Of a stretch of DNA of 55,211 bases, positions 1 to 55,211 are shown piece by piece. Below the pieces are notes generated by a model that worked only from the letters and a program-made list of their open reading frames with translations, searched no databases and was not told the origin of the DNA. Position 1 is the stretch's first letter, and every line of letters begins with the position of its first letter. Source of the DNA: an uncultured Erysipelotrichaceae bacterium (GTDB taxonomy: Bacteria > Bacillota_I > Bacilli_A > RFN20 > CAG-826); the NCBI GenBank assembly GCA_902785645.1, contig CACZZG010000007.1:1-55211 (forward strand), given 5' to 3'. The translations under genes were made by a program, and so were the position numbers.

Positions 1-2254
1 GTTGTTTTAAATAACCGACGACGTGAGCGATTTCTTTGTTTTGGATAAAACAACCTTGCAATCTGACACATCCATTACGGCTGATAAGTGGAGATTGAAC
101 AAGCATGTCACCTTTGCCTAATAACTTTTCAGCACCGCCTTCACCGATGATAACAACGGAGTCTTGAGGGCTAGCGACAGATAAAGCGACACGTGTTGGT
201 AAGTTACCTTTAATGGTACCAGTAATAACATTTGTGGAAGGTCTTTGTGTGGAAATTAACATGTGAATACCACAAGCACGAGCCTTTTGCGCAATAGAAA
301 CGACAGGTAAAGCGATATCTTTACATGTGTCAACCACGTCAGCGTATTCATCGATAACCACTAAAATGTATGGCATCTTTGGTAATGTTGGATTTTCATC
401 TAACAATTCATTGTATTGTTTAATGTTGGAAACTTCGTTTGCTTGTAAAATGTCATAACGATCATTCATTTCATCAACGAGTTTGCTCATTGTCATCTTA
501 GCGATGCTGGCTTCGTTGATAACTGGGCAAAGCAAATGAGGAAGATCGCGATATTTATTCATTTCAACTTTCTTTGGATCAATTAACACTAATTTGAGAT
601 CTTCTGGTGAATTTCTCATGATTAATGTTGTGATTAAAGAGTGAGTATAAATAGATTTACCTGAACCGGTTGTACCAGCAACAAGTAAGTGTGGGAATTC
701 ATCTAAATCAGCATAAACAACTTTTCCATCAATACTCTTACCGAAAGCAACGGATAATGGATGCTTTTTAACATCAGGTAATCCTTCATAAACTTCCTTA
801 AAGGAAACGGTGGTAATTCTTGCATTTGGAATTTCAAGACCGGAATAGTTTTGACCTTCGACAATACTAGCAAAACGAGCGGTAACACCGTTTAAATAGA
901 CGGAAACATCTTCGATTAATTTGCTGACGTCTCTTACAGAGACACCAGGAGCGTATTGAATGTTATAACGTGTGACTGCTGGTCCGACGACATATGTGCT
1001 GCAAGAAGCGCCGACACGGAAATCAGCAAAGAAATTATTAATAGCAACCACTCTTTCTTCGGCAACTTGATTGTTTTGTTCAATAGCATCTTTTACTTCA
1101 ACAACTTCAAGAAGTTCAGAGGACGGAGGAACCCATTTAATAGGTTTGCGAACTACTGGCTCTGGATTTGGAGCGGTCACTGTTGGCGCAGGCATAACTG
1201 CAGGAGCTGGAGCTGGAGCAGGTGTGGGTACAGATGGTTTAAAGACTGGTTCATCAAATTCTGGTTTTGCGCCCACTAAAGCTTGATTTACTTCAGGTTT
1301 TGCATCGAAATCGAGTCGCATTTGCTCAGTTTTTGGTTCACTTCTAATTACTGGAGCTGGTTCTGGAGCTGGTTCCACTGGTTGTGGCTTAAAGATGAAT
1401 TTTGAATATCTTGCAGGAGCAAAATTAGTTTGAGATTCATAAGAAGCACGTGGAGCATCAACAGAAATGTTATTTGTATCCGCTCTATTATTGAAATTAG
1501 CTGGTTGACTCATGGTTTCTGCTTGTGGAGAAACACTTTCTGGTTCTCTTGAGAGATACTCTAATTGAGAAGCAGAAGAAATAGAGTCGGTATTTTCAAT
1601 ACGGATATTTCTTTCATTGCGGTTTTCTTTTGGTGCTTTTTCAGTTTTGTTAAGTTTGAAGATTTTCTTAAATGTTGGGAAGAAAATCACAAATGCCCCT
1701 AACAAGAAGATGAAAATAGAAACAACCCATGTTCCTGTGGCTTTAATACCTGTATTGAGTAAGCTCACGATAGCATAACCAAGGAAACCACCACCGAATT
1801 TGTTGCCTTGGAATAAATTAACAAATTTGGATTTCCAATATCCATCAGCGATTCCGTTAAATACTTGTTCATGGAAATATTTCACACCGTTGGCGGAAAC
1901 TTGTTCTCCACTCGCATCAAATACACCTTTAATTGTGAGATTGAGATCATTTGTGACGATTAATGTCGAAATCATCAATGCGGAAATAAAAATAATAAGT
2001 CCACCAAAGAAATAATTATTAAAGCGAATCTTAAAGCCTTTTTCTTTGAAGAATAAGAAAAGACCATATGCATAAATCAAAATGTAAAAGACATATGAAC
2101 AAAGGCCAAACAAATAAACAAATGGCAAGGCAAAGAATCTAGCCACATATCCAACATTAAGAATTAATGTGACAGAAAATAAACAAAAAGCTATGCCACC
2201 AAAGAAGGTGAAATAGCGGTTATGGATTTTTTTAACTGGTTTATTTGCTTGCAT
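1..2254 (-). CDS. ftsK: DNA translocase FtsK/SpoIIIE (C-terminus off window)
   Basis: Membrane-anchored ATPase that pumps DNA at the division septum. About 751 residues are present and the reading frame runs off the left edge. From the start there are hydrophobic segments over roughly the first 170 residues, then a charged and Pro/Ala-rich linker (PAPAPA run near 1190-1230), then the FtsK motor. Walker A GTTGSGKS is at about residues 527-534 and Walker B VVIDEYAD at about 631-638, followed by the conserved QRPS segment. The ATG at 2254 is chosen because a TATAAT box ends 8 nt upstream and no Shine-Dalgarno is present, so the mRNA is probably leaderless. The C-terminal gamma domain cannot be assessed. 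Confidence 0.93.
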   Translation of the reverse strand, partial: MQANKPVKKIHNRYFTFFGGIAFCLFSVTLILNVGYVARFFALPFVYLFGLCSYVFYILIYAYGLFLFFKEKGFKIRFNNYFFGGLIIFISALMISTLIVTNDLNLTIKGVFDASGEQVSANGVKYFHEQVFNGIADGYWKSKFVNLFQGNKFGGGFLGYAIVSLLNTGIKATGTWVVSIFIFLLGAFVIFFPTFKKIFKLNKTEKAPKENRNERNIRIENTDSISSASQLEYLSREPESVSPQAETMSQPANFNNRADTNNISVDAPRASYESQTNFAPARYSKFIFKPQPVEPAPEPAPVIRSEPKTEQMRLDFDAKPEVNQALVGAKPEFDEPVFKPSVPTPAPAPAPAVMPAPTVTAPNPEPVVRKPIKWVPPSSELLEVVEVKDAIEQNNQVAEERVVAINNFFADFRVGASCSTYVVGPAVTRYNIQYAPGVSVRDVSKLIEDVSVYLNGVTARFASIVEGQNYSGLEIPNARITTVSFKEVYEGLPDVKKHPLSVAFGKSIDGKVVYADLDEFPHLLVAGTTGSGKSIYTHSLITTLIMRNSPEDLKLVLIDPKKVEMNKYRDLPHLLCPVINEASIAKMTMSKLVDEMNDRYDILQANEVSNIKQYNELLDENPTLPKMPYILVVIDEYADVVDTCKDIALPVVSIAQKARACGIHMLISTQRPSTNVITGTIKGNLPTRVALSVASPQDSVVIIGEGGAEKLLGKGDMLVQSPLISRNGCVRLQGCFIQNKEIAHVVGYLKQ

Positions 2255-2268
2255 ACACAATAATTATA
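2255..2268 (-). promoter_or_regulatory. -10 box of ftsK, leaderless-type start
   Basis: On the minus strand TATAAT lies at 2268-2263 and the ATG follows after 8 nt. A start site about 7 nt below the box leaves a 5' leader of 0-2 nt. No GGAGG-like sequence is present. Inferred from spacing only. Confidence 0.55.
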
Positions 2269-2303
2269 AGCGCACGCTCGCACATAAGTCTAACAAAAAT
2301 TGA

Positions 2304-2331
2304 AGAAAAAAAGCACAAAACTTGTGCTTTA
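2304..2331 (-). terminator. Intrinsic terminator of the RNase J-like gene
   Basis: Arms 2311-2318 and 2322-2329 pair perfectly around a 3-nt loop and are followed on the minus strand by a run of seven T. The stop codon of the upstream gene is part of the stem. Confidence 0.85.
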
Positions 2332-4017
2332 ATCCAAAATATCAACTATCGGCATGATGTAAGGCTCACGCCCATTTTCTCTTTTGACGAATCTCTTAGA
2401 TCTTTCTGTGACTCTTTGGTAAAGATTTTCAAGATTGAATTCTTCCATTTGGAACTCTGTGTTGATTTCATCAACAAAGATATTGGAAAGAGACTTCAAT
2501 AATGGTTCAGCTTCTTTGACGAATACAAATCCTCTCATCTGGCAATCTGGACCAGCAATAATCTTCTTTTCTTTAATCGATACACAGGCAGCAATCACTA
2601 CTACACCGTCTTGCGATAATTCGTGTCGATCATCCACGACAACACTACCGACATGACTCAAACCAGTTCCGTCGATGAGAATTGGTTCAATATTGATATG
2701 ATTTGCTTCATTAGGAATTAAACGTGGTCTAGTCACTCCATCAAACACTAATTCCATACCATTATCCATGATAAAGACATTGGAGTGATTGAGGCCAATA
2801 TTCATTGATAATGCTAATTTAGCATTAGCCATCATATTGATAAAATTACCACGGACTGGTAAATAGTATTTTGGCTTTAATACAGAGAGGAAGAATTTTA
2901 AGTCATCTTCACGAGCGTGCATGCTTGTTAATTGATCCTTTTTCAACCACTGCACTTCACATCCGGTACGATAGACTTTATCCATGCATCTGGTACACAC
3001 TGTTTCAAGTGTTGGACGTGGCAAACTAGCATTCACAAAGATATCGTTTTCGTTGAGATTAATACGTTTGTCTTCGTTCTTGTGATCTGCTAATAAATCA
3101 ATCTCTTCATAAAGATCTTCATCGAGACCGACGATTAAGATAACTAAATCTTTTTCTCTAACACGTAATAAATCTTCTTTATTGACGATTTCAATACCGG
3201 CGGTTAGTTCAGGCATAACTTGGTTACCGACGTTAATAACGGTTCTTGTATATTCGTTATAACAGAACAATTTTTTGTTATATTTGCGGCATAAATCCAT
3301 TATTTCTTCAATTCTGAAGACATTTTGCCAGAAGCAAGAAATGAAAATTCTCTTATCTTCATCCCTAAAATTCTTCTCAATTAATTTCGACGCACGATGT
3401 TTTGGAGAACAATAACCAGATCGAGTCGCGCTCTTGCTTTCACTCATCAAAAGTAAGATTTGTTCTTTGGATAATTCCTCTAACGCTTTTAAGTCGAAAT
3501 AATATCCTTTGTTTTGACCGACGAAATCGATGATGAAATCGCTTGTATAAACAACGAAACCTTGTGTGGTATTAATCGCTACGCCACATGAATAAACAGT
3601 GTTGTGACAGGTCTGGAAAAATCTCACTTCACGACCTGCGATTTGCACTGAAGAACTTGGTTCAATAATTACTACTTTCGGATTAATTTTCACACTCAAA
3701 GCATTAGCTTGACCCATAAACAAACCAAAGGTTTGCTTTGTGCAATATATTGGTGCGGGTGCTTTATCATAAAAATATTTAAGACCCGACATAGATTCAT
3801 CATGACCATGGGTCAAAATATAAGCTTTTATGCGATCTTTGTTTTCAATAAGATAACTTGGATTAGGAATCATGTAGTCTACGCCTGGAATGGTTTTATC
3901 TGGTAAAGAAGTGCCACAATCCAAAACGAAAATATCATTGTTTACTTCAACAACGTAACAATCGCGGCCGTTTTCATCTAAACCACCAAGAGCAAAAACC
4001 TTAACTAAATCGTTCAT
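2329..4017 (-). CDS. RNase J-family protein with degenerate metal site
   Basis: 562 residues with the RNase J order: metallo-beta-lactamase fold, beta-CASP insert, then the C-terminal domain ending in a PYIMPIVDILD segment. RNase J acts as 5' exonuclease and endonuclease on mRNA. Here the canonical HGHEDH metal motif reads HGHDES (residues 70-75), so the Asp and last His ligands are replaced, and the HGE motif near residue 389 reads VRGN, losing another His. H138, D160 and H367 appear kept. This resembles the RNase J2 subtype, which works mainly as a partner of J1. The start has an AAGGA Shine-Dalgarno 7 nt upstream, and a TTGATT-18-TATAAT promoter lies at 4066-4095. Structural rather than catalytic function is an inference. 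Confidence 0.85.
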   Translation of the reverse strand: MNDLVKVFALGGLDENGRDCYVVEVNNDIFVLDCGTSLPDKTIPGVDYMIPNPSYLIENKDRIKAYILTHGHDESMSGLKYFYDKAPAPIYCTKQTFGLFMGQANALSVKINPKVVIIEPSSSVQIAGREVRFFQTCHNTVYSCGVAINTTQGFVVYTSDFIIDFVGQNKGYYFDLKALEELSKEQILLLMSESKSATRSGYCSPKHRASKLIEKNFRDEDKRIFISCFWQNVFRIEEIMDLCRKYNKKLFCYNEYTRTVINVGNQVMPELTAGIEIVNKEDLLRVREKDLVILIVGLDEDLYEEIDLLADHKNEDKRINLNENDIFVNASLPRPTLETVCTRCMDKVYRTGCEVQWLKKDQLTSMHAREDDLKFFLSVLKPKYYLPVRGNFINMMANAKLALSMNIGLNHSNVFIMDNGMELVFDGVTRPRLIPNEANHINIEPILIDGTGLSHVGSVVVDDRHELSQDGVVVIAACVSIKEKKIIAGPDCQMRGFVFVKEAEPLLKSLSNIFVDEINTEFQMEEFNLENLYQRVTERSKRFVKRENGREPYIMPIVDILD

Positions 4018-4065
4018 AGAAATTCCTTTTTATCTTTAATATTGACTATGTAAAGACCTAAACCA

Positions 4066-4095
4066 ATTATATCTTTGCTATAAAACATTAATCAA
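4066..4095 (-). promoter_or_regulatory. Promoter of the RNase J-like gene
   Basis: Minus-strand -35 TTGATT (4095-4090), 18-nt spacer and -10 TATAAT (4071-4066). The start site falls about 40 nt above the ATG at 4017, leaving room for the AAGGA ribosome site. Confidence 0.6.
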
Positions 4096-4105
4096 TGTTT
4101 TTTGT
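4080..4105. terminator. Possible weak terminator after the DUF1667 gene
   Basis: AAAACATT and AATGTTTT form an 8-bp stem around a 4-nt loop that contains the stop codon of the minus-strand gene. The T-rich 3' side is short on the minus strand, so termination would be partial. Some read-through into the RNase J-like gene is possible. Confidence 0.35.
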
Positions 4106-4429
4106 AATAAGAATATCGACACCTAAACCAAGGATATCTTTTTTTACAATATCCCCAATTCTTGTTGGTGCGCTGACAGATAATTTGTTAATTTCATCCA
4201 TCACTTCAAATATTTTTCCTTTTGGAATGCTTCCGCTTGTTTTAACGGAAACTAGTAAATCATCACGATTATTCACTCTAACTGAGGAAGTAATTGTTCT
4301 TACTGGATTTGTTAATTCGCTAATCGCGTATTGCTTTCCACGAGGACAAGTATTTCCGGTGACATTCATATTGTCGTCAACAGTTAAACGGCATCCTCTT
4401 GGACAAATAATACAGGTAAATTCTTTCAT
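4088..4429 (-). CDS. DUF1667 cysteine-motif protein
   Basis: 113 residues. It begins with CIICPRGC at about residues 5-12 and a second CPRG near residue 30, the cysteine pattern of the DUF1667 family. These proteins are almost always encoded next to a GlpA-like dehydrogenase and a small FAD/NAD oxidoreductase and are thought to be an iron-sulfur electron-transfer subunit of that complex; this role is inferred. The start at 4429 is preferred to the ATG 36 nt upstream because a GAGGAAAG ribosome site precedes it and it lies 1 nt after the stop of the preceding gene. Third gene of the glycerol-3-phosphate oxidation set. Confidence 0.85.
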   Translation of the reverse strand: MKEFTCIICPRGCRLTVDDNMNVTGNTCPRGKQYAISELTNPVRTITSSVRVNNRDDLLVSVKTSGSIPKGKIFEVMDEINKLSVSAPTRIGDIVKKDILGLGVDILITKNID

Positions 4430-4430
4430 C

Positions 4431-5678
4431 TTATCTTTCCTCCAATCTGAGTGATACTTCTTCACCTAAAAGAGGTAATTTATCTTTAGATAACTTCACC
4501 ATTACCATTTCACTTGGAATGAGTACTGGTTTGAATATTTTTGCGATTAATTGACCATTACTTTCAATGATTAAATTCATATCTTTAACTGGTCTTCTCA
4601 CGCGGAATTTGAAAGTCACATCTTCTTGGTTATTGCGATCAATTTGTTGAGGAACAACATAGCCAATACCATCTTTTGGCAAGACGTTAATTGCATCACC
4701 CTTTTGCAATTGATCTTTTAAATACATTGCCGCACCATGACCGGCTAAACGACCTTCATCGGTAACAAAGTCAACGACATCATGAACGTGTAAACAGTTA
4801 CCACATGAGAAGATACCATCAATCATTGTTTCCATGTGTTCGTTAACTTTCGCACCTTTCGTGGAACTAGTTGGACAATCTATATAATCTAATAAAGATA
4901 TATAAGGAATTAAACCGACAGAGAGAATTAAAGTATCACATTCGATTTCCATATCGGTTCCTGGAATGAATTGCATCTTGTCATCAACCGCGGTCAAAAT
5001 AACCTTTTCTAAGCGGTTTTTACCAATGACTTTTGAAACACTTCTACTTAAGTAGAGAGGAATGTTATAGTCATTTAAACATTGAGCGATATTTCTATTT
5101 AAACCGTTACTATATGGCATAAGTTCACTAACACAGATGACTTTTGCACCTTCTAGAGTCAATCTTCTAGCCATAATTAAGCCAATATCACCACTACCTA
5201 AAATGACGATGCGTTTACCACATAAATAACCGTGAATATTCAAATACTTTTGGGCGGTTCCAGCGGTAATGATACCAGAGCATCTATCGCCTGGAATTTG
5301 TATGGCTCCTGCACTTCTTTCATAACAACCTGTCGCCATGATAATTGCGCGGGCTTTATATTCTAAAACGCCTTCCTCTTTGTTACTAATAGTAACAATC
5401 TTATCTTTGGTCAAGCTGATGACCATAGAATTTAGCATATATGGAATCTTTAATTCTTCGACTTGTTTAACAAATCTTGATAAATATTCAGGACCTGTTA
5501 ATTCTTCTTTAAATTCTGTGAGACCAAAACCATTATGAATGCATTGATTTAAGATGCCACCTAGATGCTCGTCTCTTTCAACGATTAAAATATCATCAAT
5601 TCCTTCTTTTTTGGCTTGGATTGCCGCGGCCATGCCAGCGGAACCACCACCGATGATTAATAAATCAACTGTTCTCAT
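4431..5678 (-). CDS. FAD/NAD(P)-dependent oxidoreductase of the glp set
   Basis: 415 residues. The N-terminus LLIIGGGSAGMAAA is an FAD-binding Rossmann motif, followed by the GG(I/L)LNQCIHNG region typical of this subfamily. A second dinucleotide motif (VILGSGDIGLIMARR) binds NAD(P), and a third (DGIFSCGNCLHVHD) lies near the flavin. It probably moves electrons between the dehydrogenase encoded upstream and NAD or another carrier. The ATG at 5678 has GGAGGG 6-7 nt upstream and follows the previous stop by 1 nt, so it replaces the longer start at 5732 that overlaps the dehydrogenase gene. Confidence 0.87.
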   Translation of the reverse strand: MRTVDLLIIGGGSAGMAAAIQAKKEGIDDILIVERDEHLGGILNQCIHNGFGLTEFKEELTGPEYLSRFVKQVEELKIPYMLNSMVISLTKDKIVTISNKEEGVLEYKARAIIMATGCYERSAGAIQIPGDRCSGIITAGTAQKYLNIHGYLCGKRIVILGSGDIGLIMARRLTLEGAKVICVSELMPYSNGLNRNIAQCLNDYNIPLYLSRSVSKVIGKNRLEKVILTAVDDKMQFIPGTDMEIECDTLILSVGLIPYISLLDYIDCPTSSTKGAKVNEHMETMIDGIFSCGNCLHVHDVVDFVTDEGRLAGHGAAMYLKDQLQKGDAINVLPKDGIGYVVPQQIDRNNQEDVTFKFRVRRPVKDMNLIIESNGQLIAKIFKPVLIPSEMVMVKLSKDKLPLLGEEVSLRLEER

Positions 5679-5679
5679 A

Positions 5680-7122
5680 TTATTTGCCCTCCTTGATCTT
5701 TTTGAGGAGTATTGGTGAAAATTCACCATCATAATTAATTTCTAATGGAGATACACCATAATGTTTAGCGAGGATAAGGACAACACGAGGTTGGCAGAAC
5801 CCACCTTGGCAGCGTCCATAACCTGCTCTGGTTCTTCTCTTTAAAGCTTTAACGCTTTGTGGAGGAACACTTCTATCTAAAGCATCGAGAATTTCACCTA
5901 ATGTTACTTTTTCACAGTTACAAATAATTTCTGAATAATTCTCGTGCTCATTAACGAATTTATAATCACCGTCATTCATTGCACTATATAAACGATGATA
6001 TCTTCTAACTCTTGGATTGAAATCCTTCTTTTCTTTCAAAGAAAGAACTGGTTTGACTAATTGTTCAACAACATATTCGCCAATGGCAGGAGAAGAAACA
6101 AAACCAGGAGATTCAATTCCACCAACATTGATGAAATATTTATCTTTTTTAGAGTATTCAATGACAAAGTCATGTCTTGTACATGTTGGTCTTGAACCGG
6201 CGAAAACACGAATAACTTGATTAAATGGAATGGATGGGACCATTTCACTTGCTTGGGCTCTAACATTTCTTAAGGTCATTGGGTCAGTTGTATAATCGCT
6301 TGGATCTTCATCTAACTCACTTGAAGGACCAACAAGATAATTGCCGCTTGTGGTCATAGTCACTAAAATACCTTTACCTTTTTCGCTTGGTAATGGGAAG
6401 ATAACGTGATTGACTAAACCGGCTTTATAGTGATCTAAGACAAAGTATTCACCTTTCCTTGGTGTAATCTTCCAATCAATAGGCTCCACCATCTCAGCAA
6501 TTTTGTCCGCGAAACATCCAGCGGCATTAATTACCATTTTGGATTCAAATGTTTCTTTATCAGTTTTGACTACATAGTAGTCTTTTTCTTTATTAATTGA
6601 TGTAACCTTTTGATTTAAGAATAATTTCACACCATTATCGACAGCGTTTTCAACGGCGTGAACCACAAAGTTAAAGACATCAACAATACCTGCGGTTGGT
6701 GCGAATAATGCACCTTTAACACAAGGATTGATATTTGGTTCCATTTTCTTCACTTGCTCGGCATTTAATAATTCCACTTTGACACCGTTTTCTTTGCTTC
6801 TTTTTGCTAAATCTTCAAGGATTTTTAATTGTTCGTCATAAAGAGCAACTGTCAAAGAACCAACTCGTGAGAAACTAACATCTAATTCATCACATATTTG
6901 GTCGAACATTGCATTACCAAGAACATTGAATTTGGCTTTATTAGTTCCTGGCACTGGATCATAACCAGAGTGAACAATGGCGCTGTTGGCATTACTAGTT
7001 AAGTTGCCAACATCGTTTTCTTTATCTAACAAAGCCACTTTTATGTCATACTTTGCCAGATTTCTTGCAATCATCGCACCAGTAACACCGGCACCGATGA
7101 TTAAAACATCAAATCTTTCCAT
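5680..7122 (-). CDS. GlpA-like glycerol-3-phosphate dehydrogenase with BFD-like [2Fe-2S] domain
   Basis: 480 residues. The N-terminal DVLIIGAGVTGAMIARNL binds FAD, and the DAO-type oxidoreductase fold runs to about residue 370. The C-terminal part has CNCEK and a CQGGFC pair, the BFD-like iron-sulfur domain that GlpA-type enzymes carry. The likely reaction is oxidation of sn-glycerol-3-phosphate to dihydroxyacetone phosphate. Other DAO substrates, such as 2-hydroxyglutarate, cannot be ruled out from sequence alone. An AAGGAG ribosome site precedes the ATG. The gene starts 11 nt after cardiolipin synthase and is followed at 1-nt spacing by the oxidoreductase and DUF1667 genes. Confidence 0.85.
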   Translation of the reverse strand: MERFDVLIIGAGVTGAMIARNLAKYDIKVALLDKENDVGNLTSNANSAIVHSGYDPVPGTNKAKFNVLGNAMFDQICDELDVSFSRVGSLTVALYDEQLKILEDLAKRSKENGVKVELLNAEQVKKMEPNINPCVKGALFAPTAGIVDVFNFVVHAVENAVDNGVKLFLNQKVTSINKEKDYYVVKTDKETFESKMVINAAGCFADKIAEMVEPIDWKITPRKGEYFVLDHYKAGLVNHVIFPLPSEKGKGILVTMTTSGNYLVGPSSELDEDPSDYTTDPMTLRNVRAQASEMVPSIPFNQVIRVFAGSRPTCTRHDFVIEYSKKDKYFINVGGIESPGFVSSPAIGEYVVEQLVKPVLSLKEKKDFNPRVRRYHRLYSAMNDGDYKFVNEHENYSEIICNCEKVTLGEILDALDRSVPPQSVKALKRRTRAGYGRCQGGFCQPRVVLILAKHYGVSPLEINYDGEFSPILLKKIKEGK

Positions 7123-7133
7123 GTTTTTTCTCC

Positions 7134-8735
7134 TTATAACAATGGGGTGATTAATTTAACAATTGAACAGAACCAACGAGTTCCTCTTTTTAACTTATAG
7201 TTATTAGGAACTTGTTCGCATTGACTAATCATTTCATCAAAGTCTTTACGAATGTCTTTCATGCATGGGTTCTTATATAATAAGGCACCACATTCAAAGT
7301 GATGGACTAAACTTCTAAAGTCAAAGTTAATTGTGCCAACAAAAGCTAATTCATCATCTACGAGCATGGTTTTCATGTGATTAAAACCAGGTTTATAAAT
7401 AAAGATTTTCACTCCCGCATCTAATAAATAACGGAAATTGGATTTCGCCACAGCATAAACGGCTTTCTTATCAGGAATTCCCGGAAGAATGAGATTGACA
7501 TCGATGCCTCTAAAGGCCGCATTTCTCATCGCATCAATTAATTGATAAGTCGGAACTAGATAAGGTGTAGAAATATAAACAGATTTAGTGGCGTAGTGAA
7601 GCATATTAATATACGTTTGTTCACCAATAAGAGCATCATCAATTCCACCAGGACCATCACCAAATGGCATAACATATCCTTCTTCTTCAAACTTTGGATA
7701 GTTATACATCATATATTTGTTGTAGTCGCTGATTTGACCTGAGCATAAATTGTAGTTTTGTAAGAATGTCGCAATGAGGTTGTTGATCGCACTACCTTCA
7801 ATTTTTACCATGGTGTCTTTCCAATAGCCAAAACGCACGATTTCGTTAGCGTATTCATCAGCTAAGTTGATGCCACCAGTAAAGGCCATTTTGTGGTCAA
7901 TAACAACAATCTTTCTGTGATCACGGTTATTATAAACGCCAGACAAAATTGGTCTAAATGGATGGAATTTGCGGCAATCTATGCCTAATTTGCGGAATTT
8001 TCGTGGTGTTGAACCACTGATTGTGCCACTACAGCCCATATCGTCATAAATGATTTTAACTTCCACACCTTCCTCGGCTTTTTGTTTTAAAATTTCGGTA
8101 ACAGCGGACCATTCTTTACCATCCGCAATAATGAAAAATTCAATGAAGATAAACTCTTTAGCTTCTTTCAATCCTTCAATTAAAGCCGGGAAGAATGTTT
8201 CTCCGTTTTTATAATATGTCACTCTGTTGTTTTGGTGAGCGCCAAGTTGGGTGATGTTTTTAATGTATTTAAAAGTTCCAATTGCTCTACCAAGTTCTTC
8301 TTTATATTCTTTCTCTTCTCTTTTGTTAAGTTTGAAGTGAGCGTTATAAGCATTTCTGGTTGCATCAACGATTAAACGGTCTCTTTTATTAAGTCCGTGA
8401 TTTCCAAAGATTAGGAACAAAACAGAGAAGAACAATGGGAGTAATAACATACCCACAATCCACGGAATTTTAAATTCTGGATCTTCGTCTTTGTTTACAA
8501 TCTTGAAGAAGATGATTAAAGCCACGATAAATTCAATCAACCTAACACCGGTGTATACCAAAACGGTAATAAGTGTGGCCAGAGGTTGATTATCATCAAG
8601 ATTAATAATATGAAGGGTTTGTAAACCATCACCTCGAATCAGCCATTCTAAGAATAGAACTGCGCCGATTTCGAGAAGCAAAATAAATAAAATCAAGATA
8701 TATCCAGAACCTAGCATTCTAAAAAACTTCTTCAT
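7134..8735 (-). CDS. cls: Cardiolipin synthase, PLD type
   Basis: 533 residues. Three hydrophobic segments near residues 11-33, 53-80 and 90-111 anchor it in the membrane. Two phospholipase D motifs follow: RDHRKIVVID with H273 and K275, and FNHMKTMLVDD in the last fifth. It joins two phosphatidylglycerol molecules to cardiolipin and glycerol. Length fits the bacterial Cls family. A GAGAGG ribosome site precedes the ATG. It is the first gene of an operon with the glycerol-3-phosphate dehydrogenase set, so glycerol released during cardiolipin synthesis could feed that pathway; this link is an inference. Confidence 0.92.
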   Translation of the reverse strand: MKKFFRMLGSGYILILFILLLEIGAVLFLEWLIRGDGLQTLHIINLDDNQPLATLITVLVYTGVRLIEFIVALIIFFKIVNKDEDPEFKIPWIVGMLLLPLFFSVLFLIFGNHGLNKRDRLIVDATRNAYNAHFKLNKREEKEYKEELGRAIGTFKYIKNITQLGAHQNNRVTYYKNGETFFPALIEGLKEAKEFIFIEFFIIADGKEWSAVTEILKQKAEEGVEVKIIYDDMGCSGTISGSTPRKFRKLGIDCRKFHPFRPILSGVYNNRDHRKIVVIDHKMAFTGGINLADEYANEIVRFGYWKDTMVKIEGSAINNLIATFLQNYNLCSGQISDYNKYMMYNYPKFEEEGYVMPFGDGPGGIDDALIGEQTYINMLHYATKSVYISTPYLVPTYQLIDAMRNAAFRGIDVNLILPGIPDKKAVYAVAKSNFRYLLDAGVKIFIYKPGFNHMKTMLVDDELAFVGTINFDFRSLVHHFECGALLYKNPCMKDIRKDFDEMISQCEQVPNNYKLKRGTRWFCSIVKLITPLL

Positions 8736-8762
8736 AGTCTAAACCTCTCGAACTCTTAAATG

Positions 8763-8770
8763 ATAATAGC
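8763..8770 (-). promoter_or_regulatory. Extended -10 promoter of the cls-glp operon
   Basis: Minus-strand TGCTATTAT (8771-8763) is an extended -10 element. No convincing -35 is seen. The box lies about 27 nt above the ATG of cls and just below the pnp terminator. Confidence 0.45.
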
Positions 8771-8792
8771 ACACACGCGAAGCGAAATAAAT

Positions 8793-8822
8793 AAAAAAAG
8801 CCTACGCTTAGCATAGGCTTTC
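8793..8822 (-). terminator. Intrinsic terminator after pnp
   Basis: AAAGCCTA and TAGGCTTT form the stem on the minus strand with two further pairs inside, followed by a run of seven T. Confidence 0.9.
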
Positions 8823-8832
8823 GATGTAATCA

Positions 8833-11034
8833 CTACTTTTTGAATTTACGTGGACCTTTGTGAGAATTATCTGGTCTTGATAAATGTTCAGTTCTCGCTG
8901 GTCTATCTTCGTAATTTTCTGGTTTTGGTTCAAATTCTCTATGAGAAACTTTGATTTTGCCTTTGTCATCAATTTCGACAACACGAACTTTAATCTTGTC
9001 GCCTAATTTAACGACATCGCTGGCTTTATTAATGTATCCCCAACCTAAGCGGGAGACATGACATAAACCATCAACATTTCCGAATAGGTGAACGAATGCA
9101 CCATATTCTTCAATTCTGACGACTTCGCCTTCATAATCTTCGCCAACTTTTGCTTCTCTAACGATGTCTTGAATCATGTTCTTGGCTTTGTTGATGACTT
9201 CTCTATCCATATGGTAGATAGTAACTTGGCCATCGTCTTCGATATCAATCTTGACGTTATCGCATTTGGCAATAATGTCATTGATGACTTTACCACCTGT
9301 ACCGATAACTTCACGGATCTTATCAACATCGATCATGAATGTATCCATCTTTGGAGCGTATTTACCGACATCTGGTCTTGGTTCAGAAATGGCTTTGGCC
9401 ATAACTTCGCGGATTTTGGCTCTAGCATCATTGGCTTGTGCTAAAGCTTCACGTAAGACTTCTTTAGTAACACCTTTAATTTTGATATCCATTTGTAAGG
9501 CTGTGATACCTTTTGCGGTACCCGCAACCTTGAAGTCCATATCACCGAAGTGGTCTTCTAAACCTTGAATATCGGTAAGGATTGTATATGGATGTTTGCC
9601 ATCTAATGGGCCAGATGTAATTAAGCCCATAGCAATACCACTAACCATAGCTTTAATTGGGACACCAGCCGCCATTAAGGACATACAGGAAGCACAAATA
9701 GAAGCTTGTGAACTGCTACCGTTACTTTCGACAACTTCAGCAACAGTTCTAATTGTGTATGGGAACTCTTCTTCGCTTGGGATGACATAGCTTAATGCTC
9801 TTTCACCTAAAGCACCGTGACCGATTTCTCTACGGCCTGGGGAACCCATTCTACCAACTTCACCAACAGAATATGGTGGGAAGTTATAATGATGCATCCA
9901 GTGTTTTGTTTCTTCCGGAGTTAAGTTATCAATGATTTGTTCATCGCTCTTAGCACCTAAAGTTGTAATAGAAATAACTTGTGTTTGACCACGTGTGAAC
10001 ATGGCGGAACCATGGACTCTTGGCAATAAATCGACTTGTGCATCTAATGGACGAATTTCATCGACTTTACGGCCATCTGGTCTAACTTTTTCTTCAGTAA
10101 TCAATCTTCTAACTTCGTTAGCGACTAAAATTTCTAAAGTTTCATTGACCATGTGCATAACTTTTTGATGAGTCTTTTCATCAGGATAGCTACGTGAATC
10201 ATAGTCATCTAAGATTTCATCTTCGATTGCAGCGATGGCATCTTGTCTTTCGAGTTTATCAAAGATGGAAATGGCTTTCTTTAATCTTTCGTTAGCTCTA
10301 TCGGTAACATCTTTTTCAATTTCAGGATCGCACTTATAAAGTTCGATTTCTCTTTTTGGTTTACCGATTTCTTTAATGATTTCTTCTTGCCATTCACATA
10401 ATCTCTTGATGGCTTCGTGACCAAACATTAAAGCATCTAACATTACTTCTTCGCTTAATTGATCCGCACCAGCTTCAACCATGTTAATAGCTTCTTTTGT
10501 ACCAGCGACAGATAAATTTAAGTCACTCTTTTCTTTTTCTGCTACGGTTGGGTTGATGATGAATTTGCCATCGACTCTACCAACTTGAACACCGGCGATT
10601 GGGCCATCAAATGGAATATCGGAAATTCCTAATGCTAATGATGAACCTAACATGGCGGTCATTTCTGGAGTGCAGTCTTGATCAACGGACATAACTGTGT
10701 TGACGATTTGCACTTCGTTTCTAAAACCTTCAGAGAACATTGGTCTAATTGGACGGTCAATGAGTCTGGCGGTTAAAGTGGCGTGTTCACCGGCACGACC
10801 TTCTCTTCTTAAGAAGGAACCAGGAATTTTGCCAACTGCGTATTGCTTTTCTTCGTAACCAACTGTTAGTGGGAAGAAATCGCCTTCTTTAGGCTCGTCT
10901 GAGCAACACGCTGTGGAAAGAACAACTGTTTCATTTAATCTAACAAGTACAGCACCATCGGCTTGCTTAGCGATTTCGCCAGCTTCAACGACGAACTTCT
11001 TTCCTTCGAACTCTAATTCGAATACTCTTTTCAT
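8833..11034 (-). CDS. pnp: Polyribonucleotide nucleotidyltransferase
   Basis: 733 residues, usual length. The protein carries two RNase PH domains, the second containing [15 protein letters not shown], then a KH domain with [12 protein letters not shown] and an S1 domain ([19 protein letters not shown]). It degrades RNA 3' to 5' with phosphate in the cytoplasm. An AGAGGT ribosome site lies 6 nt before the ATG. It follows rpsO, the order found in most bacteria, and the two are separated by two consecutive hairpins, so pnp expression may depend on read-through or on AT-rich promoter-like boxes at 11045-11080. Confidence 0.97.
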
Positions 11035-11081
11035 TCTTTTACCTCTTTTTTAATTATATACGGCGATATTATAAACAAAAT

Positions 11082-11103
11082 AAAACTCAATTAAAAGAGT
11101 TTT
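11082..11103 (-). terminator. Second hairpin in the rpsO-pnp gap
   Basis: AAAACTC and GAGTTTT pair over an 8-nt loop and are followed by ATTTTG on the minus strand. Weaker than the hairpin just upstream. It may be a back-up terminator or an RNA processing site. Confidence 0.4.
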
Positions 11104-11109
11104 ATAAAT

Positions 11110-11134
11110 AAAAAAATCACCTTGCGGCGATTCT
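11110..11134 (-). terminator. Intrinsic terminator after rpsO
   Basis: AATCGCC pairs with GGTGATT (one G-T pair) over a GCAA loop and is followed by seven T on the minus strand. Confidence 0.8.
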
Positions 11135-11151
11135 TTAGTTCTCTTATCGAA

Positions 11152-11421
11152 TTATTTACGTAATCCGAGTTCGACGATGAGCCTTAAGTAAGCTTCACGA
11201 TCGGTTCTGATGAGGTAGTCTAATAAACTACGACGTTGTCCGACTAAAACACTAAGAGCACGTTTGCTAGAAGCATCATTGTGATTAGCTTTCATGTGAG
11301 CGGTTAAAGCGTTGATTTGTTCTGTGAGAAGAGCGACTTGGACTTGGACTGAACCAGTGTCTTTTTCGTTCTTACCGAACTTCTTAACAAGTTCTGCTTT
11401 TCTTTCTTTTGATAAAGCCAT
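11152..11421 (-). CDS. rpsO: Ribosomal protein S15
   Basis: 89 residues, the standard S15 length, with the conserved DTGSVQVQVALLTEQI and LLDYL segments. It binds 16S rRNA early in 30S assembly. A strong ribosome site (AAGGAGG) precedes the ATG. The gene has its own promoter inside the 3' end of ribF and a leader of about 80 nt that could carry an S15 autoregulatory structure. Confidence 0.98.
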   Translation of the reverse strand: MALSKERKAELVKKFGKNEKDTGSVQVQVALLTEQINALTAHMKANHNDASSKRALSVLVGQRRSLLDYLIRTDREAYLRLIVELGLRK

Positions 11422-11500
11422 AACTGTTTCCTCCTTCTTTTATTCTTAACTAACTCCCGGGTAAACGTTGAGGAATCGATTGCCTGAGGGAAAGTCGCAA
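11422..11500 (-). promoter_or_regulatory. Candidate S15 autoregulatory leader
   Basis: The stretch between the promoter and rpsO is richer in G and C than the surrounding spacers and contains a hairpin (AGGCAA and TTCCT arms around TCGA, minus strand, near 11470-11485). Many bacteria regulate rpsO by S15 binding to its own leader. No match to a known leader class was verified. Confidence 0.4.
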
Positions 11501-11505
11501 GAAAT

Positions 11506-11534
11506 ATAATACCGATAATGCAATATTATTGCAA
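11506..11534 (-). promoter_or_regulatory. Promoter of rpsO
   Basis: Minus-strand -35 TTGCAA (11534-11529), exactly 17 nt, then -10 TATTAT (11511-11506). The -35 overlaps the ribF stop codon. The same -35 word and spacing occur upstream of rimP. Confidence 0.7.
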
Positions 11535-12431
11535 AGTCTTTTTTGCTTTTTGTTTATCTCGATTGAGTTGAGCCTTTAATTCTTCAAGGGAATCAAACTT
11601 CTTTTCATCTCTTATGAATTTTATAAATTCAACGAAAATATTTTTACCATACAAATTGCCTTCAAAATCAATTAAGTGCACTTCCACTTGAGGCTTCGCT
11701 AAAGGATTAATTGTGGGATGCAAACCAACATTGATAATGGCTTTATATTTTTGTCCGTAGACATACCCATAACCAATATAAACACCATTTTTTGGATAAA
11801 CATATTCATATTCAAGTTTAAGATTTGCGGTTGGAAATTCGATCTTCGTGCCGTTTTTAAATCCCACCATGACCGTGCCATTAATTCGATATGGTCTTCC
11901 AAGCATTTCTTCAACAGCTTCCATTTCGCCTTCTTTAATAAGTGCAATAATATTTCTAGAAGAAATCTTATTATCTTTGATATTTTCAAAGTTTGTGATC
12001 TTTACATTAAAGAAACGCTTGAGATAATTAACATCACCTTCAGCGCGGACACCAAAATGATAATCTGGACCGCAGCAGATTTGATATGGATTGATGGCGA
12101 GAAGAACTTTATTAATAAATTCATCTTTAGTGGCCGACGCAACTGTGTGATCAAAATCCATTAAGAAAAAATAATCCACTCCAATCTCTTCAAAGATATC
12201 AGCTTTATCGGAAATTGATGTGATGCAGTTATCAACAAGCTTATTTCCTAATACATATGCGGGTGATTGATTAAATGAAAGGACACCGAGTTTATAACCT
12301 TCTTTTCGCGCTTTTTTGATTAAGCTTTGATGACCTAAATGGACACCATCAAAGAACCCTAAACATAGAATTAGATTAGGGACAGGAGTTAATTTATCAC
12401 CGAAATTAAATTGAATTATTTCCATAATCAT
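11526..12431 (-). CDS. ribF: Bifunctional riboflavin kinase/FAD synthetase
   Basis: 301 residues, family-typical. The N-terminal FAD synthetase domain has LGFFDGVHLGHQSLI (residues ~24-38) and the C-terminal riboflavin kinase domain has RPYRINGTVMVGFKNG and FPTANL. It makes FMN and FAD from riboflavin. The start overlaps truB by about 26 nt. Two ATGs six nt apart share one GAGGG ribosome site, so the start may be 12431 or 12425. The position directly downstream of truB is conserved in Bacillota. Confidence 0.95.
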   Translation of the reverse strand: MIMEIIQFNFGDKLTPVPNLILCLGFFDGVHLGHQSLIKKARKEGYKLGVLSFNQSPAYVLGNKLVDNCITSISDKADIFEEIGVDYFFLMDFDHTVASATKDEFINKVLLAINPYQICCGPDYHFGVRAEGDVNYLKRFFNVKITNFENIKDNKISSRNIIALIKEGEMEAVEEMLGRPYRINGTVMVGFKNGTKIEFPTANLKLEYEYVYPKNGVYIGYGYVYGQKYKAIINVGLHPTINPLAKPQVEVHLIDFEGNLYGKNIFVEFIKFIRDEKKFDSLEELKAQLNRDKQKAKKTLQ

Positions 12432-13284
12432 TAATCCCTCTTAAGCATTTAAATTGTCCATTTTCATATTTATATATGGCGATGACCATATGATTTTTAT
12501 CAACCGCAAGTATTATATCACGAGAATCTGACATATTTGAAGGAAGGGCCACACCGTGACTGGCTTTAATCGCCCACTCATCATCCAATTCAACTTTGTC
12601 CATAAAGGATAAAGCATCGTAATTATTTATTAACTTATCTTCTGAAACTTCTAAAACGTCAATCGCATCCTCAACAGAAAAGTTTCCAACCTTTGTTCTT
12701 CTTAAAGAAGTTAAATATCCGATGTTATCTAATTTTTCTGCGATTGTTTCTCCTAAGACACGGATATATGTACCTTTAGATACATGCGTTTTGAAGGTAA
12801 TAGAGTCTTTTGTGAAATCTAATAATTTCAAAGAATGAATCACTATATCTCTTGCTGGTCTATCCACCTCAATTCCTTGAAGCGCCAAATGAAACAGTTT
12901 TTGCCCTTTATATCTCACCGCAGAAACCATTGGAGGAACTTGTTTTTGCGGGCCAATTAAACTATCAAAAACCTTCAAAATATCCTCTTTAGTGGGACTT
13001 TTAACAGGTTTTTCTTCAATTATTTCGTTGGTTTTATCTCCGGATATAGTCCTTCCGCCCAATTTCAAAGTGGCGATATATTCTTTATCTAAACCATCTA
13101 AACAAATGTTAGCTTTTGTGGCCCTACCGATTGAGACAACGAGCAAACCAGTCGCAAAAGGATCAAGCGTTCCACTATGACCGACTTTTCGCTCATGAAA
13201 AATATGAGATATCTTTGTGACGACATCTCTTGAGGTCCAATCTTCTTTTTTATCGATGAGAAAAAATCCGTTCACGCTTTTCAT
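12406..13284 (-). CDS. truB: tRNA pseudouridine-55 synthase
   Basis: 292 residues. The motif KVGHSGTLDPFATGLL (residues ~33-48) contains the catalytic Asp; the N-terminus NGFFLIDKKEDWTSRDVV is also typical. It makes the T-loop pseudouridine in tRNA. The protein ends with a short domain after the catalytic core. No clear ribosome site precedes the ATG. An AT-rich 32-bp gap separates it from the divergent ttcA-like gene and must hold both promoters. Confidence 0.95.
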   Translation of the reverse strand: MKSVNGFFLIDKKEDWTSRDVVTKISHIFHERKVGHSGTLDPFATGLLVVSIGRATKANICLDGLDKEYIATLKLGGRTISGDKTNEIIEEKPVKSPTKEDILKVFDSLIGPQKQVPPMVSAVRYKGQKLFHLALQGIEVDRPARDIVIHSLKLLDFTKDSITFKTHVSKGTYIRVLGETIAEKLDNIGYLTSLRRTKVGNFSVEDAIDVLEVSEDKLINNYDALSFMDKVELDDEWAIKASHGVALPSNMSDSRDIILAVDKNHMVIAIYKYENGQFKCLRGINDYGNNSI

Positions 13285-13298
13285 TTATCTTATTAGAT

Positions 13299-13316
13299 AA
13301 TATAATACTTTTCATA
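13299..13316 (+). promoter_or_regulatory. -10 box of the TtcA-like gene, near-leaderless
   Basis: TATAAT at 13301-13306 with TTTTCA 17 nt upstream as a weak -35 (13278-13283). The ATG starts 10 nt after the box and no Shine-Dalgarno is present, so the leader would be about 0-4 nt. Confidence 0.5.
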
Positions 13317-14513
13317 ATGAAAGCAATTCGCACATTACTAGCTTGCATCCGTAAAGCGGATCAAACTTATAATCTAATAAATCACGGTGACAAAATCATC
13401 ATCGGTCTTTCAGGCGGTAAAGATTCGCTTGCTCTTTGTTACGCATTGAATCTTTATCAAAAGTTTTCTCACACCGATTTTGTTATTCAGCCAGTCACTC
13501 TTGATTTAGGTTTCCCTGGTTTTAATAGAAAACCATTAGATGAATTTTGTGAATCAATAGGACTAAAACTCATCGTTCATGACTCTAAAGAAGTCTATGA
13601 GATTTTATCCATTCAACAAGAAAAACAAAAACTCAATCATTTGCCATGCTCAATTTGTTCCAGAATGAAAAAAGCGGCGATTAATAAAGTAGCTAATGAA
13701 TTAGGTTTTAATAAAGTGGCTTTTGCTCATCACTCTGATGATGCTATTGAAACTTTATTAATGAACGAAATATATGGTTCAAGAATTGCCACTTTTTCAC
13801 CAAAAATGCATCTTGAAAACGCCAATATTGATTTCATCAGACCCTTCTTATTAGTTAAAGAAAAAGATATCAAAAGATTTGTTAAAGAAGAGAATATCAA
13901 TGTCATGGGTTCATCTTGTCCAGCGGATAAAAAAACAACAAGAGAAGATATCAAAATATTATTAAATAATATTTATAATCAATTCCCCAAAGCAAAAGAA
14001 AGCTTTTTAACAATGCTTTCCAACTATCAACAATTTGATTTATGGGGAGAAGAAATATATTTGCAAATCAATCAAGAAGGCTTGTGCTTAAAACCGGTAA
14101 CCACTCCATTAGATGAATGGCATGTCGTGAATATTCGTCAAAAGGTTTTTGGTGATGGGCAAAATATCGCTTTTTCCGATAATGAAGTGTTTGAAGAAGA
14201 AAAAGAAAGCACCACTTATTTAATTACATTGAAGAAAGATATTATCGGAACCATCAGATATCGCTTTGTTAATGGAGAATATAAAATCGAAAGATTTGCT
14301 ATTCTTAAAGAATATCAAAACAAGGGATATGGCAAGCTCGTCTTTAATTTCCTTGTGGAATTAATAGGACGTCAATTCAATCCCTGCACTATCACATTAA
14401 ATTCTCAAGAATACATCATTGATTTTTATAAAAAATGTGGCTTTGAACCTGTTGGAGACATTTTCCAAGAAGCAGGTATAAACCACATTAAAATGATTAA
14501 GATAATTAAATAA
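13317..14513 (+). CDS. TtcA-like tRNA thiolase fused to a GNAT acetyltransferase domain
   Basis: 398 residues. Residues 1-230 match the TtcA/TilS ATP-pyrophosphatase family: PP-loop SGGKDS at 32-37, a CSIC pair at C111/C114 and a third Cys at C201, the set that holds the [4Fe-4S] cluster in TtcA. TtcA thiolates cytidine 32 of some tRNAs. From about residue 250 the protein has a GNAT fold with FAILKEYQNKGYGKL as the acetyl-CoA loop and a C-terminal FYKKCGF segment. The two domains are in one uninterrupted frame. The gene lies on the opposite strand to the translation cluster that surrounds it. The acetyl acceptor is unknown. Confidence 0.85.
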   Translation: MKAIRTLLACIRKADQTYNLINHGDKIIIGLSGGKDSLALCYALNLYQKFSHTDFVIQPVTLDLGFPGFNRKPLDEFCESIGLKLIVHDSKEVYEILSIQQEKQKLNHLPCSICSRMKKAAINKVANELGFNKVAFAHHSDDAIETLLMNEIYGSRIATFSPKMHLENANIDFIRPFLLVKEKDIKRFVKEENINVMGSSCPADKKTTREDIKILLNNIYNQFPKAKESFLTMLSNYQQFDLWGEEIYLQINQEGLCLKPVTTPLDEWHVVNIRQKVFGDGQNIAFSDNEVFEEEKESTTYLITLKKDIIGTIRYRFVNGEYKIERFAILKEYQNKGYGKLVFNFLVELIGRQFNPCTITLNSQEYIIDFYKKCGFEPVGDIFQEAGINHIKMIKIIK

Positions 14514-15077
14514 TTATTTTAAAGATAAACCGACCTTAAAGGCATCGGCGATTTCTTCACCAATCACATTATATTTGTTATTTGCTGGATCAAAAGCAAT
14601 TGGTTCGAATTTTTTCATATCAATTTTGCCATTAGTCAAAACTGATTCATCCACTGAAACGTTGACGATTTCACCGATTAAAGTTCCACCTTCACCCATA
14701 TTCCCTTCTAAAGAAATTAGTTTACATTCTAAAGCGACTGGTAATTCTTCAAATAATGGAGCGTTAACATGTTTACTTTTCACAGGATGGAGTCCAGATT
14801 TTTCGATTTTCTTTGCCTCTTTAGCTTTGCTAACTAAGCCAACATAGTCACAAGCTTTAACAGTTTTTCTAGTTCCAAAAGAAATGGTAAAAGCTTTATT
14901 CTTACGGATGTTGTCTGTGGTAACGTGTGAAGCAAGTGAAACAGTTACTTGATTATAATCGTAGATAGAACCCCATGCAGCGTTCATCGCATCTGGTTCG
15001 CCTTTTTCATCATATGTTCCAAGAATTAACACCATCATTGGAAACATCAAAGTTTTTGCACCCAAATCTTTTCTCAT
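14514..15077 (-). CDS. Flavin reductase-family protein
   Basis: 187 residues with the split-barrel flavin-binding fold: MVLILGTYDEKGEPDAMNAAW near the N-terminus and NKAFTISF in the middle. Members bind FMN and either reduce free flavin or act as small flavoproteins; the partner is unknown. A GAGGT ribosome site lies 8 nt before the ATG. It ends immediately at the stop of the convergent TtcA-like gene. Its position between rbfA and truB is not part of the usual cluster. Confidence 0.85.
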   Translation of the reverse strand: MRKDLGAKTLMFPMMVLILGTYDEKGEPDAMNAAWGSIYDYNQVTVSLASHVTTDNIRKNKAFTISFGTRKTVKACDYVGLVSKAKEAKKIEKSGLHPVKSKHVNAPLFEELPVALECKLISLEGNMGEGGTLIGEIVNVSVDESVLTNGKIDMKKFEPIAFDPANNKYNVIGEEIADAFKVGLSLK

Positions 15078-15102
15078 GTTATTGACCTCGTTTTTATTTT
15101 AA

Positions 15103-15133
15103 CAAAAAAGAGAACTTAAAATAAGCTCTCTTA
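15103..15133 (-). terminator. Intrinsic terminator after rbfA
   Basis: An 11-bp stem (15108-15118 with 15122-15132, one G-T pair) and a 3-nt loop, followed by six T on the minus strand. It overlaps the rbfA stop codon and separates the nusA operon from the flavin reductase gene. Confidence 0.88.
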
Positions 15134-15457
15134 TTTTTTTAGTAATTCTTCAATTCGACTTTCTCTTTTATATCCTTCGTCAAGAACGAAACTAATTTCC
15201 GGAACACGTCTTGTATCCATTCTGCTGGCAAGTTCACTACGAATAAAACCTTTGGAATGTTCTAAGACTTCTAAGCCTTCTTTTATTTGTTCTTCTTTAA
15301 TAAAAGATACGTACACCTTCGCGTAAGAGAAATCGCTACTGACTTTCACTTCGGGAATGGTGACAAAACCGAGATGTGGATTCTTTAAATCAAATTGAAT
15401 GATTTCAGCGATGTTTTTGCGGATTAATGATGCAATTCTTTCTTGTTTATTTGCCAT
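15131..15457 (-). CDS. rbfA: Ribosome-binding factor A
   Basis: 108 residues, KH-like fold. The N-terminal RIASLIRKNIAEIIQ and the segment LGFVTIPEVKVSSDFSYAKVYVS are diagnostic. It binds immature 30S subunits and helps 16S rRNA 5'-end maturation. It follows infB by 2 nt with only a weak AAGGCG ribosome site, so it is probably translated by coupling. It is the last gene of the rimP-nusA-infB operon, as a strong terminator covers its stop. Confidence 0.94.
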   Translation of the reverse strand: MANKQERIASLIRKNIAEIIQFDLKNPHLGFVTIPEVKVSSDFSYAKVYVSFIKEEQIKEGLEVLEHSKGFIRSELASRMDTRRVPEISFVLDEGYKRESRIEELLKK

Positions 15458-15459
15458 AG

Positions 15460-17301
15460 TTAATTCGCCTTATCTTCCACCATTTCGTAGCCTTCAATGA
15501 TGTCGAATTCTTTTAAATCGTTGTAATTCTCGAGTAAAATACCGCATTCAAAGCCTTTTTTGACTTCTTTAACAGAATCTTTTTCTCTTTGTAAGGAGGC
15601 GATTTTACCTTCAAAGACAACAACACCATTTCTTAAGACACGAATTAATGATGCGTTCTTAATTGAACCATCAACGATCATACATCCAGCGATTGTGCCT
15701 AATTTAGAGACTTTAAAAAGTCTTCTAACTTCAGCCTGGCCAGTCACTCTTTCCACCATTGTTGGAGCGAGCATGCCTTTCATCGCTGCTTGAATTTCTT
15801 CAATTAAAGCATAGATAATACGGTGCAATCTGATCTCAACTTTTTCTTCTTCCGCTTTAGCTCTAGTTTTACTATCTGGACGGACATTAAATCCGTAGAT
15901 GATAGCTTTAGAAGCACTTGCTAATAAGACATCGCTCTCCGTAATTGCACCAGAAGTTGAACGAACAATATTAATTTTAATATTGTCTGTAGATAATTTT
16001 TCTAAAGAACTCTTCACGGCTTCAGCACTACCTGTGCTATCCGCTTTAATGATGATATTAATGGTTTGGGTTTCGCCTTCTTTAGCTTTAGCGAATAAAT
16101 CATCTAAGCTAGCCGCACTGCTCTTATTCATTTCTTTGGATTCTTTAACAAGCTTTCTCTTTAAGGCAATTTCTCTAGCTTCTTGTTCGCTTGGGAAGGC
16201 CATAAATCTATCACCCGCTAAAGGAACTTCTGCTAAACCGATAACAGAAACTGGAGTACTAGGAGTGGCAACATTAAGAACTTTCTTAAATTCATTTGTC
16301 ATTCTTCTAACTTTTCCATAACCTGTACCAACAACTAAATAGTCACCATCACGTAAGGAGCCGTTTTGGACTAATAATGTGGCTTTAGGTCCTTCATTTT
16401 TATCGAGTTTAGCCTCTAAAACTGTACCCATCGCATAACGATCTGGGTTAGCTTTAAGTTCAGCCATTTCCGCAACTGTTAAGATTGCTTCTAATAGGCC
16501 ATCAATATTGATTTTCTGCTTTGCAGAAATTTCAACAGCAATTACATCTCCACCATAATCTTCCACAACGATTTCGTGGGCCATTAATTCGCTCTTAACA
16601 CGGGAAGGATCGCTTCCTGGTTTATCAATTTTATTAATAGCAACGATAATTGGAACACCAGCTGCTTTAGCGTGGTCAATCGCTTCAATTGTTTGAGGCA
16701 TAACACCATCGTCTGCAGCAACAACAAGAACAACGATATCAGTAACACTAGCACCTCTAGAACGCATTGCGGTAAACGCTTCGTGGCCAGGAGTGTCGAT
16801 AAATGTAATCTTTTGACCGTTAATTTCTTTTTGATAAGCACCAATTTCTTGGGAGATACCACCAACTTCCCCAGCAACTAGGTTGGAGTTTCTGATGGCG
16901 TCGATTAATGTGGTTTTACCATGGTCGACGTGACCCATGATAGTAACAACTGCAGGACGTGGTTTTAATTTACTTGGATCATCTTTGATTTCAACTTCTT
17001 CGAAGTTTTCTGCAGCAACAATCTTTTTCTTTTCGAAATCGTAACCAAATTCTAAACAGACTGTACCGATGAGTTCATCATCTAAAATGGTATTGATAGT
17101 AATCATTTTTCCTTGTAAGAAAAGGAATTTAATAATATCCCCAACAGGAATATTTAAAGATTTAGATAATTCGCCAACACTAATGGCACCAGTATATGTG
17201 AATACTCCACCATTAACTTTGGTTCTGACTTTATCCGCACTTACTTTTGTGGAAACATTCGCTTCACGATTGTAAGCGGGTTTATTATTCTTTTTACCCA
17301 T
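15460..17301 (-). CDS. infB: Translation initiation factor IF-2 (short form)
   Basis: 613 residues from the ATG at 17301, which has AGAAGGTG upstream; an upstream TTG at 17340 lacks one. A short basic N-terminal part precedes the G domain: [18 protein letters not shown] and NKID. The C-terminal domains bind fMet-tRNA. The long N-terminal region of many IF-2 proteins is missing, as is common in Mollicutes and in compact Bacillota. The RNA between nusA and infB contains a 6-bp hairpin (17326-17340). Confidence 0.96.
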
Positions 17302-17325
17302 ATAAACACCTTCTTTCTTACCATT

Positions 17326-17340
17326 TTGCTCAAAGAGCAA
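17326..17340 (-). other. Small hairpin between nusA and infB
   Basis: TTGCTC and GAGCAA pair around a 3-nt loop. No T run follows, so it is not a terminator. It lies about 25 nt upstream of the chosen infB start and may serve as a processing or translation-control element. Confidence 0.35.
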
Positions 17341-17354
17341 TTACTTAACGAATA

Positions 17355-19046
17355 TTAGCGATTGTCATCATCGTAATAATCATCGTATTCGTCATCGTAT
17401 TCTTCGTCGTAATCGTCGTATTCTTCTTTTTCTTTGGCTTCTTCTTCTTCCATTTCACGAAGTTCTTCTTCAGTATAAATGGACATACGTTCTGCACCAG
17501 ATGTATCGAGAGCGCCTTTAGATAATTGCTCATCGCTATCATCTTTCTTTTTCTTATTATTACGACGTGCGGACTTATTATTTTGTTTATTTGTTTCTTC
17601 AGATAATGATTTTTCAAGATCTTCTAAAGAAGTTGTGGTCTTAACTTCTTGTTTTGTAACCTTAACTTCTTCAACTGGTTTTTCTTCAACCACTTCTTCT
17701 TTAACAGGTTCAACTTTTGGAGCTTCAACTTCCGCTTTAGCTTCTTCTTTTTCGCTGACTTGTTCTAAAGCTTCTTGTAATTCTTCATTACTTTCTTCTT
17801 CTTTATAAACACGTTCTTGAGGTGCTACATAGCCTTCTGGTAAACCAGGTAAGACATCTGTAGTTTCTTTATTAGCTTGATATTGAGCAGCGAGTTTTTC
17901 GTAAGCTGCTTTGGATTTGAGTTCGGTATCTAAAGCTTGTAATTCTTCGAAAGATTGGAATTCTAAACCTTCTTCAAACGCGACTGTTTCAGTCTTGATA
18001 TCGATGTTATAACCAGTTAAACGAACCGCTAATCTAGCATTAACACCTTTCTTACCAATAGCTAAAGATAATGAATCATCTTTAACGATGGCGGTCGCGG
18101 CTTTCTTATCAGCGTCAACGATAATGCCAACAACTCTTGCTGGTTTTAAAGCTTCCATGATAAATAAACCTGGAACATCGCTAAAAGCGATGACATCAAT
18201 CTTTTCTTTAGCTAAACCATTGCCTAATTGACCAACGATCTTTTGAATTCTACTACCGTTAGGACCAATACATGCACCAGCAGGGTCGACGTTTGGATCT
18301 TCGCTATAGACAGCAACTTTACTTCTTTCGCCAGCTTCTCTAGCAATGCCTTTAATGACGATTGTACCATCATAAATTTCATGAATTTCTTCAGTAAATA
18401 AGCACTTTAAGAAACCTTCGCTGGAACGAGAAACTAAAATGTTTGCACCTTTAGTTCCATTACCGACTTCACTGACAAATAATTTGATTTGGTCACCGAC
18501 GTTGAATCTTTCATCGCCAATCATTTGTTTTCTTGGTAGATAGACACTTGTTCTACCAACGTTAACAGAAACACCTCTTTCATCGGTCTTTTCAACTTTA
18601 CCGGTAATCATGGTGCCAACTTTGTCTTTAAATGCTTCAAATAAAACATCTTTTTCCGCTTCAGCGAATTTTTGTTTTAAGATGCTCTTCACACTTAAAG
18701 CAATAGCTTTAGTTAATTCATCTGGTGATGATGGGATGATAAATTCATCGCCAACTTTGTACTTTTTGCTCTTATCAAGCGCATTAGCGTCTTCGACACT
18801 AATTTCTAAAAAGTCGTCTTCAAGAACTTCTTTAACAACTTTTTTGATTTGGCACATCTCAATTGCGCCAGTATTTGGATCAATGGTGACTCTGACGTTT
18901 GTGTCTTCGTCTCTTGCACCAATTGATTTCTTATAACCCTTAATCATCGCTTCTTTAAGCGCAGCAAGGATTACTTCTTTACTAATCCCTTTATTTGCTT
19001 CGATTTCATCTAATGCAGCAAGGAATTGTGCACCGTTAATAGCCAT
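17355..19046 (-). CDS. nusA: Transcription factor NusA with long acidic C-terminal tail
   Basis: 563 residues. Residues ~1-345 match NusA: N-terminal RNA-polymerase-binding domain, S1 domain (GTMITGKVEKTDERGVSVNVG), and two KH domains (GACIGPNGSRIQKIV and LAIGKKGVNARLA). It modulates pausing, termination and antitermination. The remaining ~200 residues are unusual: a Glu/Lys/Val-rich stretch, a basic patch (KSARRNNKKKK) and an end made almost only of Asp, Glu and Tyr. NusA of Bacillus subtilis ends near residue 371. An AAGGAG site lies upstream. The frame is open throughout. Confidence 0.95.
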   Translation of the reverse strand: MAINGAQFLAALDEIEANKGISKEVILAALKEAMIKGYKKSIGARDEDTNVRVTIDPNTGAIEMCQIKKVVKEVLEDDFLEISVEDANALDKSKKYKVGDEFIIPSSPDELTKAIALSVKSILKQKFAEAEKDVLFEAFKDKVGTMITGKVEKTDERGVSVNVGRTSVYLPRKQMIGDERFNVGDQIKLFVSEVGNGTKGANILVSRSSEGFLKCLFTEEIHEIYDGTIVIKGIAREAGERSKVAVYSEDPNVDPAGACIGPNGSRIQKIVGQLGNGLAKEKIDVIAFSDVPGLFIMEALKPARVVGIIVDADKKAATAIVKDDSLSLAIGKKGVNARLAVRLTGYNIDIKTETVAFEEGLEFQSFEELQALDTELKSKAAYEKLAAQYQANKETTDVLPGLPEGYVAPQERVYKEEESNEELQEALEQVSEKEEAKAEVEAPKVEPVKEEVVEEKPVEEVKVTKQEVKTTTSLEDLEKSLSEETNKQNNKSARRNNKKKKDDSDEQLSKGALDTSGAERMSIYTEEELREMEEEEAKEKEEYDDYDEEYDDEYDDYYDDDNR

Positions 19047-19060
19047 AAAATAAATTCTCC

Positions 19061-19510
19061 TTAAAATTTAATTGCTAAACGTATTTTTGATATATTTTCT
19101 TTTGTTATATCAACTGTTTTAGTTCTGGTTTTAACTCTATAAGATAGAGTAATTTGATTTTCATCAAGACTTACCAGGTCGCCTTCATAAATGTTTTCTC
19201 CATTAATCGGATTAGTTAAATGAACGTGAACGAATCGATTAATATAAGGGACGAGATTATCTTTATTTAAAGGTTTTTCCGCACCTAGAGAAGAAATATC
19301 TAAGGTATAGGGAGTATCGAATGGATCGATTTCGTCTAGAAAAGCATTTAAACTTCTTGATAATTCGACGATAGCTTCCATGTCAATTGGTTCAACGCGA
19401 TCAACAACAATCGAGAGAATCTTATCGCCTTTTTCATAACTTATATTCAAAGAATATAAATCATAGCCTAATTCCCCTAGTTTATCTTTTAATAGTTTCT
19501 CTAGTTCCAT
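19061..19510 (-). CDS. rimP: Ribosome maturation factor RimP
   Basis: 149 residues with LGYDLYSLNISYEKGDKILSI near the start and the typical two-domain layout. It is needed for 30S maturation. First gene of the nusA-infB operon, 14 nt before nusA. The ribosome site AAAGGAT lies 5 nt before the ATG. Its leader has an attenuator-like structure and a clear promoter. Confidence 0.92.
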   Translation of the reverse strand: MELEKLLKDKLGELGYDLYSLNISYEKGDKILSIVVDRVEPIDMEAIVELSRSLNAFLDEIDPFDTPYTLDISSLGAEKPLNKDNLVPYINRFVHVHLTNPINGENIYEGDLVSLDENQITLSYRVKTRTKTVDITKENISKIRLAIKF

Positions 19511-19589
19511 GTTCTATCCTTTCCCTTAAAAACAAAGAGTGGCCTCTCGGTCACTCTTGTTACAGAGTATTGCACATTCTAACGAATGC
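19511..19589 (-). promoter_or_regulatory. Attenuator-like leader of the rimP-nusA-infB operon
   Basis: On the minus strand a hairpin with arms at 19552-19561 and 19531-19541, closed by a GAGA loop and followed by GTTTTT, looks like an intrinsic terminator just above the rimP ribosome site. An alternative 5-bp hairpin (ACTCT at 19568-19564 with AGAGT at 19557-19553) uses part of the terminator's 5' arm, so the two exclude each other. A further hairpin lies near 19570-19590. Confidence 0.5.
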
Positions 19590-19595
19590 ATTAAG

Positions 19596-19624
19596 AATAT
19601 ATCATTAACGATAAATCCTTGCAA
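19596..19624 (-). promoter_or_regulatory. Promoter of the rimP-nusA-infB-rbfA operon
   Basis: Minus-strand -35 TTGCAA (19624-19619), exactly 17 nt, then -10 TATATT (19601-19596). Predicted start near 19589. Confidence 0.7.
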
Positions 19625-19640
19625 CAATAATTTTTATTGT

Positions 19641-20705
19641 TTAGTGAAGTGGATTAACTGTTATCGCACCATCGCTACATAAGACGGTTGTTGTACCAGC
19701 TTTGGCTAACCAGTTTGTACCACGGGAGATATATCTCCATTGTTGTTTGGTTCCGCCATAATTGATGCGCTTAAGTTGCGCACAATTGAAGAAGCAGTTT
19801 GAATGAATTCTTCTGACACTTCTTGGAATGGTAACAACTTTTAATCTAACACAGTTAGAGAAAGCGCCAATTCCTAATTCTTTAACACCATTTTGGATGT
19901 TAGCAATTTCTAAGTTTGTGTTCTTATAGAAGGCATGCCCGCCAATGACGGTTAAACCTTCTGGTAAGGTATTTCTAACAATACCATCATTCTTTTCATA
20001 TGGTTGAGGTTGTGGAACTTCGACAAATTCGATGTCTTCCATGTAATATCTCTTTCTTAATGATGCACAATATGTGATTAAAATCAATAGGAATAATCCA
20101 AGGGCTACGCCACCAACGATGTAGTTTGGCCAAATTGCATATTGATAATAATCAACAGCTTCAACACCTAGAATGGTAAATGATTTTTTCATGGTATCAC
20201 CAAGGTACCAGCCTAAGCGGAATGCATCTAATAATAAGAATCCGTTGGAAAGGAAATATAAAGCAGCAACAACTACGACACCATGGTTATATTTCAATCT
20301 ACCTTTGAATAATAAAACTAAACCAAGAATAAAGAGAATCAATGCAAAGATTGCGGATAATATATACCAAACCGCACTTGCACCTAAGATTTCTTTTACA
20401 AAGTAATAGTTAAGATCATTGCCTCTAATTTGAGCGCTTGTCCAGCCATTCTTGATGACGAATAATGTAGCTTCATCAGGAAGAGTGATTAAGTTCTTAA
20501 TTAAATTAAGAGGATTGAGTAGATAGACGCCTGTATCATAATATGTTTGGCCAGATGAACTGCCGACCATAATTTGGAACCATGGTAAAATCCATAAGAT
20601 AACAGGGACACCAATAGATAATAGGCATAAAATGCCAATGAAAGTTGCGCCAGGATTGTGGCGTTTAACAATCTTAAGATTGCTGATTATATTTTGATTT
20701 TCCAT
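19641..20705 (-). CDS. Four-helix membrane protein with BspA-type leucine-rich repeats
   Basis: 354 residues, not assigned to a characterised gene. Hydrophobic segments lie near residues 20-45, 113-133, 143-163 and 193-215. After a short basic linker the last ~110 residues contain BspA-type (LRR_5) repeats: LPEGLTVIGGHAFYKNTNLE, then VKELGIGAFSNC and VRRIHSNCFFNC, and a final GTKQQW module often found at the end of such proteins. With an even number of helices the repeats would lie on the same side as the N-terminus, probably the cytoplasm, which is unusual for a domain normally displayed outside. TAAAAT 10 nt above the ATG suggests a near-leaderless mRNA. Confidence 0.7.
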   Translation of the reverse strand: MENQNIISNLKIVKRHNPGATFIGILCLLSIGVPVILWILPWFQIMVGSSSGQTYYDTGVYLLNPLNLIKNLITLPDEATLFVIKNGWTSAQIRGNDLNYYFVKEILGASAVWYILSAIFALILFILGLVLLFKGRLKYNHGVVVVAALYFLSNGFLLLDAFRLGWYLGDTMKKSFTILGVEAVDYYQYAIWPNYIVGGVALGLFLLILITYCASLRKRYYMEDIEFVEVPQPQPYEKNDGIVRNTLPEGLTVIGGHAFYKNTNLEIANIQNGVKELGIGAFSNCVRLKVVTIPRSVRRIHSNCFFNCAQLKRINYGGTKQQWRYISRGTNWLAKAGTTTVLCSDGAITVNPLH

Positions 20706-20752
20706 ACTGTTTATTATTTTAGAGTGAATTTTATATAAATAAAAGAGGAAAT

Positions 20753-21091
20753 TTATTTGACCAGTTTAATCGATATTGCAAGCACACCATATTTTCGGAT
20801 GTCTTCGTCTTTATAATAAATACTCATGTCTTGATAATTCGCTGGTTCGTTTTCACTATATCCTAGGTCTTTTTTATCAAATGCACCATAGAGTTCTTTG
20901 AAAGAAGGAAAACTGCTAACTGATAATACCTCTACAGTGAGTTTTTCATGACTATTTACTTTGGTAAATTCAATCAAATCTCCTGCTTTGATTTTTTCTC
21001 TTTCTCTCGTTTTTAGACGCATTTCCACGACTTTTTGCTGATTTTTAATCAAGCCAAAAGGAATGGCGGATAAATTCATTTGATAAATCAT
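20753..21091 (-). CDS. ASCH-domain protein
   Basis: 112 residues. The pattern AIPFGLIKNQQKVVEMRL, then KIKAGDLIEFTK and LGYSENEPANYQDMSIYY, resembles the ASCH (PUA-like) RNA-binding family. Some members process modified nucleosides or bind RNA; the role here is unknown. Start and stop overlap the upstream Sel1-repeat gene by 4 nt (ATGA), so translation is coupled. Confidence 0.72.
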   Translation of the reverse strand: MIYQMNLSAIPFGLIKNQQKVVEMRLKTREREKIKAGDLIEFTKVNSHEKLTVEVLSVSSFPSFKELYGAFDKKDLGYSENEPANYQDMSIYYKDEDIRKYGVLAISIKLVK

Positions 21092-21912
21092 AGGTTCTCG
21101 ATTTGTAATTTGTTAATCGCTAAATCAAATCCTAATTCAGCGCTTTTCTTTAACCAAAAATTGGCTTTTTCTTGATCTTTAGGAACAGCGATTCCTTTTT
21201 CGTAATATAAAGAAACGTTATACATCGCTTTAGCGTCGCCACTATTAGCACCTTTTTGATACCAGAAGAATGATTGTTTTAAATCTCTTTTAACACCTTC
21301 ACCTTTGGAATACATAACACCTAAGTAGTAATAACAAGATGTTTCACCTTCATCAGCACCACTATAGAAATATTCAAAAGCGTCATTGTGGTTTTGTTCT
21401 ACGCCATAACCGTAATAGGCCAAATAACCTAGATGGTGATAAACACCTTTTTCTCCTAATTCAATCGCTTTTAAATAACAATTTCTCGCTTCTTCATAGT
21501 TTTGATTCGTCCCAAATCCATGTTCATAGAAGTAAGCAAGTAACAGATTTGCCTTACCGTAATTCAAATCCGCACTTTCTTTTACAAAATTAAACGCTTG
21601 TGGATATTGCTTGTTATTGAAATAGAAAAGTCCAATATTATACTTCGCCTTAATGTCGCCATGCATTGCTGCTAATTCATAATATTGTCTGGCTTTAACT
21701 AAATCCTTATCACAGCCAATACCTTTTTCATAATAGTAACCAAGTTTTCTCTCTCCTTCTGGATAAGAGTAAAGGGTACTTTTGTGAACGTATTTAAAAG
21801 CCTTATCAAAATCATTCACGCTGCGGTAATGGTCAGCGAGTTTGATCATTGCTTTGACATCGCTCTGGTCGGCTCTTGTAACTAGAGCGGTAAGTTCTTG
21901 TTCAGTTAGCAT
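21088..21912 (-). CDS. Sel1-like repeat protein
   Basis: About 274 residues composed mostly of Sel1/TPR-like helical repeats of 36 residues, recognisable by A-x-x-x-L-G-x-x-Y and by KGxGVxxDxxxAxxWYxK patterns (for example YSKGEGVKRDLKQSFFWYQKGA). No signal peptide is seen, so it is probably a cytoplasmic scaffold. The ATG at 21912 is preferred to 21936 because GAGGTG precedes it. A TTTACA-17-TATGTT promoter lies at 21932-21960. Confidence 0.82.
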   Translation of the reverse strand: MLTEQELTALVTRADQSDVKAMIKLADHYRSVNDFDKAFKYVHKSTLYSYPEGERKLGYYYEKGIGCDKDLVKARQYYELAAMHGDIKAKYNIGLFYFNNKQYPQAFNFVKESADLNYGKANLLLAYFYEHGFGTNQNYEEARNCYLKAIELGEKGVYHHLGYLAYYGYGVEQNHNDAFEYFYSGADEGETSCYYYLGVMYSKGEGVKRDLKQSFFWYQKGANSGDAKAMYNVSLYYEKGIAVPKDQEKANFWLKKSAELGFDLAINKLQIENL

Positions 21913-21931
21913 ATTAAAACACCTCGAATAT

Positions 21932-21960
21932 AACATACCACAAAACAGTAATATTGTAAA
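21932..21960 (-). promoter_or_regulatory. Promoter of the Sel1-ASCH operon
   Basis: Minus-strand -35 TTTACA (21960-21955), 17-nt spacer, -10 TATGTT (21937-21932). Confidence 0.5.
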
Positions 21961-22013
21961 TAAAAAATTTTTATAATTTTTTAATTTTCATTTTTTAACC
22001 TTTGTTGAGCGCA

Positions 22014-22040
22014 AGAAAAAAGATGGCCTACACCATCTAT
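22014..22040 (-). terminator. Intrinsic terminator after the HAD gene
   Basis: AGATGG and CCATCT pair over a 6-nt loop and are followed by six T on the minus strand. Confidence 0.85.
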
Positions 22041-22052
22041 TCTCAATATATA

Positions 22053-22685
22053 TTATTTAAACAATTCCATTAAATTTGTGATAATTGTGTACTTGTCAGA
22101 TTTTTCAAAAGCGTTGATTCGATCAATAATTATTGCGTTCACACCAGCATTATTCGCACATAATGCATCGTTATATCCGTCACCTACATATACGACCTTT
22201 TCTAATGGCCCTTCATACTTCGCACGCTTTAATGCTTGTAACACTGGATCGGCATGTGGTTTAAAAAATTTATATTCTTTATTGCCAACATATACTTCGA
22301 ATGTATCTTCCGGAATATGCATCACTTCAAGGACTTCTTTAACATGTTTGATTTTGTTGCTCGTCACTATTCCAGCGCGTATCTTATTCTTTCTTAAATA
22401 ATCGATAAATGCATATGTTTCTGGATAAGGATGATTTCTTTCTAAAGCTTCTTTAAAATCCAGCGATTTCTCAATATATTTTGCAAAATCCCACCATTTT
22501 TCTGGATTTGCATTCAATCTTTTGTATCCAACATCTAAAGGAATACGAGAAAATTCGACAGTATCTTTTGGATCAAATTTAACTCCCACATGTTCATAGC
22601 TAACACTAAAAACAAATTCTAGTGCCGCCATGGTATCGAGAATTGTTCCATCAAAATCAAAAAGATATAAATCGTATTTTTTCAT
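22053..22685 (-). CDS. HAD-superfamily phosphatase, phosphoglycolate phosphatase-like
   Basis: 210 residues. HAD motif I is LFDFDGTILDT (residues ~8-18), motif II AGIVTSN, motif III around HVKEV, and motif IV VVYVGDGYNDALCA. The alpha-helical cap between motifs I and II fits the Gph/PgmB type. It hydrolyses a small phosphate ester in the cytoplasm; the substrate cannot be told. Monocistronic, with its own terminator. No clear Shine-Dalgarno is visible. Confidence 0.85.
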   Translation of the reverse strand: MKKYDLYLFDFDGTILDTMAALEFVFSVSYEHVGVKFDPKDTVEFSRIPLDVGYKRLNANPEKWWDFAKYIEKSLDFKEALERNHPYPETYAFIDYLRKNKIRAGIVTSNKIKHVKEVLEVMHIPEDTFEVYVGNKEYKFFKPHADPVLQALKRAKYEGPLEKVVYVGDGYNDALCANNAGVNAIIIDRINAFEKSDKYTIITNLMELFK

Positions 22686-22731
22686 ATTATTAATAGGTTA
22701 TCAAAAAATCATTAATTTATGTATATAAAAT

Positions 22732-22760
22732 AAAAAGGCGATGAATAATCACCGCCTTAA
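22732..22760 (-). terminator. Intrinsic terminator after the first MscS gene
   Basis: AAGGCG and CGCCTT pair at the base with TGA/TCA above a mismatch, followed by TTTTT on the minus strand. It ends the YCG-repeat/single-pass protein/MscS operon. Confidence 0.82.
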
Positions 22761-22779
22761 ATGTTAAAAGGAACAAATA

Positions 22780-23850
22780 TTAATGAACTTCATTGATACC
22801 TTCGGTATCTTTAGAATCTTCTTGTTGTTTTTGCGCTTCTTTTAAAGCTTTTGCTTCTTCTTTCTCTTTATCAACCCATTCAGGATGATCGGCTGGATTA
22901 GGACCTTGAGTAATAGTAAGTTGTGGATATGGAACGGTAATTGAATTTTCATTCAAAAAGATATAAATATCACGTTTCATATCTCTTGTGGCTTGGAAAC
23001 GGTCTTCTTCTTTGACCTTAGCAATAACTTTTAATATAACTGCGGAATCCGCCATATCTTCGACGCCTTTATAATATGGTCCTTCAACAATGGATGGAAT
23101 GCGTTTTGGCATATCCTTTAATCTTTCAATTAATAATGTTTCAGTTCTCGCTAAATTCTCTTCATATGGAATAGAGATTTCAACGATTGCTAAAGACAAA
23201 GAATTGGTTAAGTTAACCAATGAATTAATTGAACTATTAGAAATGACTTTGACGTTCCCGCCGGCATCTTCTAATTTAGTGTTCTTTAAACCGATTTCAA
23301 TAACTGTACCACGGAAATCATCTACGACAACGATGTCACCGACTTCAAAGGCATTATCCGCCACCAAGAAGATACCAGCAACGACATCGCTGATAAGCGA
23401 TTGACAACCAAGACCAATGATAAGAGCAATAATTCCAATAGAGGCCAAAATAGCTTTTGTATCGACGCCCCATTTTTTCAAAATGAGGAAGACACCGACT
23501 AAGATAATTGCCCACTTAAGTAATGATTTAATAAGGGAAACAAATGTCGCAGCTTTTTTGTTTCTTAATTTAATGAATTTAGCAATTAATGAGAATAAAG
23601 CGATGATTAATAAGACAACAGCGATGACAACGACTGTATAAACTACTTTATCTACGTTATCTACCCACCACTTGCCGAATGCGACAAAACCATTTGACGT
23701 TCCGGCATCATAAATTGGTTTACCTTTAAAGATGTAATCCCATAAGATGATGATTAGAACTGCCGCACCACCTAATGTCCATAAAACGATGTTAAATACA
23801 AGATTTTTAACTTTGTCGTTTTTAGACTTTTTTTCTTTCTTTTTCGCCAT
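22780..23850 (-). CDS. MscS-family mechanosensitive channel (copy 1)
   Basis: 356 residues. Three hydrophobic helices (about 17-40, 70-95, 107-130) precede the pore helix IGIIALIIGLGCQSLISDVVAGIF, then the MscS beta domain with FEVGDIVVVDDFRGTVIEIGLKNT. The channel opens under membrane tension to release solutes. About 25 residues between helices 1 and 2 face outward. The C-terminal tail is charged and Gln/Glu-rich. AAGGAGG lies 8 nt before the ATG. It follows a 763-residue single-pass membrane protein by 26 nt. A paralogue at 32769-33911 is encoded beside a related single-pass protein. Confidence 0.92.
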   Translation of the reverse strand: MAKKKEKKSKNDKVKNLVFNIVLWTLGGAAVLIIILWDYIFKGKPIYDAGTSNGFVAFGKWWVDNVDKVVYTVVVIAVVLLIIALFSLIAKFIKLRNKKAATFVSLIKSLLKWAIILVGVFLILKKWGVDTKAILASIGIIALIIGLGCQSLISDVVAGIFLVADNAFEVGDIVVVDDFRGTVIEIGLKNTKLEDAGGNVKVISNSSINSLVNLTNSLSLAIVEISIPYEENLARTETLLIERLKDMPKRIPSIVEGPYYKGVEDMADSAVILKVIAKVKEEDRFQATRDMKRDIYIFLNENSITVPYPQLTITQGPNPADHPEWVDKEKEEAKALKEAQKQQEDSKDTEGINEVH

Positions 23851-23876
23851 AATTTGTTCCTCCTTAAATATGACTT

Positions 23877-26168
23877 TTAAACGGTATAGAAATTAATTGT
23901 TTCAGTAAATAAATCAGATATTACCGAAGAATCGTGATATGTATCTTTACCTTTAATGGTAACTTGATAATAATGATCTTCACGTAATATAGTGTCCATT
24001 CCTGGAATACTATATTGTGTATCAAATTCAGGTATCTCAATTTCAAGATGTGTTGTGTCCCCAGAATCAATTCCGTCGATAACCACTGTTAATTCTTGGT
24101 ATCTATAAGTATTGTCAGTATGCACTGCTACTTGATAATTGCCCTCTCCACCTGTTGGTGTTCTAGCAAATGAAATTTGCGAACATATTGGATAATATTC
24201 TGGTTGGTATGGTTTGTTACCTTCAAATGTTTTGACCTTCGCACGGCCTTCATCATCTTTTTCATTATCATCATGGCCTGACCATGTTGAACGAGCATAA
24301 ACTTCAATTGTGTAGTCTTCTTGGACGTTCATCATTTCACGTAATGTGTCATCTGGAATATCAGCCAAGTTGAAATATTTAGTGATGTCATATGATCCAT
24401 AAATAGCATCTAACACCATCGCTGATTCATATCTAATGGTTTCGTCATTAGAATTAATCATAACGGCTTTCCAATCGCTTAATACATTATGAGGATCGTC
24501 TAGCGTGAATTCGATATACGCGCCAACTCTATCGTGATAGCTTCTATAGAAGTGAGTACTCATATAGCCTAATACTGGCTCATCAGTTCTGACTTCTCTT
24601 ATTCTAATATCTTCATATTTAAGATCAGTCTCTAAAACAGTAACATCATAGGCTTCTTCTTCGGTACCGCTTCCATTACCTTCAGCATGCCATTTTTCCA
24701 CATCTTCTGGTCTAGTAGAGTCGCATGTAACAGTAACTCTATAGAGATGACCATACACAATATAAGTAAATTGTTCGTCATCCAAGTCTAAAGTGGCGGT
24801 CTCATTAATTGTTCGATAAATATGACCGATTTGTGTGGCGCCATCATAATGCGGATCACGAGTAATTGGTGCTGGGTTTGGATTGATGATTGGATCATTA
24901 TCGGGGACCTCTCCCATATCAAAGAAATATGTTTTAAAGTTACTTCTACCTTCGGTAACACTTAATTGCACAAAGATATTTGTTTGATAAATTCCGTCTG
25001 GAGAAATGTAGACGTTTTCAACATAAGCACCATCGCTATATTCTTGTTGATAAACCGGAATATCACTAATAGAAAGTGTTCTTTCCACTAAAATCTTAGG
25101 AACTTCTACGGTGTATGGTTCAGAGCCTTCTTCAGGCGTAACTTGTTCTTCCACATTTGTATAGAAAGCTAATCTAACATCTTGTGCTTCGCCGGTAGAT
25201 TCTGCAACGCTTTCCATTTCTTCGAGACGTTGATAGAACTCAGGATTTAATTTAAATTCTTGATCATACGGTGATTGCACTGTTTGATAAGTCAAAAATT
25301 CCATTCCACCAGGGAAATCGCTGCCTTGAGCACCATCAGGTCTAGGTTGATATAAGCCAATATAGAATTCGTTTCCAGCATATTGCTCTAACGAATCATA
25401 ATATTCAATTTGGGCATATAAATCATAATTTCCTAAAGGATCCAAAGATCTAGTTACATTAATAGCGTTAACTGGTTCTGGTTCAGGATTTGCGCCAGGA
25501 GCAGTTCTAATCTTTAAAGGTTCTTCTAGTAAGTGAGCATCCGCCATTGAAAGAATCGCGGTTTGAATAACGTCGATAGTATATTCAGTGTCATATTTAA
25601 GATCATTAAAGGAGCCTTCAATAACACCCATGTTTGATATTTCTTTTCTTTCTTCGAAATCTTCGATTGATTCACAAGTTAAAATGACGACGACACTACA
25701 TTCACCGTTGTCTTCGCCAGAATCAATTCTTATTTCGTTTTTGGCCAATGCCAAGGAATATTCAATAGAATTTTCAACAGCCACTAAACGGTTGAAACGA
25801 CAAACTAATTTATCGACAATTTGACCTAAAGCAAGGCCACCACCAACAACTGCGACTACTGCGGTAGTTGCAACTGCAGCGGTTGTTGATAAAGCCGATG
25901 ACGTATTTGTGGTAGCTTTAGTGATTTTTTCGACGTTTTTATTATCAATATGTTTATGTAAATCTTCGGCTTCGGAGTGATTGTCATTAATCTCTTTGCC
26001 GGTTTCTGTTGTGTTATCTTCGTTTGAATAGGTAATACGGTTTGTGACTTCATGCGAAAAGACAAAATTCTCGTCATTTTTTGTAGCGTTAATTTCCCTA
26101 CCAGTTAAATAACTTTCCGAATTTTTCTTCGATTCATCAAAGGTTTCTTTATCGTATTTACCCTTCAT
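23877..26168 (-). CDS. Large single-pass membrane protein with FN3-like extracellular domains, paired with MscS
   Basis: 763 residues of unknown family. Residues 1-95 are polar and acidic with no signal peptide; one Ala/Thr/Val-rich helix spans about 97-118 (ALSTTAAVATTAVVAVVGGG); the remaining ~640 residues should be outside. They contain FN3- or Ig-like beta modules, for example a strand pair ending FNDLKYDTEYTIDV near residue 200, and a PEPEPV linker. The first module resembles the only outer domain of the 177-residue protein at 33898-34431, which also precedes an MscS gene. The C-terminus shows no sorting signal. A TTGCAC-16-TATAAA promoter lies just upstream and no ribosome site is evident. 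Confidence 0.75.
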   Translation of the reverse strand: MKGKYDKETFDESKKNSESYLTGREINATKNDENFVFSHEVTNRITYSNEDNTTETGKEINDNHSEAEDLHKHIDNKNVEKITKATTNTSSALSTTAAVATTAVVAVVGGGLALGQIVDKLVCRFNRLVAVENSIEYSLALAKNEIRIDSGEDNGECSVVVILTCESIEDFEERKEISNMGVIEGSFNDLKYDTEYTIDVIQTAILSMADAHLLEEPLKIRTAPGANPEPEPVNAINVTRSLDPLGNYDLYAQIEYYDSLEQYAGNEFYIGLYQPRPDGAQGSDFPGGMEFLTYQTVQSPYDQEFKLNPEFYQRLEEMESVAESTGEAQDVRLAFYTNVEEQVTPEEGSEPYTVEVPKILVERTLSISDIPVYQQEYSDGAYVENVYISPDGIYQTNIFVQLSVTEGRSNFKTYFFDMGEVPDNDPIINPNPAPITRDPHYDGATQIGHIYRTINETATLDLDDEQFTYIVYGHLYRVTVTCDSTRPEDVEKWHAEGNGSGTEEEAYDVTVLETDLKYEDIRIREVRTDEPVLGYMSTHFYRSYHDRVGAYIEFTLDDPHNVLSDWKAVMINSNDETIRYESAMVLDAIYGSYDITKYFNLADIPDDTLREMMNVQEDYTIEVYARSTWSGHDDNEKDDEGRAKVKTFEGNKPYQPEYYPICSQISFARTPTGGEGNYQVAVHTDNTYRYQELTVVIDGIDSGDTTHLEIEIPEFDTQYSIPGMDTILREDHYYQVTIKGKDTYHDSSVISDLFTETINFYTV

Positions 26169-26182
26169 ATATTAATTATATA

Positions 26183-26210
26183 TTTATAGGCACACTTGTG
26201 CGTAGTGCAA
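26183..26210 (-). promoter_or_regulatory. Internal promoter with palindromic spacer
   Basis: Minus-strand -35 TTGCAC (26210-26205), 16 nt, -10 TATAAA (26188-26183). The spacer carries GCACA-AG-TGTGC (26201-26190), which could bind a repressor. It would give the 763-residue gene a leader of only about 8 nt. Confidence 0.4.
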
Positions 26211-26214
26211 AGTT

Positions 26215-26559
26215 TTATCGCGCAAACAATATAATGATTAGCGCCATCATTTGACGGCCATCAAGAAAGCCCTCAATTTGATATAGAGGTCTTCCACAAT
26301 ATTCACGGATGACATTATCTCTCACTTCATAAATTGCTGGTCCACAGTAACGTCTCACAATTCTACCATCGAATTCTAAAATGGCGGGGCCACAGTAACG
26401 ACGGATGGTATTTCCACTCCACTGAAAAATTGCGGGACCGCAATATTCTCTAATTGTATCTCCAGAAATTTGATATAAAGGTCTTCCACAGTATTCACGA
26501 ATAACATCTTGATTAATTTCAAGAAGGCACGGACCACAATATTGTCTTAATCTAGCCAT
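26215..26559 (-). CDS. Small YCG-repeat protein
   Basis: 114 residues of unknown function. Six repeats of exactly 16 residues, each with (R)xYCG, have their Tyr at residues 7, 23, 39, 55, 71 and 87; a consensus unit is IREYCGPAIYQISGDT. The end (DGRQMMALIIILFAR) is hydrophobic and may associate with the membrane. Alternating polar and hydrophobic residues suggest short beta strands, and each unit gives one Cys. AGAGGTG precedes the ATG. First gene of the operon that continues to the 763-residue protein (46-nt gap) and MscS. Confidence 0.75.
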   Translation of the reverse strand: MARLRQYCGPCLLEINQDVIREYCGRPLYQISGDTIREYCGPAIFQWSGNTIRRYCGPAILEFDGRIVRRYCGPAIYEVRDNVIREYCGRPLYQIEGFLDGRQMMALIIILFAR

Positions 26560-26594
26560 AAAACACCTCTATAGAAAACTTTCTTGCTTACTAA

Positions 26595-26613
26595 ATTATA
26601 AATCTTTAGTAAG
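26595..26613 (-). promoter_or_regulatory. Promoter/hairpin of the YCG-repeat operon
   Basis: A perfect TATAAT (26600-26595, minus) lies in the loop of a 9-bp inverted repeat CTTACTAAA/TTTAGTAAG (26613-26605 with 26595-26587). No good -35 is seen. The inverted repeat could be an operator. Confidence 0.45.
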
Positions 26614-26655
26614 TTAGGAAAAAAGAAAAATAGCATTATGACTGTGTTTTTTAAG

Positions 26656-26690
26656 AGAAAAAACCCTCGATATCTAAGTATCAAGGGAAT
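26656..26690 (-). terminator. Intrinsic terminator with no gene in front
   Basis: CCCTTGATA and TATCGAGGG form a 9-bp stem (one G-T pair), 6-nt loop, followed by six T on the minus strand. It lies between the tRNA-Thr terminator and the YCG-repeat promoter, so it may end a short unannotated RNA or act as a second stop for tRNA-Thr. Confidence 0.75.
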
Positions 26691-26752
26691 TAAATTGTCT
26701 GGCTTTATTGTTCAATTTTGATACAACACACTAAAAAAGAGAAATATATCGA

Positions 26753-26783
26753 ATAAAAAAAGATTGATATTAATATCAATCTC
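26753..26783 (-). terminator. Intrinsic terminator after tRNA-Thr
   Basis: A perfect 22-bp palindrome (26761-26782) followed by seven T on the minus strand. Confidence 0.88.
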
Positions 26784-26796
26784 CTAACCTACAAAT

Positions 26797-26870
26797 TGGT
26801 GCCTCCTGCCAGAATCGAACTAGCAATAGATCCTTACCATGGATCCGTTATACCACTTAACTAAGGAGGC
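26797..26870 (-). tRNA. tRNA-Thr (GGT)
   Basis: 74 nt with encoded CCA. Acceptor GCCTCCT/AGGAGGC, D-stem GTTA/TAAC, anticodon stem GATCC/GGATC around ATGGTAA (anticodon GGT), T-arm with TTCGATT. Position 32 is A, which is less usual. Confidence 0.93.
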
Positions 26871-26884
26871 AAGTAGCGGTATTT

Positions 26885-26913
26885 ATATTAAAGTATTTTT
26901 AATCTATCTACAA
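26885..26913 (-). promoter_or_regulatory. tRNA-Thr promoter
   Basis: Minus-strand TTGTAG (26913-26908), 17 nt, TAATAT (26890-26885). The stretch TTTAATATAAATACCGCTA (26892-26874) is identical to that upstream of tRNA-Arg. Confidence 0.7.
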
Positions 26914-26930
26914 GTAGAAATAATAATTAT

Positions 26931-28217
26931 TTATTCCACTAATTCGCCTTGTAAATCATAAACAAAGGCAGAATCGATTTTAACTTTAACTTTTTCGCCT
27001 TCTTTTAGGTCTTTATTAGAGGAGAAATAGATTTTTCCATCAACATCATCTGGGGCATTCCAATAACTGCGCAAGAGATATTGTCCTTTTTCTTTTCCCA
27101 CGACAAGACCTTCCATGATTTCACCAATATGTTGTTTGTTTCTTTTATAAGAAATTCTTTGCTGAGCGTGCATCACTCTTTCTAATCTCTTCTTTTTGTT
27201 TTTTTCATTAATTTGATTTTTAAATTCAAAAGATTTAGTGCCTTCTTCACGAGAATAGGTGAAAGCCCCTAAATGGTCAAATTCAACCTCTTCCATAAAT
27301 TTAATAAGATTATCAACATCTTCCTCGGTTTCTCCGGGAAATCCCACCATAACTGTGGTTCTTAATATAGCGTTAGGAACTTTAGATTTAATTTTATTAA
27401 ATAATTGTCTTAATAATTCCTTATCTCCTCTTCTATTCATCGCTTTTAAAATAGAAGTTTCGCTATGTTGAATAGGAATATCAAAATATGGAGTAAGTTT
27501 TTTCTCTTTCGCGATTAAATCAATCAATTCGTCGCTTATTTCATCAGGATAAAGATAAAGCAAGCGAATATAATCCAATTTTTCAATTTTTAATAATCCA
27601 TTTAATAAATCGACAATATTGACTTTCTCTTTTAAATCGATGCCGTATTTTGTGGTGTCTTGTTCTAACACAATCACTTCTTTAATCCCAGAATCAGCGA
27701 GAGAATTAGCTTCTTCAATGATCTCATTATATGGACGAGAAACGAAATGTCCTCTTATAAGAGGAATTGCGCAATAAGAACAGCAATTGTCACATCCTTC
27801 ACCGATTTTTAAATAAGCAGAATAATTACCAGTGGAAATAATGCGGTAATGATCATCTAAACCACCATTATTTTTCAAATCTTTATCGACTCTTTTAAAT
27901 AATTCGTTAAATTTGTCGTAATCATGGATTGGAATGAATGTGACTTCAGGAATTTCTTTTCTTAATTCACCTTCATATCTTTGCGCTAAACAACCTGTTA
28001 CCACAACTTTTTTGTTATAGGAAAGCATTTCAAAAATCGTTTCAATTGATTCTTTTTTACTGGAATCAATAAAACCACATGTATTAACAATGATGATATC
28101 ACTATCTTCGATAGATGGCGTGATGATATAACCATCATGTTTTAACAAACCAAGGATATTTTCACTATCAACAAGGTTTTTCGCACAACCTAAAGAAACT
28201 AGACCAACTTTTAACAT
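26931..28217 (-). CDS. rimO: Ribosomal protein S12 methylthiotransferase
   Basis: 428 residues. N-terminal methylthiotransferase cysteines C11, C47 and C76; radical-SAM motif CDNCCSYC (C142, C146, C149); C-terminal TRAM-like domain (EGLVVGKEKGQYLLRS). The start MLKVGLVSLGCAKNLVDSE is typical of RimO and not of MiaB. It methylthiolates an Asp of S12. Start and stop overlap the ABC transporter gene upstream (TAATG), so the two are co-translated, although a functional link is not obvious. Confidence 0.94.
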   Translation of the reverse strand: MLKVGLVSLGCAKNLVDSENILGLLKHDGYIITPSIEDSDIIIVNTCGFIDSSKKESIETIFEMLSYNKKVVVTGCLAQRYEGELRKEIPEVTFIPIHDYDKFNELFKRVDKDLKNNGGLDDHYRIISTGNYSAYLKIGEGCDNCCSYCAIPLIRGHFVSRPYNEIIEEANSLADSGIKEVIVLEQDTTKYGIDLKEKVNIVDLLNGLLKIEKLDYIRLLYLYPDEISDELIDLIAKEKKLTPYFDIPIQHSETSILKAMNRRGDKELLRQLFNKIKSKVPNAILRTTVMVGFPGETEEDVDNLIKFMEEVEFDHLGAFTYSREEGTKSFEFKNQINEKNKKKRLERVMHAQQRISYKRNKQHIGEIMEGLVVGKEKGQYLLRSYWNAPDDVDGKIYFSSNKDLKEGEKVKVKIDSAFVYDLQGELVE

Positions 28218-31200
28218 TATTCAGTCCTCAAAGCGACAACAGGATCTTGGTTAGATGCTTTCATGGCAGGGAATAAACCAGATAAGACATTTAATACAAT
28301 GGAAACAACCACCATTATTCCTGCGGTATAAAGTGGTAATGCGGCAATGGAGAATATGCCGTAAAGTGAACCAATAATAATATTGAGTATTAGACCTAAT
28401 AAATAAGTCATTCCAATGCCAATAACGCCACTAGATAAACCGATAATTAAAGTTTCGGCAACAAATAGTCGAGAAATATCTTTCTTTCTTCCACCCAAAG
28501 AACGGATAACACCAATTTCTTTGACACGTTCCATTGTGGAAATATATGTAATAACCGCAATCATGAAACACGAAACCACTAGTGCTAAAGAAGTAAAAGC
28601 CACTAAAGCAATAGTAACTACGTTAATCATGGTGTTGATGACTGTTACGATAAGTTCAACTGTATCGGTATATGTTAATTCTTGTCTATCTTCTGCTGGT
28701 AATGTTTTTCCAGAATCAAGAGTGATAGTTTCATTACTATTCCATTTCTTTAAATGATCAGTGACTTTCTTTTTAATCTTGAAGTCTTTTGGATAAATAG
28801 AAATGCTTTGTGGCAATTGTTCAAAATTATATATTGCATCTTTATCCACAATGGTTTCTTTTGTGGCTTTACCAGCCAAGGATCTTAAATAAGCTTTATC
28901 GATATTAAGGTTATTGGAACCACCGATAGAGAACAATGAACCAATGGATGTTGTCATGCTGGTATTTAATGCATTGGCATAGCCAAAGACATTAGGAACA
29001 GACTTTTCACCATCACCTTTTAAATAAGATGTATAAGTGAATTTGACATACGCTTTAAAGGTCTTGTCATTTTCGAAAGTTGAACCGATATATCTTTCAA
29101 TGGAGTTTTCTCCGGAAACGATATTACTGTCTTTTGCGTCCGCCATAATCTTCTTAGTCATTTCGCGTGTATAGTAAACACCTCTTTGCAAACAACCAAA
29201 GTTAACTTTCTTTTTCTTTTTTAAAATAGCGGAAATTCTCACATCTTCGCGATCTGTCCAATCACTTTCTGGATTAGAGTTATACATATAACCTTCAACT
29301 TTTACTTTATCTGGAGTGTATTCAATTGGTGTATCAATATGGAAGATGATTTCATTGCCAGAATTTAATGTGAATGATAGAGGTTGGCCCATGACATTAC
29401 CTAACCAATTACCTAAAACAGGATTAGAAGGATCTTTTGTTCCACCATTACGGTTAAAAGTAACAGGGATTGCACCATTGATTAATCCAGTTAGAGTGTC
29501 AGTTCCTTCATCATAATTTGTTACGACTGTGTAAATATTTTCGCCAAAAGCAATTTCAAATGTCACTTTTGAATCGGTATCCACGGTATATGTTGAAGGA
29601 CTGTCAAAATGGAAAGTGACGTTTGTGGCATCAACGGTAAATCTTAAATGATTATTAAAGATATCGCCCGCCCAATCGCCGAGGAATGGATTAGAAGGAT
29701 CTTTTGTTCCACTTTCTCTTTGGAATGTGCCATTTAAGGAATATCCTGATGTGGTTATAGTCGCTTTCAAAGCATCTAAAACATCGTCATATTGGAAAAC
29801 GAATTCCATGTCGTAATCTTTACCATCAACTGGCATGGTTGTTTTAAAAGTAATGGCGTCAAAACTGAATGAGTCTTGTTTCCAAAAACTATCATGTGGG
29901 TAATATGAGAGCTTTTTGCCCAAAATATCATCGAAATTATAGTATTTTGGATAATTATCATATTCCTTAATCTTTTCAGGATCTGGGTTTTCTTTGTTTT
30001 CTTCCACAGATTTTCTAGCTATGTTAATGAATTGTTGTTCAGAGAATAAACCCATCTGCGCATAAATTAAGTCAGTAAGGGTTTGGTTTTCGTCAACAAC
30101 GAGCACTATATCATTTGCGGATGTAGGATATTCACCAGCAAGGATATCATATTGTTGCAAAACGTAGTCTTTTTCCGCAGGAATTTCATTCATAAAGTTG
30201 GTGAATAAATCAACGAATTGAGCGTATTCATTGAACCCATCAACGGTTTGTAATTCCGCGACATACATTTGAGTCAAACCATTTAATGAAATGATTTCTT
30301 TATTTCCATCATTATTACGATCCCACTCAGTAAAGATGTTATTTGTGACATCCAATCCGTAATTCAAATTGATGGAATTTGTGTATGGTTTAGCCATTTG
30401 AATATATTCAATCAAATCAGCGTTAATATCATTTGTTTTAACATCTGTAATGTCTTGATATTTATCCATTAAATATGTGATTAAAGAATCTAAACCAACA
30501 GATGTATCCTTAGGGAATTCCGCGATTTTACGTTTATCATCATTACTTAAACCAGTTAACAAAGAACCATAGTCGACAGATTGTTCCGCAATAGAAATTG
30601 GATATTGGCTAATCATGTCATTTTGCATGTTGTCGATATAGTTATGGACGCCAGTGGAAACTGATAAAACCATCGAAACACCGATAATGCCAATGCTTCC
30701 CGCAACAGCAATTAAAGTAGTTCTTTTTAATTTACTAATTAAGTTAGATAAAGATAAACCGGTCGCTGTGGCAAAAGACATTGAACTTCTTTTCTTGCTA
30801 CCCTTGTTAGCTTTTTCAATCGGCTTTTCGAGTTCTTTTTTATGATCTAAAGCTTCTTCTTCGTCACTATACGGTCTAGAATCGTTTAATAATAAACCAT
30901 CCTTCATCGTAACTATACGGTTGGAATATGCTTTTGCTAAATCAGGGTTATGTGTAACCATAATGACTAAACAGTCATTAGCAACTTCTTTCAATAAATC
31001 CATAATTTGGATAGAAGTCTGACTGTCCAAAGCACCAGTCGGTTCATCTGCTAATAAGATCTCTGGTTCATTTATTAAAGCTCTAGCGATAGCAACACGT
31101 TGCATTTGTCCGCCGGATAATTGATTAGGTTTTTTCTTTTCTAAACCACCTAATCCAACTTTATCTAAAGCTTTTAATGCTCTTTCACGTCTTTCTTCTT

Positions 31201-31546
31201 TGCTAACACCACCAATAGTTAAAGCAAGTTCAACGTTTTTGATGATGGTTTGGTGAGGAATTAAGTTATATGATTGGAAGACAAAACCGATGGAATGGTT
31301 ACGATATGTGTCCCAATCTCTATCGGTATAGTCTTTTGTAGATTTGCCTTCAATGATTAAATCACCAGTTGTATAACGATCAAGACCACCGATGATATTA
31401 AGTAAAGTTGTCTTACCACAGCCTGATGCGCCAAGGATAGAAACAAATTCATTGCGTCGGAAATTAATAGTTAAGCCTTTGAGAGCGTGAACAGTAGGAA
31501 CACCTTTTGTAACATAATCTTTGGTAATATTAACTAACTTAAGCAT
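28217..31546 (-). CDS. MacB-type ABC transporter, ATPase and permease fused, with duplicated extracellular module
   Basis: 1109 residues. The ATPase comes first: Walker A GASGCGKTT at 39-47, signature LSGGQ near 143, Walker B ILLADEPTGALD. Then come a helix near 275-295, a very large outer region, and three helices near the C-terminus in a FtsX/MacB domain (VKEIGVIRSLGGRKKDI). Such transporters export peptides or lipoproteins, or transduce force across the envelope. The outer region carries two ~88-residue repeats, each beginning with GTKDPSNP.LG.W.G (about residues 613 and 701). GGAGGT precedes the start. The substrate is unknown. Confidence 0.88.
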   Translation of the reverse strand: MLKLVNITKDYVTKGVPTVHALKGLTINFRRNEFVSILGASGCGKTTLLNIIGGLDRYTTGDLIIEGKSTKDYTDRDWDTYRNHSIGFVFQSYNLIPHQTIIKNVELALTIGGVSKEERRERALKALDKVGLGGLEKKKPNQLSGGQMQRVAIARALINEPEILLADEPTGALDSQTSIQIMDLLKEVANDCLVIMVTHNPDLAKAYSNRIVTMKDGLLLNDSRPYSDEEEALDHKKELEKPIEKANKGSKKRSSMSFATATGLSLSNLISKLKRTTLIAVAGSIGIIGVSMVLSVSTGVHNYIDNMQNDMISQYPISIAEQSVDYGSLLTGLSNDDKRKIAEFPKDTSVGLDSLITYLMDKYQDITDVKTNDINADLIEYIQMAKPYTNSINLNYGLDVTNNIFTEWDRNNDGNKEIISLNGLTQMYVAELQTVDGFNEYAQFVDLFTNFMNEIPAEKDYVLQQYDILAGEYPTSANDIVLVVDENQTLTDLIYAQMGLFSEQQFINIARKSVEENKENPDPEKIKEYDNYPKYYNFDDILGKKLSYYPHDSFWKQDSFSFDAITFKTTMPVDGKDYDMEFVFQYDDVLDALKATITTSGYSLNGTFQRESGTKDPSNPFLGDWAGDIFNNHLRFTVDATNVTFHFDSPSTYTVDTDSKVTFEIAFGENIYTVVTNYDEGTDTLTGLINGAIPVTFNRNGGTKDPSNPVLGNWLGNVMGQPLSFTLNSGNEIIFHIDTPIEYTPDKVKVEGYMYNSNPESDWTDREDVRISAILKKKKKVNFGCLQRGVYYTREMTKKIMADAKDSNIVSGENSIERYIGSTFENDKTFKAYVKFTYTSYLKGDGEKSVPNVFGYANALNTSMTTSIGSLFSIGGSNNLNIDKAYLRSLAGKATKETIVDKDAIYNFEQLPQSISIYPKDFKIKKKVTDHLKKWNSNETITLDSGKTLPAEDRQELTYTDTVELIVTVINTMINVVTIALVAFTSLALVVSCFMIAVITYISTMERVKEIGVIRSLGGRKKDISRLFVAETLIIGLSSGVIGIGMTYLLGLILNIIIGSLYGIFSIAALPLYTAGIMVVVSIVLNVLSGLFPAMKASNQDPVVALRTE
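29360..29710 (-). repeat. Two tandem protein repeats in the ABC permease outer domain
   Basis: DNA coding GTKDPSNP is near-identical at about 29685-29710 and 29420-29446, about 264 nt apart. Both units continue with LxFT and FHxDxPxxYTxD motifs. Confidence 0.75.
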
Positions 31547-31602
31547 GACAATGACCTCCGTAGCGACACATTGAATATTTAATTGCGGGAATAATCATAT
31601 AG

Positions 31603-31634
31603 TAAAAAATGCCCTTTGTAAAACAAAGAGCACA
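31603..31634 (-). terminator. Intrinsic terminator before the ABC transporter gene
   Basis: TGCTCTTTG and CAAAGGGCA form nine pairs over a 5-nt loop followed by six T on the minus strand. It ends the small membrane protein transcript. Confidence 0.85.
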
Positions 31635-31687
31635 TAAATATTTTTTATAATTGGTTTATTTATACCACCAATGACACTAAATGTGGG

Positions 31688-32146
31688 TTATTTTTTAATT
31701 TTGATTTCTTGGATCTTGGATTGGTAATAAAGATTCTTCTGCTCAATCAATTCCGGGACCTTTTTGATGTACGTGACATACCATAAAGTAAACAATAATG
31801 AGGCGGCAATGAATAATACTCCAGGAAGCAAAACTGCTAACGTGTAGATGAGAAATTGTTTATCTGATTCGCGGTTTATGATAAGAATCAGATAAGCAGA
31901 AATAAGAAGAAAAGATATTACTGGAAATATAAATAGAGGAATTGGCTTTTTAATTTTGATTTCACCATATTCATCTTCCAGTTTTCTTAATTGTTCGATG
32001 TAAGATACACTATCATCTCTTTGAAAACGAAAAATAGCTTTTTTGCCAATGCGTTTTTCTTCTAAGCATTTATATTCAAACAAGCTATATTTGTCAAAGA
32101 CAAATTTCTCTTTATCGATGGTTGTTTCTACTACTTTTTCTTCCAT
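31688..32146 (-). CDS. Two-helix membrane protein divergent from tetR
   Basis: 152 residues from the ATG at 32146, unrecognised family. An N-terminal soluble part of ~75 residues (EEKVVETTIDKEKFVFDKYS) precedes two hydrophobic helices near residues 82-102 and 111-135 and a charged tail. TGCTATAAT, an extended -10, ends 7 nt before this ATG and no ribosome site exists, so the mRNA is probably leaderless; this excludes the longer start at 32185. It is the likely target of the divergent TetR regulator. Confidence 0.7.
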   Translation of the reverse strand: MEEKVVETTIDKEKFVFDKYSLFEYKCLEEKRIGKKAIFRFQRDDSVSYIEQLRKLEDEYGEIKIKKPIPLFIFPVISFLLISAYLILIINRESDKQFLIYTLAVLLPGVLFIAASLLFTLWYVTYIKKVPELIEQKNLYYQSKIQEIKIKK

Positions 32147-32161
32147 GTCGATAATTATAGC
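32147..32161 (-). promoter_or_regulatory. Extended -10 promoter of the two-helix protein, leaderless-type
   Basis: TGCTATAAT on the minus strand with 7 nt to the ATG at 32146. No Shine-Dalgarno. Confidence 0.55.
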
Positions 32162-32193
32162 AAAACAATATTTAAAAGAATACAAAACTTTAT

Positions 32194-32207
32194 GTTACAG
32201 TTGTAAC
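32194..32207. promoter_or_regulatory. TetR-type operator
   Basis: GTTACA-GT-TGTAAC is a perfect inverted repeat with a 2-nt spacer. It overlaps the -35 of tetR and lies about 40 bp upstream of the divergent gene's -10. Autoregulation by the encoded TetR protein is inferred. Confidence 0.6.
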
Positions 32208-32229
32208 TCTTTTATATTTAAAATATAAT
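32201..32229 (+). promoter_or_regulatory. Promoter of tetR, leaderless-type
   Basis: TTGTAA (32201-32206), exactly 17 nt, TATAAT (32224-32229). The ATG follows after 8 nt without a ribosome site. Confidence 0.7.
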
Positions 32230-32237
32230 TACAAATT

Positions 32238-32768
32238 ATGAACAAAACTAGACATAAAACTAAAGATAATATCTCATTAGCATTATATGTCCTAATGCTG
32301 AAAAGACCATACGAAGAAATAAGTGTCAAAGAAATATGTGAGCGAGCTGGTGTATCTAGAATGTCTTTTTATCGTTATTACAACAATAAAGAGGATATCT
32401 TTGTAGATTATTGTGATGAAAGATTTGAAGACTTTTATAGTTCGATAAGCAGTCTCAAAGATTTCACCATCCGTCAATTTACTTTAGAACTATTTAGATA
32501 TATCAAAAAATATTCACGTCCAATTGCGATTTTATTTAAAGCAAACAAGGACTTTTTGCTCCTTGATCAACTAAATAGCTATGCTAAATACATTGTTTCT
32601 AATCTCAAATCCGATTTTATGAAGCAGCAAAAAAATAATCCCCTATTCCCTTATTTTTTGGCAGGTGGATTATTTAATGTATTTGTTTACTGGATTAATA
32701 ATGATATGAAATATACACCAGAAGAGATGAACGATATGCTCTATAGCATAGTTGATATTAATATCTAA
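32238..32768 (+). CDS. TetR-family transcriptional regulator
   Basis: 176 residues. The N-terminal helix-turn-helix reads ISVKEICERAGVSRMSFYRYYNNKEDIF (given here in parts: ISVKEICERAGVSRM, then SFYRYYNNKED), typical of TetR. The C-terminal ligand domain is of the TetR_C type and short. It is divergent from the two-helix membrane protein, with an inverted repeat between them, so it probably represses itself and that gene. It ends exactly where the convergent MscS gene ends. Confidence 0.88.
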   Translation: MNKTRHKTKDNISLALYVLMLKRPYEEISVKEICERAGVSRMSFYRYYNNKEDIFVDYCDERFEDFYSSISSLKDFTIRQFTLELFRYIKKYSRPIAILFKANKDFLLLDQLNSYAKYIVSNLKSDFMKQQKNNPLFPYFLAGGLFNVFVYWINNDMKYTPEEMNDMLYSIVDINI

Positions 32769-33911
32769 CTATTCCATATCTCTTTTGGTTTTTTCGTAAG
32801 AATCCTTAATTTTAGCGGCAATATTGTCGCTTTTTTTCTTTTTCTTAGAGTTTGTTTCTTCTTTAATACCGCGAAGTTTTCTTTGCTCCTTCAATGCGAT
32901 GGCGACTTCTTCAGGAGAAGCTTTTTCTCTTTGCTTATCATCTTCAGGATTGATAGTCACCTGGGTATATGGGATTTGTACATTATTCTTCTTAAATAAT
33001 AAATAGAATTCACGTTTTAAATCTCTAGTAACTTGGAAACGATTATCTTCTTCCACAAAACAAAGAACCAAGAAATCAATAGATGAGGCTGTAATATTAT
33101 CAATACCTTTATACCAAGGGCCCTCAATAATATTTGGAATCTTTGTCTTTAATTCTTCAATCTCATTTATAATGAGAGCCTCTACTCTTTCGACATCTTC
33201 ATTATATGAAACAGATAAAGTTACAGAAACGACGCTTCTTAATCTAGACATATTAACAACGGTATTTATTGAACTATTTGTAATAGATTTAATATTTCCT
33301 CCAAAGTCTTGAAGTTTTGTGGTCTTTAAACCAACTTCGACAATTGTTCCTCTAAATCCATCAATAATAACTGTATCTCCAACCGCAAAATAATCATCAA
33401 AAACAATGAAGATACCGGATACGACATCTTGTATCAATGATTGACATCCTAAACCAATAATAAGAGTTAAAACTCCTACACCTGCAATAATACCGATGAC
33501 GTCAACACCCCAAAGAATGAGAACGGCACATATCGCAACAATGATAGCAATATATTTAATTAAAGATCTCACAAGAGAAGAGATTGTCTTGGCTTTTCTT
33601 GTTTTATTATCAAATAGATGAGTAATAAAATTACTCACAAATATGACAATAAAGGCGGCAAAGATAATGACGATAGTTACAATTACAACGACAGAACTTG
33701 ATGTAATGGCGCGCCAAAGATAAACCCATCCGTTTGCGACACCTTCTCCAAATAATTGATCTCCTACTTCGTTACCTAATATTCTTCTAGCATCCATGAT
33801 TATGAAGAACAAAGTTAAAGCAACAATAAATAATAAGCAGCCAATGATAAATGTGACTTTTTGAAAAGTGGTTTTTCTTGTCCACCAGTTTCCTTTTTTA
33901 ATTTCCGTCAT
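32769..33911 (-). CDS. MscS-family mechanosensitive channel (copy 2)
   Basis: 380 residues, paralogue of the channel at 22780. Helices near residues 18-40, 73-95 and 110-130; pore helix GVLTLIIGLGCQSLIQDVVSG; then FAVGDTVIIDGFRGTIVEVGLKT. The segments LIIGLGCQSLI, NSSIN and EGP(Y/W)YKG are shared with copy 1. The outer loop between helices 1 and 2 is about 30 residues. The C-terminal tail is strongly basic (KKKKKSDNIAAKIKDSYEKTKRD). Its start lies 14 nt inside the preceding single-pass protein gene, which implies coupled translation and roughly matched amounts. Confidence 0.92.
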   Translation of the reverse strand: MTEIKKGNWWTRKTTFQKVTFIIGCLLFIVALTLFFIIMDARRILGNEVGDQLFGEGVANGWVYLWRAITSSSVVVIVTIVIIFAAFIVIFVSNFITHLFDNKTRKAKTISSLVRSLIKYIAIIVAICAVLILWGVDVIGIIAGVGVLTLIIGLGCQSLIQDVVSGIFIVFDDYFAVGDTVIIDGFRGTIVEVGLKTTKLQDFGGNIKSITNSSINTVVNMSRLRSVVSVTLSVSYNEDVERVEALIINEIEELKTKIPNIIEGPWYKGIDNITASSIDFLVLCFVEEDNRFQVTRDLKREFYLLFKKNNVQIPYTQVTINPEDDKQREKASPEEVAIALKEQRKLRGIKEETNSKKKKKSDNIAAKIKDSYEKTKRDME

Positions 33912-34431
33912 ATGTTATTTCTCCTTTGGTAAATGTAATACGTTTTATAGTTTTCTTATAATCCACTTTATTTGTGAATTCGATCAGGAATAATCCATTT
34001 TGTCCTTCTTTAATATCCGAGAAGTATCCTTCATAAGTGGAAGGTGAAGAACAATCTTCTTTAAGTTTTTCGACATTATCCACAGATATTGAATAATAGA
34101 TTTCATATTTGCCTTTGTTTGTAATTGTGAATGAATAATGGAACTGATAATCCACTATTTCACAAGCCTCCATTTTGACTTTTGGAGGATTTAATATGAA
34201 GGCATTAGTAAGTAATGTTCTAGAGGCTATTGATGTCGCGGTCACTAATATAGCAATTCCTGTTGCGGTAACTAATCGACTCGCCCTTTTTCGCTTTGAA
34301 TATTGAGTACCCATTTTGTCTTGGTACATCAAAGCGGCGGAAAGTTCATCACTGAGCTCTGTATTGTTAGGGGTGTTTGTGAATGTCACTTTAGTATTGT
34401 CATATGTTAAGTCATTAAATTCGCCGTTCAT
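33898..34431 (-). CDS. Single-pass membrane protein paired with MscS copy 2
   Basis: 177 residues, unknown family. About 50 polar residues are followed by one helix (RLVTATGIAILVTATSIASR, near 50-70) and an outer beta domain of ~100 residues. Its outer domain aligns by eye with the first outer module of the 763-residue protein: YYSISVDNVEKLKED...YEGYFSDIK against VVVILTCESIEDFEER...IEGSFNDLK. Both genes sit directly upstream of an MscS gene. TATAAT ends 8 nt above the ATG with no ribosome site, giving a leaderless-type start 28 nt after the regulator gene. Confidence 0.72.
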   Translation of the reverse strand: MNGEFNDLTYDNTKVTFTNTPNNTELSDELSAALMYQDKMGTQYSKRKRASRLVTATGIAILVTATSIASRTLLTNAFILNPPKVKMEACEIVDYQFHYSFTITNKGKYEIYYSISVDNVEKLKEDCSSPSTYEGYFSDIKEGQNGLFLIEFTNKVDYKKTIKRITFTKGEITYDGN

Positions 34432-34445
34432 AGGTTTTCATTATA
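34432..34445 (-). promoter_or_regulatory. -10 box of the second single-pass/MscS pair, leaderless-type
   Basis: TATAAT (minus, 34445-34440) with 8 nt to the ATG at 34431. No Shine-Dalgarno and only a weak -35 (TTAAAA). Confidence 0.5.
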
Positions 34446-34459
34446 GCCGATTAAATAAT

Positions 34460-35041
34460 TTATTTTAACAAAGTGATTAAATTATCTTTTTTGCTAACCT
34501 TTCCTTCCTTGACCAATTCACTAATGAGTCTGGATAAAGTTTCTCTAGTTAGATACAAACTATTCGCCAAAGCGCTTATGGATTTATACCTAATTGATTG
34601 TCTTTCATCTAGATAATAAAGGAATCGTTCTCTGGCGGATGAAAGAGACAAAATCTTCAAATTAAAGTTAAGCTTTTTTGAGAAATTAGCCTGCAAATTT
34701 AAGTAATTTTCCAGAAAAATACCGTTGTTTTGCATGATTTTTAGCAAATTTTCTTTATTTATCAAAAATACCGAACCATCACTCGTAGCAATTACATCAC
34801 CACGATAAGAAGAGTTATCTGAGAACAACAAATTGTTTCCGAACATGTCTCCTTTTTCGATGATGTTATATACAATTTGCTGACCAGAAAGAGTGAACGA
34901 AGAAATAGTTATTCCACCACTTAAAAGAATGCCTACGTATTGACATTTTTCCCCTTCGTGAAATAGAGTTTCTCCCTTTTTAACAGAGATGATTTTTCCA
35001 CATTCTTTTTCTTCTTTTGATAATAAATTAAATAATTGCAT
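34460..35041 (-). CDS. Crp/Fnr-family transcriptional regulator
   Basis: 193 residues from the ATG at 35041. A cyclic-nucleotide-binding fold covers residues ~15-120 (VKKGETLFHEGEKCQYVGILLSG in two parts: GETLFHEGEKC and YVGILLSGG), followed by a C-terminal winged helix (SISALANSLYLTRETLSRLI). Cysteines are few and there is no N-terminal Fnr cluster. The recognition helix LTRETLSR fits a TGTGA/TCACA half-site. The palindrome GTGATTTTAATCAC lies just upstream of its own ATG, so it probably represses itself and activates the divergent ABC genes. Confidence 0.85.
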   Translation of the reverse strand: MQLFNLLSKEEKECGKIISVKKGETLFHEGEKCQYVGILLSGGITISSFTLSGQQIVYNIIEKGDMFGNNLLFSDNSSYRGDVIATSDGSVFLINKENLLKIMQNNGIFLENYLNLQANFSKKLNFNLKILSLSSARERFLYYLDERQSIRYKSISALANSLYLTRETLSRLISELVKEGKVSKKDNLITLLK

Positions 35042-35045
35042 AACC

Positions 35046-35059
35046 GTGATTAAAATCAC
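35046..35059. promoter_or_regulatory. Crp/Fnr-type binding site
   Basis: GTGATTAAAATCAC is a near-perfect palindrome of the TGTGA-N6-TCACA class. Its centre is about 42 nt before the predicted plus-strand start site, the class II activator position. For the minus-strand regulator gene it covers about +1 to +14, a repressing position. Confidence 0.6.
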
Positions 35060-35065
35060 ACTTAT

Positions 35066-35093
35066 ATTATACATGATGCGTGTATAATCGCAA
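35066..35093 (-). promoter_or_regulatory. Promoter of the Crp/Fnr-type gene
   Basis: Minus-strand TTGCGA (35093-35088), 16 nt, TATAAT (35071-35066). It shares DNA with the divergent promoter. Confidence 0.5.
35083..35088 (+). promoter_or_regulatory. -10 box of the ABC binding-protein operon
   Basis: TATAAT with no recognisable -35 at the right distance. This fits an activator-dependent promoter served by the site at 35046-35059. Confidence 0.55.
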
Positions 35094-35109
35094 TGTGAGG
35101 AAATTAAAG

Positions 35110-36027
35110 ATGAAAAAAATATTATTATTAATCCCAGCCCTTCTACTCAGCGGCTGTAATTCAAGAAAAGCAGAATTAAAAATAGTTTGCCCTACTGGCG
35201 CCCCAGCGATTGCGTTTTATAAAGAATTTCATAATTCAAACTTTGAAACTAATGGAGTACCGAGCAATATCATCGCAATGATGAGCGAAACAAGTGATAA
35301 AGATCTAGTGGTTATTGATACATTAGGTGGAATTCAAGCCATCAACAAAGGCGCCCCATATAAAATTGCGGCGAGCTTAACATTTGGCAATTTCTTTATT
35401 GCTTCAACTGGCAATGATGCAAACGGACAAATGGATGTTGGTGACAAGATTGTTTTATTTGGCCAAAATCAAACACCAGACAAACTCTTCCACTACATCT
35501 ATGGAAATCAATATGATGAAGGCATTGAATATGTTGGAAATGTTCAAGATGCCGCTAAATGTTTGATCAGTGGTAAAAATGCAGTGACCACACATAGCAT
35601 TGATTATGTTTTTGTCGCTCAACCAGTATTGTTAAATGCTTTAGCGAAAAACACTAAAGCTGCTAAATATGCTAATATCCAAGATTTATATAAAGAAAAA
35701 TCTGAAGGAAAAGAATTGATTCAAGCTTCTATTTTTGTGAAAAATACATCCAGTAAGAAAAACGTGGATAAATATTTAACACAATTAGAAAAAGGCATTG
35801 AAGAAGCGGTCAAAAATCCTGATGTCATTACTGAAACATTCAAGGGTGAAGAAGCCGAACAATTAGTGTCAACATATGGAGCGGATCCATCTAACTTTGT
35901 TAAAGCAATTCAAGACAATAATAGCCTTGGTCTTGGATATAAAAAAGCTTCATCTAATAAAGAGAATATTGATGCGTTCTTATCACTCTTTTCTATAGAA
36001 AAAACTGATGAAAAAATTTATTACTAA
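35110..36027 (+). CDS. ABC transporter substrate-binding lipoprotein (NitT/TauT type)
   Basis: 305 residues from the ATG at 35110, which begins the signal peptide MKKILLLIPALLLSGC; the lipobox Cys is residue 16. The body (VCPTGAPAIAFYKEF, VVIDTLGGIQAINKGAPYKIAAS) resembles the NMT1/SsuA-like binding proteins for nitrate, sulfonates or thiamine precursors; the ligand is unknown. AGGAAATTAAAG precedes the ATG. It overlaps the permease gene by 20 nt. No ATPase gene follows. Confidence 0.82.
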   Translation: MKKILLLIPALLLSGCNSRKAELKIVCPTGAPAIAFYKEFHNSNFETNGVPSNIIAMMSETSDKDLVVIDTLGGIQAINKGAPYKIAASLTFGNFFIASTGNDANGQMDVGDKIVLFGQNQTPDKLFHYIYGNQYDEGIEYVGNVQDAAKCLISGKNAVTTHSIDYVFVAQPVLLNALAKNTKAAKYANIQDLYKEKSEGKELIQASIFVKNTSSKKNVDKYLTQLEKGIEEAVKNPDVITETFKGEEAEQLVSTYGADPSNFVKAIQDNNSLGLGYKKASSNKENIDAFLSLFSIEKTDEKIYY

Positions 36028-36769
36028 CAAATACGTATTAACTATCTTAGGTTCAATATTGTTCTTAGTTATCTGGATTATAATTTCGTATTCTTTTGAT
36101 AATCGAACAATGATTTTTCCTGACCCTTTCAAAACATTCGTGGAAGCAGGAAAGGTTCTTACAAAGGGATATATTTATCAATGTATTGGTTGGACTATGC
36201 TTAGAATGCTTATTGGTTTTACTTCCGCTTTTGCGATTGCTTTAGTGTTTGGCATTATCGCTGGGCATTTTCCATCCGCTAAAACATTTTTAAATCCAAT
36301 CATTGTCGCCTTAAAAAGCATCCCCACTGCCGCTTTGGTATTTTTGTTCTTGGTAATATCTGGTGCAAGATTTGCTCCTATATTTGTCGTCATATTGATT
36401 TCATTCCCGATTTTATATGAAGCAATAAGCGCTGGTATTGCTAATGTTCCAAAAGAAGTCATTGATGCTGCTGAAGTTGATGGAGCGGGTTGGAAAAGAA
36501 TTGCCTTAAATATCAGGTTACCATTAGCTACTCCATATATATTGGTCGGCATTGCCTCTTCATTCGCTTTGTCTTTCAAAATTGAAATCATGGCGGAAAT
36601 TATTACAGGCGACACAAAATATGGCCTTGGAAGCGCTATTTCTGCGGCACAAAAAAATGACCCCAGTAATATGGTGCCAATTTTTGCTTATTCCTTAATT
36701 GCGGTCATCTTTATTTTGATTATCACAATTATTGAAGATCTAATTGTTAAATCTTTTAAAAAGAATTAA
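36008..36769 (+). CDS. ABC transporter permease (SsuC/TauC type)
   Basis: 253 residues with six hydrophobic helices and the EAA loop DAAEVDGAGWKRIALNIRLP near residues 158-177, where the ATPase docks. It moves the ligand of the upstream lipoprotein. The gene begins inside the binding-protein gene. Its 3' end overlaps the convergent acyltransferase by 4 nt, and no ATPase gene is adjacent, so the pair must share an ATPase encoded elsewhere or be incomplete. Confidence 0.88.
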   Translation: MKKFITNKYVLTILGSILFLVIWIIISYSFDNRTMIFPDPFKTFVEAGKVLTKGYIYQCIGWTMLRMLIGFTSAFAIALVFGIIAGHFPSAKTFLNPIIVALKSIPTAALVFLFLVISGARFAPIFVVILISFPILYEAISAGIANVPKEVIDAAEVDGAGWKRIALNIRLPLATPYILVGIASSFALSFKIEIMAEIITGDTKYGLGSAISAAQKNDPSNMVPIFAYSLIAVIFILIITIIEDLIVKSFKKN

Positions 36770-37548
36770 TCTTCTTTCTTAATATATTTTATATATTCAA
36801 CTTGTTTATATCGATTAGATGCATCAATCATTTCTAAAAGACATTGATCATGAAGCATCTTTTTATTTTCTAGTGGAGTTAAGGATGGATCAGGATAAAT
36901 TGGTTTACAAAAGACAATTGTTTGTTTTGGTTTCTTTCCTTCTTTTCCTCTCCAAATAGTTACCGCAGGAAGAATTGGTTTATTACTTTCCGCAGGATAA
37001 ATAAAGGAAACATCTTTAAAGTTTCTAATCTTTGTGTAATATGGCCAGATATGTGCTTCTGGATAAATAAGAATTATTTCTTTTTTATTTACGAGTTTGA
37101 AAATCGCTTCTTTAAGTTTCTTTAAATTATCAATATCATCGGGAATCGGTAGATAACCTAAGGACTTTACAAGTCCTCCAACACCTTTAACGGATAAAAT
37201 GTCGCTATAACCAATGATATTCACTCTTTTTGTGGGAATAGCGTAAGCGGAAAACTTAAAAACATCCGAGATCGCTACATGGTTTGCGTATAAAAAATAT
37301 CCAGTTTTCTTTAATGGTTTAAGATTTTCTTTTCCTTCAACACGTATTCCGTGGAAGAAACAATAGATACTGAGTAATGGTTTAGCAATTAAATAATAGA
37401 AAATCCAACCTAAAACATGGAGTTTTCTTAAATAACGATAGTTTTTAGGGACAGGTGGTCTTTTAAGACCAACTTCATCAAAATCGTCATTTAATTCGTC
37501 AGACCAATAAATGGTTTTACTCTTTTCCCAATCCTTCTTTTTTGCCAT
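36766..37548 (-). CDS. PlsC-like acyltransferase
   Basis: 260 residues. The HX4D acyltransferase motif is NHVAISD (residues ~92-98) and the acceptor-side motif is YPEAHIWPY, a variant of the usual PEGTRS. One hydrophobic segment lies near residues 48-62. Likely a membrane-side lysophosphatidate-type acyltransferase. Its ATG overlaps the stop of the glycosyltransferase gene (TAATG), so both probably act on one glycolipid or phospholipid product. Confidence 0.82.
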   Translation of the reverse strand: MAKKKDWEKSKTIYWSDELNDDFDEVGLKRPPVPKNYRYLRKLHVLGWIFYYLIAKPLLSIYCFFHGIRVEGKENLKPLKKTGYFLYANHVAISDVFKFSAYAIPTKRVNIIGYSDILSVKGVGGLVKSLGYLPIPDDIDNLKKLKEAIFKLVNKKEIILIYPEAHIWPYYTKIRNFKDVSFIYPAESNKPILPAVTIWRGKEGKKPKQTIVFCKPIYPDPSLTPLENKKMLHDQCLLEMIDASNRYKQVEYIKYIKKED

Positions 37549-38855
37549 TATTTACTGACCTTTCTCGCTCTTTGATCTTCAATCTTGCCACTATGTTTAA
37601 TTGGTTTCCAAGTCTTTCTGGTTTTAGGAACAAATAAACCATGTAAGAAAGCTATGATAATATCATTTAAGAAGAATGGGTATGTGAGAACACAAATGAT
37701 AATCATCCACCATTTCATCTTTAATCTATTGTAGTTGTGACATATTGTTGCTATTGCGGCAATAATAAATATCGAATACAAGAATGCTGCATAAACAATA
37801 ATGTGAATCAAGAACGCGACAGAATAGTCTCTACCAAATCTTAAAGATAAAGCATATAAGACAATGGAAGCAACAAGGGCGCTTAAAGCGGCAACAATAA
37901 TCATCACGAAAGGAACTAAGCTTAAGCGGTATTCAAGTATAGAAGCTCTATGTCTACCTTTACCTGTAGCGTGATGCATCACACCGCCTTTGATAAATCT
38001 TTTACGTCTAATCATGAAACCCCATACCCATCTAATGTGTTGAGCGTGGTTGGTTCTATATGATGGACTCTGTTCATCATAGAAATTAACTAAAGGATAG
38101 TAGAGCATATTGATATTATGATATTCACAATATGTGGTAAATTCAGTATCTTCAGTCATACCAGTAAATATCCATCCACCAGCTTCATCGATGATATCGG
38201 CGTTTACATAGTAACCGGTTCCAGCAATTAAACACTTTTTGAATAAAAGAGTTCTATTTTTACTAGTAAAGGAATTCATATATGTAAATAGAATCGCGCT
38301 ACCGGAAGTTAACCAGTTACGATTGATATTTGTAAAATTGCGATATCCCACCGCGACTTCAACACCGCTTTGTCTAACATCGTTCATCTTTTCTAAATAA
38401 TCGATATCCATGACATTATCAGCGTCAAAAATCATATAAGCATCGTATTTTTGGTTGGTGTTTTTGAAATATCTAATACATTCTTGCAAAGCAAAACCTT
38501 TGGTCCTACGATCATCGGTTAACTGGTCTCTAATAAATACTTTACAGTTATTATCTAACGCTATTTGGTATGTTGGATCATCTTTGCTTTCAATGATAAA
38601 CCAAACATCAAAATATTCTCTCGGATATGTTTGAACGCTTAAAGCGTGAATGATGTTACCAATAACACCGGATTCATTTCTTGCAGGAATTAATACAGCG
38701 AATTTAGTGAACTTATCACTATGTGGTGCTTTTTTAATTCTTTTCATCGATAGGAAAAAGCCCGCAACGTAGAACCAAGCTAATCCAAGCATTGCTACGA
38801 AAACTACGGAGAATAATGAGTCTAATAGATATATCGCTAATTCGTAATCAATCAT
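37548..38855 (-). CDS. Membrane glycosyltransferase, family 2
   Basis: 435 residues. An N-terminal helix (residues ~12-36), a GT-A domain with VLIPARNES, YMIFDADN (the DxD site), a TGMTEDTEF segment and HIRWVWGF (the QxxRW-like acceptor site), then three helices near 318-345, 350-375 and 385-410. The layout matches processive or lipid-linked GT2 enzymes. The sugar and acceptor are unknown. Co-transcribed with the acyltransferase, which suggests envelope lipid glycosylation. Confidence 0.85.
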   Translation of the reverse strand: MIDYELAIYLLDSLFSVVFVAMLGLAWFYVAGFFLSMKRIKKAPHSDKFTKFAVLIPARNESGVIGNIIHALSVQTYPREYFDVWFIIESKDDPTYQIALDNNCKVFIRDQLTDDRRTKGFALQECIRYFKNTNQKYDAYMIFDADNVMDIDYLEKMNDVRQSGVEVAVGYRNFTNINRNWLTSGSAILFTYMNSFTSKNRTLLFKKCLIAGTGYYVNADIIDEAGGWIFTGMTEDTEFTTYCEYHNINMLYYPLVNFYDEQSPSYRTNHAQHIRWVWGFMIRRKRFIKGGVMHHATGKGRHRASILEYRLSLVPFVMIIVAALSALVASIVLYALSLRFGRDYSVAFLIHIIVYAAFLYSIFIIAAIATICHNYNRLKMKWWMIIICVLTYPFFLNDIIIAFLHGLFVPKTRKTWKPIKHSGKIEDQRARKVSK

Positions 38856-38976
38856 CCTTAAAAATCATAACAAATATAATGAAAATTTGGAAATATATCA
38901 ATATTTACAAAAACTCTACTTATTAACATTTAAACTCTATTCAAAGAAAAAAATGATAAAAAAGTATGATTGAGGG

Positions 38977-38989
38977 TATAATTATTTTA
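38977..38989 (+). promoter_or_regulatory. -10 box of the split membrane gene, leaderless-type
   Basis: TATAAT at 38977-38982 with 7 nt to the ATG at 38990 and no ribosome site in that gap. This favours the ATG at 38990 over the one at 38966. Confidence 0.5.
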
Positions 38990-39199
38990 ATGAAACTAAT
39001 TGATAACGGTTTAGTAAAATTATTTTCACCATTACATATTATTTACATTGTTTTTGCGATTGGTTTATTTGTTGGAACAATGCTTTTGGCGAACAAATTT
39101 AAAAAAAAAAAAAAAACTATTGATATTATCATGTATTCTATCGCTGGTTTTCTATTTGTCTTTATCCTTGCGAAACTAGATCATATAACTGGTTTATGA
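38990..39199 (+). CDS. Membrane protein, N-terminal part (split gene, A16 tract)
   Basis: 69 residues with two hydrophobic helices separated by FKKKKKTIDI, encoded by a run of 16 A (39101-39116). It ends with HITGL and overlaps the next frame by 4 nt (ATGA). Together the two parts resemble one YwaF/TIGR02206-type integral membrane protein. Changing the A run by one base in either direction gives an early stop, so the present length is the only one that reads through. It may be a coupled two-part protein or a gene broken by a frameshift. Confidence 0.55.
   Translation: MKLIDNGLVKLFSPLHIIYIVFAIGLFVGTMLLANKFKKKKKTIDIIMYSIAGFLFVFILAKLDHITGL
39101..39116 (+). repeat. A16 homopolymer inside a coding frame
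   Basis: Sixteen consecutive A encode five Lys plus the first base of Thr. Such tracts slip during replication or transcription. Confidence 0.85.
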
Positions 39200-39711
39200 T
39201 CCTACCGGACTCTATATGTGCATTAATTAATATTTCTCTTCCTATCGCTTTATTGATTAAAAAGAAAGATAACAAATATATCGAAGGCGCATATGCAATA
39301 TGCATGCTTGGATGTATTACAAATATTGTTTATCCAACCTATATCGAATATGAGCCATTATGGCAAATGCGTTCATGGGGTGGACTTGTCCACCACTTTG
39401 TCGCTGGTTGGCTATTAACATTCCTATTACTCAAAGGTTATTTCACCCCTTCATTAAAGAGATGGTATTTGTGCCCAATCATCTTGGTGGGAGTATTGCT
39501 ATATGGTTTATTCTGTTTATTTGTTTTAAGATTCTCTGAATGTATGAATATCGCTAAACCATTAGTGGAAGGATTAATTGTCTCCTACTATTGGGGCTTA
39601 GCTATTGGCTATCTAGCAGTCAATACACTATTCTTGCTAGTTTGGTATTTAATAGAAAAGAAACTTAAGAAGAAAATAGAAGTTCAACAAGAAGATAAAG
39701 CTAGCGAATAA
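39196..39711 (+). CDS. Membrane protein, C-terminal part (YwaF-like)
   Basis: 171 residues, five hydrophobic helices and a charged C-terminus. The segment LPDSICALINISLPIALLI, then MLGCITNIVYPTY and HHFVAGWLLTF, is consistent with YwaF/TIGR02206 membrane proteins, which begin further upstream; hence the reading that this is the main part of a split gene. The ATG overlaps the preceding stop. A plus-strand terminator includes the stop codon. Function unknown. Confidence 0.55.
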   Translation: MILPDSICALINISLPIALLIKKKDNKYIEGAYAICMLGCITNIVYPTYIEYEPLWQMRSWGGLVHHFVAGWLLTFLLLKGYFTPSLKRWYLCPIILVGVLLYGLFCLFVLRFSECMNIAKPLVEGLIVSYYWGLAIGYLAVNTLFLLVWYLIEKKLKKKIEVQQEDKASE

Positions 39712-39723
39712 GCTAGTTTTTTA
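39697..39723 (+). terminator. Intrinsic terminator of the split membrane gene
   Basis: AAAGCTAGC pairs with GCTAGTTTT over a 6-nt loop that holds the stop codon, followed by TT. Confidence 0.75.
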
Positions 39724-39735
39724 TTGTTAAGAAAA

Positions 39736-39760
39736 CAAAAACCTCGAATTAATCGAGGTC
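39736..39760 (-). terminator. Intrinsic terminator after tRNA-Phe
   Basis: ACCTCGA and TCGAGGT pair over a 5-nt loop followed by TTTTG on the minus strand. Confidence 0.82.
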
Positions 39761-39771
39761 ATTTGTATGAA

Positions 39772-39847
39772 TGGTGGCCCAGAACGGGATTGAACCGCCG
39801 ACACGGAGATTTTCAGTCTCCTGCTCTACCAACTGAGCTACCGGGCC
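39772..39847 (-). tRNA. tRNA-Phe (GAA)
   Basis: 76 nt with encoded CCA. Acceptor GGCCCGG/CTGGGCC (one G-T), anticodon stem GGAGA/TCTCC around CTGAAAA (GAA), T-loop TTCAATC. It lies 23 nt below tRNA-Asp and may share its transcript. Confidence 0.96.
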
Positions 39848-39870
39848 GATTCATTTTTTTAAAAAAGCGC

Positions 39871-39946
39871 TGGCGGACCTGACGGGAATCGAACCCGCGG
39901 TCTTCTCCGTGACAGGGAGACATGTTAACCGCTACACCACAGGTCC
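39871..39946 (-). tRNA. tRNA-Asp (GTC)
   Basis: 76 nt with encoded CCA. Acceptor GGACCTG/CAGGTCC, anticodon stem TCTCC/GGAGA around CTGTCAC (GTC), T-loop TTCGATT. It is flanked by AAGCGCT and AGCGCTT, which could pair across the tRNA. Confidence 0.96.
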
Positions 39947-39965
39947 TTGTTGCGAGCGCTTATAT

Positions 39966-39996
39966 ATTATTATTGATAAAGCTATAAAAAGCAAGA
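39966..39996 (-). promoter_or_regulatory. Probable promoter of tRNA-Asp/Phe
   Basis: Minus-strand TTGCTT followed after 16-19 nt by TAATAA/TAATAT. The TAATAT word is the same -10 as at tRNA-Thr and tRNA-Arg. Confidence 0.4.
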
Positions 39997-40011
39997 ATAT
40001 TTTTTAAAATG

Positions 40012-40037
40012 AAAAAGGCCCTATTTCTGGGACCTTA
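40012..40037 (-). terminator. Intrinsic terminator after rubrerythrin
   Basis: AAGGTCC and GGGCCTT pair over a short loop followed by TTTTTC on the minus strand. Confidence 0.82.
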
Positions 40038-40057
40038 TTAATCAATATTATTAATAA

Positions 40058-40597
40058 TTAATAATTCGCTTCTCTTAATTCAAAGTAGCTTTGTGGATGA
40101 TTGCATGCTGGGCAGATCTTTGGAGCTTCTTTACCAACATGGATATGACCACAGTTACGGCATTTCCAAACGACGACATCTGGTGCGATATAGACTTTAC
40201 CTTCTTTGACGTTTTCTAAGAGTTTTAAATATCTCTTCTCATGTTCCGCTTCAACTTTTCCGATTAATTCGAATTTAGCGGCGATTTCTAAGAAGCCTTC
40301 TTCTCTAGCGACCTTAGCGAATTCGGCATACATTTCTGTCCATTCATAATTTTCACCTTCAGCAGCGGCTTTTAAGTTTTCGACTGTGGTTGGAATTTCA
40401 CCATCATGTAAATATTTGAACCAAAGTTTGGCGTGTTCTTTTTCGTTTTCTGCTGTTTCTAAGAAAATAGCAGCGATTTGTTCATAGCCTTCCTTTTTGG
40501 CTTTGCTGGCGAAATAGGTATATTTATTTCTGGCTTGGCTTTCACCCGCGAATGCGGCTTGTAAATTTTTCTCTGTTTGTGAACCTTTTAATTGCAT
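40058..40597 (-). CDS. rbr: Rubrerythrin
   Basis: 179 residues from the ATG at 40597, which has AGGAATT upstream. A ferritin-like four-helix domain holds the di-iron ligands (FAGESQARNKY, ETAENEKEHA, KVEAEHEKRY), and a C-terminal rubredoxin domain has CRNCG and CPACNH. It reduces hydrogen peroxide in anaerobes. It is the last gene of an operon with a methyltransferase-like protein and a single-pass membrane protein, an arrangement without an obvious common pathway. Confidence 0.96.
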   Translation of the reverse strand: MQLKGSQTEKNLQAAFAGESQARNKYTYFASKAKKEGYEQIAAIFLETAENEKEHAKLWFKYLHDGEIPTTVENLKAAAEGENYEWTEMYAEFAKVAREEGFLEIAAKFELIGKVEAEHEKRYLKLLENVKEGKVYIAPDVVVWKCRNCGHIHVGKEAPKICPACNHPQSYFELREANY

Positions 40598-40626
40598 AAT
40601 TAATTCCTCGTTATTCCTATCTTTCA

Positions 40627-41658
40627 TTATACTAGTTTTAATAAATAATTGTCTTGCAATATTTTTATTAAATCATTCTCTTTATTAATGACAACATTTT
40701 TGGTTTTGAAATATAAATCATTAATGATCCTATCATAATCATTTTTGGCTTTCATATAATTAGAATCTTTATATCCCAAAAGGCTTTCTTCCACTACAGT
40801 CAATAAGCATCTTCTATACATGGCGAGAATTGATTTTTCTAACCAATACGCCACTTTAATTTGTTTATTTTTAAGTAGCTTTTTAAATCTCAAATAAAGT
40901 GGTAAACCATCCTCTGGATTATGCCAAATATCAATGAACAAATAATCTAAACTGGAAAGATCTTTTTTGGCAAAATCAAAGGCATCAGCACGCACAATCT
41001 TAATCTTATTTTTAAATTCAAAAAGAGGAAGAATGTGCTTATTAAAAATATCAATAATAGCTTGGTCTTTTTCCACTACTGTGACTGACTTAACATTATC
41101 TTTTATGGCGCACATGATTGGGTAATAACCAAGGCCCAAACCAAAGGCTAATACATTACCGTTAGCGGCATTAATTGAATCCCTCATGGTGTTGATTTCA
41201 TTGGGGTCAGTTGACATCCAAACAACATCATTTTTTAAGACTGCTAAATATTTGAATTCTTGCAAAAAATAGCCAATTTGACTGGTTTCTACAAAGTTTT
41301 TGCTGATTTTTACATCTTCATAAGGCAAACATTGATAAGGTTTGAATGATAAATATTTTAATTCATATTGTTTGTTTTTATATGGTGTAGGATTGATATG
41401 AATTCGATAATAATTATTCTTATAGTCGTCACTTGAAATTTCTTTTATAGCAGGTTCAATTCTGCTGTTATAGAAATACTTGTCTTCATCATTTTCTAAG
41501 TTTAATTCTAAGTAGTCTATAATCTCTTTTTTATGATTTTTTATTGTCACATCACGAGTATAAAAACAATAGTCAAAAAGAGACTGCGCTGCCGCAATAT
41601 TCATCTCCTTTTCCAGAAGGTATTTTTCCACTACTTTTTTGTTTAATTTAATAATCAT
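40627..41658 (-). CDS. SAM-dependent methyltransferase/spermidine synthase-fold protein
   Basis: 343 residues from the ATG at 41658, which overlaps the preceding stop (ATGA). The middle has VLAFGLGLGYYPIMCA (glycine-rich SAM loop, residues ~160-175), SVTVVEKDQAIIDIF (acidic residue for the ribose) and DYLFIDIWH. This resembles spermine-synthase-like Rossmann domains. The N-terminal 130 residues are unrecognised. Substrate unknown. It is translationally coupled to an exported single-pass protein. Confidence 0.7.
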   Translation of the reverse strand: MIIKLNKKVVEKYLLEKEMNIAAAQSLFDYCFYTRDVTIKNHKKEIIDYLELNLENDEDKYFYNSRIEPAIKEISSDDYKNNYYRIHINPTPYKNKQYELKYLSFKPYQCLPYEDVKISKNFVETSQIGYFLQEFKYLAVLKNDVVWMSTDPNEINTMRDSINAANGNVLAFGLGLGYYPIMCAIKDNVKSVTVVEKDQAIIDIFNKHILPLFEFKNKIKIVRADAFDFAKKDLSSLDYLFIDIWHNPEDGLPLYLRFKKLLKNKQIKVAYWLEKSILAMYRRCLLTVVEESLLGYKDSNYMKAKNDYDRIINDLYFKTKNVVINKENDLIKILQDNYLLKLV

Positions 41659-42422
41659 TGTCTGGTCTTCACTAATATAATTGGTAAAGCGATTATGGAG
41701 GCGATTAAAGAAACGCCAAGAAGTATTGCTAAAACAATCCAAATGGTCAACCAATTGCTATCTGTTTTTCTTTCATATCTAGACTCGCCTTTTGAAATCA
41801 TGAGTTTTTGAAATTTAATACTTTCAACATCCATTTCCTTGCGAGAGGAGATATTAAAACTAACAAAACTTGAGATTCGTTTGCCGATAGTTAAATCACC
41901 AATGGTATATTCAACAAAGCAATAGGCATAAAACTCATCATCAAAATTTGGATTAATTGCGGCGAAAGAATAATCGTAATAATAACCGTTTTTAGTGCCG
42001 GTATTTTTAATTTCTTTGTATGTCACTTCTTCAATATCGATAAATGCCATACCAGCAAAAACTAATTTACTTGGTTCCAATCTTATATCAGCGGTTCCGG
42101 TAATTGTTGCAGACCTTTGAGGTGGCAAAACAGCATCACCTACTGTAATTTGAGCATCACCGATCAAGGAAGAATAAAAATATAAATAGTCTTTTTCATC
42201 TTTGGACGCATGAAGAGAATTCAAATCAAAATATTTATCCCCAGTATTAAGAATTGTCATTTTATAAGGAACGTTATATTCATCATCACTTAAATATTCA
42301 AATTCAGATACTTCTAAAGCATTATATGCGGTTGTTGGACGATAAGGTGCTTTGGCCGCCATAAAAGAAGGTGCGACAAATATCAGCAAAGGAATATAAG
42401 CAAGTTTATTAGTTAGCTTCAT
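41655..42422 (-). CDS. Exported single-pass membrane protein
   Basis: 255 residues, unknown family. A signal-like N-terminus (LAYIPLLIFVAPSFMAAKA) is followed by ~190 outer residues predicted to be beta-rich, and one C-terminal helix (WLTIWIVLAILLGVSLIASIIALP in parts: IWIVLAILLGVSL and IASIIALP) with a short basic tail. TGATATAAT, an extended -10, ends 8 nt above the ATG and there is no ribosome site. First gene of the methyltransferase/rubrerythrin operon. Confidence 0.65.
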   Translation of the reverse strand: MKLTNKLAYIPLLIFVAPSFMAAKAPYRPTTAYNALEVSEFEYLSDDEYNVPYKMTILNTGDKYFDLNSLHASKDEKDYLYFYSSLIGDAQITVGDAVLPPQRSATITGTADIRLEPSKLVFAGMAFIDIEEVTYKEIKNTGTKNGYYYDYSFAAINPNFDDEFYAYCFVEYTIGDLTIGKRISSFVSFNISSRKEMDVESIKFQKLMISKGESRYERKTDSNWLTIWIVLAILLGVSLIASIIALPIILVKTRQ

Positions 42423-42439
42423 ATATAACTATTATATCA
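42423..42439 (-). promoter_or_regulatory. Extended -10 promoter, leaderless-type
   Basis: TGATATAAT (42439-42431, minus) with 8 nt to the ATG at 42422. It abuts the stop codon of the MATE gene. Confidence 0.55.
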
Positions 42440-43777
42440 ATAACCGTATTTCTTTTTATTCAAAAGAACAAATATCGATGCCACTACTGTGCACATAAAT
42501 TCGCCAAACACAATCGACCACCATATGCCGTCATTACCCATGAATAACGGGAGCAAATAAACAAAACCAACTTCAAAGATAATGGTTCGGGAGAAAGATA
42601 TTATTGCTGATACTGTACCATTATTTAATGCAGTAAAGAAACAAGAAGAGAATATAGAGAAGCCACAGAACAAGAAAATGAGCGAATTAATTCTCATGGC
42701 TTTGATGGATAAATTCAAAAGTTCACTATCGCCATTGGAAAATATTCTAGAGAAGGGTCTTGCAGTTAAAAAGCAAAAAGCGGTCATGACAATACTTGTC
42801 ACTATAATTAACTGCAAACTTCTTATTAAAATATTGCGTAATTCATCATGGTTTTTTGCCCCATAGTTATAACCAACTGCAGGAGCAATACCAATAGAAT
42901 AACCGATGAATATTGCCATAAAGACAAATGATACATACATGATTATTCCATAAGCGGAAACCCCATACTCGCCATACGCCTTTAATAAAACAATATTATA
43001 TATTGTCGAAACAACAGACATTGCGATATTGCTAACAAACTCACTCATGCCGTTATATGCGGATTGTAATATTTCTTTGATATGGAATTTAGGTCTAACG
43101 AAATATAAGATTCCTTTTCTATTTATAAAGAAATATAAGATTGGCCCAATACTAGCGACAGCATAACCAGTTATTGTCGCGAAAGCCGCACCCAATATGC
43201 CCCATTTAAATACTCCGATGAATAAGGCATCAAGAATCATATTGGTGACTCCTCCGCCAACAACAAATAAAAAACCTAATTTGGATCTTTCTGCGGCCAT
43301 AAAGAAAGATTGAAATACGTTTTGTAAAATGAATAAGAACTGAGCAATACAAAGTATTCTTCCATAATTAATAGCTTCTATTTTCATCTCATCGGTAGCG
43401 CTAGAGGAAACACTGGACATGGCGTTAACAATTGGTTTAATAAGGAAGAAACCAGCGATTGAAATCGCTACACCTAAAATAAATGCGGAAATAACGATGA
43501 GAGTAAATGTCGACTTAGCTTCTTCAGTTTTCTTTTCGCCCAAATACTTCGATACTAATGCAGTTCCACCAGTGCCGAACATGAAACCAATAGATCCAAT
43601 AATCATGATGAATGGATAGATAAGATTAACGGCCGCAAAAGAGGAATTACCGGCGAAGTTAGCGACAAAGATACCATCAATAATTGAATATAAAGATGTG
43701 AAAACCATCATTACTATCGGAAAGATGGTAATGCGGAAGATATTCTTAAATGTAAAATGATCGCTTAAATGTACCAT
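42437..43777 (-). CDS. MATE-family efflux transporter
   Basis: 446 residues, 12 hydrophobic helices in two homologous halves. FPIVMMVFTSLYSIIDGIFVANF near the start and GTGGTALVSKYLG are typical of the DinF/NorM type. It exports cationic drugs or metabolites using Na+ or H+. The ATG at 43777 has TATAAT 9 nt upstream and no ribosome site. Monocistronic with respect to its upstream neighbour, which has its own terminator. Confidence 0.92.
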   Translation of the reverse strand: MVHLSDHFTFKNIFRITIFPIVMMVFTSLYSIIDGIFVANFAGNSSFAAVNLIYPFIMIIGSIGFMFGTGGTALVSKYLGEKKTEEAKSTFTLIVISAFILGVAISIAGFFLIKPIVNAMSSVSSSATDEMKIEAINYGRILCIAQFLFILQNVFQSFFMAAERSKLGFLFVVGGGVTNMILDALFIGVFKWGILGAAFATITGYAVASIGPILYFFINRKGILYFVRPKFHIKEILQSAYNGMSEFVSNIAMSVVSTIYNIVLLKAYGEYGVSAYGIIMYVSFVFMAIFIGYSIGIAPAVGYNYGAKNHDELRNILIRSLQLIIVTSIVMTAFCFLTARPFSRIFSNGDSELLNLSIKAMRINSLIFLFCGFSIFSSCFFTALNNGTVSAIISFSRTIIFEVGFVYLLPLFMGNDGIWWSIVFGEFMCTVVASIFVLLNKKKYGY

Positions 43778-43792
43778 GCTTTATCAATTATA
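43778..43792 (-). promoter_or_regulatory. -10 box of the MATE gene, leaderless-type
   Basis: TATAAT (43792-43787, minus), 9 nt to the ATG, with a weak -35 TTTAAA 17 nt upstream (43815-43810). Confidence 0.5.
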
Positions 43793-43818
43793 AAGAATAA
43801 TTTTATTTGTTTAAACAA

Positions 43819-43847
43819 AATAAAAGGATCCAATAAATGGACCCTCT
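43819..43847 (-). terminator. Intrinsic terminator after the four-helix protein
   Basis: AGGGTCCA and TGGATCCT form eight pairs (one G-T) over a 5-nt loop, followed by TTTTA on the minus strand. Confidence 0.8.
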
Positions 43848-43871
43848 TATATCATCAAATTGAATTATTAA

Positions 43872-44324
43872 CTATTCCGCTTTTTCTTCAACTTGTTTTG
43901 GTTCTTCATTACCGCTTTCAACACTAAAAGCAATTGTTCCAAGAATACCACCGACAAGTGTGATGTAGTTACCGGAAATAGCACCGAGAACGATACAAGC
44001 AATTTGACTGCCTTTAGATTCTTGCTTTTTACCTTTAAAGGTAATGAGTGTTGCGACAAGTTCGATGACGAATATTAACAAACCGACCATGAGAATAATG
44101 AATGAAATGATGCCAATCACAATCCATTTAAGAGCATCTGGGCTAATATCAGCACCGGCATCTTTAATAGCGGCTTCAATTTCGGCCATTGTACTTGCAG
44201 GAAGAACAGCACCACCAGCGATTGTAACGATAATTAAAACAATTGTGGTAATACCGACACCGATTGTGACTACTAAGCCAACTATCGCAGCGATTGTTAA
44301 TAAAATTTTAGAAACTTTTTTCAT
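43872..44324 (-). CDS. Small four-helix membrane protein
   Basis: 150 residues from the ATG at 44324, which has GAGGAG upstream. Helices lie near 8-40, 71-95, 108-122 and 124-136, ending in an acidic tail (NEEPKQVEEKAE). It resembles small DUF4064-like proteins of Bacillota in general layout, without a firm match. Function unknown. Confidence 0.65.
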   Translation of the reverse strand: MKKVSKILLTIAAIVGLVVTIGVGITTIVLIIVTIAGGAVLPASTMAEIEAAIKDAGADISPDALKWIVIGIISFIILMVGLLIFVIELVATLITFKGKKQESKGSQIACIVLGAISGNYITLVGGILGTIAFSVESGNEEPKQVEEKAE

Positions 44325-44392
44325 TAAAAAACTCCTCTTTTGCTTTGTTATTAGCAATTTAACAATATAATAATATCCTGATAAAGACAATA

Positions 44393-44427
44393 TAAAACGC
44401 CTACACAACATAATGCATAGGCGTCTT
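44393..44427 (-). terminator. Intrinsic terminator after the surface protein
   Basis: ACGCCTA and TAGGCGT pair with TG/CA above, followed by TTTTA on the minus strand. Confidence 0.85.
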
Positions 44428-44443
44428 AATTATTTAAGATTTA

Positions 44444-47400
44444 TTATTTCTTTTTGAAAATTGCAATAAAGTCTGCCCAGGTTTTCTTTTTAATAACAAA
44501 CCAAACAAGAGCAAAGGCACCAATACCAACCACTAAAATTGAAACGATAATGATGGCGGCAATCGCACCACCTGACAATCCTCTTCTACCATTATTAGAT
44601 GGTTCATCTGGTGTAGGTGTGATTGGTGAATTTTCCTTAACTGTAATTTGATATGTTGCGGTTTTAGTAACTTCGTTTTCCGTATAAGTAACGGTTACAG
44701 TTTTTGTTCCTGCTGTAGTCATATCAGGTGAAGAAACGGTAAATCCACTAACAGCAACACTTGTACTATCACTATATGATGCTGTAACGACTAATCCTTC
44801 ATAAGTGAATTTATCACCAACTTTAAACTCAGTTTTATATGTTCCGGACAAAGTGATATTTTCTAAGACCGCTGGATCAACAGCAATGTCACCATAAACG
44901 GCCGTCAAAACGATATCACCATCAATAGTAATTGAGGTTTCAATGGTCTTAAGACCATTAACCATCCAATATTTGAATTCTTTTCCTTCTTCAGGAACAA
45001 ATGTTGGAGTTGGTAGTTCATATGTTGAACCATACTCTTTAATGACGGGTGCCATGCTACCTGAAGCACCTTCACTATGTTCAAATGAAACTGTGTGTGT
45101 ATCAATAGCCCAAATAGCAAACAATTCGGTATCTTCGGTCAATGTAATTGCATCATCGGTAATAATGTCTCCAGACGCGCTATATGACCAACCAGCAAAG
45201 TGTTTGTGACTTGGCGCGGTAAAACCATTTTCCGGTAAATCGAATGATGAATTGTAGTCTTTTGTGACTGAACTCATGCTTCCACTTCCGCCATTAGAAT
45301 TAAATGAAAGTGTAACTTGATCCCATTCCCAAATAGCTCTAACTGTGACGTTTTTATTGATATGAACATCTTCATATTCATCATATTGAGTTCCATCAAT
45401 ATCCCAAGCTACGAAGTGTTTGTGTTCTGGAGCGGTATATGAACATGGAGGTAATGTGTAAATACCATAAGTGATGTCATCCGCAATTGTTCCGGTTCCA
45501 CCATTGGCATCAAAGACAATTGTGAAATAAGAAACCTCTTTATATGTTGCAGTAGCACTAACAGCATTATTAGGCATACTGAAATATAATCTAGATCCGC
45601 CAAGAGATTCTTCTTCTACTGTGACGCCTTCAACTATCCATTTATCAAATGCTTTTCCGCTTGGGGCGGGATCAGCCACTAAAATAACATCAGCACCTAC
45701 AACGGCATGGCCAACTTCATCGCCATTTACTGTGGCGTGACCGCCATCAACATTAATTTCATATGCATCTAAAGCGGTCATTCTAAGAATTACTTGGTAA
45801 GATGCACTAACAATCTCATAATCACTTTCTTCAAGACCATCAATGGTGATTTGGCAGCCACCATCTCTTAAATATCCGTTTGGATTAAGAATAAAATTCT
45901 TACCAGATGGAATTCTGAATTCAAATTCAAATTCGTAAACTCCACCATTTTCAAAGATATATGGATTCGCATCATCAAATGTATATAACCATTTTCTAGT
46001 ATCGCCTTCTATTTTATAGGCGCGATTTGAAGATTCTTGAATAATATAGCCAGCATCTATAGGAGCATGGAATGAACGTTCAATTAGTGGTTCTCCACCA
46101 ACTGGTATAACAACGTTTTCGGCTACTACTTCATCAACTGGATCTTTATAATTTGGATAAATAGTAATATTTGTAGAGGGTGTTTGGACATAGAATATAT
46201 CTCCACTAACACGTCCGTATGAAGCACAGCTTCCACTTAATGTAAATGAATCAAGGACTCTATTGGTATCAGGATTTACTTCGCCATAATATGGAAGTTT
46301 AAAGTAAACATCGTCAGTGGGTTTACATGTTCTAATCATTTGAGCAGGCGTGCAATCTATACCACTATAGAAATGATCTGCCTCATTCCAAAGATAAACT
46401 AAGCCAGCAAAGTGAGCCTCAATTCTTAATTTACCTCTTTCTGCTTCGGTGAAATAAATATCTGTGCCAGGAGCATAATGATTTGGACGATCTCCAACTA
46501 TCCAATAGTCAAAAGTATATCCGCCAGGTATAAAATCGGCTGTTAAGTTAGGAAGTGTATAAGGTATACCCTTTGTTCTTCCGGCCCTTTCAACAAATTT
46601 GTCACCAGCATAAACCTCAAAGATTGTTGTATAGTTTAAAACTTTATCGCTATAAATATCAATATCACCAGTGATATTAGATATGGTATATGTGCTTTGA
46701 TTTAATGAACCCAATTCTTTATACTCACCAGAATCTAAGTTTTGATAATAAAGATTGAGCCCACTATTTAAATAGTATTCTTTTAAATGCAGGGAGAATG
46801 TAAAAGACTCACCAGTTTTAACTTGAGCACTAGGATGAGAAAATGGTTCAATTTCTAGACCACTAATACTGGTTGAAATTGTGTGAGTGGTAATGGTTGT
46901 AACGCGAACTATTTCTTTCACTTCACATACTACAACGTTATCTTTTGTTAATTGAAGAGTATTTTTTAAAACATGAAGACTTCTATCGGATGGTGTAAAT
47001 GTATAAGATAATGGATTGGAATTGTCGTTGCTATCAGCATAAATCGGTTCTTCTGCACCATTCTTTCTAAAATCTAAAGATTTTACAATCTTATAACCGT
47101 TTAAAGAATTTGAAAGAGAAACAGAGTTAAAACCTAATACTTTTGTATCGCCAAGATCTACTTTAATTTGTCCGTTATCTTTATTTGGTCTTAATGTACC
47201 ATCTTCATCGGTAAAGCGAAGAAGAGATTTCAAATAATTGTCGCGTGTGGAAATGCTATAAACTAAATAATCGTTGGAAACAAATTCACCGATGACAGCA
47301 TCAAGACCTGATGTGTTATTTATTGTCTGCCTATAGAATGGAACAGCAGCACTATTTCCTCTGATTAGAGGCAAAGAGTATTGTTCCCCAGCAATAATTG

Positions 47401-48115
47401 TTAATGTGGATTCTTCTGCTGGCATGACAATATTAGCCCTAGAATAATAATTGTCCCCAATTTTATTCGTTTCGGTTTTAACATTAATACCAAATTTTTG
47501 TGATCTAATGAAAAGATCAATATTTGATGAAATGTTTATATAACTATTTTCGCTGCCTAAATTAATACCAGTTCTAGAATCAATAATAAATCTGTTTAAA
47601 GTTCCTGATTGGGAATCAATATGCAATCTTTTTTCTTCAAAAGAGTCACTGTTGACAAACGAAACACCAGCAGATCCTCCGATGATCGTTAAACTAGCAT
47701 CAGGTGTATCAAAAATAATGTTGCCGACAATTTTTCCGCTAAAAGTTTCTAAAAGAATACCAGGAGCAGATTGATCTGTAACGTTAATAATGCATTCACC
47801 TTCAAGACGAATTAGAGGTGCAAAATAAGGAGTATCACAAATCATCGCGATTTGCGGACCAACATAATTTCTTAAAATAATCATGTTGCTACTAGCATAA
47901 TAGTCCCATGTATGATCATATGGATTGAATTTACCACTACCAATATTGCTATCAATATTTCCGCCCATATATCCACCAATTACTAACGTGTGAAGTGTGG
48001 CGCCCGTCGCTTCAGTTTTGGTAACTGAATCGTTGTTCGTGGCATTTAAAGCTAACACCGGAGCAATTCCTAACGCTAATGCACCAGCAATTAATAGTTT
48101 TGTTAATTTTTTCAT
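44444..48115 (-). CDS. Large cell-surface protein with InlB B-type and Ig-like repeats
   Basis: 1223 residues from the ATG at 48115. A signal peptide (KKLTKLLIAGALALGIAPVLA) precedes ~640 residues of beta-rich sequence of no known family. Then come SKAFDKWIVEG-type modules and three Listeria-Bacteroides (InlB B) repeats, each with F(D/N)xNGGxG...GW/AW (about residues 905-1100), a group 3 bacterial Ig-like domain (LSGTYKTEFKVGDKFTYEGL), a Pro-rich linker, one helix and a basic tail (GGAIAAIIIVSILVVGIGA). It is held by its C-terminal helix rather than by an LPXTG signal. Likely roles are adhesion or polysaccharide binding. It follows the response-regulator operon. Confidence 0.85.
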   Translation of the reverse strand: MKKLTKLLIAGALALGIAPVLALNATNNDSVTKTEATGATLHTLVIGGYMGGNIDSNIGSGKFNPYDHTWDYYASSNMIILRNYVGPQIAMICDTPYFAPLIRLEGECIINVTDQSAPGILLETFSGKIVGNIIFDTPDASLTIIGGSAGVSFVNSDSFEEKRLHIDSQSGTLNRFIIDSRTGINLGSENSYINISSNIDLFIRSQKFGINVKTETNKIGDNYYSRANIVMPAEESTLTIIAGEQYSLPLIRGNSAAVPFYRQTINNTSGLDAVIGEFVSNDYLVYSISTRDNYLKSLLRFTDEDGTLRPNKDNGQIKVDLGDTKVLGFNSVSLSNSLNGYKIVKSLDFRKNGAEEPIYADSNDNSNPLSYTFTPSDRSLHVLKNTLQLTKDNVVVCEVKEIVRVTTITTHTISTSISGLEIEPFSHPSAQVKTGESFTFSLHLKEYYLNSGLNLYYQNLDSGEYKELGSLNQSTYTISNITGDIDIYSDKVLNYTTIFEVYAGDKFVERAGRTKGIPYTLPNLTADFIPGGYTFDYWIVGDRPNHYAPGTDIYFTEAERGKLRIEAHFAGLVYLWNEADHFYSGIDCTPAQMIRTCKPTDDVYFKLPYYGEVNPDTNRVLDSFTLSGSCASYGRVSGDIFYVQTPSTNITIYPNYKDPVDEVVAENVVIPVGGEPLIERSFHAPIDAGYIIQESSNRAYKIEGDTRKWLYTFDDANPYIFENGGVYEFEFEFRIPSGKNFILNPNGYLRDGGCQITIDGLEESDYEIVSASYQVILRMTALDAYEINVDGGHATVNGDEVGHAVVGADVILVADPAPSGKAFDKWIVEGVTVEEESLGGSRLYFSMPNNAVSATATYKEVSYFTIVFDANGGTGTIADDITYGIYTLPPCSYTAPEHKHFVAWDIDGTQYDEYEDVHINKNVTVRAIWEWDQVTLSFNSNGGSGSMSSVTKDYNSSFDLPENGFTAPSHKHFAGWSYSASGDIITDDAITLTEDTELFAIWAIDTHTVSFEHSEGASGSMAPVIKEYGSTYELPTPTFVPEEGKEFKYWMVNGLKTIETSITIDGDIVLTAVYGDIAVDPAVLENITLSGTYKTEFKVGDKFTYEGLVVTASYSDSTSVAVSGFTVSSPDMTTAGTKTVTVTYTENEVTKTATYQITVKENSPITPTPDEPSNNGRRGLSGGAIAAIIIVSILVVGIGAFALVWFVIKKKTWADFIAIFKKK
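44860..45540 (-). repeat. Tandem InlB B-type repeats in the surface protein
   Basis: Three units of ~70 residues with the pattern xxxFxxxGGxG...Y...LPxxxFxAPxxKxFxxW. They are recognisable at protein level; the DNA copies are diverged. Confidence 0.7.
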
Positions 48116-48144
48116 ACAAAAAACCATCCTTACATAACCATTTT

Positions 48145-48160
48145 CGCATATATGCGCATA
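48145..48160. promoter_or_regulatory. Overlapping palindromes upstream of the surface protein
   Basis: CGCATATATGCG (48145-48156) and TATGCGCATA (48151-48160) are both perfect palindromes and overlap. They lie about 30 nt above the surface protein start and below the response-regulator gene, a plausible binding site for that regulator. Confidence 0.4.
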
Positions 48161-48162
48161 TT

Positions 48163-48188
48163 AAAATATGTGCCGATTAGCACATTTT
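48163..48188 (-). terminator. Hairpin after the response regulator
   Basis: AAAATGTGC and GCACATATTTT pair over TAATCG with a two-base bulge. No long T run follows, so termination would be partial. Confidence 0.4.
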
Positions 48189-48208
48189 GATGCAAAAGAA
48201 CGAATAGA

Positions 48209-48835
48209 TTATTTATCAGTAACAACAATGCCGAGACGGACAGCTTCGGCAACTAATTCTGTTCTAGTGTGGAAACCAGTCTTAAAAAGCATGTTTTCAA
48301 CATGTCTTTTTACAGTTCCAGCGGAAAGGCATAAGCGATCGGCGATTTCTTGATTTGAATCACCAGTTAACATTTCTTTTAATATTTCCAATTCTCTTTC
48401 TGTTAAATCATGATTGGTGATTTTTCCAAAAATAATTGAAGGAGTTTGATCAGGATAGATGTGTTCACCATTCATGGTTCTTTTCATGATTTCGATGATG
48501 TTTTCTTTACTCTCATCTTTGTACCAGAATGAATCAACACCTATTTCTTTAGATTTTTGAATCCATGAATATTCTGGTATCGAAGTAACGATAACAATTT
48601 TAATTTCTGGCAAAGCCTTTTTGATTTCTTCCGCTGCTAATAAACCACTATTACCGTGTGCGGTATAAACGTCCATTAAGATGAGGTCAATATGCTTGTT
48701 TTGACAATAGGCCAAAGCAAAAGAAGCATCAGTTAAAGAAGCTTCATGAATGAAATCTTCACTTTGTGAAACAAAGATTTCAAAAAGCTGTCTTGGCATT
48801 TGTTGATCTTCAATAATTAATACATTATACGGCAT
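48209..48835 (-). CDS. NarL/LuxR-family response regulator
   Basis: 208 residues from the ATG at 48835 (GAGG 6 nt upstream). Receiver domain: acidic pair ED at 9-10, phospho-acceptor Asp about 55 in LILMDVYTA, Thr/Ser in VIVTS, Lys in YKDES. C-terminal HTH: LTERELEILKEMLTGDSNQE, then IADRLCLSAGTVKRHVENM. It is overlapped 11 nt by the kinase gene. The target is unknown; the surface protein gene directly downstream is a candidate. Confidence 0.9.
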   Translation of the reverse strand: MPYNVLIIEDQQMPRQLFEIFVSQSEDFIHEASLTDASFALAYCQNKHIDLILMDVYTAHGNSGLLAAEEIKKALPEIKIVIVTSIPEYSWIQKSKEIGVDSFWYKDESKENIIEIMKRTMNGEHIYPDQTPSIIFGKITNHDLTERELEILKEMLTGDSNQEIADRLCLSAGTVKRHVENMLFKTGFHTRTELVAEAVRLGIVVTDK

Positions 48836-50084
48836 CAGGAACCTCAATAGTTAAGATAAAACTCTCTTTATTCTCAATGAGCATTTTACCATTTAATTGC
48901 TCAACATGTTTGCAAAGATTTGTTAATCCACCACCCATTTTTATCGCTTCTGTATTCTCATTATTCTCATTTATAAATCTCATAATGGTCTTCCCGTTAT
49001 TTTTTTCAATCTCAATAATTAATCTCTTGGCTTTTGTGTGTTTAGCGATATTTGTTAATGATTCTTTAGATGCGTGGATAAATAAACTGTCAATATCGCC
49101 ACTATTAAATATTTGAGAATAATCGTCACAGACAATTTTAATGCCAATCGTGTCCGCTAAAAGCAAAAGATCTTGAATGTATTCTTCCCCATTTTGTTGT
49201 TTACCTTCTTTTGAAAGAAGATAAGCATTGTTTTCCCATTTAGATAAAATCTTAGCTTTTTCTTTTTGGTCGTCTTTATCAAGGAGATAAGCGGATTGAA
49301 GAACCAATTCATTCATTTCATTATGGATGTTTTGTTTGGTTTCTAGAATCTCTCTATGACAAATAACTTCAAGCATCTTTTTATTGTATTGAATTAGTTC
49401 GTTGTTGAGTTGCTTTAACTTTTTATTATCAAGTTCTAATTGCCTATTCTGCTCAACTAGTTCAGTCACATCTAAAGCGATAAGTTCATAAACATTCGAT
49501 AATTCAGCTTTTCTGAAGAAATATGGCTTTCGACTAACCTTTATCACTTTATCGATAAATTTATAAACACTGCCATTATCTAAAGTGATGATTTTATCCT
49601 TGATTAGTTTTAAAAAATCATAGCCATTTAAGATATATGTTTTAGTTATGGAAGATGCGATTTCTTCCATCTTTTTATTTATCAATAAACAAGATCCATC
49701 CTCCTCAAAATAAAGGAATCCATCTTTTGAGGTATTGAAGGCTTGAATAATCGAATTAGAGGTGATGTGCTTTTTATTATAAAATTGCAAGTAAATAATG
49801 ATTGCGATTACTCCGATTAAGGAAAGAGAAATAAGGACGATATAAATGGAGATATGCAGTTGTTTGAAAAAGTTAACAAAAGGTATATCGTTTGCGTGTA
49901 TTGTGACCGCGAAGACTTGAACGAGAAAAACCAAGAGGGTTGTGATGGTTGTCGTCACAATAAATAAAGCCCATTTTTTAATGACAAAAGAATAAACAAT
50001 AAAAGCAATATAAATCGTAGATAAAACAATGGTCAGCGAAGTTAATATTGATAGAGTTAACAGAGGACAATTATAAAGAAACAT
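48825..50084 (-). CDS. Sensor histidine kinase
   Basis: 419 residues. Four hydrophobic helices cover residues ~10-105, a PAS-like domain about 115-205 (DGFLYFEEDGSCLLINKKME), a coiled-coil about 212-245, a phospho-acceptor region with NIHNEMNELV near residue 262, and an HATPase domain with ESLTNIAKHTKA (N box) and GGGLTNLCKHVEQLNGK (G2-like box). This matches the NarX/LiaS-type kinases that partner NarL regulators. GGAGG lies 9 nt before the ATG. Middle gene of a three-gene operon. Confidence 0.83.
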   Translation of the reverse strand: MFLYNCPLLTLSILTSLTIVLSTIYIAFIVYSFVIKKWALFIVTTTITTLLVFLVQVFAVTIHANDIPFVNFFKQLHISIYIVLISLSLIGVIAIIIYLQFYNKKHITSNSIIQAFNTSKDGFLYFEEDGSCLLINKKMEEIASSITKTYILNGYDFLKLIKDKIITLDNGSVYKFIDKVIKVSRKPYFFRKAELSNVYELIALDVTELVEQNRQLELDNKKLKQLNNELIQYNKKMLEVICHREILETKQNIHNEMNELVLQSAYLLDKDDQKEKAKILSKWENNAYLLSKEGKQQNGEEYIQDLLLLADTIGIKIVCDDYSQIFNSGDIDSLFIHASKESLTNIAKHTKAKRLIIEIEKNNGKTIMRFINENNENTEAIKMGGGLTNLCKHVEQLNGKMLIENKESFILTIEVPDAV

Positions 50085-51652
50085 TATTCTTTTCCTCCTT
50101 CAAAAACTATGTAATAGGCGTCATCTTCTTTATTTAAAGAATATTGCGCTTTATTCAATGTCGCTTCAGGCAACGATAAATCTTTTGCTTCAATAATTAT
50201 CTTTAATAGACTGGAATCAGAAAAAATAGCGGTCACACCGTTTAGATTATGCAAATTATCGATGAGTGTTTTAAAAATGAAAGAATATATTTGTAAAACG
50301 GTTATTGAATCACAGCTATTTTTAGCGTGACCCACCACTATGGTCTTAACACCGATGTTATTTAAATATCTCAATGTCTCATTAATTGATAAATAAAGCT
50401 CATTGAGGTCAATTAATTGATTCTCTTTAGCGAGGAGTTTTAAATTTGCAAATCGTTTAATGTAGATGCTTAAAAATAGTATTTCCGGCATCTTTTGTTG
50501 ATATAAAGAGTTGTCTTTTTTAATGAGTTTGGATAACTCTACAATTCTATTTGATTCTTCAGAAACATCTCTTGCAATTTCATCATACAATTTGTTTTTT
50601 TCGGAAATGATGATCTGTTCTTCTTTTAAAGCATTTTCTAATTTATGTAGTTGCTCTTCTTCTCTTAATCTCTCATTAATATCCGTTAATTCTTTGTTCA
50701 CTCTAATTGAATCGCTGATATCGCTAATCCAAGTAATATTTCCACCGTAGATATTAACTATCTTATATAAGTTATTATTATTATAAATAACATCTCCTTG
50801 GGAGTCTCTGATAACCGCAGGCATAGACATTGCACTAAAAATGTCACCATAACCTTTATTGGAAGTTATAAAGTTTAAACAAATTAGATTTATGAGATAA
50901 CCTGCAACCGTAAAACACAATGTTTCAGGGAAAAGGCAGAAGATACTTACTCCTTTATATCTAGGCAACAAACTGAAAACATCAAACACTATCCAAAGAA
51001 GACCCATCACTAATGGAATCAAGGAAAGCAAGCCATAATGTCTTTTACTAATAACGCGACATTGACTATAAAAAACAATAAAAGATGAAAGGAAAAGCAA
51101 AATGACATAACCGGATACTATATAATAAAGAAAGCCAAAACCATGATCGTTATCCCAGTCCACAAAATCAGGTTTAAAACGGAACACTAATTGATGAAGA
51201 TCGTTAGTGATTATTAAAGCAAATAATATCATAGATATTAAACCAGTGACAATGTAGATTGATAAAACGGTTTTTTTATGATTGCTGTAATAATTCGTTA
51301 ACGATGTGACAAGCAAGAAATAAGGCATGAAAATAATTGGTAGATAATACAAATACCAAATGTGCCTGGCAACAACTTCGATTTTATTAAAAGATATGTA
51401 CTTAAATCCTCTTAAAATTAGAAATAGAAGGATTAAACTAGCAATAATAATCAATTGAATTCTTTGTTTTCTATAAGCGATGTGATTGATAACGTGAGCC
51501 AATAAGGAAACCGCTAAAACAATAAAGATAAAGTTTGTAATATAAAGTTCTGTAACACTTATATCTAAAGCAAAACTGACAAGGCCACACAAAAAATAAA
51601 CCGCAATAATTATCAAATTAACAATCAATAAATTAAAAATTGGTTTTTTCAT
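50084..51652 (-). CDS. 7TM sensor protein lacking a functional kinase domain
   Basis: 522 residues from the ATG at 51652. Seven or eight helices fill the first ~270 residues (N-terminal 7TM histidine-kinase type), then a PAS-like segment (AMSMPAVIRDSQGDVIYNNNNLY), a coiled coil (RLREEEQLHKLENALKEEQI), and a C-terminal region laid out like a kinase core but without a clear catalytic His, N box or glycine boxes. It overlaps the true kinase by 1 nt. The ATG at 51676 falls inside the -10 box and is excluded. Likely a pseudokinase or input subunit. Confidence 0.7.
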   Translation of the reverse strand: MKKPIFNLLIVNLIIIAVYFLCGLVSFALDISVTELYITNFIFIVLAVSLLAHVINHIAYRKQRIQLIIIASLILLFLILRGFKYISFNKIEVVARHIWYLYYLPIIFMPYFLLVTSLTNYYSNHKKTVLSIYIVTGLISMILFALIITNDLHQLVFRFKPDFVDWDNDHGFGFLYYIVSGYVILLFLSSFIVFYSQCRVISKRHYGLLSLIPLVMGLLWIVFDVFSLLPRYKGVSIFCLFPETLCFTVAGYLINLICLNFITSNKGYGDIFSAMSMPAVIRDSQGDVIYNNNNLYKIVNIYGGNITWISDISDSIRVNKELTDINERLREEEQLHKLENALKEEQIIISEKNKLYDEIARDVSEESNRIVELSKLIKKDNSLYQQKMPEILFLSIYIKRFANLKLLAKENQLIDLNELYLSINETLRYLNNIGVKTIVVGHAKNSCDSITVLQIYSFIFKTLIDNLHNLNGVTAIFSDSSLLKIIIEAKDLSLPEATLNKAQYSLNKEDDAYYIVFEGGKE

Positions 51653-51674
51653 AAGGTGGCTTATATACCCCACC

Positions 51675-51683
51675 ATTATAACA
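51675..51683 (-). promoter_or_regulatory. Extended -10 promoter of the sensor operon
   Basis: TGTTATAAT (51683-51675, minus), an extended -10, with the start site predicted near 51668, about 16 nt above the chosen ATG. No ribosome site. Confidence 0.45.
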
Positions 51684-51689
51684 AAAAAT

Positions 51690-51716
51690 AAAAGGATTGG
51701 TTTTTTCGACCAATTC
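51690..51716 (-). terminator. Terminator-like hairpin upstream of the sensor operon
   Basis: ATTGGT and ACCAAT pair over a 7-nt loop and are followed by CCTTTTATTTTTT on the minus strand. Confidence 0.6.
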
Positions 51717-51880
51717 TAATTTATTAAATGTCTTTCATTATCCGGAATGAACCTTTTTTAAGCTATGACTTCAAATCACGTTATCCGCTAATGTGGGGCG
51801 AACTAATATACTTTCAATAACGAATGATTTTCTGCAAATGCTTTTACACTCGGAATTACAAAAAACAGATAAAAAACAAA
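51717..51880. other. Non-coding stretch, nothing recognised
   Basis: Between the two terminator-like hairpins no frame longer than a few codons, no tRNA and no repeat is seen. It contains a small inverted repeat (TTCATT/AATGAA near 51734-51753) and a patch richer in G and C at 51785-51800. A decayed gene is possible but unsupported. Confidence 0.5.
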
Positions 51881-51913
51881 GAAAAAGCGAGTTTTCCAAC
51901 GGATTACTCGCGT
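51881..51913 (-). terminator. Intrinsic terminator after the GNAT gene
   Basis: GCGAGT and ACTCGC pair over a 13-nt loop, followed by TTTTTC on the minus strand. Confidence 0.78.
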
Positions 51914-51993
51914 TTCTTCTTAATGGTAAGATTTACCTTATTTAATACAATTGTTATCTCTTGATAGGTTTTGTTACCCCCATTAAAGAATGC

Positions 51994-52452
51994 CTACTTT
52001 ATTTTTTTATAGTTTACGCACTCGTTATCTCTACTAGTTTCTATATAGCCAAGTTTTTTATAAAATGCATTAGTTCTTGTATTTGCTATTGGTGTATCTA
52101 AATAAAAACTATTAATTGTATTATCTAAAGATTCAATCGCGTTCATTATGGCGATGCCATATCCTTGATGGTGATATAAAGGATTCACAAATATTCTTCC
52201 AATATAGATACTATTATTATCTTTAAAGATAACTGCTCCACCTATAATTGTATTGTCAACTTCAAATGTATATAGGTGGCCTTCTTTTTGCATATCAAGA
52301 TGCCACTTTACATCATCATAGTCTGGTGGGCCGTCTAGTTTATCTCCTCCCACTAAATAATCAGTATGAAAAGCTGCAATTGAAATCTCGGTTAATAACT
52401 CAACTTCATTTTCATTTGCTTTTCTAAAAACATAATTGCCTTTATTCTTCAT
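51994..52452 (-). CDS. GNAT-family N-acetyltransferase
   Basis: 152 residues. GNAT motifs: EVDNTIIGGAVIF, IYIGRIFVNPLYHHQGYGIAIM (acetyl-CoA loop, residues ~83-104 in two parts: IYIGRIFVNPLYHH and QGYGIAIM) and NTRTNAFYKKLGYIE. The acceptor is unknown. TAAAAT lies 12 nt above the ATG and there is no ribosome site, so the leader is short. It stands alone, with its own terminator. Confidence 0.85.
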   Translation of the reverse strand: MKNKGNYVFRKANENEVELLTEISIAAFHTDYLVGGDKLDGPPDYDDVKWHLDMQKEGHLYTFEVDNTIIGGAVIFKDNNSIYIGRIFVNPLYHHQGYGIAIMNAIESLDNTINSFYLDTPIANTRTNAFYKKLGYIETSRDNECVNYKKIK

Positions 52453-52540
52453 TTTTCATTTCGCATTTTACATTATTATTTCAATTTGCGAAATATAACT
52501 ATTACTCTTTTTATTCATAAAAAGGCTTTTGAGAGAAAAT

Positions 52541-52570
52541 AAAAATCCCCGATTTGTATCAGGGATTATA
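52541..52570 (-). terminator. Intrinsic terminator after tRNA-Arg
   Basis: AATCCCTGAT and ATCGGGGATT form ten pairs (one G-T) over a 4-nt loop, followed by TTTTT on the minus strand. Confidence 0.88.
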
Positions 52571-52578
52571 TATGATTG

Positions 52579-52655
<77 letters not shown>

Positions 52656-52669
52656 ATATAGCGGTATTT

Positions 52670-52698
52670 ATATTAAATAAATCAAAAATATATTTCAA
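52670..52698 (-). promoter_or_regulatory. tRNA-Arg promoter
   Basis: Minus-strand TTGAAA (52698-52693), exactly 17 nt, TAATAT (52675-52670), then AAATACCGCTA. The same 19-nt block precedes tRNA-Thr. Confidence 0.75.
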
Positions 52699-52699
52699 G

Positions 52700-54451
52700 T
52701 TATTTGTGTAGTTTGTTGTAAAGTGCTTCCGATACTTCTCTTGGAAGAATCTGAGAAAATTCATCGATTGATGCATTTTTTAAAGAATCTAAATCTGGGT
52801 AGGCACGATAAAGCATTTCTTTTCTTTTGTCTCCAAGACCAGGAATTCCATCTAATATTGTAACTTTCATCGCTTTATTTCGTTTTTCTTTATGAAAGGA
52901 AATAGCAAAACGATGCACTTCATCTTGCATTCTCGTTAATAAGAAAAAAAGATTTTTATCATCAAGTTCATAGGTATGTCCAGCACCATCGATTAGGCCT
53001 TTTGTTTGGTGTTTATCGTTTTTATATAAACCAAATAATAGGACGTTAGCGCCAGCTTCTAATAACGATAGAGATGCCGCTTTAATTTGATTAAGTCCGC
53101 CATCTACTAAAAGTAGGTCTGGAAGTTTTTTATCTTCATCCACAAGTCTTTTATAGTGGCGATAGACAACTTCTTTCATACTGGATAAATCATCTCTGGC
53201 TTCTTCCTGATTAATAAGGAATCGACGATATAACTTTTTCGCTGGTTCACCGTTTACAAAAGCCACCATCGCTCCAACAGGGAAAGAACCTTGTAAATGA
53301 GAATTATCAAATAATTCAATATGAAGAGGAGTTGGTATATCTAAAAGATTACCCAATTTTTCTAATAATTCCAATTTATCAGTATCTAACCTTGCAGAAA
53401 GGAAATACTCATCCAAGGAATTATCAGAATTTTCTTTAGCATTAATAATTAATTCATGAATTTTGCCTTTTGTAACACTTACAACATTTGTATCTAATAA
53501 ATCACCTATTAGTTCAATAACATTTTGATCATTAATTACAACTTCTGGGGGTGTTGGATATTTTTGATAGAACTGAAGAATCAAGTCTGAAACTTGTTCG
53601 ACATTGTCACCGAATTCTTCGACGATAAAAACTTGTTTGCCTAGTAATAATCCTTTTCTATAAGAAAGGACGGCTAGAGCAAGATATCCTTGTCGAGAAC
53701 TATACGCAAAGATATCGCGATCTTTTTTATCACTATTTTCAACATTTTGTTGAATATTAATATGTTCAATAGCGTCCAATATTTTTTTATATTCACTCGC
53801 GGTTTCAAATTCTAAGTTTTCGCTGGCTTTAAGCATCTTTTCTTTAATTTCCGCTTTTTGCTTTTGATTATTACCACGCATGAAAGATTTTATATCTTCA
53901 CGTAGTTTATCAAATACACCATCATCAATTTTATTTACACATGGGCCAATGCATTGACCTAAATGATAATAAAGACATGTTGAGGTGGGTAATGTTTGAC
54001 ACTTTCTAATCGGAAACACCTTATTTAATAAAGAAATTGTTTGATATGCAGCGCCACTATTTGGATATGGACCAAAATAATCATAATTTCGATCCTTATT
54101 ATTCCTTTTAATTAATAAAATAGGATCACCGTGTTTCTTTAAAGCAATATATGGATAATGGCTACCGTCTTTAAGCAATATGTTATAACGAGGATAGTAC
54201 TTTTGAATTAAATTCATTTCTAATACAAGAGCTTCTTTTTCGTTTGCGGTAATAATGGTTTCAAAATATTCAACATTAGAAACCATCTTAAAGACTTTTC
54301 CAGATTGAGGTCTTAAAAAATATTGGCTGACTCTTTTAAATAAGTCCTTGGCTTTGCCAACATAAATGATATTGTCATCTTTATCGTGCATTAAATAAAC
54401 ACCAGGAAGATGTTTTAAATTCGCAATTAAAGTCTTTATGCGTTCTTTCAT
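52700..54451 (-). CDS. uvrC: Excinuclease ABC subunit C
   Basis: 583 residues. GIY-YIG nuclease domain at the N-terminus (LPGVYLMHDKDDNIIYVGKAK), a four-Cys region (CQTLPTSTC...CIGPC) that holds an iron-sulfur cluster in some UvrC, a UVR segment, the RNase H-like nuclease domain (LLLVDGGLNQIKAA; HRFAISFHKEKR) and C-terminal helix-hairpin-helix (LDGIPGLGDKRKEML). It makes both cuts in nucleotide excision repair. The ATG overlaps the mutS2 stop (ATGA). Confidence 0.96.
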   Translation of the reverse strand: MKERIKTLIANLKHLPGVYLMHDKDDNIIYVGKAKDLFKRVSQYFLRPQSGKVFKMVSNVEYFETIITANEKEALVLEMNLIQKYYPRYNILLKDGSHYPYIALKKHGDPILLIKRNNKDRNYDYFGPYPNSGAAYQTISLLNKVFPIRKCQTLPTSTCLYYHLGQCIGPCVNKIDDGVFDKLREDIKSFMRGNNQKQKAEIKEKMLKASENLEFETASEYKKILDAIEHINIQQNVENSDKKDRDIFAYSSRQGYLALAVLSYRKGLLLGKQVFIVEEFGDNVEQVSDLILQFYQKYPTPPEVVINDQNVIELIGDLLDTNVVSVTKGKIHELIINAKENSDNSLDEYFLSARLDTDKLELLEKLGNLLDIPTPLHIELFDNSHLQGSFPVGAMVAFVNGEPAKKLYRRFLINQEEARDDLSSMKEVVYRHYKRLVDEDKKLPDLLLVDGGLNQIKAASLSLLEAGANVLLFGLYKNDKHQTKGLIDGAGHTYELDDKNLFFLLTRMQDEVHRFAISFHKEKRNKAMKVTILDGIPGLGDKRKEMLYRAYPDLDSLKNASIDEFSQILPREVSEALYNKLHK

Positions 54452-55211
54452 TTAAAAATCACCACGGTAGCTCCGCCGCCACCTTCACTTCCGTCGCCAG
54501 CACGATAAGATAAATCTTTTTGTGTATCTAAATATTCTCGAGTCATCTTTCTTAAAATGCCACTTCCAAATCCGTGAATAATACGAACTTGCTTAAAGTG
54601 TTTTAAACGACAACTATCAATGTATTTAATAAGTTTTGTCTTTGCTTCTTCTGAATAATACGAACTTGCTTAAAGTGTTTTAAACGACAACTATCAATGT
54701 ATTTAATAAGTTTTGTCTTTGCTTCTTCAGCGCGTAGCCCAATAATATTTAGCTCTAATCCGACATCGGTTCCTAAAGACAAATCAATAGGATTAGTAGT
54801 CTTTTTCACTTTAGAAGTTCTAGGAGCTTCTATCTTATGAAGTTTATTTATTTCAACATCGAAAGAGAAACCGGAATCACTATTCATATGGGCTTTTTGA
54901 CCATTAAATCTAATTACCCTACCATTTATGTTTAATGAAGGAATACTGACATAATCACCAACAACTATTTGCTCATCATAAATAATTGAATCAGGTGATT
55001 CTTCTAATTCTTCTAGTTTTTTCTTTAATTCAATGACTTCATGAAGCTTAGTGCCATCTTTACTTAAAGCTGAAATAATTTCATCAACATCCTTTTTAGC
55101 TTTGTCGATGATTTGCTGCTTCTCGTTGTTAACATCTTCAAGAAGTTTTTCTCTTCTGTCTTTTAGAAGTTTCTTATCGTTTTCTAACTTTAATTCCTGA
55201 TCATTAAGATC
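54448..55211 (-). pseudogene. mutS2: MutS2 3' part, frame broken by a 77-bp tandem duplication
   Basis: The gene enters from the right edge. In frame from 55211: a coiled-coil linker (LEDVNNEKQQIIDKAKKDV), then the start of the Smr domain (LELNIIGLRAEEAKTKLIKYID) up to KQVRII. There the second copy of a 77-bp repeat begins and shifts the frame, giving a stop at 54603. The remaining Smr part (HGFGSGILRKMTREYL and the end GGGGATVVIFK) is intact in another frame down to the TGA at 54448. MutS2 acts on recombination intermediates or rescues collided ribosomes. The product as read would lack the catalytic HGxGxG. Confidence 0.9.
54575..54728. repeat. Exact 77-bp tandem duplication
   Basis: 54575-54651 and 54652-54728 are identical over all 77 bp. 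As 77 is not a multiple of three, the extra copy shifts the mutS2 frame. Confidence 0.95.

Follow-up and report, generated by a model that had tools for sequence, protein, structure and literature searches.

The window, by which we mean the whole 55,211-nt stretch of DNA that was analysed, comes from a genome assembly of 1.17 Mb that is 88% complete. On its forward strand, positions 13317 to 14513 hold a gene for a 398-residue protein in which a small TtcA-like tRNA thiotransferase continues into a GNAT acetyltransferase domain (a ttcA-GNAT fusion by reading frame, domain matches and conservation). The gene is a single uninterrupted frame from ATG to TAA and the Pfam matches of both halves score above their cut-offs, which bears out the in-frame fusion that a sequence-only reading of this DNA had proposed. 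Head-to-head with it, across a gap of 32 nt, lies truB (12406-13284, reverse strand; TIGR00431 at 200.8 bits, above cut-off). On the other side a flavin-reductase-like gene converges on the fusion and is outside it (14514-15077, reverse strand; PF01613). The earlier reading had placed the gene within a translation cluster on the opposite strand, and this is the usual setting for the small TtcA, which lies head-to-head with truB within 400 nt at 73 of 96 loci. Directly 5′ of the start codon there is a weak candidate promoter (TTTTCA, 17 nt, TATAAT; 13278-13306, forward strand), found in a scan whose matches in the region were no more numerous than in shuffles. The TATAAT-like box ends 10 nt 5′ of the start codon (within 13278-13316) and no ribosome-binding site of the fusion gene was clear by eye; from these two observations, the fusion mRNA may be leaderless.

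The thiotransferase core occupies residues 1 to 245 (13317-14051, forward strand, as are all features of the fusion given below). The PP-loop family (PF01171) matches residues 26 to 212 at 66.3 bits (Pfam cut-off 27). The best NCBIfam match of the core is TtcA (NF007972) at 175.5 bits, below the equivalog cut-off of 272 bits; the three ordinary TtcAs of the same order that we scanned (183.6 to 202 bits) likewise fall below it. A complete PP-loop and three cluster cysteines had been noted before and are indeed present: the PP-loop SGGKDS spans residues 32 to 37 (13410-13427), C111 and C114 form the sole CxxC of the whole fusion protein (13647-13658), and C201 (13917-13919) is the third cysteine. 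All three are predicted cluster ligands from the alignment to NcsA. Our motif table holds 72 tailed rows, 39 with an intact GNAT tail (class A; the same contig recurs in at least two of these) and 33 with a tail that lacks the CoA loop (class B); the PP-loop and the three cysteines are unchanged in 72/72, decayed tails included. NcsA and TtuA are the nearest solved structures to the core by sequence, and the model matches the structures of both. By its motifs, the core belongs to the TtcA/TtuA family. No zinc-finger family is among the Pfam matches of the fusion protein, whose PP-loop begins at residue 32, and judged by sequence the core is not of the zinc-finger TtuA/NcsA type. SufB/D-type cluster-assembly genes are present in the source genome.

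The tail (residues 251 to 398; 14067-14510) is matched by Acetyltransf_10 (PF13673) over residues 294 to 395 at 58.4 bits (Pfam cut-off 23.6), and PF13508 and PF00583 also score above cut-off. Its sequence matches the solved structures 5jph (E 4e-13) and 1q2y (E 3e-11), and Foldseek aligns its model to 5jph_A with a TM(target) of 0.88. By sequence and fold, the tail is a GNAT of the YjcF/SACOL1063 type, and its acetyl-CoA loop is intact as had been claimed: the pyrophosphate loop QNKGYG (residues 334 to 339; 14316-14333) fits the pattern R/Q-x-x-G-x-G/A. Tyr371 (14427-14429), which we take from the GNAT superfamily to be the probable general acid, is Tyr in 39/39 intact and 3/33 decayed rows. 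His390 (14484-14486) is His in 39/39 intact and 4/33 decayed rows. An identity as RimI, the S18 acetyltransferase, was rejected (TIGR01575 at 34 to 36 bits versus a cut-off of 86.4). Near the far end of the window, positions 52033 to 52296 give a weak GNAT-profile match (36 bits) in a 153-aa frame.

The two halves are joined by a linker (14022-14066) that is modelled with low confidence at residues 236 to 243 (pLDDT <50). The AlphaFold model of the full fusion has a pLDDT of 91.6 and a pTM of 0.62, with residues 236 to 243 poorly defined and the placement of the domains relative to each other uncertain.

Small and ordinary TtcA across related genomes

A search of other genomes for the domain pair, as proposed in the sequence-only reading, finds it kept: 22 of 58 kin genomes, the source genome included, carry an intact GNAT fusion, and the two-domain frame is present at 13 of 15 loci of a named genome collection (at least two of the 13 contigs are shared with the 58-genome set). 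Because the same stop-free frame recurs in relatives, the fusion is not due to chance, and an assembly or frameshift artefact is excluded. No stop or frameshift separates the domains, which is where that reading had looked for a refutation; the other homologues, with a decayed tail or none, have a different natural architecture. It had also called the fusion undescribed, and no TtcA-GNAT fusion was found in the literature searched, a search that had preprints and most subscription papers outside its scope.

A TtcA-family match was found in 53 of the 58 genomes. The small type (counted at 200 bits or more) is present in 42 and the ordinary, ~280-aa type (3 of 11 confirmed by NCBIfam) in 11; no genome has both and 5 have neither. 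This mutual exclusion is significant by Fisher's test when kinship is ignored (2e-8, 58 genomes), and both types occur within each of the families f1, f3, f4 and f5. Going by this exclusion, the small TtcA is probably an s2C32 enzyme that stands in for the ordinary TtcA; 2-thiocytidine at position 32 is the predicted product because the small enzyme seems to substitute for the ordinary one. One copy counted as small, in G051 of family f2 (L055:2102-2674), has an in-frame TAG at codon 191 and is either a decaying copy or an assembly error.

In a survey of the class (395 genomes, with up to four candidates scored per genome), at least 81 genomes have a small TtcA and one (G285) has a second match at 1e-20. 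A sample of 392 genomes across the phylum gave 85 matches at 1e-45, every one inside the class. Five genomes of family f29 (G497, G520, G529, G546 and G556) carry a small TtcA with in-frame TGA codons, which suggests that these genomes translate TGA as an amino acid. Uncultured Bacilli with small genomes seem to have a small TtcA subfamily in place of ordinary TtcA. For comparison, the only TtcA homologue mentioned in a 2014 survey of Mollicutes is that of M. penetrans, and B. subtilis is taken there to lack the enzyme (PMC4014445).

Additions, decay and loss of the tail

Small TtcAs were classed A to D, or as tail-less, by the sequence after residue ~245. Class A, to which the window protein belongs, has an intact YjcF-type GNAT (families f1 and f5), and class B has tails of 96 to 150 aa without a CoA loop (f1, f3 and f5). 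Class C consists of two f2 tails (L050 and L054) that are Pfam GNATs of unplaced type; L050 has a CoA loop and L054 appears to have none, and no close kin was recognised for either, whether among the tails (the other C tail included) or among the free GNATs of the set (best 29 bits). Class D is another GNAT by Pfam, found in genus g192 of family f25 (genomes G313 and G401, loci L085 and L086); an equally long frame occurs in G558, and G320, also of g192, has no such tail. Many small TtcAs are tail-less, and in the f1 genomes of the 58-genome set the sole tail-less one is L028:1501-2229 (G013). By class, the thiolase is head-to-head with truB at 37/39 A, 20/33 B, 2/2 C, 2/2 D and 12/20 tail-less loci. 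A free GNAT gene next to a tail-less small TtcA would have hinted at coupling of the two. In the 12 tail-less loci viewed by eye, no free GNAT gene adjoins the thiolase; at L090 a GNAT-like ORF lies ~2 kb off.

The free kin of these tails differ. Among the 77 genomes of its family, the nearest kin of the class D tail is a free GNAT (49 to 50% identity, 132 bits), and its match to the best A tail reaches only 38 bits. With L063 left out as a probable former fusion, the free YjcF-type GNATs match the profile of A with 100% (E 1.6e-40), that of D with 91% (1e-6) and that of C with 32% (5e-4). On these sequence comparisons, different lineages carry GNATs of at least two unrelated kinds (A and D), joined to the small TtcA at one and the same junction. 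The different free kin imply that the two additions were separate events, which the core tree supports without proving it (83 cores; 13 near-copies, the fragments L044 and L055 and the short matches L058, L060 and L061 were omitted). In this tree the tail-less rows other than L028 form one group with C and D (support 100/99), in which the neighbour of C is the tail-less L057 and that of D is L087. A tree constrained to unite all tailed rows, with L028 omitted, is worse by 49 log units at a p-AU of 0.064, so that a single origin is not rejected. Holding the A and B rows together gives an AU p of 0.35, and support on the GNAT tree is weak, so that the YjcF-type fusions of f1, f3 and f5 may go back to one event or to several.

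The class B tails have lost the GNAT active site. The CoA loop, scored as R/Q-x-x-x-x-G/A, is present in 39/39 A rows (with the middle Gly in 35 and H or E there in the other four) and in 0/33 B rows, and Pfam reported no GNAT family in the seven B proteins scanned. When the profile of intact tails served as the query, hhalign returned 80 to 98% for six of nine decayed groups and weak values for the other three, which comprise six rows (19.5% for f3, 9.2% for L025/L048 and 4.0% for L052); N-terminal pieces, used as controls, did not exceed 1.7%. The f3 tails are linked to GNAT only via another decayed group (92.9%). For these six rows, an origin from GNAT therefore rests on position and tree. 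On the core tree L025 is nested within the A group, and L052 lies with the A rows of f5, so that tail decay probably occurred more than once.

Decayed tails are nevertheless constrained in the closest pairs, where tail dN/dS is 0.06 to 0.17 for B (four pairs, three from one trio) and 0.08 to 0.15 for A (four pairs), with cores at 0.02 to 0.06 in the same pairs. Over wider pairs tail values reach 0.32 in A and 0.5 in B and C, and cores 0.10 to 0.21; in dN, tails outpace cores about two- to fourfold. Both halves of one B protein (L070) are modelled with confidence (pLDDT 89.3, pTM 0.87), and its tail has the strand and helix order of the window GNAT with a shorter loop at the CoA site. In a fold search with a decayed-tail relative, the N-terminal half fills the matches listed, with TilS first and TtuA and NcsA among the closest.

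Genus g33 adds the converse case. G054 has the order ribF-truB, fusion, Sel1-repeat gene. G049 has the same order, but an intact GNAT of 149 aa stands alone in the slot (L063:4031-4480) and an ordinary TtcA is encoded elsewhere; in G037 truB adjoins the Sel1-repeat gene with neither half between them, and an ordinary TtcA is again found elsewhere. The G054 tail matches the lone GNAT of G049 best (47% identity), and the two group weakly on the GNAT tree (95/58). The lone GNAT is probably a former fusion: loss of the thiolase half is the simpler reading, given how often small TtcA without a tail is found next to truB. Since relatives thus show a tail that was added, decayed or left alone, the two halves in these small-genome gut bacteria are linked but separable: the GNAT can be added, worn to an apparently dead shell or found by itself.

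Possible roles of the two halves

The reading that we favour, with somewhat better than even confidence, is that the fusion is a two-enzyme protein (an s2C32-type thiolase and a GNAT with its own substrate) whose tail fold also aids the thiolase. Each half would carry out its own reaction. Following the mechanism of the family, ATP at the PP-loop would activate a tRNA base and a [4Fe-4S] cluster on C111, C114 and C201 would deliver sulfur; both steps, activation that depends on ATP and the passage of sulfur from a cluster on three cysteines, are described in PMC10067955 and PMC5372739. The product of the N-terminal half would most likely be 2-thiocytidine at position 32. The GNAT half would have its own substrate to acetylate, which is probably not the thiolated base but a protein or a small amine. 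The tail is probably also an accessory fold for the thiolase (tRNA grip, dimerisation or stability), since at least two unrelated kinds of GNAT were appended and tails without a CoA loop were kept. In the lineage of the window, the tail would keep both the catalytic and the accessory role.

Several observations are consistent with this two-enzyme reading. Both motif sets are intact and both folds are modelled with confidence; small and ordinary TtcA exclude each other, as do fused and free GNAT, and SufB/D-type genes are at hand. The CoA loop, Tyr371 and His390 are lost together, and the closest decayed pairs are still constrained. The confident model of L070, the profile kinship of six decayed groups to intact tails, the free kin of tail D and the three g33 genomes point the same way. 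Against it stand the missed TtcA cut-off, exclusions that ignore descent, the uncertain placement of the two domains in the window model, an AU test that does not reject one tail origin, the weak GNAT match of 3 of the 9 decayed groups, the tail dN/dS near 0.5 of wider decayed pairs and the faster change of tails than of cores. The GNAT-alone state in G049 argues against a purely accessory tail and the decayed tails against a purely catalytic one; the decayed tails could also be slowly dying remnants.

One tentative alternative is that the GNAT is mainly a structural module that gives the short core tRNA binding or dimerisation, its acetyl-CoA chemistry being left over. TtuA and NcsA carry zinc fingers that the short core lacks, TilS likewise has further, C-terminal domains beyond its core, and more than one kind of GNAT sits at one junction. 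The 33 tails without a CoA loop, constrained in their closest pairs and in one case confidently modelled with the core, fit as well. However, a mere shell would have no need of the CoA loop, Tyr and His that occur together in 39/39 intact rows, the GNAT survives alone in G049, and many small TtcAs, L028 within f1 among them, do without a tail.

We give a similarly limited weight to an accidental fusion in a shrinking genome, in which the halves, though driven by one promoter and made as one chain, would be functionally unrelated enzymes and the decayed tails would be outgoing remnants. The halves do occur apart (G049, L028), and in G037 the slot is without the whole gene. A YjcF-type GNAT is fused (class A, 22/58) or free (9/58, at 90 bits or more) and never both in the 58 genomes (Fisher 0.01, kinship ignored), and wider decayed pairs reach a tail dN/dS near 0.5. 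The attachment of different GNATs to the same small thiolase and the constraint on the closest decayed-tail pairs speak against an accident.

A bolder proposal, which we hold to be possible rather than probable, is that GNAT folds have repeatedly been recruited as a working part of the thiolase, first as live partners that bind acetyl-CoA and later as catalytically dead pseudo-acetyltransferases by which the tRNA is held or presented; where the tail is live, as in the window protein, acetyl-CoA occupancy could gate thiolation. It is improbable that the thiolase is acetyl-CoA-responsive, with a GNAT that acetylates it, or senses acetyl-CoA, and tunes thiolation to carbon supply. Acetylation control of the thiolase had been raised in the sequence-only reading too; an intact CoA loop on the thiolase chain would link the halves in this way, and nothing speaks against it directly, but members with a decayed tail or none would lack such control, and G049 keeps the GNAT without the small thiolase. 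Finally, the doubly modified nucleoside raised in the sequence-only reading, a base thiolated and then acetylated, now seems very unlikely although both activities are plausible on one chain and Elp3, an Fe-S tRNA enzyme with a GNAT-type domain, is a precedent for such a pairing, because either half persists without the activity of the other (33 tails have lost the GNAT site beside an unchanged thiolase centre, other members are tail-less, and G049 has a lone GNAT and no small thiolase) and the GNATs nearest in fold, SACOL1063 and YjcF, consist of a single domain.

The live, decayed, detached and missing GNAT halves form a natural series in which the role of a fused GNAT in tRNA thiolation can be tested directly, and they offer an example of an enzyme decaying into a pseudoenzyme within a protein that modifies tRNA.

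Comparison with known systems

Among the closest known enzymes is TtcA, the tRNA 2-thiocytidine(32) synthetase of E. coli and Salmonella, which has the PP-loop SGGKDS, a CxxC and a third Cys in common with the small core. The core differs in being shorter (about 245 aa), in its place beside truB and in the attached GNAT tail, and it alternates with ordinary TtcA genome by genome. TtcA has a second CxxC (two CxxC motifs are described for TtcA in PMC5372739); in its place the small core has the third Cys in SSCPADKKTTRE. TtuA and NcsA (Ctu1), among the closest solved structures of the core, have zinc fingers at both termini, whereas the core has neither; N- and C-terminal zinc fingers are given as features of TtuA and Ncs6/NcsA/Ctu1 in PMC10067955. 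Another added domain occurs in the same order, where G055 encodes an ordinary TtcA in one 519-aa frame with a TcdA/ThiF-like E1 domain (L058:3527-5086); there the extra domain is E1/TcdA-like rather than a GNAT, and the case is limited to one genome. Elp3 and TmcA are tRNA modification enzymes with a GNAT-type domain, but its partner in them is a radical SAM or a helicase domain, with a chemistry different from that of the fusion described here. For the tail itself, YjcF of B. subtilis (1q2y) and SACOL1063 of S. aureus (5jph) are the closest systems (TM(target) 0.86 to 0.88, rmsd 2.0 Å, 26 to 30% identity) and ElaA (5z6n) is a more distant GNAT relative; the YjcF and SACOL1063 chains are single GNAT domains, whereas here the GNAT is fused to a tRNA thiolase.
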